Assembly: GCA_945901405.1 (NCBI GenBank)
Contig: CAMDLH010000005.1
Span: 1-64,000, forward strand
Source: Bordetella parapertussis
GTDB taxonomy: Bacteria; Pseudomonadota; Gammaproteobacteria; Burkholderiales; SG8-41
Direction of reading: 5' to 3'
DNA length: 64,000 nucleotides
Part shown: piece after piece, positions 1-64,000 of the stretch
Position numbering within the stretch: the first letter of the stretch is position 1
Layout: every line of letters starts with the position of its first letter
Program-made: the position numbers and the translations under genes
The notes under the pieces: generated by a model
What the model saw: the letters and a program-made list of their open reading frames with translations, nothing else
The model's database searches: none
What the model was told of the DNA's origin: nothing

Positions 1-73
1 AAGCGCTTGCCAGCAACGATTGTGGCGACAACGCATCTCATGAAATGATTGTTAACAGGCCCTACGCCTGAAT

Positions 74-724
74 TCAAGCCTGCTTTGCGATTTGCCTGGC
101 GATGCTCTTTACCACGGCATCAAACATTGCCGGCGTCAGGCGCCTGGTCTGCGTGTTGTAACGGCTGCAGTGATAGCTGTCGTACAAGGTACGTCCATCG
201 GGCAACTGGTGCGTGAACGCGTGGCCGAATGGATAGTCTTTCTTTTTTGCATCGACCGCTTTCAACACCGCGGCATGGGCGATCCCACCCAGCGCAAGCA
301 GTACTGCGTGCGGCGGCAAGACGGCAATTTCTTCACGCAGATAATCGTTGCAACGAGTGATCTCGTCGGGCAACGGTTTGTTTTGCGGCGGCAGGCATTT
401 GACCGCGTTGGTGATGCGGCAGCCCGTGAGCTTCAGGCCGTCGCCACGGCTGATCGCGCCGGGCTGTGACGCAAGCCCATGATTATAAAGGGTTTTATAT
501 AACAGTATGCCCGCGTAGTCGCCGGTGAACGGCCGCCCCGAGCGGTTCGCGCCATGCATGCCCGGCGCGAGTCCGACGATCAGCAACTTTGGTTTTGTGT
601 CGCCGAAAGCCGCAACCGGCCGCGCGTGGTACTCGGGGTAATCCTCGCGAACTTGCGCGAGATGGCTCGCCAGCCTCTTGCACCGCGTGCAATCGGTCAG
701 CGCACACGCCTTGTCGCGCTTCAT
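74..724 (-). CDS. Uracil-DNA glycosylase, family 5 (UDGb) type
   Basis: Base-excision repair enzyme expected to remove uracil and related deaminated bases from DNA. The 216-residue protein has the family phosphate-binding and water-activating loop GLAPGMHGANRSG at residues 51-63, typical of the UDGb branch rather than of Ung. Near the C-terminus it has the second active-site motif with His (HCSRYNTQTRRLT, where most relatives have HPS). Cysteines at residues 7, 12 and 15 are candidate ligands of the iron-sulfur cluster found in families 4 and 5. It is the last gene of the minus-strand rpoE-to-nagZ run, just downstream of nagZ. Bases 1-73 beyond its stop show nothing recognisable. The assignment to family 5 rather than 4 rests on the HGANR signature. 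Confidence 0.85.
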   Translation of the reverse strand: MKRDKACALTDCTRCKRLASHLAQVREDYPEYHARPVAAFGDTKPKLLIVGLAPGMHGANRSGRPFTGDYAGILLYKTLYNHGLASQPGAISRGDGLKLTGCRITNAVKCLPPQNKPLPDEITRCNDYLREEIAVLPPHAVLLALGGIAHAAVLKAVDAKKKDYPFGHAFTHQLPDGRTLYDSYHCSRYNTQTRRLTPAMFDAVVKSIARQIAKQA

Positions 725-733
725 GAATGCTGT

Positions 734-1801
734 CTATGCAAACGGCAAATCGCCGCTGCGTTTACCGATGCCGCCGAGCGCGTGCACGGCCTGCGCGTAG
801 CGCGTGTTCTCGCGCAATTTGATCATGCTGTCCGCGTTGGCTCGGCCATGCATGCGCGCCAGCCGCGCAAGATTGGGCGCCGGCATGGTGTAATCCAATC
901 CATGCAGCAGTTCATCCGCGGCGGCCGGACTGTTGCATACCAGCACCATGTCGCAGCCTGCATTTAGCGCCGCCTTGGCGCGATCGATCACACCACCGGC
1001 AACGCACGCGGCCTCCATGCTCAGATCGTCGCTGAAAATCACGCCATCAAAGCCCATTTGCTTGCGCAATATTTCTTTAAGCCATTTCGCCGAAAAGCCA
1101 GCGGGCTCGCTATCCACATCGGGATAAATCACGTGCGCCGGCATGATGGCGCCCAAGCCCGCGTCGATGGTGCGCGCGAATGGCACAAGGTCGCATTTGC
1201 GAATCTCGGCGAATGACCGCTCATCCACCGGCACCTCGTGGTGCGAATCGGCGCGCACATGGCCGTGCCCTGGGAAATGTTTACCGACCGAAGTCATGCC
1301 GCCCTGGTGAAAACCTTCACACAGCTCGCGCGCCAGATCCGCAATCGCCTCTGCGCTGGAATGAAACGAACGGTCCCCGATCACGCTGCTGTTGCCATGA
1401 TCGACATCCAGTACCGGAGCGAAGGAGAGATCGACACCGTGTGCGCGCAATTCGCAAGCAATGACAAACCCGGTCTCTTGAGCGAGATGACGCGCGTGCG
1501 ACTGGTTTTTTTCGCGCAACAGTCCGAATTCGCGCATCGGCGGTATCGACGTGAAGCCATCGCGAAAGCGCTGCACCCGCCCCCCCTCGTGATCGACGGC
1601 GATCAACAGCGACGGGCTGCGCAGTGCGTGAATCTCCGCGGTCAGCCGCACAAGCTGCTCCGGTGATTCGTAATTGCGTGCAAACAGAATCACACCACCG
1701 GTCAGCGGGTGCAGCAAGCGGCGTCGGTCGGCATCGGTGAGTGCGAGGCCTTCAACGTCCAGCATCGCCGGGCCAAGAGAGATTTTCTTATTCACATTCA
1801 T
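734..1801 (-). CDS. nagZ: Beta-N-acetylhexosaminidase (NagZ)
   Basis: Cytoplasmic glycoside hydrolase family 3 enzyme that removes N-acetylglucosamine from anhydromuropeptides during cell-wall recycling. The 355-residue protein carries the NagZ signature KHFPGHG followed by DSHHEVP, the substrate-binding DHEGG segment, and the FSDDLSMEA segment that supplies the nucleophile Asp. I start it at the ATG at 1801 (MNVNKKISLGP), which overlaps the acpS stop as ATGA. A longer frame to 1825 adds only eight unlikely residues. The overlap implies translational coupling to acpS. No signal peptide is visible, in keeping with the cytoplasmic NagZ type. Confidence 0.93.
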   Translation of the reverse strand: MNVNKKISLGPAMLDVEGLALTDADRRRLLHPLTGGVILFARNYESPEQLVRLTAEIHALRSPSLLIAVDHEGGRVQRFRDGFTSIPPMREFGLLREKNQSHARHLAQETGFVIACELRAHGVDLSFAPVLDVDHGNSSVIGDRSFHSSAEAIADLARELCEGFHQGGMTSVGKHFPGHGHVRADSHHEVPVDERSFAEIRKCDLVPFARTIDAGLGAIMPAHVIYPDVDSEPAGFSAKWLKEILRKQMGFDGVIFSDDLSMEAACVAGGVIDRAKAALNAGCDMVLVCNSPAAADELLHGLDYTMPAPNLARLARMHGRANADSMIKLRENTRYAQAVHALGGIGKRSGDLPFA

Positions 1802-2175
1802 GTTTCCAGTACAGCGACCGCGCAAGCTATGCTGTTTTCGTCGCTGATTGTTAAGTGATAACCGATGATACCGCGACTCTTTACCATGCGCTCCAACTCG
1901 GGGTTAAACGCAAAGCCGGGCTTGCCAGCCGCGTTTTGCACCACGCTGATGCATTGCAAAGTTACCGGATAACGAAAGCCCGTGCCCATCGCCTTGGAAA
2001 AAGCTTCTTTCGCGGCGAAACGGTTGGCGATGAACAATACCGGCTTCTTGGTGCGTTCGTAAGCGGGCCACTCAAGATCGGTCAGCACCCGCCGCGCGAA
2101 TCGTTCGCCATACCGATCGATCAGTCCGGCGATGCGCTGCGTTTCGACCACATCGACACCAATGCCGTAGATCAT
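1798..2175 (-). CDS. acpS: Holo-[acyl-carrier-protein] synthase
   Basis: Transfers 4'-phosphopantetheine from CoA to the serine of apo-ACP, activating it for fatty-acid synthesis. At 125 residues it has normal AcpS length. The metal-binding residues are visible: Asp8 in GIGVDVVE and Glu57 in NRFAAKEAFSKAMGTG. It lies between pdxJ, whose stop overlaps the acpS start by 4 bp, and nagZ, whose start overlaps the acpS stop by 4 bp. The pdxJ-acpS pair is a conserved arrangement in Proteobacteria. Expression is expected to be coupled to the upstream genes. Confidence 0.95.
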   Translation of the reverse strand: MIYGIGVDVVETQRIAGLIDRYGERFARRVLTDLEWPAYERTKKPVLFIANRFAAKEAFSKAMGTGFRYPVTLQCISVVQNAAGKPGFAFNPELERMVKSRGIIGYHLTISDENSIACAVAVLET

Positions 2176-2912
2176 GATGCGTCTTGATTCATCGCGGCCA
2201 GATAGTTGCGCACGGTTTGCGCGAATCCCGTATCCAGCGCATCGGCGGTCAAGGCGTGTCCTATCGACACCTCAAGCACGTTTTTCACGGCGGACAGGAA
2301 TCGCGGCAGATTTTGCAGGTTAAGATCGTGGCCCGCGTTCACACCCAGCCCCGCGCGTTGCGCGGCTTGCGCGGCCTGCACGAAGCGTTGTAGTTCCTGT
2401 TCTTGTGATTCGCGTCCAAAAGCGGCGGCGTAGGGTTCGGTATAAAGTTCGACACGATCCGCTCCCGCCTCCGCCGCGCGAGCGATTGCAGTGGCATCGG
2501 CGTCCATGAACAGGCTGACTCTGATTCCTTCTGCTTTCAGACGCGCGATCAATGGTTTCAAGCGCGCGCCATCCTTCGACAAATCCCACCCGTGATCTGA
2601 AGTGAATGCCGCCGGATCGTCGGGAACCAGTGTGCATTGTCGAGGCCTCGCTTGCAGCGCGAGATCAACCAGATTCTCGAATGGATTACCCTCAATATTG
2701 AATTCGATGGCTGGATAACGCGTTAACAATTGCGCGAGATCATGCACGTCATGCGTGCGTATGTGCCGCCCGTCGGGCCGCGGATGCACGGTGATTCCAT
2801 GCGCGCCGGCGGCAATGACGGTCTGCGCCGCGCGCACCACGCTGGGTATGCCCAGCGGACGCGCGTTACGAAGCAATGCGACCTTGTTCAGATTTACGCT
2901 GAGTCTCGTCAT
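2172..2912 (-). CDS. pdxJ: Pyridoxine 5'-phosphate synthase
   Basis: Condenses 1-deoxy-D-xylulose 5-phosphate with 3-amino-1-hydroxyacetone 1-phosphate, the ring-closing step of vitamin B6 synthesis. It is a 246-residue TIM barrel with the N-terminal segment LSVNLNKVALLRNAR, the ITVHPRPDGRHI loop with its phosphate-binding and catalytic residues, the catalytic region around NIEGNP, and the C-terminal VSIGHALTADAL motif. I chose the ATG at 2912 (MTRLSVNLNK) because PdxJ proteins begin here; the open frame continues to 2993 with unrelated residues. It is 25 bp from the recO stop and overlaps acpS by 4 bp. Confidence 0.94.
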   Translation of the reverse strand: MTRLSVNLNKVALLRNARPLGIPSVVRAAQTVIAAGAHGITVHPRPDGRHIRTHDVHDLAQLLTRYPAIEFNIEGNPFENLVDLALQARPRQCTLVPDDPAAFTSDHGWDLSKDGARLKPLIARLKAEGIRVSLFMDADATAIARAAEAGADRVELYTEPYAAAFGRESQEQELQRFVQAAQAAQRAGLGVNAGHDLNLQNLPRFLSAVKNVLEVSIGHALTADALDTGFAQTVRNYLAAMNQDAS

Positions 2913-2937
2913 GGTTCTGGTAACTCTAAGCCTAGTG

Positions 2938-3663
2938 TCAAAGTTCAAGCAAGTCACGCAGCAATTGCCGGCTATGCAGCGTCTGGTTGCCAAGATAATG
3001 GCTGATCAGGGTGCGCATCAGATGCCTGCTTTGCTGCCTCGTGGCCGGATCGGAATATTCGCCCGCATGCATATCAAGCAATGTCTTGCCGTTCAATTCT
3101 ACTCCGGTTTGCATCATGTCCGCCGATACCGGGCCGCGCTCGATGACGTAGGTATAGCGCCGATCCGGTTCGATGGGCTTGCCGCTCGCGGCATCGCGAT
3201 CCAGCGCCACGGCGTAACCCAGTTCGCGCAGCAGACTGATCTCGAACCGCCGCAGCGTGGCGGCGCTGTCCGGACTTGCACCCAGATCGAGCAATGTTTG
3301 TTCATAGGCATCGAAGAGTTGACCGTGCGGATCGTCGCGGTGCAGCAGTTTGAGCAAAAGCTCGTTGACGTAGAAGCCGCAAATCAATGCGCTGCCTTTT
3401 AGGGTCATGTAGCCGCCGCGCCATTCCGCGCCATGCAAGGTTTTCAGCTCGGCCTTGCCCGACCACGAAAGCGCGAGCGGACTGAACGACAGGAGCACTC
3501 CGCGCAATGCGGATTTGGGTCGCCGCGCGCCGCGCGCCACCAATGATATGCGGCCGAAACTGCGCGTAAAAACCTCTATCAACAGGCTGGTTTCGCGAAA
3601 CGGATACGTATGCAGCACATAGGCCGCTTCCGCGTCGTGGCGGCTGGCGGAACGGTTATTCAT
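2938..3663 (-). CDS. recO: DNA repair protein RecO
   Basis: Recombination mediator that works with RecF and RecR to load RecA on SSB-coated gaps. The 241-residue protein has an N-terminal OB fold (residues about 8-85, including TYPFRETSLLIEVFTRSFGRISLVARGARR) and a helical C-terminal domain. The family's zinc-binding Cys cluster is not evident, as in many proteobacterial RecO. It follows era with a gap of 39 bp and precedes pdxJ, the usual betaproteobacterial order rnc-era-recO-pdxJ-acpS. Confidence 0.93.
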   Translation of the reverse strand: MNNRSASRHDAEAAYVLHTYPFRETSLLIEVFTRSFGRISLVARGARRPKSALRGVLLSFSPLALSWSGKAELKTLHGAEWRGGYMTLKGSALICGFYVNELLLKLLHRDDPHGQLFDAYEQTLLDLGASPDSAATLRRFEISLLRELGYAVALDRDAASGKPIEPDRRYTYVIERGPVSADMMQTGVELNGKTLLDMHAGEYSDPATRQQSRHLMRTLISHYLGNQTLHSRQLLRDLLEL

Positions 3664-3702
3664 GCAGTGTCAAAAGTATCACGCGACTCATGACGCGGCG
3701 GG

Positions 3703-4593
3703 CTACTCCATGCCGATGCGCTTTAGCGTCGCACGATCTTCGGCCCAGCCTTGACGCACCTTCACCCATAACTCAAGATATACTTTGGTGCCGAAGAGCT
3801 TTTCCATGTCGTGCCGCGCCGCCGTGCCGATGGCTTTCAGTTTCTCGCCCTTGTTGCCGATCACGATCGCCTTCTGGCTGTCCTTATCGACAAGGATGGT
3901 GGCGTGTATGCGATACATCCTGCCGTCTTCCTCGAATTTTTCGGTTTCCACGGCCACCGAATACGGCAGTTCCGCACCCAGGGTTCTGAACAGTTTTTCG
4001 CGCACCATTTCTGCCGCCAGCACACGAGAGGCAACCGTGGTCAGCTCGTCATTGGCGTAGATCTGCTCTCGCTCGGGCAGTTCGCGGATCAAGGCTTCAC
4101 GCAGCACGTCGATTTGATATCCCGTCTTGGCGGATATCGGAATGATGGCGGCGGGGTGAAATTGCTCTTGCAGCTGTTGCAAGCGCGGCAGCAATCCGCG
4201 TTTATCGCTAACACGATCAATTTTATTGAGCGCGATGAGCAAAGGCGTTCCAGAAGGGACGCTCTTTAACAGCGCGGACGACGAGTCATCCAGTTTCGCG
4301 GCATCAAGCATCCATAACACGATGTCGGTTTCCTGCAATGACCGCGAAATCGTCCGATTCATCGAACGGTTCAAGGTTGACTGGTACTCGGTTTGAAAGC
4401 CCGGTGTATCGACAAAAATAAGCTGCGCCAGCGGCGTTGTCGATATGCCAGTGATGCGCTGGCGCGTGGTCTGCGGCCGCCTTGACGTGATGCTGATTTT
4501 TTGGCCAACCAGCGCATTGAGCAAGGTGGACTTGCCTACATTGGGCTGCCCGACAATGGCAACAGTACCGCAGCGAAACGCGGCGCCGCTCAT
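3703..4593 (-). CDS. era: GTPase Era
   Basis: Essential GTPase that binds the 3' end of 16S rRNA and checks 30S ribosome maturation. At 296 residues it has normal length. Visible motifs are the P-loop GQPNVGKS at residues 15-22, DTPG at 62-65 and NKID at 123-126, followed by a C-terminal KH RNA-binding domain with the VIGNKGEKLKAIG segment. The start codon overlaps the rnc stop by 4 bp, so era is probably translated by coupling to RNase III, with which it shares a role in rRNA processing. Confidence 0.97.
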   Translation of the reverse strand: MSGAAFRCGTVAIVGQPNVGKSTLLNALVGQKISITSRRPQTTRQRITGISTTPLAQLIFVDTPGFQTEYQSTLNRSMNRTISRSLQETDIVLWMLDAAKLDDSSSALLKSVPSGTPLLIALNKIDRVSDKRGLLPRLQQLQEQFHPAAIIPISAKTGYQIDVLREALIRELPEREQIYANDELTTVASRVLAAEMVREKLFRTLGAELPYSVAVETEKFEEDGRMYRIHATILVDKDSQKAIVIGNKGEKLKAIGTAARHDMEKLFGTKVYLELWVKVRQGWAEDRATLKRIGME

Positions 4594-5273
4594 TTTGCGG
4601 TAGCCGTGTTATGCGCCTGACTGTACGCCAGGCGGGCGGCTTCTTGCTCCGCGCGGCGGCGGCTGCTGCCATTGCCCAGGCAACGAATATTCAATTCGGG
4701 AATCACACACGCAACCTCGAAATCCTGCCGGTGCGCCTCGCCTCGAATCGCCACCACATCGTAGCGCGGCAATGGTAACCGGCGGCCTTGCATCAACTCC
4801 TGCAATTGCGTCTTTGCATCCTTGCCGGAATTCTCCGGATCTATGGCATCAAGAGCACCCTTGAATATGCGCCGCACCACATCTTGCGCCGCTGAAAATC
4901 CGCCATCCAGGAATACCGCGCCGATGACCGACTCCAGTGCATCGGCAAGTATCGAAGGGCGATCCTTGCCGCCGCTTTTGATCTCGCCCTCGCCCAGCAT
5001 CAGGTGATCTCCGAGCTTAAGTTCCACTGCGATGGCGGCCAAGGACGTTTGATTGACCAGCAACGCCCTCAGGCGCGACAAGTCACCTTCTTCATGATGA
5101 GGAAACTTCTGATAAAGCTCGTGCGCGATGATGCAGTTGACGATGCTGTCGCCCAAAAATTCGATTCTTTCGTTGTGCTTTGCAGAGAAACTTCGGTGCG
5201 TCAGTGCAAGCCGCAGAATGTCTGAATTGTGAAAACCGTAGTCAAGGCGCTCCGCGACATGGTCACTAATCAT
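4590..5273 (-). CDS. rnc: Ribonuclease III
   Basis: Double-strand-specific endoribonuclease that processes rRNA precursors and some mRNAs. The 227-residue protein has the catalytic signature ERIEFLGDS at residues 35-43, the second acidic cluster DALESVIGAVFLDGG, and a C-terminal double-stranded-RNA-binding domain (about 155-222). It lies downstream of lepB and the small DUF4845 gene and overlaps era by 4 bp. Autoregulation by cleavage of its own leader is known in E. coli. The 31-bp spacer upstream here shows no obvious hairpin. Confidence 0.97.
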   Translation of the reverse strand: MISDHVAERLDYGFHNSDILRLALTHRSFSAKHNERIEFLGDSIVNCIIAHELYQKFPHHEEGDLSRLRALLVNQTSLAAIAVELKLGDHLMLGEGEIKSGGKDRPSILADALESVIGAVFLDGGFSAAQDVVRRIFKGALDAIDPENSGKDAKTQLQELMQGRRLPLPRYDVVAIRGEAHRQDFEVACVIPELNIRCLGNGSSRRRAEQEAARLAYSQAHNTATAK

Positions 5274-5304
5274 TGGCTACACGACACCGATGCCTTAACT
5301 TGCA

Positions 5305-5664
5305 TCATCGCGAGGACGGACTGAAATCCATACACGCGCTAATATTATGGAATAGTGGAGCACGCGCCGTATAAGTTGCGCTCAGTACGATACCAGAGCC
5401 CGATTTAGTGACTTCGATGTCTTTCGGGCCGATGGAAGTGATATCGTCGACGGCTGATCTAAGTTGAAAAGCTCTCTCGACAGATCCTTTATTTCCGCTG
5501 GCCAGACTGGGATCGGCTGCCATTGATTTAAACATTTTCTTGATCGTAACTTCCTCCCAATAAGCCGGACCGATCTTGAAACCGAGTAACGCCACTATTA
5601 TGAAAATAACAGCAAAAGTCATGAATCCAGACAGTGTCAGTCCTTTTTGTTTCCGCATCATCAA
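5305..5664 (-). CDS. DUF4845 family membrane protein
   Basis: A 119-residue protein with one N-terminal transmembrane segment (about residues 10-30: SGFMTFAVIFIIVALLGFKI) after a short basic start, then a soluble domain. It matches the small DUF4845 proteins that lie between lepB and rnc in many Beta- and Gammaproteobacteria. Their function is not known. The N-terminus, with MRKQKGLTLSGF before the helix, resembles a type IV pilin leader, but there is no clear pilin cleavage consensus, so I do not call it a pilin. It is 12 bp downstream of lepB and probably co-transcribed. Confidence 0.8.
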   Translation of the reverse strand: MMMRKQKGLTLSGFMTFAVIFIIVALLGFKIGPAYWEEVTIKKMFKSMAADPSLASGNKGSVERAFQLRSAVDDITSIGPKDIEVTKSGSGIVLSATYTARAPLFHNISACMDFSPSSR

Positions 5665-5676
5665 TTCCTCCGATCG

Positions 5677-6480
5677 TCAGTTAATAGATGACCCAATCCG
5701 CTTCAATTCGTCAAAATTCCACCATATCAGGAATGCCTTGCCGACGACATTGGTGTCGGGCACGAATCCCCAGTACCGGCTGTCACTGCTGCTGTCGCGA
5801 TTGTCGCCCATCATGAAGTAGTGGCCGGGCGGCACCGTGCAGGTGAATCCAGCATCATTGTAGACGCAATTCTCACGAAATGGGAACTGCCGGACGCCAC
5901 CCAGATGCACGGGCGGAATATCGGCCTGCTTCAAAATCAAATGGTCACGCTCGCCGAAACGCTCCGCGAATTTTTGTGCCGATACGAAATTCAGACCACC
6001 TTCAACGTAACTGTAGTCTCCATCCGGCTTGATTGGCGCTTCCGTGCCATTAATGAAAAGCTTCTTGTCGCGGTATTCGATTTTGTCCCCGCCTACCCCT
6101 ACCACCCGCTTGATGTAGTCCTGAGATGGGTTTTCCGGATAACGAAATACCATCACGTCGCCGCGCTGTGGATTATTCATCTCTATCACCTTCTTATTGA
6201 TGATGGGAATACGCACGCCGTAGGTATATTTGTTGACCAATATGAAATCACCAATCAGCAACGTCGGGAGCATCGAACCCGAAGGTATCTTGAACGGCTC
6301 AACAAGAAACGAGCGCAACAAAAACACGATCAGGATTACCGGAAAGAAGCTCTTGGGATATTCAACCCACCATGGATCGGGTGAGCCCGGCGCACGCCAT
6401 TTCCTGAATATCAGGTGATCCAACAGCCACACCGCGCCGGTAAATACCAGCAACAGGAACATGATCAATGCGAAATTCAT
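5677..6480 (-). CDS. lepB: Signal peptidase I
   Basis: Inner-membrane serine protease that removes signal peptides from Sec-exported proteins. The 267-residue form starting at 6480 (MNFALIMFLLLVF) has two N-terminal membrane segments (about 3-22 and 45-60), catalytic Ser69 in PSGSM, catalytic Lys124 in YIKRVVGVGGD, and the box E motif GDNRDSSSDSRYWGFV. An open frame reaches 6639 but overlaps lepA heavily, and its N-terminus does not resemble LepB. The gene follows lepA by 23 bp, the standard lepA-lepB pair. Confidence 0.95.
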   Translation of the reverse strand: MNFALIMFLLLVFTGAVWLLDHLIFRKWRAPGSPDPWWVEYPKSFFPVILIVFLLRSFLVEPFKIPSGSMLPTLLIGDFILVNKYTYGVRIPIINKKVIEMNNPQRGDVMVFRYPENPSQDYIKRVVGVGGDKIEYRDKKLFINGTEAPIKPDGDYSYVEGGLNFVSAQKFAERFGERDHLILKQADIPPVHLGGVRQFPFRENCVYNDAGFTCTVPPGHYFMMGDNRDSSSDSRYWGFVPDTNVVGKAFLIWWNFDELKRIGSSIN

Positions 6481-6503
6481 GGTTCTCCCGATTCCCCGAC
6501 GCG

Positions 6504-8294
6504 CTACTTTTCCACTTGCAGGATCGCCAAAAAGGCTTCCTGCGGAATTTCCACGCTGCCGACCTGTTTCATGCGTTTCTTGCCGGCTTTTTGCTTTTCC
6601 AATAACTTTTTCTTGCGCGTGATATCGCCGCCATAACATTTGGCGAGCACGTTCTTGCGCATCGCCTTTACCGTTTCACGCGCGATAATATGCGAGCCTA
6701 TGGCCGCCTGCACCGCGATATCAAACATCTGACGCGGAATCAATCCGCGCATGCGCGTGACCAGATCGCGCCCGCGGTATTGTGAGTTCTCGCGATGCAC
6801 GATCAGCGATAGCGCATCCACGCGCTCACCATTGATGAGGATGTCGAGCTTCACCATGTCGCCGGCGCGGTACTCGAGAAAATCGTAATCAAGAGACGCG
6901 TAGCCTCGTGACACGGATTTCAATTTGTCGAAAAAATCCATCACCACTTCATTCAACGGCAATTCGTACGTGAGCATCACCTGGCGGCCCATGTATTGCA
7001 TGTTGCGCTGGGCACCGCGTTTTTGCGTACACAGGGTGATGACCGACCCTACGTATTCCTGCGGCACCAGTATCGACGCTTTTATCATCGGCTCACGAAC
7101 TTCGGCGACGGTGGACGCATCCGGCAGGCGTGACGGATTTTCGATTTCCATCACTGTACCATCGTTGAGCAGCACTTGGTACACGACCGTCGGTGCGGTT
7201 GTAATCAGCGCCATGCCGTACTCGCGTTCCAGCCGCTCCTGCACGATGTCCATATGCAACAGGCCGAGAAACCCGCAGCGAAAACCAAATCCCAATGCAG
7301 TGGATGACTCAGGCTCGAAACGCAGCGACGAATCATTCAGATGAAGTTTCTCCAACGCATCGCGCAGCGCGCCGTATTCGTTGGATTCCACCGGATACAA
7401 GCCGGCGAACACCTGCGGCTTGATTTCCTTGAATCCCGGCAACGCCGACGTTGCGGGATTGTCCAAGAGCGTCACGGTGTCGCCAACCTTTGCGGCATGC
7501 AACTCTTTTATGCCGGCGATGATGAATCCCACTTCGCCCGCCGCCAGCCGCTCCGCGGCTCGCGATTTGGGTGTGAACATGCCAACCTGTTCGCACAAAA
7601 AATTTGCCTTGGCCGCCATCAGCAGGATGCGATCCTTGGGTTTCAACTCGCCGTCCACCACACGTACCAGCATCACCACGCCCACATAATTGTCGAACCA
7701 CGAATCGATTATGAGCGCCTTCAACGGCCCACTAGGGTTACCTTTCGGCGCAGGCACTCGTTCGATCAGCGCCTCGATCGCATCCAGCACGCCTTCACCG
7801 GATTTTGCACTGACCTTGAGCGCATCCTTGGCGGGAATGCCGATGATGTCTTCGATTTCAACAATCACGCGATCCGGATCGGCCTGCGGCAAATCCATCT
7901 TGTTGAGCACCGGCACCACTTCCACGCCCTGCTCGATCGCGGTGTAGCAGTTGGCCACGGTCTGCGCTTCGACGCCTTGCGATGCATCCACCACCAGCAG
8001 CGCACCTTCACACGCCGCAAGCGAGCGGGAGACTTCGTACGAAAAATCGACGTGTCCCGGCGTATCGATGAGATTGAGCAAATATTTCCTGCCATCGCGC
8101 GCGGTGTAATCCAGCGCGGCGGTTTGCGCCTTGATGGTGATCCCGCGTTCGCGCTCGAGATCCATGCTGTCGAGCACCTGCGCTTCCATTTCGCGTTCGG
8201 ACAAGCCACCGCACAGTTGGATGATGCGGTCGGCCAGCGTCGATTTGCCGTGGTCGATGTGGGCGATAATGGAGAAGTTACGGATATGCTGCAT
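6504..8294 (-). CDS. lepA: Elongation factor 4 (LepA)
   Basis: Ribosome-dependent GTPase related to EF-G; it contributes to 30S assembly and to translation under stress. The 596-residue length is normal. The G domain has AHIDHGKST near residues 11-19, DTPGHVDF and NKMDLP. Domains II and III and the EF4-specific C-terminal domain ending in [18 protein letters not shown] follow. The 62-bp spacer upstream contains a short GGGCGC/GCGCCC inverted pair but no U-tract. It is followed closely by lepB. Confidence 0.97.
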
Positions 8295-8356
8295 TTAAAC
8301 GGGCGCCTCGGGCAAGCTAAATTTGCGCCCAAAATGTTTCTGTAAGAGCGTGTATT

Positions 8357-8617
8357 TTAACGGATTTTCGTCAGCGCCGCAGTAACGGCGGGCACATCAA
8401 GAAAGTAATGGCACAGCTCTGTCTCGCCATGCATGAGCACGGGCACCAGCTCGCCAAAACGCTGCTCAAGGCCGGGATCGGAATCGACATCCACGACCTT
8501 CACCGCAAAATTAAAACAGATCTGCAAGGGTTGCAGAGCCGCGATCATGTCGTCACACAGATGGCAATACGTGCGTGCGTAGAGCGTCAGCGATAGCTCA
8601 CCGCGTTCAGTCAACAC
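8357..8617 (-). CDS. Glutaredoxin-like thioredoxin-fold protein
   Basis: An 86-residue thioredoxin-fold protein of the glutaredoxin-like (DUF836) type, with the redox motif CHLC in RTYCHLCDDM near residues 18-21 and a cis-Pro-containing strand in GELVPVLMHG. A thiol-disulfide role is likely; its partner is unknown. The GTG start at 8617 lies inside the end of mucD (11-bp overlap), so translation is probably coupled. The same small gene sits between mucD and lepA in other Betaproteobacteria, to my knowledge. Confidence 0.8.
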   Translation of the reverse strand: MLTERGELSLTLYARTYCHLCDDMIAALQPLQICFNFAVKVVDVDSDPGLEQRFGELVPVLMHGETELCHYFLDVPAVTAALTKIR

Positions 8618-10013
8618 GGAACGGAACGTAGAGCGAGTTTCCGCCGCGCCTTACCAACAGCGCGACGATTCGGCCCTTGTCGAATTGCCCCATCAACTGA
8701 TTGAACTGTTCGATTGTCTTCACGTCTTGGTTGTTAACCGCGAGAATCACGTCGCCGCGCCGCAAACCGGCGCGTGCCGCGGCGCCCTGCACGTTATCGA
8801 CCAACACACCGCCTTCGACCTTGAGCTCTTTGCGCTGCGCATCGGTCAGTTCCAGCAGATTCATGCCGAACTGATTTGGTGCCGCTGCCGCCGGCGGTTT
8901 CGCGCCACCGCCGCGACGCGCGGGCTTGGCGCCTTCATCCTGTAACTCCGCGACGGTGACTTGCACATCGCGTGAAGCCTTGTTGCGCCATACTTGCACT
9001 GACGCACGGCTGCCCGGCCGGGTTGCACCCACCAGCCGCGGCAAGTCGCCTGACTCTGTAACGGGTTTGCTGTCAAAACGCAAAATTACGTCGCCCGCTT
9101 CGATTCCGGCAGCATCCGCCGGTCCGCCCTTCTCCACCGAATTCACCAGTGCGCCCTGCGGTTTGGGCAGCCCGAAGCCATCGGCAAGCTCCTTGGTCAC
9201 CGGTTGAATCACAACGCCAATTCGGCCTCGCGTCACCTTGCCGCTGGAGCGCAGTTGCTGCGCGATATCGTTGGCGACATCGATGGGGATCGCGAACGAC
9301 AGACCCATGAATCCGCCCGTGCGGCTGTAGATCTGCGAATTGATGCCGACCACTTCGCCGCGCATATTGAAAAGCGGCCCGCCGGAATTACCGGGGTTGA
9401 CCGCCACATCGGTCTGTATGAATGGGACAAAATTTTCCTGCGGCAATGAGCGGCCCTTGGCGCTTACGATGCCGGCCGTCACGGTGTTGTCAAAACCAAA
9501 CGGCGAACCGATGGCCACCACCCACTCGCCTACTTTCAACTTTGCCGGATCACCGAATTTGGCTGCGGGCAATCCCGTGGCATCGATCTTGATCAGCGCT
9601 ACGTCCGTGCGGCGGTCGGCGCCGATGACCTTCGCCTTGAATTCCCGTTTGTCGGTTAGCTTGACTGTGATTTCTTCCGCCGAGGCAACGACGTGCGCAT
9701 TGGTCAAAATGTAACCATCGGCGGTGATGATGAAACCTGAGCCCAGCGACTGTGACTGAAACTCACGCGGCGCTCCGGGGTTGGGGCTGAAACGGCGGAA
9801 AAACTCAAATAGCGGATCGTTCTCGGGCACATTCGGCAATTGCGCCGTGGGGCCTCCCGTGCGCGTGCCTTGCGTGCTGATATTGACCACGGACGCACCG
9901 TGTTTTTCAACGAGTTCCGTGAAATCGGGCAACTGCGCCATCGCCTGCAACGGTACGAACAGGTACAGGGACAAGGCGAAGACACCAAACAGGGCGTTGC
10001 GTACGGTTTTCAT
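8607..10013 (-). CDS. mucD: Periplasmic serine endoprotease, DegP/MucD type
   Basis: HtrA-family protease and chaperone that degrades misfolded envelope proteins and damps the sigma-E response. It is 468 residues. An N-terminal signal peptide ends near residue 26 (LQAMAQLP). The catalytic triad is visible as His107 (TNAHVV), Asp137 (RRTDVAL) and Ser210 (GNSGGPL). Two PDZ domains follow at about 255-345 and 380-465, joined by an Ala/Pro-rich linker (KPARRGGGAKPPAAAAP). It is the fourth gene of the rpoE-rseA-rseB-mucD operon, which supports the MucD role. Confidence 0.95.
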   Translation of the reverse strand: MKTVRNALFGVFALSLYLFVPLQAMAQLPDFTELVEKHGASVVNISTQGTRTGGPTAQLPNVPENDPLFEFFRRFSPNPGAPREFQSQSLGSGFIITADGYILTNAHVVASAEEITVKLTDKREFKAKVIGADRRTDVALIKIDATGLPAAKFGDPAKLKVGEWVVAIGSPFGFDNTVTAGIVSAKGRSLPQENFVPFIQTDVAVNPGNSGGPLFNMRGEVVGINSQIYSRTGGFMGLSFAIPIDVANDIAQQLRSSGKVTRGRIGVVIQPVTKELADGFGLPKPQGALVNSVEKGGPADAAGIEAGDVILRFDSKPVTESGDLPRLVGATRPGSRASVQVWRNKASRDVQVTVAELQDEGAKPARRGGGAKPPAAAAPNQFGMNLLELTDAQRKELKVEGGVLVDNVQGAAARAGLRRGDVILAVNNQDVKTIEQFNQLMGQFDKGRIVALLVRRGGNSLYVPFRVD

Positions 10014-10034
10014 TCTGTATTCCGTTGATCCAGG

Positions 10035-11015
10035 TTAAGGTTTTTTCAGTTCGAGCGAATTGGCAATCAGCATCACGGTCGCGGCGGGCGCCTCGCCGAG
10101 CGCGGTTACTTTGTAATCACCCGTTTGCCGATTATAAATATGAACAGCTCCCTGATAAGTCAAAGGCTTGGGCGCGGCGCCTTTCGTCATGGGCTCGATG
10201 AATACCGATATGGCCGCCAGCCCATCGGAGTACACCAGATGCGCCACCGCGCCGGTGCGACCGATGATAGTGCGCTTGAGCTCCATGGTCTTGCGAAATC
10301 CCGCGGGCACTTCCTTCATCACCCAACCGGTATCCGCTGATTGATCCTGCACGTTCAGCGCGGATTGATCGGTGCGCCAGTTCTGTGATTTTGCGCGCGC
10401 GGCGTAGCGTGAACTCACCAGATCGCGATTGAACGAGCCGCCTATGTTCAATTGCGAGAAACCGAACGACTCAACCGTCTGATTGCGTTCGTTGATGATC
10501 TGCGCGCGCAGCGGCAGACCGGTCTCGGCCTCGGCGCAAAAACGGCGGCCATAGCGCAGTTTGTCCTTGGGTGTCGCGCTAACCCAAGTGCACTCAAATC
10601 CGCTGATACGATCGGTGGATTCCGTTGCAACGGTGTAGTGGCTGCTCAAATCAGATAGGTTTTCCGGCAACATGATCGGCAAATGGCGCGTGCTGCGCCG
10701 TTCGATCAGCACCGTCTTTGACCCTGGCAGATACCATGTCACATGGTCGTTCGCGCGTATCACCTCGCGTGGCGGGCCATCGAGGGTTTCAAGCCGCTCA
10801 AAGATGCCGCCCGCCTGATTGACGAAATGCACGATGCGCGATGTTTCCACCTTGCCACCATGCTGGTAAATAAACGTGCCCGAATAGTTGACGAGCTTGG
10901 ATGAATCCGCGACTTTTTTGAGCAAGGCAAGCGCATCCTGAGATGCGGCGTTATCCGCCCACAGGGGTACGGCCGCGAAACCCAGCAATACGGCGAAACA
11001 GAACTTCTTCATCAC
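10035..11015 (-). CDS. rseB: Sigma-E regulatory protein RseB/MucB
   Basis: Periplasmic protein that binds the anti-sigma factor RseA and protects it from DegS cleavage; it also senses envelope lipid or LPS signals. The 326-residue protein starts with a signal peptide (MMKKFCFAVLLGFAAVPLWA) and has the two-domain MucB/RseB layout, including the N-terminal segment YSGTFIYQHGGKVETSRIVH and the C-terminal RTGAVAHLVYSDGLAAISVFIE. It starts one base after the rseA stop. No rseC follows; mucD comes next. Confidence 0.94.
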   Translation of the reverse strand: MMKKFCFAVLLGFAAVPLWADNAASQDALALLKKVADSSKLVNYSGTFIYQHGGKVETSRIVHFVNQAGGIFERLETLDGPPREVIRANDHVTWYLPGSKTVLIERRSTRHLPIMLPENLSDLSSHYTVATESTDRISGFECTWVSATPKDKLRYGRRFCAEAETGLPLRAQIINERNQTVESFGFSQLNIGGSFNRDLVSSRYAARAKSQNWRTDQSALNVQDQSADTGWVMKEVPAGFRKTMELKRTIIGRTGAVAHLVYSDGLAAISVFIEPMTKGAAPKPLTYQGAVHIYNRQTGDYKVTALGEAPAATVMLIANSLELKKP

Positions 11016-11016
11016 G

Positions 11017-11604
11017 TCAGCGCGGTACCGGGGCTACTTGCGTGATATTCGAAACCGTACGTACGTAGGGCGCTAAGCCCTGAATGGCGGTGCTGGGTGA
11101 AATGCCTTGATGCGCGAGCAAATACTCGTTCGACTGTCCTTCGTTGGGCACGCTGCCATCGGGCTGCGCGGCTGCCAGCGCCGCAGGCGCGGTAGGCGCC
11201 AACGCAGTGGCGGGCGCAGTGGCCACGGTCGCCGGTGCAACAGCCTTGGCCAGCTCAGGTTGCGGCGTGGCCGTGGGGGCGCCGCCGGTGGACATAACAA
11301 CCCAAGCCACCATCACAACCCCCGCGACCGAAGCCGCCGCCGATACCGCGTAGGTGTAGAGTTTGCGCGCGGGCGCCGCGGTCTGACGTTGCGGCGCGAG
11401 CACGGTGGGTTCTTGCGCGAGGCGTTCGGCCATGCGGCGGTTAAAGTCCGCCGACAGCGGCGTGTCGCCACGCAGCGTGTCGCCGATCAGGTGATAGGAA
11501 TCCCAACTGTGTTGGAGGTCTGCGGCCTCACGCAGGCGCGCGATCTGCCCCTTGGCCTCGCCATCGCTGAGTTCTCCGTCCATCAGGGCTGATACTTTTT
11601 CCAT
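11017..11604 (-). CDS. rseA: Anti-sigma-E factor RseA/MucA
   Basis: Inner-membrane anti-sigma factor. The N-terminal cytoplasmic domain (residues 1-80; MEKVSALMDGELSDGEA opening, typical of RseA) binds sigma-E. A single transmembrane helix at about 84-105 follows, and the periplasmic part (about 106-195) binds RseB and is the target of regulated proteolysis. The periplasmic segment has a long Ala/Thr/Pro-rich stretch of low complexity, unlike the better-conserved N-terminus. It lies directly between rpoE and rseB. Confidence 0.93.
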   Translation of the reverse strand: MEKVSALMDGELSDGEAKGQIARLREAADLQHSWDSYHLIGDTLRGDTPLSADFNRRMAERLAQEPTVLAPQRQTAAPARKLYTYAVSAAASVAGVVMVAWVVMSTGGAPTATPQPELAKAVAPATVATAPATALAPTAPAALAAAQPDGSVPNEGQSNEYLLAHQGISPSTAIQGLAPYVRTVSNITQVAPVPR

Positions 11605-11605
11605 C

Positions 11606-12205
11606 TCACCATCTCCTGTCTTTACTGGTGCCGAGCAGCGGCCTTAGCTGGTCCGCTATGGCCTCGCGCGCGCGGAATATCCGCGAACGCACAGTACCAA
11701 TCGGACAATTCATGATGCTTGCGATGTCCTCGTAACTGAGGCCCTCGATTTCCCGCAGCGTGATTGCCGTGCGCAACTCCTCAGGCAACTGGCCGAGGGT
11801 TTGGTTCACGGATTCCGCCACTTGGCGGCTCATCATCTGGTTTTCGGGCGTATTCAGATCCTGCAATTGTTCGCCTTCTCCCATATTCTCGGCTTCTTCC
11901 GCGTCCATGGGCGTGGTGGTCGGCGCGCGCCGGCCTTGCGCCACCAGGTAATTCTTGGCGGTGTTGATACCTATGCGGTACAGCCAGGTATAGAAGGCAC
12001 TGTCGCCGCGAAAACTCGGCAACGCCCGATAAGCCTTGATGAATGCCTCCTGCGTCACATCCTCCACCTCGGTTGCATCCCGTATAAACCGGGACAGCAG
12101 CCGCGCAAGCTTGCGCTGGTACTTCGCCACCAGCAGGCCAAACGCATGCTTATCACCGTGCTGTGCGCGTTCGACCAACTGCTGGTCGACTTCGCGATCG
12201 CTCAT
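11606..12205 (-). CDS. rpoE: RNA polymerase sigma factor RpoE (AlgU)
   Basis: Extracytoplasmic-function sigma factor that directs the envelope-stress regulon. The 199-residue protein has region 2 (residues about 22-90, with EDVTQEAFIKAYRALPSFRG) and region 4 (about 130-185, with LREIEGLSYEDIASIMNCPIGTVRSRIFRAR) joined by a linker, the classic RpoE layout. It heads the minus-strand operon that encodes its own anti-sigma factor and cofactor. The upstream 12206-12404 spacer holds a sigma-E-like promoter, suggesting autoregulation. Confidence 0.96.
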   Translation of the reverse strand: MSDREVDQQLVERAQHGDKHAFGLLVAKYQRKLARLLSRFIRDATEVEDVTQEAFIKAYRALPSFRGDSAFYTWLYRIGINTAKNYLVAQGRRAPTTTPMDAEEAENMGEGEQLQDLNTPENQMMSRQVAESVNQTLGQLPEELRTAITLREIEGLSYEDIASIMNCPIGTVRSRIFRAREAIADQLRPLLGTSKDRRW

Positions 12206-12328
12206 TCCACCGTCCCTGATATCGTTATTATCCAGGTCGACCGCCCTGCCGGCCCGCTAGCCCACGAAAAGACGACAGTATACCGGTCTTTATCGCGCGC
12301 CGAGGAATGCATCGAGTCCGCGTCGGGC

Positions 12329-12356
12329 GAGAGACAGCCCAAACCGCTTTTAGTTC
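12329..12356 (-). promoter_or_regulatory. Candidate sigma-E promoter of rpoE
   Basis: Read on the minus strand, GAACTA (12356-12351), a 16-base spacer and TCTCTC (12334-12329) resemble the sigma-E consensus GAACTT-N16-TCTGA. The site lies about 125 bp upstream of the rpoE start. Autoregulation of rpoE is well known in other Proteobacteria. The -10 match is imperfect, so this is a candidate. A TATACT hexamer closer to rpoE could belong to a second promoter but lacks a good -35. Confidence 0.4.
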
Positions 12357-12404
12357 TCGCAATATCCCACAACTTGGAATTGATGGAATGTGCCAGGCTA
12401 ATTC

Positions 12405-13922
12405 TCAGCGGTTGCCATCCGCGCGTGCGCGCGGCGGGCTGATGCGCCGCTCCACATAGTCAAAGCACGTCTGGATCAACAGCGCCAGCACCGCCGCCGG
12501 CACTGCTCCGGCCAGCATCAGGCCGTGGTCGTTGACCGCCAGCCCGGCCACAATACGCTCACCGTAACCGCCCGCGCCGATAAAGGCCGCGATGGTGGCC
12601 GTGCCGACATTGATGACGGCTGAAGTCTTGATGCCGGCCAGTACCGACGGCAGCGCCAGCGGTAATTCAATCAGCCGCAGCACCGCCCGCCGGCGCAAGC
12701 CCAGCGCCGCCCCTGCCTGCCGCATACCCCGTGAAACGCTCGCCAGCCCGGTCTCGGTATTACGCACGATGGGCAGCAGCCCATACAAAAACAGCGCAAT
12801 AATCGCCGGGATGGTGCCAATCTGATCCAGCGCCGCGATCAGAAACGCCAGCAACGCCAGCGACGGTATGGTCTGCAGCACCCCGGCAAATCCCAAAATC
12901 GGCTGGCGCATTGCCTGTGAGCGCGCCGCCCATATGCCCAGTGGCACACCCGCCATCACGCTTAGCGCCAGGGATGCCAGCACCAGCACCATGTGCTGCG
13001 CGGTCAGCCGCCAGAAATCGCCGCCGAACAGCACCGAAATCCAGCCGGGGCGCGGCCCGGCCGACTTCGCGGTGGGTGACACAAAATCCGCCGCGACCCT
13101 GGCAAACGGCTGGCGATCGATCTCGGCGGCGCTATTTAACGCGATCATGCGTTCGGCCGGAATGGCGCCTTCCAGCCGCTGCAAAGCCTGCCACGTACGC
13201 GGATAGAGCCGCGGCAGATCCGCGCGGTAGATGAGCAGCGCCGCATACGGCGGGAAAAACGCGCGGTCGTCCACCAGCACTCGCAAGCCGTAGCTCTTGA
13301 TCTTGGCGTCGGTCGAGTAAATATCGATCACATCCACCCGCCCGCCGCGCACGGCTTCATAGGCCAGACCGTGATCCAGCCCAGTCGGTTGCGCCTGCAA
13401 GCCATACGCCACGCGTAATGCCGGCCAGCCATCCTTGCGGTTGAGAAATTCTTGCGACAGGCCGAAATTAAGTTGTGGATGGCGCAACAGGTCTGAAACC
13501 GTGCTCACGCCCAGCGCCGCCGCGCGCGCTTCCGTCATTGCCAACGCGTAGGTATTACTGAACCCAAGAGGCACGCCGGCCGCCAAACCATGCGCGGCCA
13601 GCGCCGCGTTCAATTCGGCCAGCGCCGGCACCTGTTTCATGCCCAGCAATTCGAAGGCGATGGTTCCGGTGTATTCCGGGTAAACGTGTATCGCCCCGCT
13701 TTTAAGCGCCGAAAACACGATGGCCGTATTGCCCAGCCCCTGCTTGTGCTCCGCGCGCGTTTCATCCGTACGGGTGATGGTTTGGGCGATGATTTCGCCA
13801 AGGATGTACGACTCGGTGAAGCGCTTGGAGCCGACGGCCACCCCGTCCGCGGCGCCCACGACCAGCGCACTGGACAGCAATGACAACATCAGCCCGTTAC
13901 GTATAATCCACTTTAAGAACAT
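12405..13922 (-). CDS. Fused substrate-binding/permease protein, quaternary amine ABC transporter (OpuB/YehZ-like)
   Basis: Likely imports glycine betaine, choline or a similar quaternary amine. The 505-residue protein joins a signal or membrane anchor (residues about 5-28), an OpuAC-type binding domain (about 30-290, opening VGSKRFTESYILGEIIAQ) and a permease domain of five or six helices (about 305-490) with the EAA loop in AGAALGLRRRAVLRLIELPLALP. Such fusions are known in the OpuF/BilE group. No ATPase gene is adjacent, so the energy-coupling subunit must be elsewhere. I start at the ATG at 13922; a TTG at 13934 is the alternative. It is last in the run that begins with the CocE-like gene. 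Confidence 0.85.
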   Translation of the reverse strand: MFLKWIIRNGLMLSLLSSALVVGAADGVAVGSKRFTESYILGEIIAQTITRTDETRAEHKQGLGNTAIVFSALKSGAIHVYPEYTGTIAFELLGMKQVPALAELNAALAAHGLAAGVPLGFSNTYALAMTEARAAALGVSTVSDLLRHPQLNFGLSQEFLNRKDGWPALRVAYGLQAQPTGLDHGLAYEAVRGGRVDVIDIYSTDAKIKSYGLRVLVDDRAFFPPYAALLIYRADLPRLYPRTWQALQRLEGAIPAERMIALNSAAEIDRQPFARVAADFVSPTAKSAGPRPGWISVLFGGDFWRLTAQHMVLVLASLALSVMAGVPLGIWAARSQAMRQPILGFAGVLQTIPSLALLAFLIAALDQIGTIPAIIALFLYGLLPIVRNTETGLASVSRGMRQAGAALGLRRRAVLRLIELPLALPSVLAGIKTSAVINVGTATIAAFIGAGGYGERIVAGLAVNDHGLMLAGAVPAAVLALLIQTCFDYVERRISPPRARADGNR

Positions 13923-13925
13923 ATA

Positions 13926-13947
13926 CGTAACCAATTGTTTTTATTAA
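13926..13947 (+). repeat. AT-rich intergenic motif, copy a
   Basis: Plus-strand reading CGTAACCAATTGTTTTTATT fits the seven-member family CGTAAGTAWTTGTTTTTA found at gene junctions in this window. Here it lies between the deacetylase gene and the transporter gene, reversed relative to both, and ends three bases from the transporter ATG. No Shine-Dalgarno sequence is evident in between. Confidence 0.5.
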
Positions 13948-13956
13948 CTATTTTAT

Positions 13957-14799
13957 TTACGGAGAAAATGGCGTACGAACGTCGTATTCCGCCACCGCGT
14001 CTTCAAGCCGCATGAACACCGCGCCGTTGTCCTTCAAGGTTCGGATCAGTTTTTCCAGCACGATCATGCGGTGCCCGCGCCCGATCACGAACGGGTGAAA
14101 GGTGTACGTGATCACGCCCCAGTCGAGGTGATCGCGCAGGTAGATGAAGTCATCCGTCCAGTTTTGCAGCACGTGGTGGGCGTTCATGTTACCGGGGAGA
14201 ATCGTAGTATTCGTGCGCACAAATTCAAAATGCGGATAGTCATCCAGCGACCAACTGATCGGCATCTCAATCAGCCGGGTAGGCTTGCCAAAAACCGCCG
14301 GTTTTTCCAGCTCGATCACATCGCCCAGCCGCACCCGGTATGGTGTGTAATCGTCGCCCATCATGCTGCTGTCGTACCTGAAATTGTGCTTGAGCAGTAG
14401 CTCCACCGAATGCGGCGACAAATCCCACGACGGCGAGCGGTAGCCGCGCGCGTAGCGTCCGGTGAGCTTGCGGATTTGCACATTGGCGCGCACCAGCCCT
14501 TCTTCCTCCTGCTCGCGAGTCATATTTGCCGGCGGCACATGCGTCCAGCCGTGGTGTCCGATCTCGTGCCCGGCGTCGAACACACGCTTGCATTGATCCG
14601 GGTAGGTTTCCAGCGTGTGGCCGGGGATATACCAACTGCCCTGCACATCGTATTTTTTCAGCAGGTCGAGGACGCGTTGGGCACCAACATTGGCACCGAA
14701 CTCGCCGCGCGAAATCGGCGACGGTGAGGTCATGCCGCGCGAAATAAACCCCGACATGGCGTCGAAGTCGAAGGTCAAGCAAGCGATGTGTCTGGGCAT
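13957..14799 (-). CDS. Polysaccharide deacetylase-fold (NodB domain) hydrolase
   Basis: A 280-residue metal-dependent amidase or deacetylase of the carbohydrate esterase 4 fold. The TFDFD motif near residues 9-13 and the HEIGHHGWTH segment near 78-87 give the catalytic Asp and the metal-binding His residues; GYRSPSWDLSP is the third motif. No signal peptide is seen, so it acts in the cytoplasm, like PuuE-type and other amide-hydrolysing members rather than cell-wall deacetylases. It lies between an asparaginase-like gene and a quaternary-amine transporter gene, which suggests catabolism of a nitrogen compound. The substrate cannot be told from sequence. Confidence 0.82.
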   Translation of the reverse strand: MPRHIACLTFDFDAMSGFISRGMTSPSPISRGEFGANVGAQRVLDLLKKYDVQGSWYIPGHTLETYPDQCKRVFDAGHEIGHHGWTHVPPANMTREQEEEGLVRANVQIRKLTGRYARGYRSPSWDLSPHSVELLLKHNFRYDSSMMGDDYTPYRVRLGDVIELEKPAVFGKPTRLIEMPISWSLDDYPHFEFVRTNTTILPGNMNAHHVLQNWTDDFIYLRDHLDWGVITYTFHPFVIGRGHRMIVLEKLIRTLKDNGAVFMRLEDAVAEYDVRTPFSP

Positions 14800-14828
14800 G
14801 TGAGGGATTATAAGTCAGCGCTGGTTGA

Positions 14829-16532
14829 TCAATGCGTATCAAAAATTGCCTGGTACTCGGCGATTTTTTCTCTGACGGCTGCTGCTTCCTTTGCCGTGGG
14901 ATTTTTACAGTCCGCCGCTGGCGGCAGCGCGCCGAGTTTCAGCAGGCACGCCATCAGCAACAAACGCGCTTTGTTCGCGGTGAGATTGCTGCCGCCGATA
15001 GTGAGTCCGTCGCGCGTGCGCGGAATAATACCTTCGGCGTTGCCGCGCCCCACGCGCACCACCGGCATGCCGCTGAACGTGGCTTCGAGCAGCGCGGCAT
15101 CAATGGGGCGTGCGACTTTCGCATTGCCCGCTTGGCCCTCGGCGACGAACCCCGCCAGCGGCGCATGCGCAAGATTGTGTGCGATGCGCGCGTGGATTTC
15201 GGCTTCGCCCTCGCTGCTGGTATCAGCACTCGCGGACATATAGCGCGCGGTTCTTGCAAAGCGCACTTCGGGCAGTGCATCGGGTAACAACCAGCCGCTT
15301 TCATCTTTGACACGCACCGGTGCCTGCGTGATTGTTCCGTTTACCCGCCGCACGCCGGTGACGCTTTGCGGCAGTCTGCGCAGATTGACCGCGGATTGAT
15401 GCGTATGCCGCCGGTTCGGTACATACGTCATCACCGGCGCACCGGGCGGATGGCCCATGCTACCGATGATGCCACCGTGGCCGCCGGTTGCCGTGTAGCC
15501 GCCGGGCCGCGCATCAGCCTTCTGCACCTCGCGCGCGGCGTAAACTAATTGATCGAGCACGGCGACCACGCCCGCCGCATTGCCGCCGTGTTCATCCATC
15601 CATGCATCCGACAATATCCAGTTCACCGAATCAACGATGTTGCGGTCGCCGTCGTTGGCAAGACTGCCGTGCGGACGCTGCGATGAATTGCCGCAGATCG
15701 GCAACGTAGTGTCGATCAAGAGATTCATCCACATCAGAGTTTCTTCGAGATTGGGGCTGCCTTCGAGCCAGATACCGCCCGCGTAGCGGCCGCTGTCCAT
15801 TGCCGCCTGCACCTGATTAACCACGCGCGCCATCATCGCGCGCGGCGGATCGCGCCACAAATGAAACGGCCGGTAGTTGAAAAAATCGTGCCCCATGCGT
15901 TCGGGCGCGATATCTCCGTTGCCGGTGTCGCTACGCTCGTTGGCGGCGAGACCCTTCTTGTATCCGCCCGAGGGCACGACGCGCACAAAATCGTAATCCG
16001 CGCGCGACGCCAGCAGATTGTTAAGTCCGCTGACTTCGCCCAGGCCGAAGCGGTCGATTTCCTCGAACAGACGCGACGCATCCGGGTAAAACGGCTGGCG
16101 CGCGAGATGCTCGGGCGCGCCGGGATAGGCAGTGTCGCCCTCCCACGCTTGGCCAGCGGCCTGGCGCGCCATGTACGGCAGCAAGTAGACGCCGTCCTCG
16201 GGCTTCAACGTCACCTCGTACACCGGCACGTCGTACGCAACGCCACGTTCGCGCGAAAATTTGCCGCCAACATCGAGATAACCATCGGGCGGCGCATACA
16301 ACTCGGCGGCATCGGCCTCCAGCGGATGTGCGCTGAACTGGCGCACGTAGACGGTGACAGGCGCCGCCAACTGCTGTGGCCGCAGGCCGTCGAAGCGCTG
16401 CGACGTTCCATCGGCGTGCGTCAGCAGCGGCAGCCCGTACTTTTCGCGCGCCTTGTTGCTGGTGACCAGCGGCACGGTGTTTTGCACCGTCGCCGTCGGC
16501 CCCGAAAAAACAACGATGCGCTTGCGTGGCAT
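14829..16532 (-). CDS. Divergent asparaginase-like protein
   Basis: A 567-residue protein whose second half resembles L-asparaginase: LEETLMWMNLLIDTTLPICG and LANDGDRNIVDSV (about residues 262-303) match the asparaginase GTDT-EE and ADG-N region. GGSNLTANKARLLLMACLLK near the C-terminus matches the family's C-terminal domain. It is much longer than the usual 330 residues, with an N-terminal half that aligns poorly. The catalytic GTDT motif reads GSPN at residues 258-261, and the N-terminal TGGT motif is also missing. Start ATG at 16532 (MPRKRIVVFSG); the frame extends further but overlaps the upstream Bug gene. It could be a non-canonical amidohydrolase. Confidence 0.68.
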   Translation of the reverse strand: MPRKRIVVFSGPTATVQNTVPLVTSNKAREKYGLPLLTHADGTSQRFDGLRPQQLAAPVTVYVRQFSAHPLEADAAELYAPPDGYLDVGGKFSRERGVAYDVPVYEVTLKPEDGVYLLPYMARQAAGQAWEGDTAYPGAPEHLARQPFYPDASRLFEEIDRFGLGEVSGLNNLLASRADYDFVRVVPSGGYKKGLAANERSDTGNGDIAPERMGHDFFNYRPFHLWRDPPRAMMARVVNQVQAAMDSGRYAGGIWLEGSPNLEETLMWMNLLIDTTLPICGNSSQRPHGSLANDGDRNIVDSVNWILSDAWMDEHGGNAAGVVAVLDQLVYAAREVQKADARPGGYTATGGHGGIIGSMGHPPGAPVMTYVPNRRHTHQSAVNLRRLPQSVTGVRRVNGTITQAPVRVKDESGWLLPDALPEVRFARTARYMSASADTSSEGEAEIHARIAHNLAHAPLAGFVAEGQAGNAKVARPIDAALLEATFSGMPVVRVGRGNAEGIIPRTRDGLTIGGSNLTANKARLLLMACLLKLGALPPAADCKNPTAKEAAAVREKIAEYQAIFDTH

Positions 16533-16543
16533 GTCAGCCAAGA

Positions 16544-17515
16544 TTATTCCGGCTGTATGCCGGCGGCCTTGATTTGCGCCGCCCACTTCTTGATCTCGGC
16601 AAGCTGAAACGCGCGGAATGCCTCCGGCGTCATTGGGCTGGGTTCCTGGCCGAGTAATCTTAGTTTGGCGGCAACGTCGGGTGCGGTAACCGCTTTGTTG
16701 GCGGCATCGTTGAGCTTGGCGATGATGGCCTTGGCGGTGCCCGCGCGCGCAAACAATCCATTCCAAACACTGATGTCAAAGCCCGGAATTTCTTCCGCCA
16801 TCGACGGAATATCAGGCGCCAGCGTCGAACGTTTTGCCGTAGTAACCGCCAGCGCCCGCACCTTGCCGCCTTGCGCCTGCGTGAGCGCCACCGCCGAATC
16901 CGCGAAGGTAAACGCGATCTGGCCGGCGATGATGTCCGTCACCGCCTGTGGCACGCCTTTGTAGGGCACTTCCACCACGGTAATGCCAGCGCGCACTTTT
17001 AATTCGGCAAGCCCGACCTGCATGCCCGCCGACGCATACGCCGCCGACAGTTGTCCGGGGCGCGCTTTTGCGTGCGCCACGAACTCGGCGAGATTGCGCG
17101 CCGGAAAATCCGCGCGCACCACCAGCATCAACGCGGAGGTAATGAAACGCGCGGCCGCATCAAAGTCTTTCACCGGGTCATAAGGCAGCTTTTTAAAAAG
17201 ACTCACATTGGCCGCCATGGCGGTGTTGCTGCCCGCGAGCAAGGTGTAGCCGTCGGGCGTGGCGCGCGCGGCTTCCACCGCGCCGATGATGCTCTGCGCG
17301 CCGGGCCGGTTGTCAATCACGATGTTTTGGCCCAGCGTCTGCTGCATGTGCAGTGTGACGATGCGCGCGATGGAATCAGGCGCGCTGCCGGCCGGGAACG
17401 GCACGATGAAGCGTATAGGGCGCTGTGGGTATTCTTGTGCCCCCGCAGTCTGCGTTGCGCCGAAAAGGGCAAGCGCACTCGCCGCGATGCGGGCAAAGCG
17501 ATGTGATTTGGCCAT
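16544..17515 (-). CDS. Bug-family (TctC-type) periplasmic solute-binding protein
   Basis: A 323-residue secreted binding protein with a signal peptide (about residues 1-26, ending GAQ) followed by the Bug opening EYPQRPIRFIVPFPAGSAPD, the NRPGAQSIIGAVEAARATPDGYTLL motif and the C-terminal segment LGQEPSPMTPEAF. Bug proteins deliver carboxylates and other small ligands, usually to TctAB-type permeases; many are orphans. No permease gene is adjacent. It sits between the CocE-like and asparaginase-like genes on the same strand with short gaps (27 and 11 bp), so its ligand is probably related to their substrate. Confidence 0.92.
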   Translation of the reverse strand: MAKSHRFARIAASALALFGATQTAGAQEYPQRPIRFIVPFPAGSAPDSIARIVTLHMQQTLGQNIVIDNRPGAQSIIGAVEAARATPDGYTLLAGSNTAMAANVSLFKKLPYDPVKDFDAAARFITSALMLVVRADFPARNLAEFVAHAKARPGQLSAAYASAGMQVGLAELKVRAGITVVEVPYKGVPQAVTDIIAGQIAFTFADSAVALTQAQGGKVRALAVTTAKRSTLAPDIPSMAEEIPGFDISVWNGLFARAGTAKAIIAKLNDAANKAVTAPDVAAKLRLLGQEPSPMTPEAFRAFQLAEIKKWAAQIKAAGIQPE

Positions 17516-17525
17516 GATAATAATA

Positions 17526-17547
17526 TCAATAAAAACAATAACTTACG
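17526..17547 (-). repeat. AT-rich intergenic motif, copy b
   Basis: On the minus strand the site reads CGTAAGTTATTGTTTTTATT. Its TAA is the stop codon of the CocE-like gene, and it continues toward the Bug start. It is one of seven related copies and is co-oriented with the flanking genes. Confidence 0.55.
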
Positions 17548-19306
17548 ATAATAACCTCGCTGGAATTACCGGCAGCAAAACATACGGCCTTCGTTCCGCA
17601 TCGAAGTGCAGCGTGTTGACGCCGCCGAATATCTCCGGCGGCCGGTCTTTCGGATGTGTGTGCAGAAACGGCCCCACGCCGGTGAGCGTATACATCACGC
17701 CGGGGATTTCGAGTTTTGGACCGGGATGCGCAAAATCCCTGCCGCGTACCGCGAGGCCCAGCCGATAGCCGACGGGTGCCACGATGCACGTCGGCCAGAT
17801 TTCAACATCGAGTTCGACAGGCGCACCCGGCGTCAGCGGCTGCGCCTCATCATGCGTATGCCACGGACGGTACGGCAGACTCTTCGCCGCATCGAGCTTG
17901 CGGTGCGAGGCGCGCAGCCAGCCGAGACCGATGGGCACGCGCGGATCGTTCGAGCCGCGATAGGTGACCTCGCTGCAATCTGGCGCAAACAAACGCAACA
18001 CCAGAAAAATATCCGCGTCGCTCGTGCTCGACGACGCGAACAACCTGGCTGCAACCGGCCCGGTAAATTCGGTTTCTTTTTCAAACGGCGGCGTCAGAAA
18101 CAGCAGGCCGTCGCCCATCGCCTCGTAATCGATTTTTGTCGCTGTAACGGGCGGCGTTGTTGTAAGGCTTGAATCATTCGGATTGAGGTAATACTTCGTC
18201 CACTGCGTGCGCGCGAGAGGCCATTCGTTTTCCGCCCGCTCTACCCAGCGGTCAGGATGACGCACTTGCAGTTGCACCGGCGGCTGTTTGTCCCAGCCGG
18301 TGTTCTCGCCTTTGAGAAAGTGGCCGAAGAATTTCTTTTGCAGCGCTTCGCCGTATTTCGTGTAAAAACTTTCCCAGTGCCCGCCGCCGTGCGCCTCCAG
18401 CCATTTTTGCTTGGCGGGCGCATTCACAAACCCTTCAAAGTTGCCGCGCGTGTGCAGGCCCATGCCGCCCCAATTCGCCGCCGATAAAAACGGCACCTTC
18501 ACCTGGCTCCAATCCGTTGAATGCGCGCGATGCTCGGCGTCGTCGAACGGGTGATCGAGCACCCATTGCGTGACGTCGATACGGTTTTTTTCGAGCTCTT
18601 CTTCGGGCAGTGTCGGCGGGCCGGCAATGAGATCGCCCGACACTTGACTGCGCAGGCTGCGTTCACCCACGCCAAACTGCGCGCGCTTGATCGCGCGCGG
18701 TACCCAATCCGTCAAGAACATGCTCATGATGCCGCCGTGACGCGTGCCTTCGCGATAAAAATCGCCTGCCCCTTCCCACGCGCAAATCGCCGTCAGATGC
18801 GGCGGCTCCAGACACGCCACCTGCCACGCGTTCATCGCGTAGTACGAAATACCGTTCAGCCCGACCTTGCCGCTGCACCACGGCTGCGCCGCGCACCACT
18901 CGATGCACTCATACAAATCCTGCGTCTCGCGCGGCGACCAGAAGTCGATAAACCCCGGCGAATGCCCCGTGCCGCGCGAATCGGCGCGTACGCACACATA
19001 GCCATCGGGCACCCATTTTTCGGGATCCACCAACTCCCAGCTTTGATACTTGTTGCTGGAGCCTTCGAGCACGTCCGGATGCAATTCGGTGAGCAGCTTC
19101 CAGTTGCCCGGATTGCCTTCTTGAAACGCGAGGCCCTTGGCGTATGGGCCGTAGGTGAGAATGACTGGATAGCGCCCGACGTCCAGTGGGCGAAAAATAT
19201 CGCAGCGCAAAACGATGCCGTCGCTGGCGGGAATCGGCGTGTCCCACTGCACACGCATGCCGTCGCGGGTTTCTATTTTTTCGGTAATGCTCTCAATGTG
19301 CGCCAT
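17543..19306 (-). CDS. CocE/NonD family serine hydrolase
   Basis: An alpha/beta hydrolase of the X-Pro dipeptidyl-peptidase S15/CocE type, acting on esters or amides. The 587-residue form starting at the ATG at 19306 (MAHIESITEKIETRDG) has the opening LRCDIFRP...YPVILTYGPY, the nucleophile motif GISYYA in KVGLNGISYYAMNAWQ, a probable catalytic His in AHGGGHWESFY, and a C-terminal jelly-roll domain (about 380-575) with TSDADIFLVLRLF. The frame stays open to 20185 but that part overlaps the divergent aminotransferase gene and is noncoding. It heads a minus-strand run with Bug, asparaginase-like, deacetylase and transporter genes. Confidence 0.88.
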   Translation of the reverse strand: MAHIESITEKIETRDGMRVQWDTPIPASDGIVLRCDIFRPLDVGRYPVILTYGPYAKGLAFQEGNPGNWKLLTELHPDVLEGSSNKYQSWELVDPEKWVPDGYVCVRADSRGTGHSPGFIDFWSPRETQDLYECIEWCAAQPWCSGKVGLNGISYYAMNAWQVACLEPPHLTAICAWEGAGDFYREGTRHGGIMSMFLTDWVPRAIKRAQFGVGERSLRSQVSGDLIAGPPTLPEEELEKNRIDVTQWVLDHPFDDAEHRAHSTDWSQVKVPFLSAANWGGMGLHTRGNFEGFVNAPAKQKWLEAHGGGHWESFYTKYGEALQKKFFGHFLKGENTGWDKQPPVQLQVRHPDRWVERAENEWPLARTQWTKYYLNPNDSSLTTTPPVTATKIDYEAMGDGLLFLTPPFEKETEFTGPVAARLFASSSTSDADIFLVLRLFAPDCSEVTYRGSNDPRVPIGLGWLRASHRKLDAAKSLPYRPWHTHDEAQPLTPGAPVELDVEIWPTCIVAPVGYRLGLAVRGRDFAHPGPKLEIPGVMYTLTGVGPFLHTHPKDRPPEIFGGVNTLHFDAERRPYVLLPVIPARLLS

Positions 19307-19441
19307 TGGCGTCCATGCTCCCTCGTACGTATGGTTTCCGACGCCGGGAATTCTAGCCCATTCTACTTGCGCGAAGCGGCACGCCGAAGATTTCTCCGGA
19401 GTAGAATAACAACACGCTAACAACCTCACGCGGTGAAATTC

Positions 19442-20779
19442 ATGCCACCCAATGACCCCTCCGTTCCAACACTCGAAAACTACTGGATGCCCTTCACCGC
19501 CAATCGCGCGTTCAAGGCATCGCCGCGCATGTTCGCGGGCGCCAAGGACATGCACTACGTCACCACCGACGGGCGCAAGGTGCTCGATGGCACTTCCGGC
19601 CTGTGGTGTGTGAACGCGGGGCACTGCCGGCCGAAGATCGTTGAAGCCATTCAAAAGCAGGCCGCGCTGATGGATTACAGCCCCGCGTTTCAGATGGGGC
19701 ATCCGAGCGCGTTTCGTGTCGCCGAGCGCGTGGCGAAGCTGGCGCCTGGCGATCTCGATCATGTGTTCTTTACCAACTCGGGCTCGGAAGCAGTCGATAC
19801 CGCGATGAAGATCGCGCTGGCGTATCACCGTGCGCGTGGCGAAGGCCAGCGCAATGTGTTCATCGGCCGCGAGCGCGGTTATCACGGCGCGGGCTTCGGC
19901 GGCATTTCGGTGGGCGGCATGCCCGCCAACCGCAAGGCATTTGGCAGCCTGCTGCCGCGCGTCGATCACCTGCCGCACACGCACAACCTCGCCGAGAACG
20001 CATACTCGCGCGGCCAGCCCGAGTGGGGCGCGCACCTTGCGGACGATCTCGAAACACGCATCATTGCGTTGCACGATGCATCCAACATCGCGGCGGTCAT
20101 CGTCGAACCGATGGCCGGTTCCGCCGGCGTGCTGGTGCCGCCCAAGGGCTACCTCGAACGCCTGCGCGCGATCTGCGACAAGCACGGTCTACTGTTGATA
20201 TTCGATGAAGTCATCACCGGCTTTGGCCGCACCGGCCCGTGTTTCGCGGCATCAACCGTCGGCGTGGTTCCCGACATGATGACCATCGCCAAGGGTCTCA
20301 CCAACGGCACCGTGCCGATGGGCGCGGTGGTCGCACGGCGTGGCATCTACAACACGGTGGTCAACAACGCGCCGCCCGATACGGTCGAGCTATTTCACGG
20401 CTACACTTATTCTGGCCATCCGCTTGCCACAGCCGCTGCCGAAGCCAGCCTCGACACCTTCGAGCAGGAGGATTTATTCAAACGCGGCCAGGAACTCGCC
20501 CCTTACTTTGAGCAAGCCGTACACGCGCTGCGCGAAATGCCCAACGTCATCGATATCAGAAACATGGGCATGGTCGCTGGCATCGAACTCGAATCCAAGC
20601 CCGGCAAACCCACCGAGCGTGCATTCAAGACATTTTTGAAATGCTATGAAAAAGGCGTATTGATCCGTACCACCGGCGACATCATTGCCTTGTCGCCGCC
20701 GCTGATTATCAGCAAGGCGCAGATTGATGAACTGGTGGGCACTATTTCGACGGCGCTACGCGAGGTTGCAGCGGAGTAA
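19442..20779 (+). CDS. Class III omega-aminotransferase (beta-alanine:pyruvate type)
   Basis: PLP-dependent aminotransferase of fold type I. The 445-residue protein has YWMPFTANRAFKASPRMF at the N-terminus, characteristic of omega-amino acid:pyruvate transaminases; the DEVITGFGRTG metal and PLP-binding segment; and the Schiff-base Lys in MTIAKGLTNG. Likely substrates are beta-alanine or related omega-amino acids with pyruvate as acceptor. I start at the ATG at 19442, preceded by GGTGA at five bases; a GTG at 19433 is the alternative and lacks a Shine-Dalgarno. It diverges from the CocE-like gene across a 135-bp spacer and is followed by a Bug gene. Confidence 0.9.
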   Translation: MPPNDPSVPTLENYWMPFTANRAFKASPRMFAGAKDMHYVTTDGRKVLDGTSGLWCVNAGHCRPKIVEAIQKQAALMDYSPAFQMGHPSAFRVAERVAKLAPGDLDHVFFTNSGSEAVDTAMKIALAYHRARGEGQRNVFIGRERGYHGAGFGGISVGGMPANRKAFGSLLPRVDHLPHTHNLAENAYSRGQPEWGAHLADDLETRIIALHDASNIAAVIVEPMAGSAGVLVPPKGYLERLRAICDKHGLLLIFDEVITGFGRTGPCFAASTVGVVPDMMTIAKGLTNGTVPMGAVVARRGIYNTVVNNAPPDTVELFHGYTYSGHPLATAAAEASLDTFEQEDLFKRGQELAPYFEQAVHALREMPNVIDIRNMGMVAGIELESKPGKPTERAFKTFLKCYEKGVLIRTTGDIIALSPPLIISKAQIDELVGTISTALREVAAE

Positions 20780-20811
20780 GATTGCCTTTTTGATAAACAG
20801 GACGACAAAAA

Positions 20812-21816
20812 ATGTTATTTCCCAGTAAAAAATGGTGTGTGACATTGTCAGGTTCGGCGGCCATCGCGGCGCTCATCATGGCCGGCTTTTCAGCGCTGGC
20901 GGCGGCTCAGGCGCCACGTTATCCGACGCGGCCGATACGCATGATAGTGCCCCTCCCGCCAGGCGGTTCCACGGACATACTCGCACGCATCGTGGCGCAG
21001 AAATACACCGACGGATTGGGAAAAACAGTCCTTGTCGACAACCGGCCCGGCGCCGGTACGTCGCTCGGCAACGAACTCGTGGCACGCGCCGCGCCCGACG
21101 GCTACACCTTGCTGTTCGCCAGCGCGTCAATCGCCACCAATGTGCCGCTGTATCCCAAGCTGCCATTTCATCCGGTCAAGGACTACACCCCCATCGGCAC
21201 GGTGGGGCAATCGTTCTACGTGCTGATCGTGCAACCGGCTCTGGGCATCAACACCGTGCAAGAACTTATCGCGATGGCCAAGGCGAAACCGAATCACGTG
21301 CAATACGCCTCGGCCGGACAAGGCACCATCACGCACATGGCGGTCGAACTTTTCATGATGAACGCGCAGATCAAGATGCAAGACGTGCCGTTCAAGGGCG
21401 GCGCACCGGCGTTGCTGGCGTTCCTGAGCGGGCAGATGCCGGTGATCTTCAGTCCCATTGCGGAGAGTCTGCCGTACTTGCGCACCGGCTCAAAAGTGCG
21501 CCCGCTTGCCGTCACCGCCGCCAAGCGCGTGCCCGATTTGCCCGCCGTGCCCACGCTCGCCGAAGCGGGCGTACCCGATTCCGTGGTCATGTCGCGCACC
21601 GCCATTCTGTCGCCGAAGGGCACGCCGCAGGACGTGGTCAATATACTCAATACCGAATTGAACCGCTTGTTGCAGCAACCCGATACGCGCGAACGCTTGA
21701 GCACCCATGGTCTGGTGCCGGTAGGCGGCACGCCGGCGGAACTCACCGAATACCTGACCTCGGAAATCGCGCGCTGGACCAAGGTGGTCAAGGTAACGGG
21801 GATCAAGGTCGAATAA
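20812..21816 (+). CDS. Bug-family (TctC-type) periplasmic solute-binding protein
   Basis: A 334-residue secreted binding protein. A long basic and hydrophobic signal peptide (about 1-33, ending AAAQA) precedes the Bug opening PRYPTRPIRMIVPLPPGGSTD, then VDNRPGAGTSLGNELVARAAPDGYTLL. It follows the aminotransferase gene by 32 bp on the same strand and is likely co-transcribed, which hints at a carboxylate or amino-carboxylate ligand. No TctAB pair is adjacent. The 131 bp after it, up to the convergent amidohydrolase gene, contain only a weak hairpin (TCGCT/AGCGA near 21830) with no U-tract. Confidence 0.92.
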   Translation: MLFPSKKWCVTLSGSAAIAALIMAGFSALAAAQAPRYPTRPIRMIVPLPPGGSTDILARIVAQKYTDGLGKTVLVDNRPGAGTSLGNELVARAAPDGYTLLFASASIATNVPLYPKLPFHPVKDYTPIGTVGQSFYVLIVQPALGINTVQELIAMAKAKPNHVQYASAGQGTITHMAVELFMMNAQIKMQDVPFKGGAPALLAFLSGQMPVIFSPIAESLPYLRTGSKVRPLAVTAAKRVPDLPAVPTLAEAGVPDSVVMSRTAILSPKGTPQDVVNILNTELNRLLQQPDTRERLSTHGLVPVGGTPAELTEYLTSEIARWTKVVKVTGIKVE

Positions 21817-21947
21817 GTCTCAGGGACCAATATCGCTGTTTAAGCGACGCTGAGGTACCTCCTCCGCCAACAGCCGTCAAAAAAGAAACGTGGGATGCGG
21901 GGGCGCTGATACCGCGCGCCATTGCCGATTTCACAACGCGCATTGCA

Positions 21948-23405
21948 TTACGCAGCAGCCGCAGCCTTTGCCGCCTTCAATCCCAACTCATCCGCCACCG
22001 CCTGTTCAACCACCGTGCCCTTGAAAAACGCCGGGTTGTTGCGCGTGTGCAAAAGTGCTGCATTGGTGAAGGTGAACTCGCGGAAATCCTGTTCGGTAAT
22101 AAAGCCCCTCTCCACGTTTTCAAACGCTTCGGGTATCACGTCGTTGAAATCGGGCACGTCGAAGTGCGTGAAGTCGGAGCTGAACACCGGGCGCAGCCGC
22201 ACGCCCATGCGCGGGTCGAACGCCCATATCGTCGCGCGATCGTCCGCTTCGCAGCCGAAGAAATAGTTGTTGGAGAACACCGCGCGTATATCCGCTTTTG
22301 AGTTCACACCGGCGGCTTCAAAATCGTCGGTGACGTGTTCGGGCTTGCTCAGTTCTTCGAGACTGCACTCGGGGCGGAACGCATCGAGGCTGCCCATGAT
22401 CGCGTCCGCGCTGGCCTTAAGGCGCGTATCGCCATAACGATTGACAAACTGTTTCAGCTCGGTCACGTTGGTCGTGTTTGGATACTGCAAACCCGCGCGG
22501 CGGCGCTTTTCCCAGTGTTCGATCATGTCACCCACCATCTGGCAGGCCCAGCTCACGCCGCCTTCCATGAAACCGAAATTAAGACTCGGATGGCGCCGCG
22601 CCACGCCGCCGAGAAATACTCCGCGCGCGAACGCATGGTTCGCTTCGGCGAAATGGCCGACATGGTTGTAGGTAAAGTTGCTGATGGAGGCGCGATCCGG
22701 CCAACCGGCACTGCCGGCGTGTTGCGTCACCGCCACGCCCAGATCGACGCAGCGCTGCCAGAATGGCTCGTAGTCATAAGGGCTGTCGAGCGCGATGTTG
22801 TCGCAGTAGATAGCGGCCCTGGCCGGATCAATCCCCTCCGCGGCACTGGGAATCACACGCTCCTGGTTGCCGCGCAGCATGATGGCCTTGTAGCCCAGTT
22901 CATTGACGACGTATTCAAGCTCCTCGATCGCGTCTTGCGGCGTGCGTGAAGGGATGCTGGCCACCGGCGCGAAGCGCGCGGCATACGGTTTGAACATATC
23001 CGCCGTCATCCGGTTATACGCGCGCGCCGCCGCACGTTGCAGGTCGCCCTGCATGATGTTGATGCTCAGGCCGAAGCTCGGGTAGATCAACGCAAAGTCG
23101 ATGCCCAGCTCCGGCAGACGCTCGTTCAGCAGCGCGGGCAACAACGCGGTCGCCTTGTCGTGGGTGCCGGTGGTGACGCCCCACCAGATCGTGCGCCGTA
23201 AGCGCTGGTGCTGGCGCTCCTGCGCCGTGGCGCCGTACCAACGGCTATTGCGGCGCCACCGCGCCCGCATTTCGTCAACGGCTTTCGGGCCGCCCGCTTC
23301 GCTCAAGTATTCGAGAAAGACAGGAATCGGCTCCATCCAATGCCCGTCACCGTCGATCACCGGGTGCTTCAATCCGGCGCGTATTTCTGCCGCGCGATGT
23401 GCCAT
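21948..23405 (-). CDS. Amidohydrolase family 2 (ACMSD-like) protein
   Basis: A metal-dependent TIM-barrel hydrolase or decarboxylase of the amidohydrolase-related type. At 485 residues it has the N-terminal metal motif in HPVIDGDGHWMEPIPVF, a mid-protein His in TQHAGSAGWP, the FMEGGVSWACQMVGDMIEHWEKR segment, and an Asp-containing C-terminal motif in FSSDFTHFDVPDF. Many such proteins decarboxylate or cleave aromatic-derived acids; the substrate here is unknown. I start at the ATG at 23405 because an AAAGGAG ribosome-binding site lies nine bases upstream; the longer frame to 23561 lacks one. It converges with the Bug gene and diverges from the SDR gene. Confidence 0.86.
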   Translation of the reverse strand: MAHRAAEIRAGLKHPVIDGDGHWMEPIPVFLEYLSEAGGPKAVDEMRARWRRNSRWYGATAQERQHQRLRRTIWWGVTTGTHDKATALLPALLNERLPELGIDFALIYPSFGLSINIMQGDLQRAAARAYNRMTADMFKPYAARFAPVASIPSRTPQDAIEELEYVVNELGYKAIMLRGNQERVIPSAAEGIDPARAAIYCDNIALDSPYDYEPFWQRCVDLGVAVTQHAGSAGWPDRASISNFTYNHVGHFAEANHAFARGVFLGGVARRHPSLNFGFMEGGVSWACQMVGDMIEHWEKRRRAGLQYPNTTNVTELKQFVNRYGDTRLKASADAIMGSLDAFRPECSLEELSKPEHVTDDFEAAGVNSKADIRAVFSNNYFFGCEADDRATIWAFDPRMGVRLRPVFSSDFTHFDVPDFNDVIPEAFENVERGFITEQDFREFTFTNAALLHTRNNPAFFKGTVVEQAVADELGLKAAKAAAAA

Positions 23406-23685
23406 TGTCACTGCTCCTTTCGCGAATTTGATTCCGAAATGTGGGTGTAGCCACTGGTGACTCAAGCCAATCCCCTGTCGTCGCCCAGTACCAGCAAGCA
23501 GGCTAGCTCCAAGCCAGTTAGCCGTCAATCCAGAGTGCCCGCGGGTAATTACACAATGCAAAGTTTTCTGGAAACCGCGGATATAATTGCTGCCGCCAGC
23601 ACCACGAATTCAACCCCGCACCCGGCCGATGATGATTGACGTTCGCCGGCCTTAATTACGAAACCAATATTAGGTTTATTACATC

Positions 23686-24441
23686 ATGGATTTTCAACTC
23701 AAGAATAAAACCGCATTGGTTACCGGCGCGAGCCAGGGCCTGGGCCGTGCCATCGCCAAGCGGCTCGCGCATGAGGGTGCGCGCATCGCGATAGCGGCAC
23801 GCCGAAAACCGTTGCTCGAAGAACTTGCCCGCGAGATTGAAACCGCCGGCGGCGCGACGCCCTTTATCATTGAGGCTGATCTCTACAACCCTGAAACACC
23901 GATGCGCCTCGCAGCCAATGCAGAGCAGGCGCTGGGTAGCATCGACATACTCATCAATGCCGCGGGCGGCAGCCGCATGATCGAATTCGACGCGCCCTCC
24001 AGCGTGTGGGAAGAAGGCATCATGCTGAACTTCTCGCGCCTGCGCGAGCTCACGCACGCGGTGATTCCGGGCATGAAACAGCGCGGTTATGGGCGCATCG
24101 TCAATCTCACCGGCAGTTCGGAGCCGCGCAGCATCAACGTGGCCAATGCCGCGAAGGCCGCGGTGCACGCCTGGGCCAAGGCGCTATCGCGCGATTTCGC
24201 CAAACACGGCATCACGGTGAACAGCCTGCAACCCGGTCGCATCATGACCGAGCAGATCGCGAAGATGTATCCCACCGATGAATCACGCAATCGCTTCGTC
24301 GCGGAAAACATTCCCGCCGGGCGCTTTGGCGAGCCGGATGAATTGGCGACACTCGCCGTTTTTCTCAGCTCTCCGCTCGCGGGTTACGTCACCGGCACGG
24401 TGATACCTGTCGATGGCGGCATGAGCCGCTTCGCGTTTTGA
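23686..24441 (+). CDS. Short-chain dehydrogenase/reductase, atypical active site
   Basis: A 251-residue Rossmann-fold protein with the dinucleotide-binding motif TGASQGLGRAIAKRLA near residues 14-29, NAAGG (NNAG equivalent), and the C-terminal GYVTGTVIPVDGGMSR segment common in FabG-like enzymes. The catalytic SDR motif YxxxK is not intact: after TGSSEPRSI the sequence reads NVANAAK, so Lys is present but Tyr is replaced by Asn. This matches FabG-like SDRs described as lacking the canonical tetrad. Activity and substrate are uncertain. It is monocistronic, convergent with the next gene; the upstream 280-bp spacer has no other gene. Confidence 0.85.
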   Translation: MDFQLKNKTALVTGASQGLGRAIAKRLAHEGARIAIAARRKPLLEELAREIETAGGATPFIIEADLYNPETPMRLAANAEQALGSIDILINAAGGSRMIEFDAPSSVWEEGIMLNFSRLRELTHAVIPGMKQRGYGRIVNLTGSSEPRSINVANAAKAAVHAWAKALSRDFAKHGITVNSLQPGRIMTEQIAKMYPTDESRNRFVAENIPAGRFGEPDELATLAVFLSSPLAGYVTGTVIPVDGGMSRFAF

Positions 24442-24493
24442 CAGATTAAACGTTACCGACCCATCGGCTCGGCGGCGCGTGAGCGCGCGGCAT

Positions 24494-25516
24494 TTACACT
24501 GTGATCACGTTATCCGCGATACCGCTGGCGAAAAATTTTTGTATATTCCCCAGAGTCCCGGGCATATCGATTTCCCATGAACGGTATGACCCGCCACCGG
24601 TGTGCGGCAGCAGCACCACGTTGGGCAAGGCCAGCAGCGGACTTGACGCGGGCAGCGGCTCCATGCGGTAGACATCGAGCCCGGCCATGGCGATTTGACT
24701 GCGTTGCAACGCGCTGGCCAGCGCGTCTTCATCGACCAGGGCGCCGCGGCCGACATTGATGAGCGTTGCCGAGGGTTTCATGCGCGCCAGCGCCGCCGCT
24801 CCAATCAACCCTTCGGTCTCGGGCGTTTGCGGCAGCGCCAGCACCACGTAATCCGACGAGCGCAACAACTCATCCAGCGGCAAATACCGTATGCCAAGCG
24901 AGCTTTCGACGGGTACGGCCAACCGCGTGCGCTGGTGGTAGTTGATATTCATGCCAAACGCGCGGCAGCGCTTGGCGATTTCACTGCCGATGTCGCCCAT
25001 GCCCACGATGCCCGCGGTGGATTGGTACAACTCGGCCATGCCGTTGATGCCCGCCCAATTCGAGCGGTAGGTTCCCTGCGAGGTTGTCATCGGTTGCAAA
25101 CCCATTTGCACATACGCGGCGCCAGTAACCGCCTGATGGCCGGCGATCAACTTGCGCGAGCAAGCCAGCATCAGCGCCAGCGCGTGCTCCGCCACGGTGA
25201 CGTTGCGCATCAGCGGCATGGCGGCCACGGGGATTTTTCGGCGCGCGGCCGCCGCGACATCGATGTTGCGGCAGTTCAATCCGTGTTTCTGGATCAGCTT
25301 GAGCGACGGCGCGGCATCGATAACGTTCGCCGTCAATTGCGCTTGATAACAAAGCATGGCGTCGGCCTCGGGCGCCAGCGCCAGCAGCGCGGCCTCGGTG
25401 CTTTCCTCGGGAATGAGCACCTTGAACAATTGCTCCGCGTGCGCTTCATGCACGTGAAACGCAAAGCGCGTAGCCGCGCCCTCCGTAACCAGCAGGCAGA
25501 TTGGCTCGCGTTTCAC
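24494..25516 (-). CDS. D-isomer-specific 2-hydroxyacid dehydrogenase
   Basis: NAD(P)-dependent oxidoreductase of the phosphoglycerate-dehydrogenase-like family, 340 residues. The cofactor motif is GIVGMGDIGSEIAKRCRAFG near residue 170. Catalytic Arg is in INVGRGALVDEDAL, Glu follows in DVYRMEPLP, and the catalytic His is in LLPHTGGGSYRSW. It probably interconverts a 2-oxo acid and a D-2-hydroxy acid. The start is GTG at 25516, which overlaps the TGA of a possible 23-residue leader ORF (GTGA). The frame has no earlier start, so the GTG is accepted. It converges with the SDR gene and lies downstream of mscS. Confidence 0.88.
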   Translation of the reverse strand: MKREPICLLVTEGAATRFAFHVHEAHAEQLFKVLIPEESTEAALLALAPEADAMLCYQAQLTANVIDAAPSLKLIQKHGLNCRNIDVAAAARRKIPVAAMPLMRNVTVAEHALALMLACSRKLIAGHQAVTGAAYVQMGLQPMTTSQGTYRSNWAGINGMAELYQSTAGIVGMGDIGSEIAKRCRAFGMNINYHQRTRLAVPVESSLGIRYLPLDELLRSSDYVVLALPQTPETEGLIGAAALARMKPSATLINVGRGALVDEDALASALQRSQIAMAGLDVYRMEPLPASSPLLALPNVVLLPHTGGGSYRSWEIDMPGTLGNIQKFFASGIADNVITV

Positions 25517-25584
25517 TGCTTACCAACGCTGGCGGCCTTCATCAACCACGCAAGCAACACCGCCATCAGCCGCAATACATTCAT
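25513..25584 (-). CDS. Possible 23-residue leader ORF coupled to the dehydrogenase
   Basis: Starting at an ATG at 25584, preceded by AAAGGA at ten bases, the frame encodes MNVLRLMAVLLAWLMKAASV plus three residues and stops at a TGA that overlaps the GTG start of the hydroxyacid dehydrogenase (GTGA). The peptide is hydrophobic, like a short membrane or leader peptide. Coupling by overlap would explain the weak GTG start. Nothing else supports translation; it could be chance. Confidence 0.3.
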   Translation of the reverse strand: MNVLRLMAVLLAWLMKAASVGKQ

Positions 25585-25598
25585 GAAAATATTATCCT

Positions 25599-25617
25599 TT
25601 AAAAACAATTACTTATG
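25599..25617 (-). repeat. AT-rich intergenic motif, copy c
   Basis: Minus-strand reading CATAAGTAATTGTTTTTAA, running into AAGGATAAT and the possible leader ORF. It is nearly identical to copy f before the luciferase-like gene. It lies between mscS and the dehydrogenase gene, about 50 bp past the mscS stop. Confidence 0.55.
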
Positions 25618-25669
25618 ATAATATCTCACGCATCACCATAATGCGTGAGCTGCGCAGCGCACGGGAATC

Positions 25670-26482
25670 TTACACAGGTCTTTGCAGCATCACCTGATGC
25701 GGCGCGGGCACCGGCCACACGTTACTGGCGCCGACTTCCTGTATCGCCTTGTTGGTGTCGAAAAACACCTGCCAATAATTGCCATTGTGGCAATACGGGC
25801 GCACGCCGAGCAGCGTACCCGCCGCGTTAAATTCCAGAATTTCCACGTCGGGCGCGGGCGCGGCCACCACGTTTGGAATTTGCGCCAGCCGCGCCTTGAG
25901 CTTCGCCATCGCGTCACGCGGATCGACGGTATGCGATAGCTGACACTTGAGATCGACACGCCGGTAAGGGTTGTGCGTGTAGTTGACGATGTTGTCGGCA
26001 AAAATCTTGCTGTTGCCGACATAGACTCTTAGATTGTCCACGGTTTTGAGCGCGGTGACGAATAGCCCCACCTCCTCCACGTCGCCGGTGACACCGCCCG
26101 CGGTGATCATGTCGCCGACCTTGAACGGACGCAGCAACACCAGGAACGCACCGGCGGCAAAGTTCGACAGCAACCCCGACCACGCCGCGCCAATGGCCAA
26201 ACCTGCCGCGGCAAGCAGAGCAGCGAAGCTGGTGGTCTCGATACCGAAGATCGAAAGGATCGCGATCACCAGTACAATGCGCAGCAGCACGCGTATCGAC
26301 GCGCTGGCATAGCTGATCAGCGTCGGATCGACCTTGCGCGACGTCATGCCGCTGGTTGAAATCCTGATGATGAAATTGATTACGATTCCGCCAATAATCC
26401 ACAGCAATACCGCACCGAGAATTTTGGTGCCGGCATTCAGTGCATACGCGGTGAGCGCTTGAGAGTTCATCCAGTCGGGCAT
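25670..26482 (-). CDS. Small-conductance mechanosensitive channel, MscS family
   Basis: Inner-membrane channel that opens on membrane tension to release solutes during hypo-osmotic shock. The 270-residue protein has three membrane helices (about 17-40, 60-82 and 88-120). The last is the Gly/Ala-rich pore helix with AGLAIGAAWSGLLSNFAAG followed by FLVLLRPFKVGDMI, and then the cytoplasmic beta domain and C-terminal cage. A strong AAAGGAG ribosome-binding site precedes the ATG at 26482. The 130-bp spacer upstream to prpE contains short GC-rich palindromes but no clear terminator. Confidence 0.94.
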   Translation of the reverse strand: MPDWMNSQALTAYALNAGTKILGAVLLWIIGGIVINFIIRISTSGMTSRKVDPTLISYASASIRVLLRIVLVIAILSIFGIETTSFAALLAAAGLAIGAAWSGLLSNFAAGAFLVLLRPFKVGDMITAGGVTGDVEEVGLFVTALKTVDNLRVYVGNSKIFADNIVNYTHNPYRRVDLKCQLSHTVDPRDAMAKLKARLAQIPNVVAAPAPDVEILEFNAAGTLLGVRPYCHNGNYWQVFFDTNKAIQEVGASNVWPVPAPHQVMLQRPV

Positions 26483-26612
26483 GGCAATCTCCTTTGTCTA
26501 CGGGTTAAAGAGGACTACGCCGCCAATGCTAGACGCATGGGCGGCGACGCGCCACTGGCGGCGCGAAGAATTTACAAACTGGAAACGTTGCCCGGCAGGG
26601 CCGCGGCCCGCA

Positions 26613-28511
26613 TCAACCGCCTGCCAGCGCGCCTTTGATCTGCTCCAGCGCCGCCGGGTCTTCTATGGTGGTTAAATCCCCCGGATCGCGCCCTTCGGCG
26701 AGCGCCTGCAACGAACGGCGCAGCAATTTGCCCGAGCGCGTCTTGGGCAGCATGGTCACGAAAAACACGCGTGATGGGCGCCCGATGGCGCCTAACTGTT
26801 TGTCCACGGTATCCATGATTTCTTTCTCGTGGCTTGCGCGCAGTTCGGCCGTGGCGATCCTGGTGGCGTCTTTCACCACCGCGAACGCCAGCGGCATTTG
26901 ACCTTTCACCGGGTCAGCCACGCCCACCACCGCTACTTCGGCGATGTTCGTATGCGCCTGCACGGCTTCCTCGATCTCGCGCGTGCCGAGACGATGGCCG
27001 GCGACGTTGATCACATCATCGGTGCGGCCCAGTATGTAGTGATACCCATCGGCGTCGCGTATGCCCCAATCAAACGTCGAATACACTTGCTGCTTGCTGA
27101 AACTCTTGAAGTAGGTGTTGACGAAACGCTCATCATCGCCCCACACCGTGCTCATGCAGCCGGGCGGCAGCGGCGGAAATATTGCGACGACACCCTTTTC
27201 GTTCGGCGCGGCTTCGGTCGCGTCCGACTCACGCAGCACTTTGAGGTCGTAGCCATACACCGGAAAACTCGGCGTGCCAAGCTTGATTGGCGTTTGTTCC
27301 ACGCCGGGCACGGCGGACAATATCGGCCAGCCAGTTTCGGTTTGCCAGTAGTGATCGATCACCGGTTTTTTCAGCGCATCGGCAATCCATTTATGCGTGG
27401 GTTCGTCGAGTGGCTCACCCGCGAGAAACAGATACCGCAGCGACGACAGATCGTATTTTGAAAGATACGCGGGATCCTGTTTTTTCAACACGCGCGCGGC
27501 GGTCGGCGACGAGAACATCACCGTCACCTTGTTGTCGGCGACGATCTTCCACCAGATGCCGGCATCGGGCCGTATCGGCAAACCTTCATACAGTATCGTC
27601 GTCATGCCGTGTATCAGCGGGCCGTAGACGATGTACGAATGCCCCACCACCCAGCCGATGTCGGAGGTGGTGAACATGGTCTCGCCCGGCTTGCCGCAGT
27701 AAATATGCTTCATCGACGCCGCCAGCGCCACGGCGTAACCGCCAGTGTCGCGTTGCACGCCCTTGGGCCTGCCCGTGGTGCCCGACGTATAGAGGATGTA
27801 AGAGGGCTCGCTCGATTCGAGCCAGGTCACCGGCACGGTGGCTTGCGCGTGCGCCTTGCGCATCGTCGCGTAGTCAAGGTCGCGCCCCGCCACCGGTTTG
27901 AAATCGCGGTCGATGCCGCGATTGACCACGATCACGTTACGCGGCGGAAATTTCGCCAGCCGTATCGACTCATCCACCAGATGTTTGTACGGGATCGCGC
28001 GTCCGCCGCGCATGCCGGCATCGGCCGTGATCATCAGCGCGGGCTTTGCGTCGTCGATGCGCGTGGCGAGGCTCGCCGCCGCGAAACCGCCGAACACCAC
28101 CGAATGAATCGCACCCACGCGCGCGCAGGCAAGCATCGCGAACACCGCCTCGGGGATCATCGGCATGTAGATCAGCACGCGCTCGCCGCGCGTAACGCCG
28201 AGCGTATGCAGCATCGCCGCCGCGCGATTGACTTCCTTGTAGAGCTCGCGGAACGTCCAGCTTTTTTCCTGGCCTGTTTCGGTGGAGATGTAAACCAGCG
28301 CTTTTTGATCGCCGCGCGTGGCGAGGTGCCGGTCTATCGCGTTGTGGCAAAGATTGGTTTCGCCGCCAACGAACCATTTCGCGAATGGCGGGCGGCTGAA
28401 GTCACACACCTGCTCATGCGGCTTGTGCCAGTCAATAAGCTTTGCCTGCTCGGCCCAGAATTCGTCGCGCTGCGTGATCGAACGTTGGTGAAAATCCTTG
28501 TATGCGCCCAT
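26613..28511 (-). CDS. prpE: Propionyl-CoA synthetase (acyl-CoA ligase, PrpE type)
   Basis: Adenylate-forming ligase expected to convert propionate (or acetate) plus ATP and CoA to the acyl-CoA. The 632-residue protein has the PrpE-like N-terminus MGAYKDFHQRSITQRDEFWA, the AMP-binding motif YTSGTTGRPKGVQRDTGG, the YWQTETGWPI segment and the C-terminal catalytic Lys in KTRSGKLLRRSL. I start at the ATG at 28511 because AAGGAG lies six bases upstream; 28535 is the alternative. It is directly downstream of acuI on the same strand, pointing to acrylate/3-hydroxypropionate or propionate metabolism. Propionate versus acetate preference is inferred from the PrpE-like features. Confidence 0.87.
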   Translation of the reverse strand: MGAYKDFHQRSITQRDEFWAEQAKLIDWHKPHEQVCDFSRPPFAKWFVGGETNLCHNAIDRHLATRGDQKALVYISTETGQEKSWTFRELYKEVNRAAAMLHTLGVTRGERVLIYMPMIPEAVFAMLACARVGAIHSVVFGGFAAASLATRIDDAKPALMITADAGMRGGRAIPYKHLVDESIRLAKFPPRNVIVVNRGIDRDFKPVAGRDLDYATMRKAHAQATVPVTWLESSEPSYILYTSGTTGRPKGVQRDTGGYAVALAASMKHIYCGKPGETMFTTSDIGWVVGHSYIVYGPLIHGMTTILYEGLPIRPDAGIWWKIVADNKVTVMFSSPTAARVLKKQDPAYLSKYDLSSLRYLFLAGEPLDEPTHKWIADALKKPVIDHYWQTETGWPILSAVPGVEQTPIKLGTPSFPVYGYDLKVLRESDATEAAPNEKGVVAIFPPLPPGCMSTVWGDDERFVNTYFKSFSKQQVYSTFDWGIRDADGYHYILGRTDDVINVAGHRLGTREIEEAVQAHTNIAEVAVVGVADPVKGQMPLAFAVVKDATRIATAELRASHEKEIMDTVDKQLGAIGRPSRVFFVTMLPKTRSGKLLRRSLQALAEGRDPGDLTTIEDPAALEQIKGALAGG

Positions 28512-28564
28512 GCCGTACTCCTTCTCGACCAACAAGTGATTATTCGATTGTGGTTCCGCCCCGC

Positions 28565-29554
28565 TTACGAAATCCTGACCACCGCGCGCCCGCGTATGCC
28601 GCCTTTCAACATTTGTGCGAAGTAATCGCCGAGATCGGTCAGTTCAATCGTGTTCGCGATATCGGCCAGATGACGCGGCTTCAAGTCAGTGGCAAGGCGC
28701 CGCCACACCTTGCGCCGCAGCGGCATCGGCGTCGCCGCGGTATCCACGCCAATCAAACGTACACCGCGCAGGATGAACGGCAGCACAGTGGTTTTCAGTT
28801 CAATGCCGCCCGCGTTGCCGAACGCCGCGATCAATCCGGCCTGCTGCATGGTGCGTGTGAGCCACGCCAGTTGATCGCCGCCGACTGAATCGAACGCGGC
28901 GGCCCACAGGGGTTTTTCCAGTGGGCGCGTGCCGAAGTCGATGGCGCCACGCGCAAGAATTTCAGCCGCACCTATTTTTTTCAAAAACTCGTGTTCACTG
29001 TCCTTGCCGGTAACCGCGGTGACCGCATAACCCTTGCCCGCCAGCATGTCGATGGCGAGACTGGCAACGCCGCCCGTGGCGCCATTCACCAGAACTTTTC
29101 CGTTCGCGGGCGCAAGGCCGTTCATCTCCAGCATTTCCATAGCCAAGCCTGCCGTGTAACCCGCGGTGCCCAACACCATGGCTTCGAACAAAGACAATCC
29201 TTTGGGCAGCGGCACCACCCAATCCGCGGGCACGCGGCAATATTCAGCAAACCCGCCATCGTGCGCGACGCCAAAATCGTAGCTGGTGCAGATCACTTCG
29301 TCGCCCGCCTTAAAGCGCGCATCGTCGGAAGTCACCACCGTACCGGCGGAATCGACACCGCCCACCAGCGGATATTTGCGAATGATCTTGCCGCCAGTGC
29401 CGGTGGCGGCGAGCGCGTCCTTGAAGTTCACGCTCGAATACGCGTTCTTGAACACAACCTGCCCGGGCGCCAGATCATCCATTGTGATTCCGTCGATACG
29501 CCCTGCTATCTTGTTGTTTTCATTGAATATTCTGTAAGCCTTGAACTTGTCCAT
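28565..29554 (-). CDS. acuI: Acrylyl-CoA reductase / YhdH-type quinone oxidoreductase
   Basis: Medium-chain dehydrogenase/reductase without the zinc site, 329 residues. Family landmarks are SSVNFKDALAATGTGGKIIRKYP near residues 40-62, GVDSAGTV, LGTAGYTAGLAMEMLE, and the NADPH-binding VNGATGGVASLAIDMLAGKGY. AcuI reduces toxic acrylyl-CoA to propionyl-CoA. The neighbouring propionyl-CoA synthetase supports this over a generic quinone reductase. I start at the ATG at 29554 (MDKFKAYRIF); upstream residues to 29632 overlap zapE and do not fit. The gene lies 16 bp downstream of zapE. Confidence 0.86.
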   Translation of the reverse strand: MDKFKAYRIFNENNKIAGRIDGITMDDLAPGQVVFKNAYSSVNFKDALAATGTGGKIIRKYPLVGGVDSAGTVVTSDDARFKAGDEVICTSYDFGVAHDGGFAEYCRVPADWVVPLPKGLSLFEAMVLGTAGYTAGLAMEMLEMNGLAPANGKVLVNGATGGVASLAIDMLAGKGYAVTAVTGKDSEHEFLKKIGAAEILARGAIDFGTRPLEKPLWAAAFDSVGGDQLAWLTRTMQQAGLIAAFGNAGGIELKTTVLPFILRGVRLIGVDTAATPMPLRRKVWRRLATDLKPRHLADIANTIELTDLGDYFAQMLKGGIRGRAVVRIS

Positions 29555-29570
29555 GGTGATCCTGTTGTGT

Positions 29571-30734
29571 CTACGGTAAATGCGGTTGCGACAGATAGTC
29601 GTGCGATTGCATTTCAGTGAGCCGGCTGACAAGCCGGTCTTTCAGCGATGCATTCAGATTGGCCTGAAACGCGTCGCCGTCGTCCGCATCGATTATCAAC
29701 TCATGCGCGGTTACTGTCGCGGACATCACCAGCTTCACGCGCCGGTCGTAGAACTCATCCACCAGCCACACAAAGCGCCGCAGCTTGTCGGCGCTGCCTG
29801 CGGCACCCGATCCAAAGCGCGGCACGTTTGAAATCATCACCGTATGGTAACGCTTCGACAGCTCGATGTAGTCGGGCTTGCCGCGCGGCCCGTCGCACAA
29901 CGCGGCAAACTCGAACCACGCCAATCCGCGCGCGTGGCGCTTGGCGCTGATGACGCGGCCTTCGATTTCGAGCTCGCTGGAATCCGACGACTCGTGGCGC
30001 TCGATATCGAAGAACTCCTTTTCCATGCACGCATCCGCGTCGGAGCCGATATGGTAGACACCCGCTTTTTCCAGCTCGCGCAAGCGATAGTCGGTACCGT
30101 CATCGACGTTGACCACTTCGAGGTTCTGCTTGATGAGCGCGATCGCCGGCAAAAACTGATTGCGCTGCAAACCGTGTTCGTAGAGCGCATCAGGCGCGAA
30201 ATTGGAAGTGGTCAGGATCACCACGCCCTGCTCGCACAGTCCCTCGAGCAGTTTGCGCATCAGCATCGCGTCGGTGATGTCGGTGATATGAAATTCATCG
30301 AGGCACAACAACCGCGTGTCCTTCGCGATATCACGCGCCACGGCCGCCAGCGGCTCGGCCTGCCCGGTGAGCGCGTTCATGCGTTTGTGCACTTCCTGCA
30401 TGAAGCGGTGAAAATGGATACGCCGCTTCTTTTCGACCGCCGCGCAGTTAAAAAAGCTGTCCATCAGGAAGCTCTTGCCGCGCCCCACTCCGCCCCACAG
30501 ATAAATGCCCTTCACCACGCGTGTGCGCGCCAGCAGCCGCACCAGGAAAGACTCCATCTTGTCCAGACCGATCAGGTCTTCATACAGCCGCTCCAGGTGT
30601 TGTAGCGCGCGCAGTTGCGCCGCGTCAAGCTCGAAGCCGTGCTCGCGCGCGTGCTGGGTAATCCACTGGACGACGTCTTCGCTGTCGAGAGCGAGCGAGG
30701 TGTGGCCGTGTGATCGGGAAGTCGAATCGTTCAA
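29571..30734 (-). CDS. zapE: Cell division protein ZapE (AFG1-like ATPase)
   Basis: P-loop ATPase that associates with the division ring under stress in E. coli. The 387-residue protein has Walker A GGVGRGKS at residues 81-88, then MDSFF, Walker B LLCLDEFHITDITDAM, and the family ending LVDEFYDRRVKLVMSA. It follows odhA-odhB-lpd as in other Betaproteobacteria. The start is uncertain: the only candidate is TTG at 30734, and the frame upstream stays open through the adjacent heptamer repeat without a better start codon. Length from this start is close to that of relatives. Confidence 0.9.
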   Translation of the reverse strand: MNDSTSRSHGHTSLALDSEDVVQWITQHAREHGFELDAAQLRALQHLERLYEDLIGLDKMESFLVRLLARTRVVKGIYLWGGVGRGKSFLMDSFFNCAAVEKKRRIHFHRFMQEVHKRMNALTGQAEPLAAVARDIAKDTRLLCLDEFHITDITDAMLMRKLLEGLCEQGVVILTTSNFAPDALYEHGLQRNQFLPAIALIKQNLEVVNVDDGTDYRLRELEKAGVYHIGSDADACMEKEFFDIERHESSDSSELEIEGRVISAKRHARGLAWFEFAALCDGPRGKPDYIELSKRYHTVMISNVPRFGSGAAGSADKLRRFVWLVDEFYDRRVKLVMSATVTAHELIIDADDGDAFQANLNASLKDRLVSRLTEMQSHDYLSQPHLP

Positions 30735-30742
30735 TCGATCTG

Positions 30743-30825
30743 GTGAAACGTGAAACGTGAAACGTGAAACGCCAACCCGCGAATATCTCCGGGGTTCGTT
30801 TCACATTTCACGTTTTACATTTCAC
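30743..30825. repeat. Heptamer-built inverted repeat between zapE and lpd
   Basis: Four perfect tandem copies of GTGAAAC (30743-30770) are followed, after a 27-base loop, by four inverted heptamers GTTTCAC, ATTTCAC, GTTTTAC and ATTTCAC (30798-30825). The two 28-base arms can pair nearly throughout. The element fills the spacer between the lpd stop and the zapE start. A related GC-richer element lies between odhA and gltA. Confidence 0.8.
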
Positions 30826-30829
30826 GCCC

Positions 30830-32254
30830 TCACAAGTTCAGAGTCCTTCCATCCACCGCCAACGCCGCTTCCTTCATCGCCTCGGACAGCGACGGATGCG
30901 CGTGGCAGATCATCGCAATGTCTTCGGAGGACGCACCGAATTCCATCGCCACCACCGCCTCGGCGATGAGTTCGGAGGCCATCGGGCCAATGATGTGCAC
31001 ACCGAGGATGCGGTCAGTGCGCTTGTCGGCGATGAATTTGACGAAGCCGGTGGTGTCACCCAGCGCGCGCGCGCGGCCGTTGGCCATGAACGGAAAACTG
31101 CCGGTGCGGTATTCGATGCCTTCGGCCTTGACCTGCTGCTCGGTCTTGCCCACCCAGGCGATTTCGGGCGAGGTGTAAATCACCCACGGCACGGTGTTGA
31201 AATCGACGTGACCGTGTTTGCCCGCGATGCGCTCGGCCACGGCGACGCCTTCTTCCTCCGCCTTGTGCGCGAGCATGGGGCCGCGCACCACGTCGCCCAC
31301 CGCCCACACATTTGCGAGATTGGTTTTGCAATCGCCGTCGACCGTGATGAAGCCACGGTCGTCTATATTCAAGCCCGCTTCCTTCGCGTTAAGGCCATCG
31401 GTATTGGGCAAGCGCCCTATCGACACGATGAGCTTGTCGACGTTCAACGTCTGCGCCTTGCCCGCACTGTCGGTGTATTCCACGGTGACACCCGCGGCAC
31501 ACGTAATCTTGCCGACCTTGACGCCCATGTGCATCGTAAGCTTTTGTTTATTAAAGACTTTTTGTGCTTCCTTGGCTACAGCCTCATCGGCCGCGCCGAG
31601 AAACGTGGGCAGCGCCTCAAGCACGGTGACCTCGGCGCCGAGCCTGCGCCACACGCTGCCCATTTCAAGACCAATGACGCCCGCGCCGATCACGCCCAGT
31701 TTTTTCGGTACTTCGTTGATCGCCAGCGCACCGGCGTTATCCAGTATCAGTTTGTTGTCGAACGGCGTGCCCGGCAACGCGCGCGGGGTTGATCCCGTCG
31801 CAACGATTACGTGTTTCGCGGTGAGCGCATCCTCGGTCTTGCCGCTGACCTTGATTTGCCACGCGCCCGCGACGCCGCCGCCGAAACTGCCCTTGCCGTG
31901 AATAAAGGTGATCTTGTTTTTCTTGAACAGATAAAGGATGCCTTCGTTGTTCTGGCGGACGACTTTATCCTTGCGCTTTAACATCTGCGCGATGTCCATC
32001 GTAAGGCCGCCAACCTTGATGCCATGTTCGGCGAAGCCGTGCGCCGCATGATCAAAATTTTCGGACGATTGCAACAGCGCTTTCGATGGAATGCAGCCAA
32101 CGTTGGTGCAAGTGCCGCCGGGCGCGGGCTTGCCCTGATCGGTCTGCCACTCATCGATGCACGCCACCTGCATACCCAGTTGCGCGGCGCGGATGGCCGC
32201 GATGTAGCCGCCGGGGCCGGCGCCGATGACTACCACGTCAAAATTTTTCGGCAT
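30830..32254 (-). CDS. lpdA: Dihydrolipoyl dehydrogenase (E3 of 2-oxoglutarate dehydrogenase)
   Basis: FAD flavoprotein that reoxidises dihydrolipoamide with NAD. The 474-residue protein has the FAD motif [19 protein letters not shown] near residues 9-27, the redox-active Cys49/Cys54 pair in [13 protein letters not shown], the NAD motif [16 protein letters not shown], and the C-terminal His-Glu pair in [14 protein letters not shown]. It starts one base after the odhB stop and is part of the odhA-odhB-lpd operon, so it is assigned to the 2-oxoglutarate complex. Confidence 0.96.
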
Positions 32255-32255
32255 G

Positions 32256-33467
32256 TCAAACGTCCAGCAGCAGACGCGCCGGATCTTCCAGCGCGTCCTT
32301 CATCGCCACCAGCGCCAGCACGGCCTCGCGGCCGTCGATGATACGGTGATCGTAGGAGAGCGCGAGATAATTCATCGGGCGAATCACGATCTGGCCGTTT
32401 TCGACGACGGGCCTGTCCTTGGTCGCGTGCACGCCGAGGATCGCGCTTTGCGGCGGGTTGATGATGGGCGTGGAGAGCATGGAGCCGAACACGCCGCCGT
32501 TGGAAATCGAGAATGTGCCGCCGGTGAGTTCTTCGAGCGTCAACTTGCCATCCTGCGCGCGTTTGCCGAAATCGCTGATGACTTTTTCGATTTCCGCGAG
32601 CGAGAGCTGATCGGCGTTGCGTATGATGGGCACCACCAGCCCGCGCGGACTACCCACCGCCATGCCGATGTCGAAGTAGCCGTGATACACGATGTCGTTG
32701 CCGTCGATCGATGCATTGACCATGGGGAATTTCTTCAGCGCGTAAACCGCGGCCTTTACGAAGAACGACATGAAGCCCAGCTTCACGCCGTGCTCTTTCT
32801 CGAAGCGATCCTTGTATTTGTTGCGCAGATCGATCACCGGCTGCATGTTCACTTCGTTGAACGTAGTGAGGATCGCGGCGGTCGATTGCGACTGCACCAG
32901 GCGCTCTGCCACGCGCGCGCGCAGGCGCGACATCGCGACGCGTTGCTCGGGGCGGTCTCCGAGATCGCCCAGATCCACGGTTGGCGCAGCCGCCCGTGGT
33001 GCTATCAGTGCCGCTGGAGCAACAGGTTTCGCCGCACCTTTTGCAGCCTCAATGACATCGCCCTTGGTCACCCGTCCGCCACGGCCCGTGCCACTGATCG
33101 CGGCAGTATCCATGTTTTTTTCCGCCGCGAGTTTTTGTGCGGCGGGCATGGCGGGGACAGCCGCCGCAGAAGCTGCTGCCTTGGGCGACGCAGCCGCCGC
33201 AGGCGTGCTACCAGCAGCGGCCGCCTTCGCTTCGGTATCGATTTGCGCGATAATTTCCTTGCTGGCCACGGTGCTGCCATCGCCCTTGATCACGCGCACC
33301 AAAACGCCCGTGGCCGGCGCCGGTGTTTCGAGCACGACTTTATCGGTTTCGATATCCACCAGATTCTCGTCGGCCTTCACCATCTCGCCCTCCTTCTTGT
33401 GCCAGGCCAGCAGTGTAGCTTCGGCGACGGATTCCGAGAGTTGCGGCACTTTCACTTCGACCAACAT
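32256..33467 (-). CDS. odhB: Dihydrolipoyl succinyltransferase (E2 of 2-oxoglutarate dehydrogenase)
   Basis: Core acyltransferase that passes the succinyl group from lipoamide to CoA. The 403-residue protein has one lipoyl domain (residues 1-75, lipoylated Lys43 in [10 protein letters not shown]), an Ala/Pro-rich linker, a peripheral subunit-binding domain (about 108-145, with [15 protein letters not shown]), and the catalytic domain ending in the active-site motif [13 protein letters not shown]. The spacer to odhA carries the AT-rich motif copy d and a GGAG ribosome-binding site. Confidence 0.96.
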
Positions 33468-33476
33468 AGTAGTCTC

Positions 33477-33498
33477 CGTAAGTATTTGTTTTTATTAA
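33477..33498 (+). repeat. AT-rich intergenic motif, copy d
   Basis: Plus-strand reading CGTAAGTATTTGTTTTTATT between odhA and odhB, reversed relative to both genes. It contains the odhA stop codon at one end and abuts the odhB ribosome-binding site at the other. Confidence 0.55.
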
Positions 33499-36371
33499 CT
33501 TTCTTCGCCAGCCGACAAGGGTCGCGGCTGGAACTGGCGGGGCTGGCTGCCGCCCGCCAAGGTCAGCGCCTGATCGACCAGCGCTTTTTGTTGTGTGTCG
33601 TGCAGCGACTTGTAACCCGCCGCGGGTGAGGCGGATGAGTCGCGGCCTGCGTAGTACAATTTTTGATTCGGCAACAGGTTGCGCATCAGGTAATGCTGGA
33701 TGTGACGCCATGCACCTTGATTGCGCGGCTCTTCCTGACACCAAACGATTTCGGTCGCGTTTTTGTAGCGCACGATCTGCGCGCGAAATTCGTCGTGCGG
33801 AAACGGATAAATCTGCGCGATGCGCACCAGCGGCAAATCCTTGATGCCGCGCGCGCGGCGTTCGGCGCGCACATCGTAATACACCTTGCCGCTGCAAAAG
33901 ATCACGCGCTGCACCTGCTCCGCATTGATATCACGATCATCCGAATCCTCATTCACCGGGTGAAATTTATCGCTGGCGAATTCATCGAGCGGCGACACCG
34001 ATTCCTTGTGCCGCAGCAAACTCTTGGGCGAAAAAATAATCAGCGGCTTGCGATACGGGCGCACCATCTGCCGCCGCAACAGGTAATACATCTGCACCGG
34101 GGTCGCCGGCATGCACACCTGCATGTTGTAGTCGGCGCACAGTTGCAAAAAGCGCTCCATGCGCGCGGATGAGTGCTCCGGCCCCGCGCCCTCGTAGCCG
34201 TGCGGCAGCATCATCACCAGTCCGCACATGCGGCCCCATTTCACCTCGCCCGAGGCGATGAATTGGTCGATGACAACTTGCGCGCCGTTGACGAAATCGC
34301 CGTACTGCGCCTCCCAGATCACCAGTTCGTTCGGGCTTGAGGTCGCGTAGCCGTATTCAAAACCCAGCACGGCTTCTTCCGACAACACCGAATCAATCAC
34401 CACGAAATCGCCCTGCTTGGGCGCAAGATGCTGCAACGGAAGATAGGTGCCCTGATCCCAACGTTCGCGATTCTGATCGTGAAGCACGGCGTGACGGTGA
34501 AAGAACGTGCCGCGGCCCGAATCCTGCCCAGACAGACGTATCGAATAGCCCTCGGTGAGCAGCGTCGCGTAAGCCAGGTTTTCCGCCATGCCCCAATCGA
34601 GCGGTAACTGGCCCTCGGCCATCGAGCGGCGATCCTGCATGATCTTGTCCACGCGCGGATGTATCTTGAAGTTCGCCGGCACTTCGGAAATCTTGCGGCC
34701 GAGTTCCTTCAGTTTTTCCAGCGGCAGCCGCGTGTCGTCGTTTTCATTCCATTTGGTGCCCACGTACGGCGCCCAATTGGTTTCAAACGGCGGACGGTAA
34801 TTGGAAAGTATGGTCTTGTTGGTGTGATAACCGCCATCCAGCGCCTCGCGGCAGGTGGCGACCGATGCATCGGCATCGGCCTCCGTAATTACGCTCTCCT
34901 TCACCAGGCGATCGGCATAGACCTTGCGTGGCGTCGGATGCGAATGAATTTTCTTGTACATCAACGGCTGCGTCACCATCGGCTCGTCCTGCTCGTTGTG
35001 CCCCAGCCGCCGGTAACATACCAGATCGACCACCGCGTCCTTGTGGAATTTCATGCGGTAATCAAGCGCGATTTCAGTGGCGAAACACACCGCTTCGGGG
35101 TCGTCGCCATTGACATGCAGGATCGGCACTTCGAGCATTTTCGCCACGTCAGAGCAATACAGCGTGGAGCGCGAATCGCGCGGATCCGACGTGGTGAAAC
35201 CGATCTGGTTATTGATGATGAGATGCACCGTGCCGCCCGTGCCGTAGCCGCGCGTCTGCGCGAGATTCAGCGTCTCTTGCGTCACGCCCTGCCCCGCGAA
35301 AGCCGCGTCGCCGTGGATCAACACCGGCAGCACCTGATCACCCGTGTGGTCGCGGCGCCGGTGCTGGCGCGCGCGCACCGAGCCTTCGGCCACCGGGTTG
35401 ACGATCTCCAAATGCGAGGGGTTGAACGCCACCGTCACGTGCATGGCGCCGCCGGGCGTCATCACGTTGGAGGAAAATCCGTCGTGGTATTTAACGTCGC
35501 CCGCGAGCACCTGTGTGTTTTGCTTGCCCTCGAACGAGGAAAACAAATCCTTGGGCATCTTGCCCAGCGTGTTGACCAGCACATTAAGCCGCCCGCGGTG
35601 CGCCATGGCAATCACGAGTTCTTGCACACCCGCGGCACCCGCGCGCTGCAACAGGTGATCGAGCATGGGGATCAGCGCGTCGCCGCCTTCAAGCGAAAAG
35701 CGCGTCTGGCCGACGTACTTGGCGTTGAGATATTTTTCCAGCGTCTCGGCCGCGGTGAGACGCTCAAGCAGATGTTTTTTAGCTTGCGCGTCGTAGCTGG
35801 GCTGCGCGCGCACCGCCTCAAGACGCTCCTGCACCCAGCGCTTTTGCGTGAGATCGTTGATGTACATGTATTCGGCAGAGATATTGCCGCAATACGTTTG
35901 CTTCAAGAAAATCAGAATATCGCGCAACTTCATCTCGCGCGGGCCAACCAGGGTGCCGGTGTTGAACACAGTATCCATGTCGGCATCGGTCAGCCCGTAA
36001 TAGCCGGGATCGAGCTCCGGTATTTGCGGCTTTTCCTGCCGCCCCAGCGGATCGACGTTGGCGTTGCGCGCCCCCTGAAAACGATGTGCGGCGATCAACA
36101 ACAGTACCGAGAATTGCTTCTCGCCCAGCTTGGAGGCGGCGCCGGGGGCAGCCACGACACGGCGCTGCTTGCCAAGATCGACAAAGCGCTGCTGCACTTC
36201 GCTATGGGAAACATCACGCGGGCCATCGTCGAGATTCTGAATCTCGTCGAAATAGGCGCGCCAGCGCGCTTCAACCGACTGCGGGTCTTTTAGATACGAC
36301 TCGTAGAGCGCTTCGATGAATGGCGCGTTGGCGCCGAAGAGGTAGGAATTGCCGAGGAACTCTTTCATCAT
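33495..36371 (-). CDS. odhA: 2-oxoglutarate dehydrogenase E1 component
   Basis: Thiamine-diphosphate enzyme that decarboxylates 2-oxoglutarate and transfers succinyl to the E2 lipoyl group. The 958-residue length is normal. Visible are the N-terminal E2-interacting stretch (NSYLFGANAPFIEALYESYL), the central domain with LVIAMAHRGRLNVLVNTLGK, the ThDP and metal-binding part (HGDAAFAGQGVTQETLNL, then NNQIGFTTS), and the C-terminal transketolase-like domain (SGQDSGRGTFFHRHAVLHDQ). It begins the odhA-odhB-lpd operon; gltA lies upstream across the second heptamer repeat. Confidence 0.97.
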   Translation of the reverse strand: MMKEFLGNSYLFGANAPFIEALYESYLKDPQSVEARWRAYFDEIQNLDDGPRDVSHSEVQQRFVDLGKQRRVVAAPGAASKLGEKQFSVLLLIAAHRFQGARNANVDPLGRQEKPQIPELDPGYYGLTDADMDTVFNTGTLVGPREMKLRDILIFLKQTYCGNISAEYMYINDLTQKRWVQERLEAVRAQPSYDAQAKKHLLERLTAAETLEKYLNAKYVGQTRFSLEGGDALIPMLDHLLQRAGAAGVQELVIAMAHRGRLNVLVNTLGKMPKDLFSSFEGKQNTQVLAGDVKYHDGFSSNVMTPGGAMHVTVAFNPSHLEIVNPVAEGSVRARQHRRRDHTGDQVLPVLIHGDAAFAGQGVTQETLNLAQTRGYGTGGTVHLIINNQIGFTTSDPRDSRSTLYCSDVAKMLEVPILHVNGDDPEAVCFATEIALDYRMKFHKDAVVDLVCYRRLGHNEQDEPMVTQPLMYKKIHSHPTPRKVYADRLVKESVITEADADASVATCREALDGGYHTNKTILSNYRPPFETNWAPYVGTKWNENDDTRLPLEKLKELGRKISEVPANFKIHPRVDKIMQDRRSMAEGQLPLDWGMAENLAYATLLTEGYSIRLSGQDSGRGTFFHRHAVLHDQNRERWDQGTYLPLQHLAPKQGDFVVIDSVLSEEAVLGFEYGYATSSPNELVIWEAQYGDFVNGAQVVIDQFIASGEVKWGRMCGLVMMLPHGYEGAGPEHSSARMERFLQLCADYNMQVCMPATPVQMYYLLRRQMVRPYRKPLIIFSPKSLLRHKESVSPLDEFASDKFHPVNEDSDDRDINAEQVQRVIFCSGKVYYDVRAERRARGIKDLPLVRIAQIYPFPHDEFRAQIVRYKNATEIVWCQEEPRNQGAWRHIQHYLMRNLLPNQKLYYAGRDSSASPAAGYKSLHDTQQKALVDQALTLAGGSQPRQFQPRPLSAGEES

Positions 36372-36395
36372 GATGGCACCTTAAGCTTCAACTGC

Positions 36396-36465
36396 GTGAG
36401 GCGTGAAGCGAGAGGCGCTTACGGCTTGCGGGGTGACGCCTCACGCCTCACCCCGCACGCCTCGC
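36396..36465. repeat. Heptamer-built inverted repeat between gltA and odhA
   Basis: The left arm has heptamers GTGAGGC, GTGAAGC and GAGAGGC (36396-36416). The right arm has GCCTCAC twice, then CCCGCAC and GCCTCGC (36438-36465), the reverse complement of the same unit. Inside lies a perfect 10-bp stem TGCGGGGTGA/TCACCCCGCA (36427-36436 and 36448-36457). The architecture is that of the zapE/lpd element but with a GC-richer unit. Confidence 0.7.
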
Positions 36466-36473
36466 GAGATTAC

Positions 36474-37772
36474 CTACTTTCTCTTGTTCATCGCCACGAA
36501 ATCGCGGCGCTCGGGTCCATTGAACAACTGGCGCGGACGGCCGATCTTGGCGTCCGGGTCGCCGAGCATTTCGTTCCACTGCGCGATCCAGCCCACGGTG
36601 CGCGCAAGCGCGAATATCGCGGTGAACATCGCAACTGGTATGCCCAGCGCCTTGTAAACAATGCCGGAGTAAAAATCGACGTTCGGATACAGTTTGCGCT
36701 TGATGAAGTATTCGTCTTCGAGCGCCACCTTTTCAAGCGCCATCGCCAGCTTGAACAGCTTGTCGTCCTTCAGATCGAGCGATTCGAGCACTTCATGGCA
36801 GGTCTTCTGGATCAGCTTGGCGCGCGGGTCGTAGTTCTTGTATACGCGATGGCCGAAGCCCATCAACATGGTGTGATCTTCCTGCACCTTAACCTTGTGC
36901 AGGAAGGCGGGAATATTTTTCACGTCGCCGATTTGCTCCAGCATTTTCAGCACCGCCTCGTTGGCGCCGCCGTGTGCCGGGCCCCACAGCGCGGCGATAC
37001 CGGCGGAGATGCACGCGAACGGGTTCGCCCCCGTTGAACCCGCCAGACGCACCGTGGAAGTGGACGCGTTTTGCTCGTGATCCGCGTGCAGGATCAGTAT
37101 GCGCTCCATCGCGCTGGTCAACACGGGGTTGGGTTTCCATTCCTCGCATGGCGTGCCGAAGGTCATGTAGAGGAAGTTTTCCACGTACGACAGATTGTTG
37201 CGCGGATACATGAACGGCTGGCCGGTCGTGTACTTGTAGGTCATCGCGGTAATGGTCGGCAACTTGGCGATCAGGCGGAACGCGGAAATCTCGCGGCTGC
37301 GCGCATCGTTAATGTTGATCGAGTCGTGATAGAACGCCGACAACGCGCCGACCACGCCGCACATCACCGCCATCGGGTGCGCATCGCGCCGGAAGCCGCT
37401 GTAAAAGCGCGAAAGTTGTTCATGCACCATGGTGTGATGCGTGACGATATCGACGAATGTGTCCAACTGACTCTTGTTGGGCAAGTCACCGTTCAAAATC
37501 AGGTAGGCGGTTTCAAGGAAGGTGCACGTGTCAGCCAACTGTTCGATGGGGTAGCCGCGGTACTGCAGAATGCCCACGTCGCCGTCGATGTAGGTGATCT
37601 TCGAGCGGCAGCTCGCGGTGGACATGAAACCCGGATCGTAGGTGAACAGCCCCGTCTTGCCGTAGAGACTGCGCACATCGATGACATCGGGGCCTTCGCT
37701 GCCGCCGTAAATCGGGAAATCCACCGACGGCTTGCCGTCGCTGAAGGAAAGAGTTGCGATTTTCTCAGCCAT
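36474..37772 (-). CDS. gltA: Citrate synthase (type II)
   Basis: Condenses acetyl-CoA and oxaloacetate to citrate. The 432-residue protein has the type II N-terminal beta domain ([18 protein letters not shown]) and the catalytic His in [22 protein letters not shown], with His and Asp in [15 protein letters not shown]. Length and N-terminal domain fit the NADH-sensitive hexameric GltA class, distinct from the shorter PrpC encoded at 42671. It lies 30 bp downstream of sdhE on the same strand. Confidence 0.97.
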
Positions 37773-37802
37773 GTTTGTCTCCGTTAGTCGTCCATACAGA
37801 AT

Positions 37803-38036
37803 TTAAACCGTGCGCATCATTTGCAGCACCGCGTTCAGCCGTTCATCAACGGGTTCGGCGCGGCCCATCACCATATCCAGCAAGTCGTTGTCTTCAAACT
37901 CCAGCAATACCTTGAACATCTCCACTTCCGGCGCACTCAACGTATCCAGCCGCTGCTCAAGAAACTTCTGCAACACCAGATCCAGCTCCAGCATGCCGCG
38001 GCGGCAGTCCCACTTGATCCGGTCAAGCTCGCTCAC
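37803..38036 (-). CDS. sdhE: Succinate dehydrogenase assembly factor SdhE
   Basis: Small five-helix protein that promotes covalent flavinylation of SdhA. At 77 residues it has normal length. The functional RGMLELD motif (RGxxE) is at about residues 13-19. The start overlaps the sdhB stop by 4 bp, consistent with an sdhCDAB-sdhE-gltA operon. Confidence 0.94.
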
Positions 38037-38728
38037 ACCGTGCGTTTAACCAGTAAATCCTTGATCTTGCCTATCGCCCGCGTCGGATTCAAGTTCTTCG
38101 GGCACACATCGACGCAATTCATGATCGAATGGCAACGGAACAGGCGATACGGATCTTCGAGATTATCCAGCCGCTCGTTGATCGCCAGGTCGCGCGTATC
38201 GGCGATGAAACGATAGGCTTGCAACAAACCCGCCGGGCCGACGAATTTATCAGGGTTCCACCAGAACGACGGGCACGACGTCGAGCAACACGCGCACAGT
38301 ATGCACTCATACAGGCCGTTTAACTCCTCGCGATCTTCCGGCGATTGCAGGCGCTCGCGCTCCGGCGGCGTGGTGTCGTTCACCACGTACGGCTTGATCG
38401 AATGGTACTGCTTGAAAAACTGCGACATATCGACGATCAGATCGCGGATCACCGGCAACCCCGGCAGCGGGCGAATCTGCACCGGCTCGGTCAAATCAGC
38501 GATCTTGGTGATGCACGCCAAGCCGTTCTTGCCGTTGATATTCATCGCATCCGAACCGCACACGCCCTCGCGGCATGAGCGCCGGAACGAAAATGTATCG
38601 TCCTCGACCTTAATGCGCACCAGCGCATCGAGCAACATGCGGTCGCTCGGTTCGAGCGTGATGTCGTAATGCTGCATGCGCGGCTTTTCGTCGACGTCGG
38701 GGTTGTAGCGGTAGATGAAAAATTTCAT
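38033..38728 (-). CDS. sdhB: Succinate dehydrogenase iron-sulfur subunit
   Basis: Electron-transfer subunit of complex II, 231 residues. The N-terminal ferredoxin domain binds [2Fe-2S] through [21 protein letters not shown]. The C-terminal domain binds [4Fe-4S] and [3Fe-4S] through [12 protein letters not shown] and [17 protein letters not shown]. It lies 21 bp after sdhA and overlaps sdhE. Confidence 0.97.
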
Positions 38729-38749
38729 TTATATATGTTCGCTAAAAAA

Positions 38750-40516
38750 TTAGTACACCCGTGCCTTGGGTTCAAACGATTCCACCGTCAGCGGCTTTAA
38801 CTGCACCGGCTTGTAGGCGAGCCGGTTGCCTTCCTTGAACCACAGCGAGTGCTTCATCCAGTTCACGTCGTCGCGATTCGGGAAATCACTGCGGTCATGC
38901 GCGCCGCGCGACTCCTTGCGCGCTTCGGCCGAGATCATGGTCGAAATCGCGACTTCTATCAGGTTGTCGAGCTCCAGCGCCTCGACGCGCGCCGTGTTGA
39001 ACACTTTGCTCTTGTCCTGAATGTAGGTGTGCTTGGCGCGCTCGGCCACATCGAGCATTTTTTTCACGCCGTCGTTAAGGCTATCGGGGAAGCGGAACAC
39101 TCCGCAGTGCAATTGCATGGTGCGGCGCATTTCGGCGCCTACATCGTGCACACGCTCGCCCGAGGTCGCGGAATCCAGCCGCGCGAGGCGCGCCATCGTC
39201 TTGTCGGCTGCGTCGGCGGGCATGTCCTGCATCGCGCCCTTCTCGCCCGCCATGTCTTTGACCACTTGCTCGCCCGCCGCCTTGCCGAAAACCAGCAAGT
39301 CGAGCAATGAGTTGGTGCCAAGCCGGTTCGCGCCATGCACGGAGACGCACGAACACTCGCCCGCCGCATAAAGCCCGCGCACGACTTTCTCACCGCCCGC
39401 GCCATCAGGGGTGACGACCTGCCCCTGCACATTGGTGGGCACACCGCCCATCTGATAATGGCATGTCGGCACCACTGGTATCGGATCGGTCACCGGATCA
39501 ACGTTGGCGAATTTCTTCGCGATCTCGCGGATGCCGGGCAAACGCTTGTCGATCACGTCCGCACCCAGATGATCGAGCTTGAGCAATATGTAATCTCCGT
39601 CCTTGCCCGCGCCGCGGCCTTCCTTGATCTCGGTGGCCATCGCGCGCGCCACCACGTCGCGGCTGGCGAGGTCTTTCACCGTCGGGGCATAACGCTCCAT
39701 GAAGCGCTCGCCGTTTTTGTTGAGCAAAAATCCGCCTTCGCCACGTACACCTTCGGTAATCAAAACGCCTGCACCTGCCACGCCGGTCGGATGAAACTGC
39801 CAGAACTCCATGTCTTCCAGCGGCAGACCCGCGCGCGCCGCCATGCCGAGGCCGTCGCCGGTGTTGATGAATGCGTTGGTGCTGGCGGAATAAATACGCC
39901 CCGCGCCGCCCGTCGCAAGCAGCGTCGCGCGCGCTTGCAGAATCATCACTTCGCCGGTTTCCATTTCCAGCGCGACAACGCCGAGCACGTCGCCAGCCTG
40001 ATTGCGTATGAGGTCTAGCGCCATCCATTCGACGAAAAACTGCGTGCGTGCGCGCACATTGCGCTGATACAGCGTGTGCAGCATCGCATGCCCGGTCCGG
40101 TCAGCCGCCGCGCACGCGCGTTTGATGGCGCGTTCGCCGTAGTTGCTGGTGTGTCCGCCGAACGGGCGTTGATAAATTTTGCCGTTGTCGAGACGGTCGA
40201 ACGGCATGCCGTAGTGTTCGAGCTCGATCACCACTTCGTTAGCCTTGCGGCACATGAACTCGATCGCGTCCTGGTCGCCGAGATAATCCGACCCTTTTAC
40301 AGTGTCGTACATATGCCAGTGCCAGTTGTCCGGCTCCTCGTTGCCGAGCGAAGCCGACACGCCTCCCTGCGCCGCCACCGTGTGTGAACGCGTCGGAAAA
40401 ACCTTGGACAGCACCGCAACCCGCATATTGGCCTCGGCCAATTGCAACGCCGCGCGCAAACCGGAACCGCCCGCACCTACCACTACCGCATCGAACTGCC
40501 GTTTGGCGATTGCCAT
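38750..40516 (-). CDS. sdhA: Succinate dehydrogenase flavoprotein subunit
   Basis: Oxidises succinate to fumarate at a covalently bound FAD. The 588-residue protein starts at the ATG at 40516 (MAIAKRQFDAVVVGAGGSGL), directly after sdhD. Motifs are the dinucleotide fold VVVGAGGSGLRAALQLAE, the FAD-linking His in PTRSHTVAAQGGVSA, the active-site HPTGVAGAGVLITEGVRGEG, and CVSVHGANRLGTNSLLD. A frame extension to 40561 overlaps sdhD and is rejected. Confidence 0.97.
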   Translation of the reverse strand: MAIAKRQFDAVVVGAGGSGLRAALQLAEANMRVAVLSKVFPTRSHTVAAQGGVSASLGNEEPDNWHWHMYDTVKGSDYLGDQDAIEFMCRKANEVVIELEHYGMPFDRLDNGKIYQRPFGGHTSNYGERAIKRACAAADRTGHAMLHTLYQRNVRARTQFFVEWMALDLIRNQAGDVLGVVALEMETGEVMILQARATLLATGGAGRIYSASTNAFINTGDGLGMAARAGLPLEDMEFWQFHPTGVAGAGVLITEGVRGEGGFLLNKNGERFMERYAPTVKDLASRDVVARAMATEIKEGRGAGKDGDYILLKLDHLGADVIDKRLPGIREIAKKFANVDPVTDPIPVVPTCHYQMGGVPTNVQGQVVTPDGAGGEKVVRGLYAAGECSCVSVHGANRLGTNSLLDLLVFGKAAGEQVVKDMAGEKGAMQDMPADAADKTMARLARLDSATSGERVHDVGAEMRRTMQLHCGVFRFPDSLNDGVKKMLDVAERAKHTYIQDKSKVFNTARVEALELDNLIEVAISTMISAEARKESRGAHDRSDFPNRDDVNWMKHSLWFKEGNRLAYKPVQLKPLTVESFEPKARVY

Positions 40517-40518
40517 GC

Positions 40519-40866
40519 TTACCTGCCCCAGAGAATCTGCACCGCCCAAGCGGCATACCACACCAGCGCGAGGATCACCGCGCTATACAGCACGACCCGC
40601 AACCAGGTCGGCTTAATGTAATCCATGAATATATTGCGGATGCCCACCCACGCATGCACGAACAGCGCGGTCAGGCACAACAGCGTGGCGTAGCGCATCA
40701 GTGGCGCGCTCCACATCGCTTTCCAACTGGCGTAATCGAACTGCTTCATCTTGAGCAGCATCACCAGCAGCAGCACGGTGTAGAGAATCATCACCACGGC
40801 GGTAATGCGTTGCGCCAGCCAGTCGCGCAAGCCGTAGTGCGCGCCGATAACCTCGCGTTTCACCAT
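40519..40866 (-). CDS. sdhD: Succinate dehydrogenase membrane anchor subunit D
   Basis: A 115-residue membrane protein with three predicted helices (about 19-38, 57-77 and 88-110), part of the quinone and haem b site of complex II. The AHYGLRDWLAQRITAVVMILY opening and HAWVGIRNIFMDYI segment match SdhD. It overlaps the sdhC stop by 7 bp and ends two bases before the sdhA start. Confidence 0.94.
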   Translation of the reverse strand: MVKREVIGAHYGLRDWLAQRITAVVMILYTVLLLVMLLKMKQFDYASWKAMWSAPLMRYATLLCLTALFVHAWVGIRNIFMDYIKPTWLRVVLYSAVILALVWYAAWAVQILWGR

Positions 40867-41234
40867 AGCAGCGCTCCAATCGCCGCGGTGAGCGCGATGC
40901 TCACCACCAGCACCGCGACGCTGGACTTGCGGGCGCTTTCGAGTTCAAGCCCCATGTGCATGTCCATCGCGAGATGCCGCACGCCTGCACACAAATGGTG
41001 CATATAGGCCCACAACACGCCGATCAATATGATTTTGGCCAGCGGGTGGCCAACCACTGTTTTGAACGCGGCGAACGATTGCGCCGAATCAAGACTGATA
41101 CTCAATAACCAGAGAATAAGTGGAATCAGCAGAAACAGTACCGCGCCGCTGACCCTGTGCAATATGGACACAAACGCCGGCAGCGGCATTCGTATTTCCA
41201 TCAGATTTAGATGTTTGGGGCGTGTCTTGGGCAT
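40860..41234 (-). CDS. sdhC: Succinate dehydrogenase cytochrome b556 subunit
   Basis: A 124-residue membrane anchor with three helices. The ASILHRVSG-type motif appears as FVSILHRVSGAVLFLLIPL, and the haem-ligand region is HHLCAGVRHLAMD. I start at the ATG at 41234 (MPKTRPKHLNLMEIRMPLPA), which aligns with the E. coli SdhC N-terminus; the open frame reaches 41276. It heads the sdhCDAB operon and diverges from mdh. Confidence 0.94.
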   Translation of the reverse strand: MPKTRPKHLNLMEIRMPLPAFVSILHRVSGAVLFLLIPLILWLLSISLDSAQSFAAFKTVVGHPLAKIILIGVLWAYMHHLCAGVRHLAMDMHMGLELESARKSSVAVLVVSIALTAAIGALLW

Positions 41235-41596
41235 CAGGTTGCTTTCTTCGTGTTCCAGACGGGCGTGATCGACCAAAATCGCTAATCAATGCGCCGCGAA
41301 ACACCGGACTGGAGAACGGAAATTGTACCAGTTTTCAATTTGTTGCGGAACGGAATAAGTGACGATTGCGCAGATTGTTCCACATCCTGCGGACTACTTG
41401 CGCAATGCGCCGCCGCGGTGCATTAAACGCTGCACGCATGATTTGAAAAGTTGACCATGACACCCCTGTTGGCTATCATTTTCGGCTTTCGTGCTTTGGT
41501 GACCGCGCCCCTTCTGCCGGTTCGCCTTGCGCGCTACACTTGCCCTTCCCACGTAATTTTTTGTTTCCCCTTGGTAACCCAGTCAGGAGCTTTACA
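41235..41596. promoter_or_regulatory. Divergent sdhC-mdh intergenic region
   Basis: This 362-bp gap without a gene separates sdhC (minus) from mdh (plus). It contains a good sigma-70-like promoter for mdh (41451-41479). For sdhC a TACAAT hexamer lies on the minus strand at 41327-41322 but with only a weak TTCCGC -35. The proximity suggests coordinated control of the two TCA operons. I see no clear operator dyad or riboswitch. Confidence 0.5.
41451..41479 (+). promoter_or_regulatory. Sigma-70-like promoter upstream of mdh
   Basis: TTGACC (41451-41456), a 17-base spacer and TATCAT (41474-41479) form a good match to TTGACA-N17-TATAAT in the correct orientation, about 118 bp upstream of the mdh ATG. 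Transcription would start near 41486, giving a leader of roughly 110 bases. Confidence 0.6.
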
Positions 41597-42586
41597 ATGA
41601 AAAAACCCATGCGCGTCGCGGTAACCGGCGCCGCCGGCCAGATCGGCTATAGCTTGTTGTTCCGCATCGCCAGCGGAGAAATGCTCGGCAAGGATCAGCC
41701 GGTCATCCTGCAACTGCTCGAAATTCCCGATGAAAAAGCGCAAAAGGCGCTGAGCGGCGTGATGATGGAGCTCGATGACTGCGCCTTTCCGCTGCTGTCG
41801 GGCATGATTCCCACGGCCGATCCGAACGTCGCATTCAAGGATGTCGATGTCGCGCTGCTGGTGGGTGCGCGTCCGCGCGGCCCCGGCATGGAGCGCAAGG
41901 ATCTGCTCGAAGCCAACGGCAAGATTTTCGGGCCGCAAGGCAAGGCGCTGTCGGATAACGCCAGCCGCGAGGTAAAAATACTGGTGGTGGGCAACCCTGC
42001 CAACACCAATTGCCTGATCGCGATGAAAAACGCGCCGGGCCTCAAGCCCTCGAACTTCACAGCAATGATGCGGCTTGATCACAACCGCTCGCTGACGCAA
42101 ATCGCGCAAAAAGTCGGTAAGCCGGTGTCCGGCATCAAGAAGATGACGGTGTGGGGCAACCACTCCGCCACTCAATATCCCGATCTTTTCACCGCCGAAG
42201 CCGATGGCCAGAAAGTGTGGCCGATGATCAACGATCAGGAATGGCTTGAGAAAAATTTCATCCCCACCATACAACAACGCGGTGCGGCCATCATCAACGC
42301 GCGCGGCCTGTCTTCGGCGGCGAGTGCGGCCAATGCCGCCATCGATCACGTGCGTAACTGGGTTTATGGCACGCCGGAAGGCGATTGGGTCAGTATGGGG
42401 CTGCCCGCCGACGGCAGCTACGGCATTGCCGAGGGCGTAATGTACGGTTACCCTGCCATCTGCAAGAATGGCAAATACGAAATCGTCAAAGGCCTCGAGG
42501 TCAGCGATTTCAGCCGCGGCCGCATGAACGCAACGCTGAAAGAACTGCAAGAAGAACGCGACGCCATCAAGCACCTGCTTGGATAG
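41597..42586 (+). CDS. mdh: Malate dehydrogenase
   Basis: NAD-dependent oxidation of malate to oxaloacetate. The 329-residue protein is of the dimeric, cytosolic-type MDH common in Betaproteobacteria: the opening [23 protein letters not shown], the Arg-rich mobile loop [26 protein letters not shown], the substrate Arg in MRLDHNRS, and the catalytic His in [12 protein letters not shown] start at the ATG at 41597, preceded by GGAG; an upstream ATG at 41540 adds a non-homologous stretch. It is the first gene of the plus-strand TCA/propionate series. Confidence 0.96.
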
Positions 42587-42590
42587 AAAC

Positions 42591-42610
42591 CGTAAGTATA
42601 TGTATTTAAA
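42591..42610 (+). repeat. AT-rich intergenic motif, copy e (degenerate)
   Basis: CGTAAGTATATGTATTTAAA, four bases after the mdh stop and just before the terminator hairpin. It is the most divergent of the seven copies and is co-oriented with mdh. Confidence 0.4.
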
Positions 42611-42612
42611 GG

Positions 42613-42646
42613 AAAAAGCGGATAGCCTCGCGGCGTCCGCTTTTTT
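42613..42646 (+). terminator. Rho-independent terminator after mdh
   Basis: A 10-bp stem AAAAAGCGGA (42613-42622) pairs with TCCGCTTTTT (42636-42645) around a 13-base loop and continues into a T-rich tract. Because prpC begins only 25 bp later, some read-through or an internal promoter would be needed for its expression. Confidence 0.75.
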
Positions 42647-42670
42647 ATTTTGTTTGAACAGGAGAATGCC

Positions 42671-43822
42671 ATGAGCAGCAACGACACACCCATCGTCCGC
42701 GCCAAGAAAGGCGTAGCCTTATCCGGCATCGCCGCCGGCAGCACCGCGTTGTGCACCGTAGGCCGCAGCGGCAACGACTTGCACTATCGCGGCTACGACA
42801 TTTACGACATCGCCGAGACCTGCGAATACGAAGAAGTCGCCTACCTGCTGATACACGGCAAGCTGCCCAACGCCGCCGAGCTCGCCAATTTCAAGGCCAA
42901 GCTCAAAACACTGCGCGGCCTGCCCAGCGTGGTGAAGCAGGTGCTCGAAGCCCTGCCTGCCGCCGCGCACCCGATGGACGTGATGCGCACCGGCTGCTCG
43001 GCGCTGGGCTGCGCGCTGCCCGAGAAAGACGATCACAACGTACCGGGCGCGCGCGACATCGCCGACCGGCTGATCGCCTCGTTCGGCTCGATGCTGCTCT
43101 ACTGGTATCACTACAGCACCAACGGCAAACGCATCGAAGTCGAAACCGATGACGACTCCATCGGCGGGCATTTTCTGCACTTGCTGCAAGGCGCGGCGCC
43201 CAAGGCGCCCGCGGTGCGCGCCATGCACACCTCGCTCAATCTCTACGCCGAACATGAATTCAACGCCTCCACCTTCGCCTGCCGCGTGGTGGCGGGCACG
43301 GGTGCGGACATGCACTCGGCCATCGTCGGCGGCATCGGCGCGCTCAGAGGCCCCAAACACGGCGGCGCGAATGAAGTCGGCTTCGAGGTGATGAATCGTT
43401 ACGAAACGCCCGACGACGCCGAAGCCGACATCATCAACCGTGTGCGCAACAAGGAAACCATCATCGGCTTCGGCCACGCGGTCTACACCGTCGCCGACCC
43501 GCGCAACAAAATCATCAAGGAAGTTGCACGCAAACTCTCCGCCGACAGCGGCGACATGAAAATGTTCGACATCGCCGACCGCATTGAAGCCGTGATGATG
43601 CGCGAGAAAACCATGTTCGCGAACCTCGACTGGCACTCCGCCGTTTCGTACAACAAACTCGGCGTGCCCACGCTGATGTTCACGCCGATCTTCGTCATCT
43701 CGCGCACGGCGGGATGGGCGGCACACGTAATGGAACAACGCGTCGACAATAAACTCATCCGGCCGACGGCGGTTTACACTGGGCCCGAGAATCGCAAATT
43801 TGAGCCGTTGGGTAAACGATAA
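42671..43822 (+). CDS. prpC: 2-methylcitrate synthase
   Basis: Condenses propionyl-CoA with oxaloacetate in the 2-methylcitrate cycle. The 383-residue protein lacks the N-terminal beta domain of GltA, and its opening [30 protein letters not shown] is PrpC-like. Catalytic residues are in HGGANEVG and [14 protein letters not shown]. It starts at the ATG at 42671 after GGAG. It is followed by prpD; prpB is not seen in the window. Distinction from a second citrate synthase rests on length and on the adjacent prpD. Confidence 0.92.
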
Positions 43823-43846
43823 AAACCAAATAAAAACAAAACATTA

Positions 43847-43941
43847 GCCACAGATTTCACGGATTTACACAGATAACTTCAAAAGCAAGAGCTTGGTTCT
43901 TGATGTTGTTTTAATCTGTGTTCATCTGTGAAATCCGTGGC
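43847..43941. repeat. Long palindromic repeat, copy 1 (prpC-prpD spacer)
   Basis: A 28-base left arm (43847-43874, GCCACAGATTTCACGGATTT...) and an inverted right arm (43914-43941) pair at about 24 of 28 positions. The 39-base loop is itself partly self-complementary (AACTTCAA with TTGATGTT, CAAGA with TCTTG). Arms nearly identical to these occur in the leuC-leuD spacer with a different loop. Confidence 0.8.
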
Positions 43942-43968
43942 AAAAAGTTTTTGACTTAAGGAATTTAA

Positions 43969-45411
43969 ATGTCCGCCTCCATCTCCAACTCCCGTACCAA
44001 ACCCGACAAAGTCCTCACCGACATCGCCGATTACGCCGCCAAATATAAAATCCGCAGCAGCGAGGCGTATAACACCGCACGTCTGTGTTTGATGGACACC
44101 TTGGGTTGCGGGCTGGAAGCGCTGACCTATCCCGCGTGCACAAAACTTATGGGGCCGATAGTTCCCGGCACCATCGTGCCCAATGGCGCCAAGGTGCCGG
44201 GCACGTCGTACCAGCTTGATCCGGTCAGTGCGGCCTTCAACATCGGCTGCATGATCCGCTGGCTGGATTTCAACGACACTTGGCTCGCGGCAGAGTGGGG
44301 GCATCCGTCTGACAACATGGGCGGCATACTCGCTACCGCCGACTGGCTGTCGCGCACCGCTGTAGCCAATGGCAAAAAGCCGTTGCTGATGCGCGATGTG
44401 CTGACGGGCATGATCAAGGCGCACGAGATTCAAGGCGTGATCGCCATTGAAAACAGTTTTAACCGCGTGGGGCTGGATCACGTGGTGCTGGTGAAGGTCG
44501 CTTCAACTGCCGTATGCGCGCAGTTGATCGGCTGCTCGTATGATGAAACCGTCAACGCGCTGTCGAACGCGTGGATCGACGGCCAATCGCTGCGCGCGTA
44601 CCGCCACGCGCCGCAAGCCGGCTCGCGCAAATCGTGGGCGGCGGGGGATGCCACCAGCCGCGCGGTGCGCTTGGCACTCATGGCGCAAAAAGGCGAGATG
44701 GGTTACCCAGTGGCGCTCACCGCGAAAACCTGGGGCTTTTACGACGTGCTGTTCAAGGGCCAGCCGTTCAAGTTCACGCAGGGCTACGGCTCGTATGTGA
44801 TGGAGAACGTGCTGTTCAAGATTTCGTTCCCCGCTGAATTTCATGCGCAAACCGCCGTGGAATGCGCGGTCAGGTTGTACCCGGAAGTCGGCCACCGCAT
44901 CGACGACATCAAGAAAGTGGTCATCACCACGCACGAGTCGGCGATCCGCATCATCGACAAAAAAGGCCCGCTCAACAACCCAGCCGACCGCGACCATTGC
45001 ATTCAATACATGGCGGCCATCGGTCTGATGAAAGGCAATCTCACCGCCGCCGACTACGAGGAAGATGTCGCGCGCGATCCGCGCGTCGATGCGCTGCGCG
45101 ACAAGATGGAATGCGTTGAAAATAAAGAGTGGACGAAAGACTATCTCGATCCATCAAAACGCTCCATCGCCAACGCGATCCAGGTGTTTTTCAAGGACGG
45201 CAGCAAGTCCGCCAACGTCGCCGTCGAGTACCCGATCGGCCACCGCCGCCGCCGCAAGGACGGCATTCCACTGCTCGAAGCCAAGTTCAGAACCAATCTC
45301 GCGCGGCGTTTTGCCGACAAGCAGCGCAACGCGATTTACGAATTGTGCAAGGATCAGAAAAAACTCGAAGCCACACCGGTGCATGAATTCACCGATCTGT
45401 TCGCGATTTAA
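43969..45411 (+). CDS. prpD: 2-methylcitrate dehydratase (MmgE/PrpD family)
   Basis: Cofactor-independent dehydration of 2-methylcitrate to 2-methyl-cis-aconitate. The 480-residue protein has normal length and the PrpD features [40 protein letters not shown], the central [23 protein letters not shown] and the C-terminal [19 protein letters not shown]. It follows prpC across a spacer that contains a long palindromic repeat. Confidence 0.93.
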
Positions 45412-45432
45412 ATTTAAGCTGGAGATTTCGCC

Positions 45433-45951
45433 ATGCGTTACGCCTTGATCGTTTCCTCTGCATTATTCGCAATAACCGCAGCCGCGCAGGATTTGCCCAA
45501 GATGAAGCCCGGCCTGTGGGAAACCACGACCTCAAGCGCCGCGCAAAAAGGCGCGCCCGGACATTCCTCAAAAACATCCATGTGCATCAACGAAGCGGTG
45601 CAAAAAGAAATGCTTGCGTTCAGCCAGAGCATGGGCGCGCAGTGCACAAAAAACACCACGCGCCGTGACGGCAACAAATTCATCGGCGAGGCGGAGTGCA
45701 ACTTCGGCGGCTCGGTGATGAAATCACAATCGGTTGCCACCTTCATCAGCGACACCTCGTATCGCGTGGAATCGCGTTCGACGTTTTCACCTCCGATGGG
45801 CGGCATGAGCGAATCATCCACCACGCAGGAAGCAAAATTCGCCGGCCCTTGCCCCGCCAACATGAAACCCGGTGACATGACCATGGCCGGCGGGCGCACC
45901 ATGAACATCTCCGATATGGCGAAGATGATGAACAAGGGAGCGAAGAAATAA
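45433..45951 (+). CDS. DUF3617 family secreted protein
   Basis: A 172-residue exported protein. The N-terminal signal peptide (residues 1-18, ITAAAQ) is followed by the DUF3617 opening LPKMKPGLWETTTSS. Cys residues near 50 and 70 and another near 137 could form disulfides. DUF3617 proteins have no established function. The gene is 21 bp after prpD on the same strand and precedes the first aconitase, so it may be in the same transcript. It does not obviously belong to the propionate pathway. Confidence 0.8.
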   Translation: MRYALIVSSALFAITAAAQDLPKMKPGLWETTTSSAAQKGAPGHSSKTSMCINEAVQKEMLAFSQSMGAQCTKNTTRRDGNKFIGEAECNFGGSVMKSQSVATFISDTSYRVESRSTFSPPMGGMSESSTTQEAKFAGPCPANMKPGDMTMAGGRTMNISDMAKMMNKGAKK

Positions 45952-46039
45952 CGCCATTAGTCGTACAATAGCGCCACTGCCCGTGCGCTGACGGCAATCC
46001 CATTCCCCTTCATAACCTATTGATAATTAAGAGATTTTT

Positions 46040-48730
46040 ATGACATACGATCCATTCAAGTCGATACGTGAATTCAAACTTAAATCCGGCAAGACCGGCA
46101 AAATGTATTCACTCGCCGCGCTCGAGGAAGCGGGCCTGGGCAAGGTGTCGCGCCTTCCAGTGAGCTTGCGCGTGGTGCTCGAATCAATACTGCGCAACTG
46201 CGACGGCAAGCGCATCACCGAAACCGCGGTGCGCGAACTCGCCGGCTGGAAACCCAACGGCGAGCGCACGCAGGAAGTGCCGTTTGTGCTGGCGCGCATC
46301 ATGTTGCAGGACATGGCGGGTTTCCCGGCGTTGAACGACTTTGCCGCCATGCGCGCCGAAGCCAAGCGCCAGAATTTTGACCCCACGCGCATCGAGCCGC
46401 TGGTGCCGGTCGATCTCGTGGTCGATCACTCGGTGGTGATCGACGTGCATAACTCCGTGGGCGCGCTGCGCAGGAACATGGAAATCGAGTTCGAGCGCAA
46501 CGGCGAGCGTTACACCTTTCTCAAGTGGGCCAAGGCTGCGTTCTCGGGCATCCGCGTGATTCCGCCAGGCAACGGCATTTGCCATCAGGTCAATCTCGAA
46601 TACCTGTCGCGCGGCGTGTGGGAAAAAGACGGCGTTTACTACCCCGATTCCACCGTCGGCACCGACTCGCACACCACCATGGTCAACGCCATCGGCGTGC
46701 TGGCATGGGGCGTGGGCGGCATCGAAGCCGAAGCTGGCATGCTGGGCCAGCCGTATTACTTCCTCACGCCCGATGTGGTGGGCGTACACATGAGCGGCAA
46801 ATTGAACCCCGGCGTCACCGCCACCGATCTCGTGCTCACCGTAACCGAATTGCTGCGCAAGACCAAGGTGGTCAACAAATTCGTCGAATACTACGGCGAA
46901 GGCGCGGCCTCGCTCTCGCCGACCGACCGCGCGACCGTCGCCAACATGTCGCCCGACTACGGCGCGACCTGCGGCTTTTTCGCCATTGACGACAAGGCGC
47001 TCGAGTACTACCGCATGTCGGGCCGCGAAGAACATTGCGACGCGATTGAGTCCTACCTCAAGGCGCAGGGCATGTATGGCATTCCGAAAAAAGGCGAGAT
47101 CGATTATTCGCAAGTGGTCGAACTCGATCTCTCCACCGTGCGCCCCAGCGTTTCCGGCCCGAAACAACCTGAAGAACGCATCAATCTCGAAGGCATCAAG
47201 GCGCGCTTCACCGAACTGTTTGCAAAACCGGTGGCGGAAAGCGGTTACAACAAACCCGCCGCCGATATGGCCAAGCGTTATCCCGTCGCCACGCCGGGCA
47301 TAGGCGACGTGGGCCACGGCGACATCGGTATCGCCGCGATTACCTCGTGCACCAACACCTCGAACCCGTGGGTGCTGCTCGCCGCCGGCCTGCTCGCCAA
47401 GAAAGCCGTGGAAAAAGGCATGAAACCACATCCGCGCGTCAAAACATCGATGGCTCCAGGCTCCAAGGTTGTGACGGCGTACCTGAAGGATTCCGGCCTG
47501 CTGCCGTATCTGGAACAACTCGGCTTTCACGTCGTCGCCTACGGCTGCACCACCTGCATGGGCCTCGCGGGTCCGCTGGATAAAGATCTCGAAGACGTGA
47601 TCGTCAAGAACGACGTGATATCAGCGGCAGTGCTCTCGGGCAACCGCAACTTCGAAGCGCGCGTGCATCAATCGCTCAAGGCCAACTTCCTGATGAGCCC
47701 GCCGCTGGTGGTGGCGTTCGCGCTCGCCGGCACGGTGCTGAAGAACGTGGACACCGACCCGCTGGGCAATGACAAGGACGGCAAGCCGGTGTTCCTGAAA
47801 GACCTGTGGCCCACGCCCGCGGAAGTCGACGCGGTAATGAAGTTCGCGCTCAATAGTGAAAACTTCAAGCGCGAATACAGCAACCTCGACGGCGCCAAGG
47901 ATCTGTGGGACGCGATTCCCGAAGCCAAGGGCGCGCTGTTTCAATGGGATCCGAAATCAACTTACATGCTGGAGCCACCGCTATTCGAAGGCTTCAAGCC
48001 CGAGCTGCCCAAGGTTAGCGACATCAAAGCCGGGCGCGCGCTTGGCATCTTCGGCAATAAGCTGACCACCGACCACATCAGCCCCGTGGCGCCCATTCGC
48101 AAGGGCACGCTTGCCGGCGACTGGCTGGTTGCAGCCGGCAGCACCGATTTGTCGAGCTTTGGTTCACGCCGCACCAACCACGAGGTAATGGTGCGCGGCG
48201 CATTCGCCAATCCGCGCATCAAGAATCTGCTGGCGCCCGGTACCGAAGGCGGCGTCACCCTGCATCAGCCCAGCGGCGACAAGATGACGATATACGAAGC
48301 GTCGATGCGTTATCAGAACGTCGACAAGGTGCCGCTGTTTGTCTTCGGCGGCGAGGAATACGGCACCGGCTCATCACGCGACTGGGCAGCCAAGGGCACT
48401 CAGATGCTAGGTGTCAAGGTTGTGGTGGCGCGCGGCTACGAGCGTATCCATCGCTCCAACCTCGTCGGCATGGGTGTGTTGCCGTGCCAGTTCAAGGGCA
48501 CGGACAGCGTGCAGTCTCTCAACATCACCGGTCAGGAAAGCTATGACCTGCTCGGCGTCGAAGGCGGCAACCTGAAGCCGCTGCAGGACGTGACGCTGGT
48601 GATACACCGCAAGGACGGTAGCACGCAGAATGTAGCCGTCACTTTGCGCGTGGATTCGCCGATTGAAGTGGAATACCTCAGGCACGGCGGGATACTGCCG
48701 TTTGTGTTGCGCGAGTTGATGGCGGCATAA
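46040..48730 (+). CDS. acnA: Aconitate hydratase A, paralogue 1
   Basis: Iron-sulfur hydro-lyase interconverting citrate and isocitrate; in propionate metabolism such enzymes can also hydrate 2-methyl-cis-aconitate. The 896-residue protein has AcnA/IRP1 architecture. The cluster ligands lie in SCTNTSNP (near residue 437) and GCTTCMG (near 502-505), and the swivelling domain 4 has [12 protein letters not shown]. The segment after the second Cys pair reads MGLAGPL where E. coli AcnA has IGNSGPL. It is followed by a second, similar gene across a large inverted repeat. Which paralogue serves the TCA cycle is not decidable here. Confidence 0.92.
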
Positions 48731-48758
48731 GCAAGAAGAATCCTGCATACTAAGAAAA

Positions 48759-48872
48759 CCCTCGCCCCGCTTGCGGGGAGAGGGCTAGGGTGAGGGGCGG
48801 CCACTAGCCCAAAGCAATCACGGTGCTTCCCCTACCCTCACCCTAGCCCTCTCCCGCCCAGGCGGGAGAGGG
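48759..48872. repeat. Large inverted repeat between the two aconitase genes
   Basis: The left arm (48759-48796) and the right arm (about 48830-48872) share CTAGGGTGAGGG and AGAGGG blocks in inverted order. Each arm also has its own inner hairpin (CCCCGCTTGCGGGG; CCCGCCCAGGCGGG). The spacer could fold as a branched stem and may terminate or attenuate transcription. The same kind of CCCTCTCCC/GGGAGAGGG repeat is widespread in proteobacterial spacers. Confidence 0.75.
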
Positions 48873-48963
48873 AACAGAGTTTTTGGTGTGCGGATACCTT
48901 CGGCACATTTTTAAAAGTTGTTTAAAAACAGATAGTTACGTTAACCGATCTCTGGAGCCCAGC

Positions 48964-51663
48964 ATGGCACAAGACACCTTCAAAACCCTGCGCGATTTCA
49001 CGCCTTCCCCCGGCAAGGCCGGCAAATACCACTCGCTCGCCGCGCTCGAAACCGCGGGCCTAGGCAAAATCTCGCGCCTGCCGCGCTCGATCCGCGTGGT
49101 GCTGGAAGCTCTGGTGCGCCACTGCGACGGCAAACGCGTGAGCGAAGAACACGTCAAGGCCCTCGCCGCCTGGCAGCCCAACGCCACGCGCACCGCGGAA
49201 ATTCCGTTCGTGGTGGTGCGCATCGTGCTGCAAGACCTGATTGGTTTCGGCACGTTGAATGATCTCTCCGCCATGCGCGCGGCGGCCGAACGTCTCGGCG
49301 TGCCGCCGGGCAATATCGAGCCGCTGGTGCCGGTGGATGTGGTGGTCGATCACTCGGTGGAAATTGATGTCTACAACCGCCCGGATGCCGTGCAGCGCAA
49401 TCAGGAAATCGAGTTCAAGCGCAACGCCGAGCGCTATGCGTTTGTGAAATGGGCGCAAGGCGCGTTCAAGACCGTGCGCGTGGTGCCGCCGGGCAACGGC
49501 ATCATTCACCAGATCAACATGGAGCATCTGTCACGAGGCGTGTTTGAAAAAGACGGCGTGTGGTTCCCCGACACCGTGTTCGGCACCGATTCGCACACCA
49601 CCATGGTCAACGGCATCGGCATCGTGGCCTGGGGCGTGGGCGGCATCGAGGCCGAAGCGGGCATGCTGGGGCAGCCCAATGCCTTCCTCACGCCAGATGT
49701 CGTCGGCTGCCACGTCACCGGCAAGTTGCGTGAAGGCGTCACCGCCACCGACTTGGCGCTTACTGTCACCGAACTCATGCGCAAGACCAAAGTGGTCGGC
49801 AAGTTTGTGGAGTTCTACGGCGCGGGCGCAACCGCGCTGACCGCGGCCGACCGCTGCACGGTGGCTAACATGGCGCCCGAATACGGCGCGACCATGGGCT
49901 ACTTCCCGGTCGATGAAAAAACCATCGAGTATTTCCGCACCACGGGCCGCGAGCCGGAACAGGTCGCCGCGATCGAGGCTTACTACAAGGCGCAAAACAT
50001 GTTCGGCATGCCCAAGGCCGGCGACATTGATTACAGTCAAGTGATTGAACTCAATCTCGATTCCATCGTGCCTTGCTTGTCCGGCCCGAAACGTCCGCAG
50101 GATCGCGTCAGCCTGCCCGACCTTGGCCGCAACTTCGACATGTTGTTCGCCGCACCCACCGACAAGAACGGTTACGCGCGCCCCGCCGCCGATGTGAACC
50201 GCCGCGAGGCGACGGGACATGAATACGATGTCGGTCATGGCGACGTGCTGATCGCATCGATCACCTCCTGCACCAACACGTCGAACCCGGCGCTGCTGAT
50301 CGCCGCTGGCTTGTTCGCGAAGCGCGCGAACGAGCGCGGACTCAAGGTGCATCCGCGCGTTAAAACATCGCTCGCGCCCGGCTCCAAGGTTGTCACCGCG
50401 TATTTGCGTGATGCCGGCCTGTTGCCCGAACTCGAAAAACTCGGCTTCGGCGTCGTCGCCTACGGCTGCACCACCTGCATGGGCGCGGCAGGCCCGCTGG
50501 ATGCCAAGATCGAGGATGCCGTGGTGTCCAAGGACCTGGTGACCGCGGCGGTACTCTCCGGCAACCGCAATTTCGAAGCGCGCGTGCATGCCAACCTGCG
50601 TGCCAATTACCTCGCCAGCCCCGCGCTGGTGGTGGCCTACGCGCTCGCCGGCACCATCCGCACCGATCTCACCACGGACCCGCTCGGCAAAGACCAAAAC
50701 GGCAAGCCGGTGTTCCTGAAAGACCTGTGGCCCACCGACGCGGAAGTGTCCTCGCTGCTGAAATTCGCCGCCAACGCCGAACATTTCCGCCGCGAGTACG
50801 GCGACCTGTCGGGCAACAAAAAACTGTGGGATGCCATCCCCACCATCGAAGGCGCGGTCTACAAGTGGGACCCGAAATCCACCTTCATCAAGGAACCGCC
50901 GTTTTTCGAAGGTGTCACCCGCACGCCGGGCAAGGTTACCGACATCGTGGGCGCGCGCGCGCTGGCGATCCTCGGCGACTCGATCACCACCGATCACATC
51001 AGCCCTTCCACTAAAATTCGTCCGGGCACGCCCGCGGGCAAGTGGCTGGAGCCGTTCAAGGATCATCCGCCCGCCGACTGGGGTCACTTCGGCGTGCGCC
51101 GCTGCAACCACGAACTGATGGTGCGCGGCACCTTCGCCAACGTGCGCCTGCGCAACGCGGTCGCGCCCGGCACCGAAGGCCCGATCACCAAGGTGCAACC
51201 GACCGGCGAACAGATGACGATATTTGAAGCCAGCGAAATCTACCGCGCGAAAAACACGCCGCTGGTGATTTTCGGTGGCGACGACTACGGCATGGGTTCA
51301 TCGCGCGACTGGGCCGCCAAGGGCGTGCAACTGCTCGGCGTCAAAGCCGTCATCGTAAAAAGCTTCGAGCGCATCCACCGCGCCAACCTGATTGGCATGG
51401 GCGTGCTGCCGTTGCAATTCAAACAAGGCGAGAGCGTCACGTCACTCGGCATCAACGGCACTGAAACCTTCACCATCGAAGGCATCAACGGCGGCAACGT
51501 CAAACCGTTGCAGGATGTCGCGATGCTGATTACGCGTGCCGATGGCTCGACGCAGCGCGTGCAATTGACGTTGCGCATCGACACCGGCATCGAGGTGGAT
51601 TATCTGAAGCACGGCGGGATACTGCCGTATGTACTGCGTGATCTGGTGGCCGCAGCAGCGTAG
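48964..51663 (+). CDS. Aconitate hydratase A, paralogue 2
   Basis: An 899-residue close relative of the preceding AcnA, with the same order of domains and cluster motifs (SCTNTSNP near residue 434, GCTTCMG near 500, [12 protein letters not shown] in domain 4). After the second Cys pair it reads MGAAGPL. It is not AcnD: its N-terminus and cluster region are AcnA-like, and no prpF is present. I start at the ATG at 48964 ([12 protein letters not shown]), preceded by TGGAG; a frame from 48883 adds unrelated residues. Tandem duplication followed by divergence is the simplest origin. A 2-methylisocitrate role is possible given nearby prpC and prpD. Confidence 0.9.
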
Positions 51664-51693
51664 TGCAATTGTACGGGGGCTCATTTTGGATCA

Positions 51694-51774
51694 GGCGCGG
51701 GGTATGCGCCGTAACCCACCGAGCAGTATTGATAGGCACGCGGTTGGTGGGTTACGGCGCGATACACCCGCGCC
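51694..51774. repeat. Inverted repeat between convergent genes
   Basis: The left arm at 51694-51720 and right arm at 51746-51774 are nearly perfect inverted copies (core GCGCCGTAACCCACC / GGTGGGTTACGGCGC), separated by a 25-base loop. It fills the spacer between the convergent second aconitase and luciferase-like genes and may act as a two-way terminator, although there is no T-tract. Confidence 0.75.
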
Positions 51775-51791
51775 TCCACCCACCCTACATA

Positions 51792-52880
51792 TCAGGCGCG
51801 GATCGCCGCATTCACCGCGGGCATCACCTTCTGCGCCATCAACTCCATCGAACGGCGCGCGAGCGGGATGTCAGCCCAGTCGTGCCCCACATAGAGCAGC
51901 GTGCCGAAGTCACCCACCACTTCGCGGAATTTCAAAATCTGATCGACCACGCTGTTCACACTGCCCGCGATCACCAGTGTGTCGAGCAGGAAATCCACGG
52001 TTAGCGCCGAATCCGGCATCGACAGATCGGGCTTGTAAATATTCGCGCCGCCGCGCGCGAGGCGCTTGGTGAGCAGGTTCCAGTAATACTTTCCGTACGG
52101 CCCATCGGCTGATTTGGCGTAACGCTTCGCCGTCGCATCATCGTCGGCGACAAAAACGCTTTTGCACACGCGCCAGTCCTGACGGCTTGCCTTCAGCCCC
52201 GCCAGTTCGCAGCCTTTTTCGTAACCGGGATAATGCGTTGCCACCCAATTCGGTTGCAGGAAATTCGCAGAGATCGGCTTCCAGCCGCGCTGCGCGGCGG
52301 GGATGATGCCTTTCGAATAAGGCTCTACCACCGTCACCACGATAGGCGGATGCGGCTGTTGATAGGGTTTCAGCATCACGCCCTGCCCTACTTCAGGAAT
52401 CATCGTCTCGCGCGTGGTGATGTTCCAGTATTCGCCGTTGATGTCGTACGGCGGCTTGCCCGCCCAGATCGCGAGTATCTGATCGATGCACTCAACGAAC
52501 ATCTTGGTGCGATCATTCTTCATGTTGCCGAACACTTCCTGATCCGAACGCAACCCGCCTGGCCCTATGCCGAAAATATAACGCCCTTCGAGCATGTGAT
52601 CGATCATCGCCACGTTCGCCGCCACCGCCGCCGGATGGCTATTGGGCAGATTCACCGTGCCGCTGCCGAGCCTGATCTGCTTGGTGTCGTGCGCGAGGCT
52701 CGCGATGAACGCAAGGCACGAAGGAATGTTTTCGCATACATCCGTGGTGTGTTCGCCGATAAAACCTTCGCAAAAGCCCAGGCGGTCAGCCAGCAGAAAC
52801 GCCTCGCGATCTTCCTTCAGCGTCTCGGTGTAGTTGCGCTCCACCGGATGGATGGGCATGGTGAAAAAACCAAGTTTCAT
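51792..52880 (-). CDS. Luciferase-like flavin-dependent monooxygenase
   Basis: Bacterial luciferase-family TIM-barrel oxygenase using reduced flavin, 362 residues. The start MKLGFFTMPIHPVERNYTET, the EHTTDVCENIPSCLAFIASLA segment, RLGSGTVNLPNSHPAAVAANVAMIDHM and YIFGIGPGGLRSDQEVFG are characteristic. I start at the ATG at 52880, preceded by AAGGA; the longer frame to 53138 overlaps the deacetylase gene. It follows a deacetylase-fold gene by 19 bp. A catabolic ring-opening or C-N cleaving role is possible, but the substrate is unknown. Confidence 0.9.
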   Translation of the reverse strand: MKLGFFTMPIHPVERNYTETLKEDREAFLLADRLGFCEGFIGEHTTDVCENIPSCLAFIASLAHDTKQIRLGSGTVNLPNSHPAAVAANVAMIDHMLEGRYIFGIGPGGLRSDQEVFGNMKNDRTKMFVECIDQILAIWAGKPPYDINGEYWNITTRETMIPEVGQGVMLKPYQQPHPPIVVTVVEPYSKGIIPAAQRGWKPISANFLQPNWVATHYPGYEKGCELAGLKASRQDWRVCKSVFVADDDATAKRYAKSADGPYGKYYWNLLTKRLARGGANIYKPDLSMPDSALTVDFLLDTLVIAGSVNSVVDQILKFREVVGDFGTLLYVGHDWADIPLARRSMELMAQKVMPAVNAAIRA

Positions 52881-52890
52881 GATTGTCCTT

Positions 52891-52908
52891 ATAAAACAAT
52901 TACTTACG
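52891..52908 (-). repeat. AT-rich intergenic motif, copy f
   Basis: Minus-strand reading CGTAAGTAATTGTTTTAT. Its TAA is the stop codon of the deacetylase gene, and it runs into AAGGACAATC before the luciferase-like ATG, so the motif joins stop codon and ribosome-binding site. Confidence 0.55.
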
Positions 52909-53787
52909 ATTACCCGCGCCAGTGCGTTGTTTGTTGTGCCAATCCAGTATCTGCTCACCCGTCCAGAACAGTACACCGGGCTTGTTGCGCAACGTCTTGA
53001 ACACGGTTTCAAAATATTTGATGCGATGCGCGACGCCGGAAATGTACGGATGCACGCCGATCGCCATGATTTTCGCACGCGTCTTGCCTTCCTCATACAG
53101 CCGCTCAAAGTGATCCAGCGTGCGCGTGACGAATTCATCGCTCGAATGATGCTGTACCATCATCATCGGTATGTCGTTGCATTCCACGTTATACGGCATC
53201 GCGACCACGTTGCCGTAGGCGGTGCGAATATCAACCGGCTCGTCATCGATGATCCAGTCGGCAATGTATTTGATGCCGGCCTCGGCAAGATAGTCGGGCG
53301 TGTAGCTGGTCTCTGTCAGCCCTGGCGACAACCAGCCCACGGGCGCCTTGCCGGTGAAATCCTTGATGCCTTTGACCGCGCGCTGAATCATCGCGCGCTG
53401 GTCTTTCTCCACGTGTATCGGCTGCTGGTCATAAGAGTGACCGACGAACTCCCATCCTGACTTGAGCGACTCCTCCGCCACGCGAGCGTAATCCGTGCAC
53501 ACGCGCGCGTTGGCGAATAGCGACGCCTTGATATCGAGATCATCCAGCGCCTGCTTCATACGCCAGAAGCCCACGCGCATGCCGTATTCGTGCCACGCCC
53601 AGTGCGCGAAATCCGGCAGGCGATTCACGTGCGTGGGCGGCGGCAGCACTTGCCGCGGCATCGGACGATGAATGTCCCACACTTCGACATTGATGATGGG
53701 CCACACCACCACGCGCGCGCCGCCGGGTAATTTGAGCGGCGGGCGGTCGATGATCGGTGTGTATTCGAGGCGTTGCGAAGGCAGCAT
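52900..53787 (-). CDS. Polysaccharide deacetylase-fold hydrolase (PuuE-like)
   Basis: A 295-residue divergent NodB-fold protein without a signal peptide. Features are WPIINVEVWDIHRPMP near the N-terminus, GMRVGFWRMKQALDDLDIKASLFANARV, EFVGHSYDQQPIHVEKDQ (likely metal-binding His region) and GWLSPGLTETSYTPDYLAEAGIKY. It resembles allantoinase/amidase-type members more than chitin deacetylases. I start at the ATG at 53787; a TTG at 53829 would extend it by 14 residues. Paired with the luciferase-like monooxygenase on one strand and divergent from a Bug gene. Confidence 0.82.
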   Translation of the reverse strand: MLPSQRLEYTPIIDRPPLKLPGGARVVVWPIINVEVWDIHRPMPRQVLPPPTHVNRLPDFAHWAWHEYGMRVGFWRMKQALDDLDIKASLFANARVCTDYARVAEESLKSGWEFVGHSYDQQPIHVEKDQRAMIQRAVKGIKDFTGKAPVGWLSPGLTETSYTPDYLAEAGIKYIADWIIDDEPVDIRTAYGNVVAMPYNVECNDIPMMMVQHHSSDEFVTRTLDHFERLYEEGKTRAKIMAIGVHPYISGVAHRIKYFETVFKTLRNKPGVLFWTGEQILDWHNKQRTGAGNRK

Positions 53788-53894
53788 GATGGTTCTACCG
53801 TTGTGAGTGCGGAATGGTTTTATCGCCAAAGATTATAAATGCAATTGCGCGGGCAAGTCCGATTGTCTACCATGCACGGCTAAAGGAGAAGTTG

Positions 53895-54854
53895 ATGAAA
53901 CACATGCTGCTTGCCGCGATGTTCACGCTCGCCTCATATGGCGCCGCCGCGCAGACTTTTCCGGCACGGCCGGTACGCCTCGTTGTGCCGTTCCCGCCGG
54001 GCGGCAACATCGATATCACGGCGCGCGCCATCGCACCGGGGCTCTCCGAGTTGCTGGGACAGCAAGTGGTCGTGGATAACCGCGGCGGCGCCGGCGGCAT
54101 CATCGGCATCGAGCTGGTGATTAAATCCACGCCCGATGGGCATGCGCTGGTGCTGGCCTCCAGCGGCACCGTGACCGTGGTGCCCTCGCTCTATGCCAAG
54201 GCGCCGTACGATCCGGTAAAAGACCTCACGCCGATTGCGCTGCTGTCCTATGTGCCCATCGTGCTGGTGGTCAATCCGTCCATGCCGGCGAAAACCATCA
54301 AGGAATTTATCGCGCTCGGCAAAAACCGCGGCGGCAAAATGACCATGGCCTCGGGCGGCAACGGCACCACCAATCAACTCGCGGGCGAACTCTTTCAACT
54401 CGAAACCGGTACCAAATTTATTCACGTCCCCTACAAGGGCGCCGCCCCCGCGGTGATTGACGTGATGGGCGGCCAGGTCGATATGCTGTTTGACCAGTTG
54501 AGCGCGTCGAGCAATTTCATCCGCTCCGGCAAGTTGCGCGCGCTGGTGGTCGCCGGCGAAAAACGCAACGCGGTCATACCAGATGTGCCGACCATGATCG
54601 AAAGCGGTCTGAAAAACTGCGATGCCGGCACCTTCACCGCGCTGATGGGCCCCGCGGGCATGCCGCGCGATGTCGTCGAAAAACTCAACGCGGCGGTCAA
54701 CAAGACACTGGCGATGCCCGCCACGCGCGAACGATTCACCTCCGTCGGCGCCGATGTGCTCGGCGGCACACCTGCTCAACTCGACAGCAATCTTAAACAG
54801 GAGTTGGCGATGTGGCGGCGCGTCGCCAAGGCCGCGAATATCAGGCTGGATTAG
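53895..54854 (+). CDS. Bug-family (TctC-type) periplasmic solute-binding protein
   Basis: A 319-residue secreted binding protein with a signal peptide (about 1-20, ending AAAQ), then TFPARPVRLVVPFPPGGNID and VVDNRGGAGGIIGIELVIKSTPDGHALV. Start ATG at 53895 follows AAGGAG. It diverges from the deacetylase gene over 107 bp and converges with leuD, sharing the last four bases. It may be the binding protein for the TctAB pair at 58373-60382, which lacks an adjacent tctC, but the opposite strand makes this only a suggestion. Confidence 0.92.
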   Translation: MKHMLLAAMFTLASYGAAAQTFPARPVRLVVPFPPGGNIDITARAIAPGLSELLGQQVVVDNRGGAGGIIGIELVIKSTPDGHALVLASSGTVTVVPSLYAKAPYDPVKDLTPIALLSYVPIVLVVNPSMPAKTIKEFIALGKNRGGKMTMASGGNGTTNQLAGELFQLETGTKFIHVPYKGAAPAVIDVMGGQVDMLFDQLSASSNFIRSGKLRALVVAGEKRNAVIPDVPTMIESGLKNCDAGTFTALMGPAGMPRDVVEKLNAAVNKTLAMPATRERFTSVGADVLGGTPAQLDSNLKQELAMWRRVAKAANIRLD

Positions 54855-55477
54855 CGGGTATCCGCGGGCGCTTCGTACAGCCACGGACGCTCGGCGCGAT
54901 ACGCGGCTTCATGCACTGCGAGTTTATGCTGGTATTGCAAGGTGCGCGCGATGTCATCCAGCCCTTCGAGCAGGCATTTCTTGCGCACCTGGTGAATCTC
55001 GAAACCATACGTCCTGCCCGATGAATCCGTCACCGTCTGCGCGGCGAGATCGATGCTGATTTTTCGCCCCGGATTTTCGCGCAAATCTCGCCGCAGCGCG
55101 GCGCACACTTCATCCGCCAGCACCACCGGCAACAAACCGTTCTTGTAACAGTTATTGGCATGTATGTCGCCAAAGCTCGGCGCAATCACGCAGCGGATAC
55201 CGAATTCGTAGAGCGCATACACCGCGCTCTCGCGCGACGAGCCGCAGCCCCAGTTGCGATCCGACACGATAACCTGCGCGCGATTGAAAGGATCGACGTT
55301 GAGGATGTGCTCTTTCTCGCTGCCGTCGGCGTTAAAACGACGGTCGTGAAACAAAATGCGGGCATGCTCAGGGCCGCGCGGCACCTTGTTAAAGCGTGTG
55401 GGACACAATTGATTGGTATCGACGTTGGGTTCGTCGATGGGCGCGGCAATGGCGGTTAATGTAGTGAATGGCGTCAT
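54851..55477 (-). CDS. leuD: 3-isopropylmalate dehydratase small subunit-like
   Basis: Swivelling-domain subunit of a LeuCD-type hydro-lyase. The 208-residue protein has the opening EPNVDTNQLCPTRFNK (usual form NVDTDQIIP) and the key GCGSSRESA loop. The convergent Bug gene overlaps its stop codon by 4 bp. It follows leuC across a 104-bp spacer that carries the second palindromic repeat. The neighbours (transporter, PanE-like, dehydrogenase remnant) suggest a catabolic hydro-lyase rather than leucine biosynthesis. Confidence 0.88.
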   Translation of the reverse strand: MTPFTTLTAIAAPIDEPNVDTNQLCPTRFNKVPRGPEHARILFHDRRFNADGSEKEHILNVDPFNRAQVIVSDRNWGCGSSRESAVYALYEFGIRCVIAPSFGDIHANNCYKNGLLPVVLADEVCAALRRDLRENPGRKISIDLAAQTVTDSSGRTYGFEIHQVRKKCLLEGLDDIARTLQYQHKLAVHEAAYRAERPWLYEAPADTR

Positions 55478-55501
55478 GTCAGAATCAAAGTCAAAATCTT
55501 T

Positions 55502-55582
55502 GCCGCGGATTTCACGGATTTACACAGATAAGGTCAAAACCCATATGGGGTTAATCTGTGTTCATCCGTGTAAATCCGTGGC
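55502..55582. repeat. Long palindromic repeat, copy 2 (leuC-leuD spacer)
   Basis: The left arm (55502-55529) differs from copy 1 at only two bases of 28. The right arm is 55554-55582. The loop is shorter and unrelated in sequence but again self-complementary (AACCC-ATAT-GGGTT type). The element lies between two co-directional partner genes, like copy 1. Confidence 0.8.
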
Positions 55583-57000
55583 TAAGAAGTTTTTAGAAGT
55601 TCCCGCACATCCGTAATTCGCCCCTTCAACGCCGCCGCGGCGGCCATCGCCGGACTCACCAGGTGCGTGTGGCTACCGGTGCCCTGCCGGCCGCGAAAAT
55701 TTCGATTCGATGTCGAGGCGCAGCGCTCGCCTGGTTGCAGCATATCACCGTTGATCGCGGTACATAGCGAACAGCCCGGCTCGCGCCATTCGAATCCAGC
55801 AGCGATCAGAATTTTATCCAGCCCTTCTTTTTCGGCCTGACGTTTAACCAATTGCGAACCGGGCACCACCCACGCGGGAATCACCGCCTTGCCGAGCTTT
55901 GCGACAGCCGCTGCCGCGCGGATGTCCTCGATGCGGCCGTTGGTGCAGGAACCGATGAACACCTTGTCGAGTTTGATATCGGTGAGCGCCATGCCGGGAG
56001 TCAAGGCCTGATATTCGAGCGCGGAAGCAATTTCCCGAGACTTGAATTCATCCTTTGCGTAAATAGCGTCACGCGGATTGGGCACCACACCGGTCACCGG
56101 CCCGGCGTGTTCCGGGTTGGTGCCCCAGGTCACCATCGGTGCGATGTCTTCGGCCTTCATGGTTACTTCACGGTCGAAACGCGCACCTTCGTCCGTGGGC
56201 AGGTTTTTCCACAGCGTCAGCGCCGCGTCCCACTGCGCGCCCCTGGGTGCGTATGGTCTGCCCTGCATGTATGCGTAGGTCGTCTCATCGGGCGCGATCA
56301 TGCCCGCGCGCGCGCCGCCTTCGATCGACATATTGCACACGGTCATGCGGCCTTCCATGCTCATGCTTCTGAAGGTGGAACCGGCATATTCGAGCACGTG
56401 ACCCACGCCGCCCGCGACGCCGATGTTGGCGATGATGGCGAGGATCACATCCTTGGGCGAGACACCGAATCCCAGCGCGCCGTCAATGGTGATGCGCATG
56501 GTTTTCTGCCGGCGCTGCCAGATGGTTTGCGTGCTCATCACGTGCATCATGTCGGACGCGCCCATGCCGAATGCGATGCAGCCGAACGCGCCGTGCGTTG
56601 ACGTGTGCGAATCCGCTCCGCAGATCAGCAAACCCGGCTGCGTTATACCTTGCTCCGGCGGCACGATGTGCAAAATGCCCTGCCGCGGATCATCGATGCC
56701 GAACAGCGTGACGCCGTGCTTCGCGGCATTCGCCTGCAGCTTCAACACCATGTGGCGTATTTCGGCAACCGCGATGCCGTTCACACCTTTGTCGCGGCCC
56801 GTGGTCGGCACGTAGTGATCGTTGAACGCGAACACCTGCGACGGACGCGCAACGGTGCGCTGCTGCTGATCAAGCTTGGCGAACGCGTGCGACGAGCCTT
56901 CGTGTATCAGCGCGCGATCGACATGCAGCAACAGCTCGCCTTCTTCTTCCACGATGACGTGGCGGTTCCAGATTTTCTCGAAGAGGGTTTGTGCGGGCAT
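55582..57000 (-). CDS. leuC: 3-isopropylmalate dehydratase large subunit-like
   Basis: [4Fe-4S] hydro-lyase subunit of the LeuC/aconitase superfamily, 472 residues. Cluster ligands lie in FIGSCTNGRIEDIRAA (near residue 350) and PGCSLC (near 410-415), followed by GERCASTSNRNFRGRQGTGS. CGADSHTSTHGAFG and SMEGRMTVCNMSIEGGARAGMI are conserved LeuC segments. It probably acts with LeuD on a 2-substituted malate; the true substrate is unknown because the context is catabolic. Confidence 0.9.
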   Translation of the reverse strand: MPAQTLFEKIWNRHVIVEEEGELLLHVDRALIHEGSSHAFAKLDQQQRTVARPSQVFAFNDHYVPTTGRDKGVNGIAVAEIRHMVLKLQANAAKHGVTLFGIDDPRQGILHIVPPEQGITQPGLLICGADSHTSTHGAFGCIAFGMGASDMMHVMSTQTIWQRRQKTMRITIDGALGFGVSPKDVILAIIANIGVAGGVGHVLEYAGSTFRSMSMEGRMTVCNMSIEGGARAGMIAPDETTYAYMQGRPYAPRGAQWDAALTLWKNLPTDEGARFDREVTMKAEDIAPMVTWGTNPEHAGPVTGVVPNPRDAIYAKDEFKSREIASALEYQALTPGMALTDIKLDKVFIGSCTNGRIEDIRAAAAVAKLGKAVIPAWVVPGSQLVKRQAEKEGLDKILIAAGFEWREPGCSLCTAINGDMLQPGERCASTSNRNFRGRQGTGSHTHLVSPAMAAAAALKGRITDVRELLKTS

Positions 57001-57019
57001 TAAGCGGCCACAAAATACA

Positions 57020-57041
57020 TCAATAAAAACAAATACTTACA
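57020..57041 (-). repeat. AT-rich intergenic motif, copy g
   Basis: Minus-strand reading TGTAAGTATTTGTTTTTATT between the PanE-like gene and leuC, five bases after the PanE-like stop codon. It most resembles copy b. Confidence 0.5.
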
Positions 57042-57046
57042 GAATT

Positions 57047-58099
57047 CTAAAATCCCTTCACGACATCAGGATTTGCCGCCGCCTCGCCACGTTCGACGCG
57101 CAGCACCGCAGCGTTCATCTTCGCGTGGGTGGGCGCGGGCGCGCCGATTTCCATACCCTTGGCCGCGACAAAACCGTTGATGAAATCGGTCTCGGTACGG
57201 CGGCCCTTGAACATATCCTGCGCCATCGATGGCCGCTGTTCGTCGGAGCGCGTCTTGGCGCCCTCGCTCAAAATATTTTCGATCTCGGTCAATGCATCCA
57301 CGCTGCCTTCGCCCGCGCGCCCGAGCGTTTCAGGGTCCATGCCGAGCATGCGTTCAAGTTGATAGCCCAACGCCTGGCCAACACGCACGGCCTCCGAGCC
57401 CAGGCGTATCGACAAACGGCGCGTATCTTCGCGGCCATCACGCGCGTTGCCAGACAAACCCGTCGCAGCGGATAACCCGTTGCGCATCGAATTGATCACC
57501 AGCTTCGACCAGCGCTCGCCCCACAGATTCGAAGTGACCTTGCCGCTGTCGGCGGACAACAATAGATCGAGCACCTCTTGCGCGCGGCTGGTGTGCCGCC
57601 CATGCACTTCGCCAACGCGATACACCGTGTGCTGCTTGCCGCCCAGCGGAACGGTGCGCTTGATCTCGCCCGGCGCGGTCAACTCGGCGGCGACCAGGCT
57701 CGCGATGCATCCCAGCACGCGGCCCCAGCCGACGATATTGGCGATGCGTTCTTCGTTGATGCAATTTTGCAGCGACACCACGTAGCCATTGGGCGACAGG
57801 TACTGCTTGATCATCTGCGTGGCCCACTCGGTGTCGTACGACTTCACGCATATAAACGCGATGTCGATGGGCTTCTGTTTGGCGAAGTTCTGTACTTCCG
57901 TAAGGTGCATCGCATTGACCTTGACGGTGACTTCTTCTTCCGGCGTCATCCCCGTGATGTGCAAACCGTGTGCCCGCATGTGCTCAACGTGCTCGGGCCA
58001 CGCATCAACCAACGTGACATCGTGCCCTGCGCGAGTCATGTGCGCGCCGGCATAACCGCCTATCGCGCCCGCCCCCATCACCACAATGCGTTTGCTCAC
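57047..58099 (-). CDS. Ketopantoate reductase-like (ApbA/PanE family) oxidoreductase
   Basis: NADPH-dependent 2-oxoacid reductase of the ApbA/PanE fold, 350 residues. The N-terminal nucleotide motif is VVMGAGAIGGYAGAHMTRAG; the substrate domain has KLVINSMRNGLSAATGLSG and a C-terminal Glu/Lys region (RGRR-like RRTETDFINGF). It starts with GTG at 58099 after AAGGG. Because it is grouped with LeuCD-like and TctAB genes, it may reduce a substrate other than ketopantoate. Confidence 0.87.
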   Translation of the reverse strand: MSKRIVVMGAGAIGGYAGAHMTRAGHDVTLVDAWPEHVEHMRAHGLHITGMTPEEEVTVKVNAMHLTEVQNFAKQKPIDIAFICVKSYDTEWATQMIKQYLSPNGYVVSLQNCINEERIANIVGWGRVLGCIASLVAAELTAPGEIKRTVPLGGKQHTVYRVGEVHGRHTSRAQEVLDLLLSADSGKVTSNLWGERWSKLVINSMRNGLSAATGLSGNARDGREDTRRLSIRLGSEAVRVGQALGYQLERMLGMDPETLGRAGEGSVDALTEIENILSEGAKTRSDEQRPSMAQDMFKGRRTETDFINGFVAAKGMEIGAPAPTHAKMNAAVLRVERGEAAANPDVVKGF

Positions 58100-58123
58100 A
58101 AAAATACCCTTATAAACAATCAG

Positions 58124-58351
58124 TCAGGAAAATTTCCCTTTGAGGCGAGCGACGATCGTGGTCGTCATTCCTCTGGCGCCCGCGCTGCCGCCAAGCTCGG
58201 CGATCACGTCGCGCTTCTATTTCAGTACCTCGGTCAGCGCTTTCTCGATGCGTTCGACGTACTGCGCCTGGCCGATGTAGCGCGGCATCATCACCGCGGA
58301 GAGCATCGCCGCGAGATCGAAGTCACCGGGGAGCAGCGTAACTTTCTGCAC
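58124..58351 (-). pseudogene. C-terminal remnant of an isocitrate/isopropylmalate dehydrogenase-type gene
   Basis: Between tctA and the PanE-like gene, minus-strand translation gives about 44 residues (LLPGDFDLAAMLSAVMMPRY...VERIEKALTEVLK), an in-frame TAG (58219-58217), then KRDVIAELGGSAGARGMTTT and a final VARLKGKFS before TGA. The pattern LSAxMM-RYIG, RIEKAL and ELGGSAG-M-IVARL is that of the C-terminus of isocitrate/isopropylmalate dehydrogenases. The N-terminal 300 residues are missing, so this is a decayed gene. The reading comes from my own translation and motif comparison, without a database search. Confidence 0.6.
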
Positions 58352-58372
58352 TGAAAATCCCCTGCGGTGACT

Positions 58373-59881
58373 CTATTCGTCCTTGCCTTCTTCCTTGTAT
58401 TTTTTCAGCATCGGCAGGACAAACGGCAGCAGTATGGAGATCACCGACATCACCACCAGGGTGATGGTGATCGCGCTGCCGAAGAAGATTTTGGGATTGC
58501 CTCCCGATATCGTCATCGCCTGTCGGAACGATTGCTCCATCATGCCGCCCAGCACCAGCGACAGCACCAGGGGAGCCACCGGAATGTCGATCTTGTCGAA
58601 CACATAACCTACCACGCCGAACAGCAGGATCAGATACAGGTCGGTCATGCTACCATTGATGGCATAGGCGCCGATCACCGAAATCGCGATGATCAACGGA
58701 TACAAAATGCCCGGGGGAATTTTCAGCAATTGCACGAAGATTCCAATCAGCGGCAGATTCAGAATCAGCAGCATCACGTTACCGATGTACATGCTGTTGA
58801 TCAGCCCCCACACCAGATCAGGCCGGTTTTGGAACAACAGCGGCCCCGGCTGTATGCCATACATGATGAACGCGCCCATCAGCACCGCGGTCGCGCCGCC
58901 GCCGGGGATGCCCAGTGTCAGCAGCGGCACCATCGCACCGGCGGTATCCGAATTGTTCGCCGCTTCGGGACCGGCAACGCCTTCAATCGCGCCGTGGCCG
59001 AATTCCTGCGGATTTTTCGACAAGCGCTTTTCAGTGGTGTAGGACATGATCGAGGCAATCGTGCCGCCAGCGCCTGGCAACACACCGATGATGAAGCCGA
59101 TGACGCCGCCGCGCCAGATCGGGCCGATGGAGCGCTTCCACTCCTCCTTCGTCAGCCACAGCTTGCCGGTAATTTTCATGGCCTCGGCGCCGGTGCCTTT
59201 GTAGATGTCTTCGAGGCCGCGGAATACCTCGGCCACCGCAAACAAGCCGACCACCACCACCACGAAGCCGACACCATCCTGAAACTCGGCAACCCCCATG
59301 GTGAAGCGCGCCTGGCCGCTTTGCAGATCAATGCCGATGGTAGCGATCATCAAACCGAGTATGGTGGCGAGCAATCCCTTGGCGGGCGATTTGCCGGTCA
59401 GTGTCGACACCGCCGTCATCGCAAACAGCATCAGCGTGAAATATTCGGCCGGGCCGAACTTCAATGCCATCGACGCCAGCGGCACCGCGAATAGCGTGAG
59501 CCCCACAACACCAAGCGTGCCCGCGATAAACGAGCCGATGGCGGATACGGCAAGGGCCGCCCCGGCCCTGCCTTTCTTTGCCATCTCGTAGCCGTCGATC
59601 GAGGTCATCACCGAAGCCGCCTCCCCCGGTGTGCGGATCAGAATCGCGGTGGTCGAGCCGCCGTACTTGGTGCCGTAATATATGCCGCACATCATGATCA
59701 GCGCGGAAGTCGGGTTCATGCCGAATGTCACCGGGATCAGCAGCGCGATGCCCGCCGACGGCCCGATGCCCGGCAGCACGCCGATGATGGTGCCCAAGAA
59801 TACACCGATAAAGGTGTACCAAAGATTGATGGGCGTTACCGAAACCGCGAAGCCGTTGAGTATGTGATTTAACGTTTCCAT
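58373..59881 (-). CDS. tctA: Tripartite tricarboxylate transporter large permease TctA
   Basis: Large membrane subunit of a TTT transporter, 502 residues with about 11-12 predicted helices. The family signature is at the N-terminal end: GTIIGVLPGIGPSAGIALLI and YYGTKYGGSTTAILIRTPGE (about residues 30-100), with a related repeat IGVLPGAGGTIASIMSYTTEK in the middle. It works with TctB and a periplasmic Bug protein to import carboxylates driven by a cation gradient. It is 9 bp after tctB. Confidence 0.95.
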   Translation of the reverse strand: METLNHILNGFAVSVTPINLWYTFIGVFLGTIIGVLPGIGPSAGIALLIPVTFGMNPTSALIMMCGIYYGTKYGGSTTAILIRTPGEAASVMTSIDGYEMAKKGRAGAALAVSAIGSFIAGTLGVVGLTLFAVPLASMALKFGPAEYFTLMLFAMTAVSTLTGKSPAKGLLATILGLMIATIGIDLQSGQARFTMGVAEFQDGVGFVVVVVGLFAVAEVFRGLEDIYKGTGAEAMKITGKLWLTKEEWKRSIGPIWRGGVIGFIIGVLPGAGGTIASIMSYTTEKRLSKNPQEFGHGAIEGVAGPEAANNSDTAGAMVPLLTLGIPGGGATAVLMGAFIMYGIQPGPLLFQNRPDLVWGLINSMYIGNVMLLILNLPLIGIFVQLLKIPPGILYPLIIAISVIGAYAINGSMTDLYLILLFGVVGYVFDKIDIPVAPLVLSLVLGGMMEQSFRQAMTISGGNPKIFFGSAITITLVVMSVISILLPFVLPMLKKYKEEGKDE

Positions 59882-59890
59882 GTCGGCCCC

Positions 59891-60382
59891 TTAGAACGGT
59901 AAAAAACGAAGTATGCCGGCCGGCAAATTCACGCCCAGCCACTTGGTAAACGCGTAATAGCTGACGAAGCTATAAAGAATCGATGTCGGCACATTGATCT
60001 TCGCCTTACCCTTGTTGAAAAAGGCCGTCATCACCAGCAGGAACAAACTGGTGGCCACCGCGTAGCCAAGCGGCTCGAACAATATAAAATAAATCGCGGT
60101 CACGACCACCACGCCGGCGACTATCTTGTAGGTACTGGGCGCTTCCGGCGCCTCTGATGCTTCCGGCGCTTTTGCGGCCGGCGCGGACTTCTGTTCCTTG
60201 GCATTCTTGATCATTTCAGCGAGCAGCATCGCCGCCGCGATCAACAGCCCCAAGCCCAGCAGGCGCGGAAACGCCTTGGGGCCTAGCGGGTCGCCGATTT
60301 CCAGGGTTGGAATCTGCGACGTCGCCCAGAAGTAAACGCCGGCAAGTATCAGGATGCCTACGAAGATAATTCGGTCCGCCAT
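59891..60382 (-). CDS. tctB: Tripartite tricarboxylate transporter small permease TctB
   Basis: A 163-residue membrane protein with four predicted helices (about 4-20, 38-55, 85-108 and 115-155) and an Ala/Pro/Glu-rich cytoplasmic linker (residues 64-82) unusually rich in KAPEASEAPEAP repeats. I start at the ATG at 60382 (MADRIIFVGILIL); the open frame to 60430 adds 16 polar residues. It precedes tctA. No tctC is adjacent. The 212-bp spacer upstream, to the HD-GYP gene, shows no convincing gene. Confidence 0.9.
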   Translation of the reverse strand: MADRIIFVGILILAGVYFWATSQIPTLEIGDPLGPKAFPRLLGLGLLIAAAMLLAEMIKNAKEQKSAPAAKAPEASEAPEAPSTYKIVAGVVVVTAIYFILFEPLGYAVATSLFLLVMTAFFNKGKAKINVPTSILYSFVSYYAFTKWLGVNLPAGILRFLPF

Positions 60383-60594
60383 TTGGTTTTCTCTCTCTAC
60401 GATTGGTTGGACACCGAGGTCTGCACACACGTCAAATCGTACTCCCCAGGCATGCGTTGCTCGCGCAGTTTACCTAAGAATTGGCGCTTTGTGTTGGGCG
60501 CTTCCACAACCCGGCTAAGCCGTGGCCATTCAAGCCTCGGCGCGGATTTCCCAATGAAATCAGCCAGATGTCCGGGGTGCGGCAGCACGGCCTG

Positions 60595-62217
60595 CTACTT
60601 GACCTCGCCAAACAGGAATTGTTCGCGCGGATCGACATCGTGCGCGCCGATACGCAGGCCCTTGACGATACGATAGGGTTCGCCGCTGGGTGTGGGCGGC
60701 TCATAGAGCATGTCGAGCATGATCGGCGAGGTGTAGGGCTGCTTGTTGTGGTCAAGCACCAGCAGAATACGCGGCTTCAAACGCCGTGCGCGATTTTGCG
60801 CCACCACGGCGGCGACTTCGCCGGTGTTCAATTCCACCAGACTGCCCACGGGGAAAATACCGACCGCCTGTATGAATTCCTCGACCAGCTTTTCGTTGAA
60901 CACCGTGCCGCGCCATGAGAACAACTGGCTCAGCGCTTCCTGCGGCGCAAGCGGCAGCCCGTACGGCCGCGTACTGGTCACCGCCGCGTACACGTCCGCA
61001 ATGCCCGCCATCGCGCCGTACATGCTGATCTGGTCGCCGCCGTAGCGGTTGGGATAGCCGCTGCCATTGTGACGTTCGTGATGTTGCGCAACGATGTCGT
61101 GTATCAACTGCGAGGTGTGTTTCGATCCGCGTATCATCTCAAGGCTATGGCCCACATGACTCTTGATCTGGTCATATTCCGAGGCATTCATCTTGCCCTG
61201 TTTTTCGAGCAGTTCTCGCGGCAGCTTCATCTTGCCGATATCCTGCAGCAGGCCCGCCGTGCCCAGCAACTGGATCTGATCCTGCGGCAACCCGAGATGC
61301 CTGCCGAACGCCAGCAGGTAAATGGACACATTCAGGCCGTGATCGTAGGTATACACGTCCCGGCTTTTCATCCGCGCCAGCCACATCAGCGCATCGGGAT
61401 TGCGCGTGATCGACTCGGTCATGATACCCACCGCCTCCTCGGCCCGCTCGAGATCGGGCGTGCGGTCGGCCTGGATATCAGCGACCAGTTGCTCAACGGC
61501 CTGTTCGGCGTTGACGTGCGTCTTGGTGGCGGCAACGACTTCTTCCTCGAACACGGTCTTGTCGGCGTAGACGGGCCGCGCGTATTCGACTTCATCCTCG
61601 TCGTGATGCTCGTTTTCGCTGAGCAGCCGCGGTTTGGGGGGCGGCCTGACCACATCCTTGATGCGGTCCATGACGCCGGGGAAACGCCCGCTCGGCCGGT
61701 ACGCCGGGCGGCCCGACATATCGACTTCTTCTGTTTCCAGCTTCACCGCTTCGTCGCGCGTGATGCCGTGCGCAAACACCTGCACCTCCGGCGCGCGCGG
61801 ACGCGGCGGATCGATGGTCTGAATCACCAGCACGCGGCCCGATGTCGTGCCGCCGCCGGGCTTGGGTTGCCCCTTGAAGGTCTCCTTGATGATGGTGCGC
61901 AGCGTGCCGAACAGGCTTGCGGGCGCGCCCGATTCGATTTCCTTCTTGGCCTGCTCGTCGTACACCCGCATGTTGGGGCCGGCTGTGCGCCGGATCGCGG
62001 GCGATTGCGGCGCAACCTCGTCCGGGCGATGCTCGCCGCCCGCCGAGCGCACCCGGTCGACGATGACGTGCTTGCAGTAATACTTGAGCTTGGCGATTTC
62101 CTCGTCGGCCTCGACGAGAAAACCCTGCAACAGGAACGGAGTGTCGAGCCATGGACGGTCAAGATCGGACACGAACATGCCGATCCTGAGTTGCTCGACT
62201 TCTATTTTTTCCTTCAT
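60595..62217 (-). CDS. HD-GYP domain protein with DUF3391, altered HD motif
   Basis: Predicted cyclic-di-GMP phosphodiesterase-type protein, 540 residues. An N-terminal DUF3391 region (1-60, EVEQLRIGMFVSDLDRPW) is followed by a long polar linker (about 65-225) and an HD-GYP domain (about 285-480). Retained are His293, Asp326, His354, His379-His380 and GSGYP at 385-389. In the HD pair, however, His is replaced by Gln (LLQDIGK, Gln325), removing a usual metal ligand. The protein may be a receptor or have changed activity. No signal peptide or membrane helix is seen, so it acts in the cytoplasm. Confidence 0.87.
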   Translation of the reverse strand: MKEKIEVEQLRIGMFVSDLDRPWLDTPFLLQGFLVEADEEIAKLKYYCKHVIVDRVRSAGGEHRPDEVAPQSPAIRRTAGPNMRVYDEQAKKEIESGAPASLFGTLRTIIKETFKGQPKPGGGTTSGRVLVIQTIDPPRPRAPEVQVFAHGITRDEAVKLETEEVDMSGRPAYRPSGRFPGVMDRIKDVVRPPPKPRLLSENEHHDEDEVEYARPVYADKTVFEEEVVAATKTHVNAEQAVEQLVADIQADRTPDLERAEEAVGIMTESITRNPDALMWLARMKSRDVYTYDHGLNVSIYLLAFGRHLGLPQDQIQLLGTAGLLQDIGKMKLPRELLEKQGKMNASEYDQIKSHVGHSLEMIRGSKHTSQLIHDIVAQHHERHNGSGYPNRYGGDQISMYGAMAGIADVYAAVTSTRPYGLPLAPQEALSQLFSWRGTVFNEKLVEEFIQAVGIFPVGSLVELNTGEVAAVVAQNRARRLKPRILLVLDHNKQPYTSPIMLDMLYEPPTPSGEPYRIVKGLRIGAHDVDPREQFLFGEVK

Positions 62218-62328
62218 GTCAATGCTTGCGAATACGCTGGTACCGCCGAAGTACGGGAGATTTTAGCACTGCGTCCACGTTGCGATTATAAAAAGGATAC
62301 GGAAATGCGCCGCGTCCGGCGCAGGTGA

Positions 62329-63177
62329 CTACAGCGGCTGCCAACTTCCGCCGAGTTCCATCGCGCGCTTTTCCATCGCGAGCTTGAGCAGGTGTGCGTG
62401 CAAGGATCGCTGTGCCGGTACATAAAGCTTGGGGGACACATCGTCGTACGCCAGCGGCACCAGATCTTCGAGCGTCGCGGGGTGTTTTGCGTTTAAAGCA
62501 TTCAACACCTTCTGCTCGCGCTTCAAGCGATGCGCGATGATCCTGGCGACTTCTTCGCGCGGCGTCTGGATCACGTGGCCGTGACCTGGCGCGAATGCGG
62601 TAATCTCAAAATTACTCAATTTATTCAATGAGTTAAAGTAAGCCAGCATGTCGCCATCCGGCGGCGATATGACCACGGTTGAACCTTGCATCACGTGGTC
62701 GCCGGTAAACAGCAGGCCGCCGGGTTCAAGCAGATAACACAAATGATTCGAGGCGTGCCCCGGCGTATGCACCGCGCGCAATTTGAATTCACCGCAATCA
62801 ACCACGTCACCGTCCGTCAGCGCGCGATCCGGCGCGAAATCGGTATCCTGCCTGCCGTCATCGGGCACGCGCGCAAAGCCCATGATTTTTGCACCGGTCG
62901 CCGCGGCCACCGCGCGTGATGCGGGCGAGTGATCGCGATGCGTGTGCGTGCACAAAATCCACTTGAGCCGCTTGCCCGTGGCCGCGATCAATGCGGCAAT
63001 ATGCGAATCGATCTCCGGTCCCGGATCGATCATCGCCAGATCGCCGCTTTCGCCACTCTCGCCGATGATGTACGTGTTGGTGCCCGGCCCCGTCATCATG
63101 CCCGGATTGGGCGCGGTGATGCGCCGGATGCGTGCGTCGATGCGAAACGTCTCGCCTGGAACAATGGGTGAAGTCAT
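62329..63177 (-). CDS. Metallo-beta-lactamase-fold hydrolase
   Basis: A 282-residue protein of the LACTB2/glyoxalase II-like branch. The metal motif is HTHRDH in LCTHTHRDHSPAS near residues 98-104; further ligands are in HTPGHASNHLCYLL and FTGDHVMQGSTVV, with a C-terminal helical domain. No signal peptide. It lies 20 bp downstream of the NUDIX gene on the same strand; this pair, a NUDIX hydrolase followed by an MBL hydrolase, is common in Proteobacteria and is thought to handle acyl-CoA or nucleotide-linked metabolites. The substrate is unknown. Confidence 0.88.
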   Translation of the reverse strand: MTSPIVPGETFRIDARIRRITAPNPGMMTGPGTNTYIIGESGESGDLAMIDPGPEIDSHIAALIAATGKRLKWILCTHTHRDHSPASRAVAAATGAKIMGFARVPDDGRQDTDFAPDRALTDGDVVDCGEFKLRAVHTPGHASNHLCYLLEPGGLLFTGDHVMQGSTVVISPPDGDMLAYFNSLNKLSNFEITAFAPGHGHVIQTPREEVARIIAHRLKREQKVLNALNAKHPATLEDLVPLAYDDVSPKLYVPAQRSLHAHLLKLAMEKRAMELGGSWQPL

Positions 63178-63197
63178 TTTTAAAGTCCTTTTCTAGG

Positions 63198-64000
63198 TTA
63201 CCAACTGCCGCGGCCAGCCAGCGTACCGGCTTCTTCGTAACCCGACTCGCCGGGCAACACACGCCGCCCATCCTTGGCGATGCGTGGTTCGATCACCGGA
63301 ATGCCGCCGCGCTCGCCCATGGCCTCGATGAGCGATGTCGCGCTGTCGTGACTTGCGAACAACCCCAGCGTATGCACCGTAGGCGTGCGCATCTTGAACG
63401 TGCCCTGCTTGTTGCCGTCGAGTGCGTGTGCCGGACGTATCCACGCGTGATTGATGGTTTCACGATTATCGTGCAACGGCGCCTGCGACTCCGGCGCCAC
63501 CGCGATAAAAAAACGCGTGTCATAACGGCGCGGCGCGCCCAGCGGCGTGATCCAATGGCTGAAATAGCGCATCCCCGTCAACGGCAAACGCAGGCCCTCG
63601 TCCTTCAACATGGCGCTGAAGGGATGCTCTCCCTTTTCGACGCGGTGCCGGTAATCGTGAAAGCGCGCGGCGCGCGACGCGTCATCCAGTGTGACGGTTT
63701 CGCCCTTGTCGTCGCACGCCAGCAGTATGCCCGCTTCCTCAAACGACTCGCGTATCGCCGCGACCCAGTACGCCAGCCCGCCGCTTTTGATGCCAAGGAT
63801 GCGGCTCGCCTCGGCATCATCCATACCCACGCACAGCGACGCGCATTCCTCGGACGAATCCGCCTCATCCACCGCGCCGCCGGGAAATACTTGCATGCCG
63901 GGCATGAACACGGACTTGAAGTTGCGCTGCATCATCAGCACTTCAAGCCCGCCTGGGGTGTCGCGTACCAATGTAACGGTGGCCGCGGGACGCGGAACGA
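63198..64000 (-). CDS. NUDIX hydrolase (5' end outside the window)
   Basis: At least 257 residues of a NUDIX protein, probably acting on a nucleotide or CoA conjugate. The NUDIX box appears as FPGGAVDEADSSEE with the later RESFEEAGILL catalytic helix, separated by a longer stretch than in minimal NUDIX proteins, as in the NUDT19/CoA-type members. The reading frame continues to the window edge with VPRPAATVTLVRD, the usual N-terminal region, so the ATG lies beyond 64000 and the internal GTG near 63971 is not the start. It precedes the MBL gene. Confidence 0.85.
   Translation of the reverse strand, partial: VPRPAATVTLVRDTPGGLEVLMMQRNFKSVFMPGMQVFPGGAVDEADSSEECASLCVGMDDAEASRILGIKSGGLAYWVAAIRESFEEAGILLACDDKGETVTLDDASRAARFHDYRHRVEKGEHPFSAMLKDEGLRLPLTGMRYFSHWITPLGAPRRYDTRFFIAVAPESQAPLHDNRETINHAWIRPAHALDGNKQGTFKMRTPTVHTLGLFASHDSATSLIEAMGERGGIPVIEPRIAKDGRRVLPGESGYEEAGTLAGRGSW

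Follow-up and report, generated by a model that had tools for sequence, protein, structure and literature searches.

The spacer between gltA and odhA holds one copy of a dispersed family of hairpins with periodic arms that lie between operon neighbors and may act as intercistronic mRNA stem-loops, a tentative reading to which we give not quite even confidence. Among the possible roles, an intercistronic mRNA hairpin is the most likely that we infer. As established from the sequence, the design is predicted to form hairpins and is intra-operon, anchored at a stop codon, and independent of any particular unit. The window, that is, the whole 64,000-nucleotide stretch analyzed, belongs to a host assembly of 6.43 Mb in 327 contigs, the nearest named relatives of which are Burkholderiales/Betaproteobacteria MAGs.

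The element (36396–36465, minus strand) occupies most of the 102-bp spacer, beginning 8 bp after the stop codon of the upstream gene gltA (citrate synthase; 36474–37772, minus strand) and ending 24 bp ahead of the start codon of the downstream gene odhA (2-oxoglutarate dehydrogenase E1; 33495–36371, minus strand). Direct reading of the plus strand gives the odhA-side arm (36396–36416) as GTGAGGC (36396–36402), GTGAAGC (36403–36409), and GAGAGGC (36410–36416). The gltA-side arm (36438–36465) carries the inverted units GCCTCAC (36438–36444 and 36445–36451), CCCGCAC (36452–36458), and GCCTCGC (36459–36465), which read GCGAGGC GTGCGGG GTGAGGC GTGAGGC on the coding strand. The units in these inverted arms follow at exact 7-base steps, and the 7-step self-similarity of the spacer exceeds that of shuffled sequences by 8.2 SD. 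Within the element, an inner hairpin (36427–36457) has a perfect 10-bp stem in which TGCGGGGTGA (36427–36436) pairs with TCACCCCGCA (36448–36457) around an 11-nt loop. The heptamers, the inverted GCCTCAC units, and the stem at 36396–36465 had been described in the first-pass annotation, and direct reading confirmed them. The RNA structure predicted for the coding (minus) strand also contains the stem and has a free energy of −50.6 kcal/mol (z −4.2), a stability reached in 0 of 200 shuffles.

A second element (30743–30825, minus strand) lies in the lpd-zapE spacer and consists of four GTGAAAC units, a loop, and the inverted units GTTTCAC ATTTCAC GTTTTAC ATTTCAC, in agreement with the GTGAAAC element noted earlier at this place. 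The TGA stop codon of lpd (30830–30832) continues the register, forming the next GTGA unit, and the element is predicted to fold into one long RNA hairpin with a z-score of −7.5. In an Rfam search, no family scored above the gathering threshold for the elements.

A family of like design with unlike units, as had been suggested from these two copies, extends across the genome, with a step of 7 or 8 bases and about 4 + 4 units in inverted arms. At least 30 elements were found in the sampled part of the window's genome (Burkholderiales), a typical one having ~3–4 units of 7–8 bp per arm. Genome-wide, GTGARRCGTGARRC occurs 36 times vs 2 for the reversed pattern, and GTGA N1-7 GTGA N1-7 GTGA gives 216 matches vs 49. 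GTGA-type units take the form GTGA+3 or GTGA+4, and among the matches listed the unit step was 7 in 114 and 8 in 36, with ~4–10 for each of 5, 6, 9, 10, and 11. A motif-free scan for inverted periodic arrays, covering 1.74 Mb of the window's genome and related genomes with some stretches picked around GTGA matches, returned arrays at steps 7 (33), 8 (11), 9 (5), 10 (6), and 14 (17, equal to 2 × 7). Zero arrays were found at steps 4–6 or 11–13 in this sample, and zero in Markov control sequence. The 7-base spacing put forward in the first-pass annotation is conserved, and 8-, 9-, and 10-base versions also occur, including the non-GTGA units CGCAGAGG/CACAGAGG, CGCAAAGGA, and ACGCAGATGA. Unit variants do not come one to an element; the same genome mixes GTGAAGG, GTGAGGC, GTGAAAC, the 8-mers GTGAATGC and GTGAACGG, and unrelated units. 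Inverted hairpins of the same architecture with 8-, 9-, or 10-bp units (CGCAGAGG, CGCAAAGGA, ACGCAGATGA) were seen at L169:11420-11513, L179:6619-6742, L183:1021-1193, L190:5348-5417, and L195:3357-3435, mostly between genes and beginning soon 3' of a stop codon; among non-GTGA elements, 5 of 25 lie between convergent genes.

The position of the elements relative to genes was then considered. Genes were taken from a home-made, uncurated codon-usage caller, which replaced an earlier, cruder one that gave less clean element placement; the placement statistics refer to the sampled part of each draft MAG, with part of the own-genome sample enriched for GTGA matches. GTGA-type elements lie between co-directional genes in 29 of 31 cases (Fisher p 0.018) and between convergent genes in one. 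The spacer without its element measures ≤40 bp in 27 of these 29, vs 50% of all co-directional junctions (p 9e-7, calculated against junction count), and junctions of ≤40 bp make up 7% of co-directional junction bases. Long spacers between co-directional genes account for 93% of intergenic bp and are almost unoccupied. Each of the 29 elements starts −12 to +16 bp from the upstream stop codon, which is itself the first TGA of the array in 14. The arm order is GTGA...TCAC in every element, with zero elements found in the reverse order (TCAC...GTGA).

These locations bear on whether the elements are intrinsic transcription terminators or attenuators, which we consider the least probable explanation and scarcely credible. 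The hairpin is strong, and in some relatives (e.g. L105) the gltA-odhA gap holds a GC hairpin with a T-run instead of the element. However, direct reading of the window reveals no T-run 3' of either arm, and the family sits inside operons rather than at transcript ends, as the single convergent case indicates.

The location of the element within a transcribed operon leads us to favor its action as an intercistronic mRNA stem-loop. It would be transcribed together with the operon, and in the mRNA the stem-loop may protect the message of the upstream gene against 3' exonucleases and separate the translation and expression of its two flanking genes. This hairpin reading is supported by the excess of steps 7 and 8, the outcome of the motif-free scan, the tight fit within operons, the single arm order, the recurrent use of particular junctions described below, the filled and empty sites of related genomes, and the fold z-scores of both window elements. 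More speculatively, GTGA-type arms, with a TGA every 7 nt, would supply a stop in each of the three frames at the foot of the hairpin, so that ribosomes might leave before they unfold it. Stops occur in GTGA, GTAA, and GTTA units, and with GTTA before an A included, one is preserved in 20 of 27 one-base changes to the core, a figure inflated by established GTAA sub-units. A three-frame stop cassette was rejected as a general rule because the non-GTGA relatives lack stop codons, and it may at most be a refinement.

To compare the same junctions across relatives, 30-odd orthologous loci were retrieved by odhA, with the gltA-odhA elements of L040, L044, and L045, which fall below the score threshold, scored by eye. 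Elements occupy sdhA-sdhB in 9 of 25 loci, gltA-odhA in 7/30, odhB-lpd in 9/24, and lpd-zapE in 6/18, vs odhA-odhB in 0/31, sdhE-gltA in 0/29, and sdhB-sdhE in 1/28 (chi-square p 1e-6, relatedness ignored). On the odhA tree, element presence requires at least 3–6 changes per site. Close relatives carry different units at the same junction: odhB-lpd has GTGAGGC in L031, a GTGAGCA-type unit in L032, GTGAACGG in L040, GTGAAAC in L058, and, by eye, other periodic units in L034 and L039. Records L031, L040, L044, and L051 are titled Bordetella parapertussis MAG; their odhA places them near the window's uncultured family (81% amino acid identity for L031, L040, and L044), and the names look wrong.

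A serious rival, which we regard as distinctly possible, is a non-functional dispersed repeat that arises or spreads during replication (through hairpin template switching or slippage) and survives only in tight operon gaps where it harms no gene or promoter. Confinement to tight junctions could indeed reflect simple tolerance. Orthologous sites in related genomes can be empty, often with spacers of ~1–30 bp, the overlap with the stop codon is seen only where units carry a stop, and GTGANNN four-unit arrays are patchy, being present in 35 of 274 genomes of the class. However, the reoccupation of four junctions and the avoidance of three neighboring ones are not expected from tolerance alone, and the long co-directional spacers that offer most intergenic sequence are nearly unused. 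The junction recurrence speaks against a neutral repeat, which nevertheless keeps a fair probability.

The units within an element were found to be more alike than those of different elements. Agreement at variable unit positions is 0.69 within an arm, 0.67 between the arms of one copy, and 0.47 between copies, and the likeness of the two arms of a copy is significant by permutation (p 1e-4). The first-pass annotation had suggested homogenization within each copy. The corresponding explanation is concerted evolution in place, in which an element is old at its site and slippage and copying from one arm to the other rewrite its units. The likeness itself, the different units at the same sites in relatives, and a hisH-side orthologous element of two congeners in which the loop is kept and the unit variants differ are all consistent with this. 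However, unlinked copies have a common unit order (GTGAAGG, GTGAATGC, GTGAAGG...) and common inner ends (GGTACC), so the within-copy likeness is largely subfamily structure. The GGTACC(CC) inner end is found in 7 of 63 loops vs 0.05 expected; it was seen in the GTGAAGG-type elements L192, L196, L201, L202, and L206 of the window's own genome. Once subfamily membership is taken out, deviant units are weakly shared within a copy (0.087 vs 0.044, p 0.043), and private homogenization within copies is marginal. Native arms pair no better than swapped arms of the same subfamily (p 0.43); arm-arm covariation beyond the subfamily that would prove a selected RNA helix was therefore not found at the level of the element, which counts against the stem-loop reading and in favor of a non-functional repeat. 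In addition, the tatA-tatB and petC-sspA gaps of the congeners G015 and G021, where genes were named by eye from start and end peptides, differ in both unit and loop. Overall, homogenization within copies is borne out in part, and concerted evolution in place as the main cause appears unlikely.

With respect to spread, whole-element copying was rejected because the loops of one genome show no relationship to each other (0 of 171 pairs with a likeness over z 4); by eye, G015 and G021 have a common GTAACCCC...GCTGATT loop as an exception. Target-site duplications were not found, flank matches equaling those of permuted flanks (p 0.38), and a transposon-derived MITE was rejected on this basis. 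Together with the missing link to a Y1 transposase described below, these results indicate that arms, not whole elements, are common to copies. Spread may thus proceed by copying of arms, with sequence drift held back by slippage along the arms and subfamily replacement. One can also possibly define a hairpin class by its design, with arms of 3–5 units at a step of 7–10 bp (GTGANNN, GTGANNNN, CGCAGAGG, CGCAAAGGA, ACGCAGATGA) that retakes particular junctions, although we hold this with clearly less than even confidence. Under such a definition, arm units are common genome-wide and loops are not, which would imply an arm-copying process other than a known transposon.

REP, BIME, and REPIN elements are dispersed intergenic hairpins, some of them in operons, with a conserved palindrome and a link to RAYT genes. 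Dispersal as intergenic hairpins, some within operons, is common to them and to the window family, whereas the conserved palindrome and RAYT link were not found here (for such elements, see PMC8266576 and PMC3116915). Mobilization of a REP/REPIN-type element by a RAYT (Y1) transposase is very improbable. The elements are palindromic, intergenic, and dispersed, and the genome contains six Y1_Tnp matches over the cut-off; however, zero GTGA arrays lie within ~3 kb of any of seven Y1_Tnp matches, so copies flanking or near a RAYT gene were not seen in the window's genome and RAYT linkage was rejected. Moreover, no palindrome is conserved across copies, as units differ and loops are unrelated, and the lack of target-site duplications also argues against it.

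A literature text search for the literal unit strings returned unrelated matches only. The nearest described relative is the family of inverted GGGAATC heptamers of Xanthomonas, part of the GGGAATC/GGGGATT heptameric repeats of Xanthomonas and Nostoc that were read as G-quadruplexes (Rehm et al. 2015, PMC4692102); in each Xanthomonas genome, 70–75 inverted pairs lie near stop codons, and most are transcribed (PMC4692102). Both families consist of intergenic heptamers, ~four units, with many inverted pairs of convergent order in Xanthomonas, placed between aligned ORFs near stop codons at sites common to species, and the window family has the two convergent arms of 7-nt units typical of Xanthomonas. 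In contrast to the one G-rich unit per genome of Xanthomonas and Nostoc, units here vary within a genome and have 8–10-bp relatives, and the fit from stop to start is tighter than the mean of 160 nt to the downstream ORF in those repeats. GTGAGGC, GTGAAGC, and GTGAAAC have GG at most, so the runs of three or more G in four units needed for a G-quadruplex are missing. Most descriptions of inverted heptamer repeats so far concern one G-rich unit, whose sequence was taken as the explanation. Here the unit is free and architecture and address stay the same, so no reading tied to one sequence can hold in general.

The TAACTGA repeats of Beggiatoaceae (MacGregor 2015, PMC4679880) are likewise intergenic heptamers with a stop codon within the unit. 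However, they are direct, almost never inverted, lie just 5' of start codons, and have one fixed unit, unlike the window family. Heptanucleotides are also the most abundant class of long simple sequence repeats according to Mrazek et al. 2007, as cited in PMC4679880; in that summary, the preference for a 7-nt step, with slippage proposed, is common to both, whereas those repeats form tandem arrays and the window family forms paired inverted arms at operon junctions.

In distant genomes rich in GTGANNN arrays (G288, G286, G211), mostly long direct arrays and hardly any inverted junction elements were found, and the junction design may therefore be mostly confined to the window's family. The direct GTGANNN-type arrays of G288 and G286 (e.g. 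L258, L260, L267) run to at least ten units, in contrast to the short inverted form. Within the family, G001 has 82 occurrences of CRRAGTGCRRAGTG, the reversed control pattern, suggesting another genome-specific heptamer. Finally, one site is filled in one of the congeners G015 and G021, whereas the other has a gap of a few bp there. Because a given operon gap can be filled, empty, or filled differently from one sister genome to the next, the role of these intergenic heptamers is directly testable by transcript comparison.
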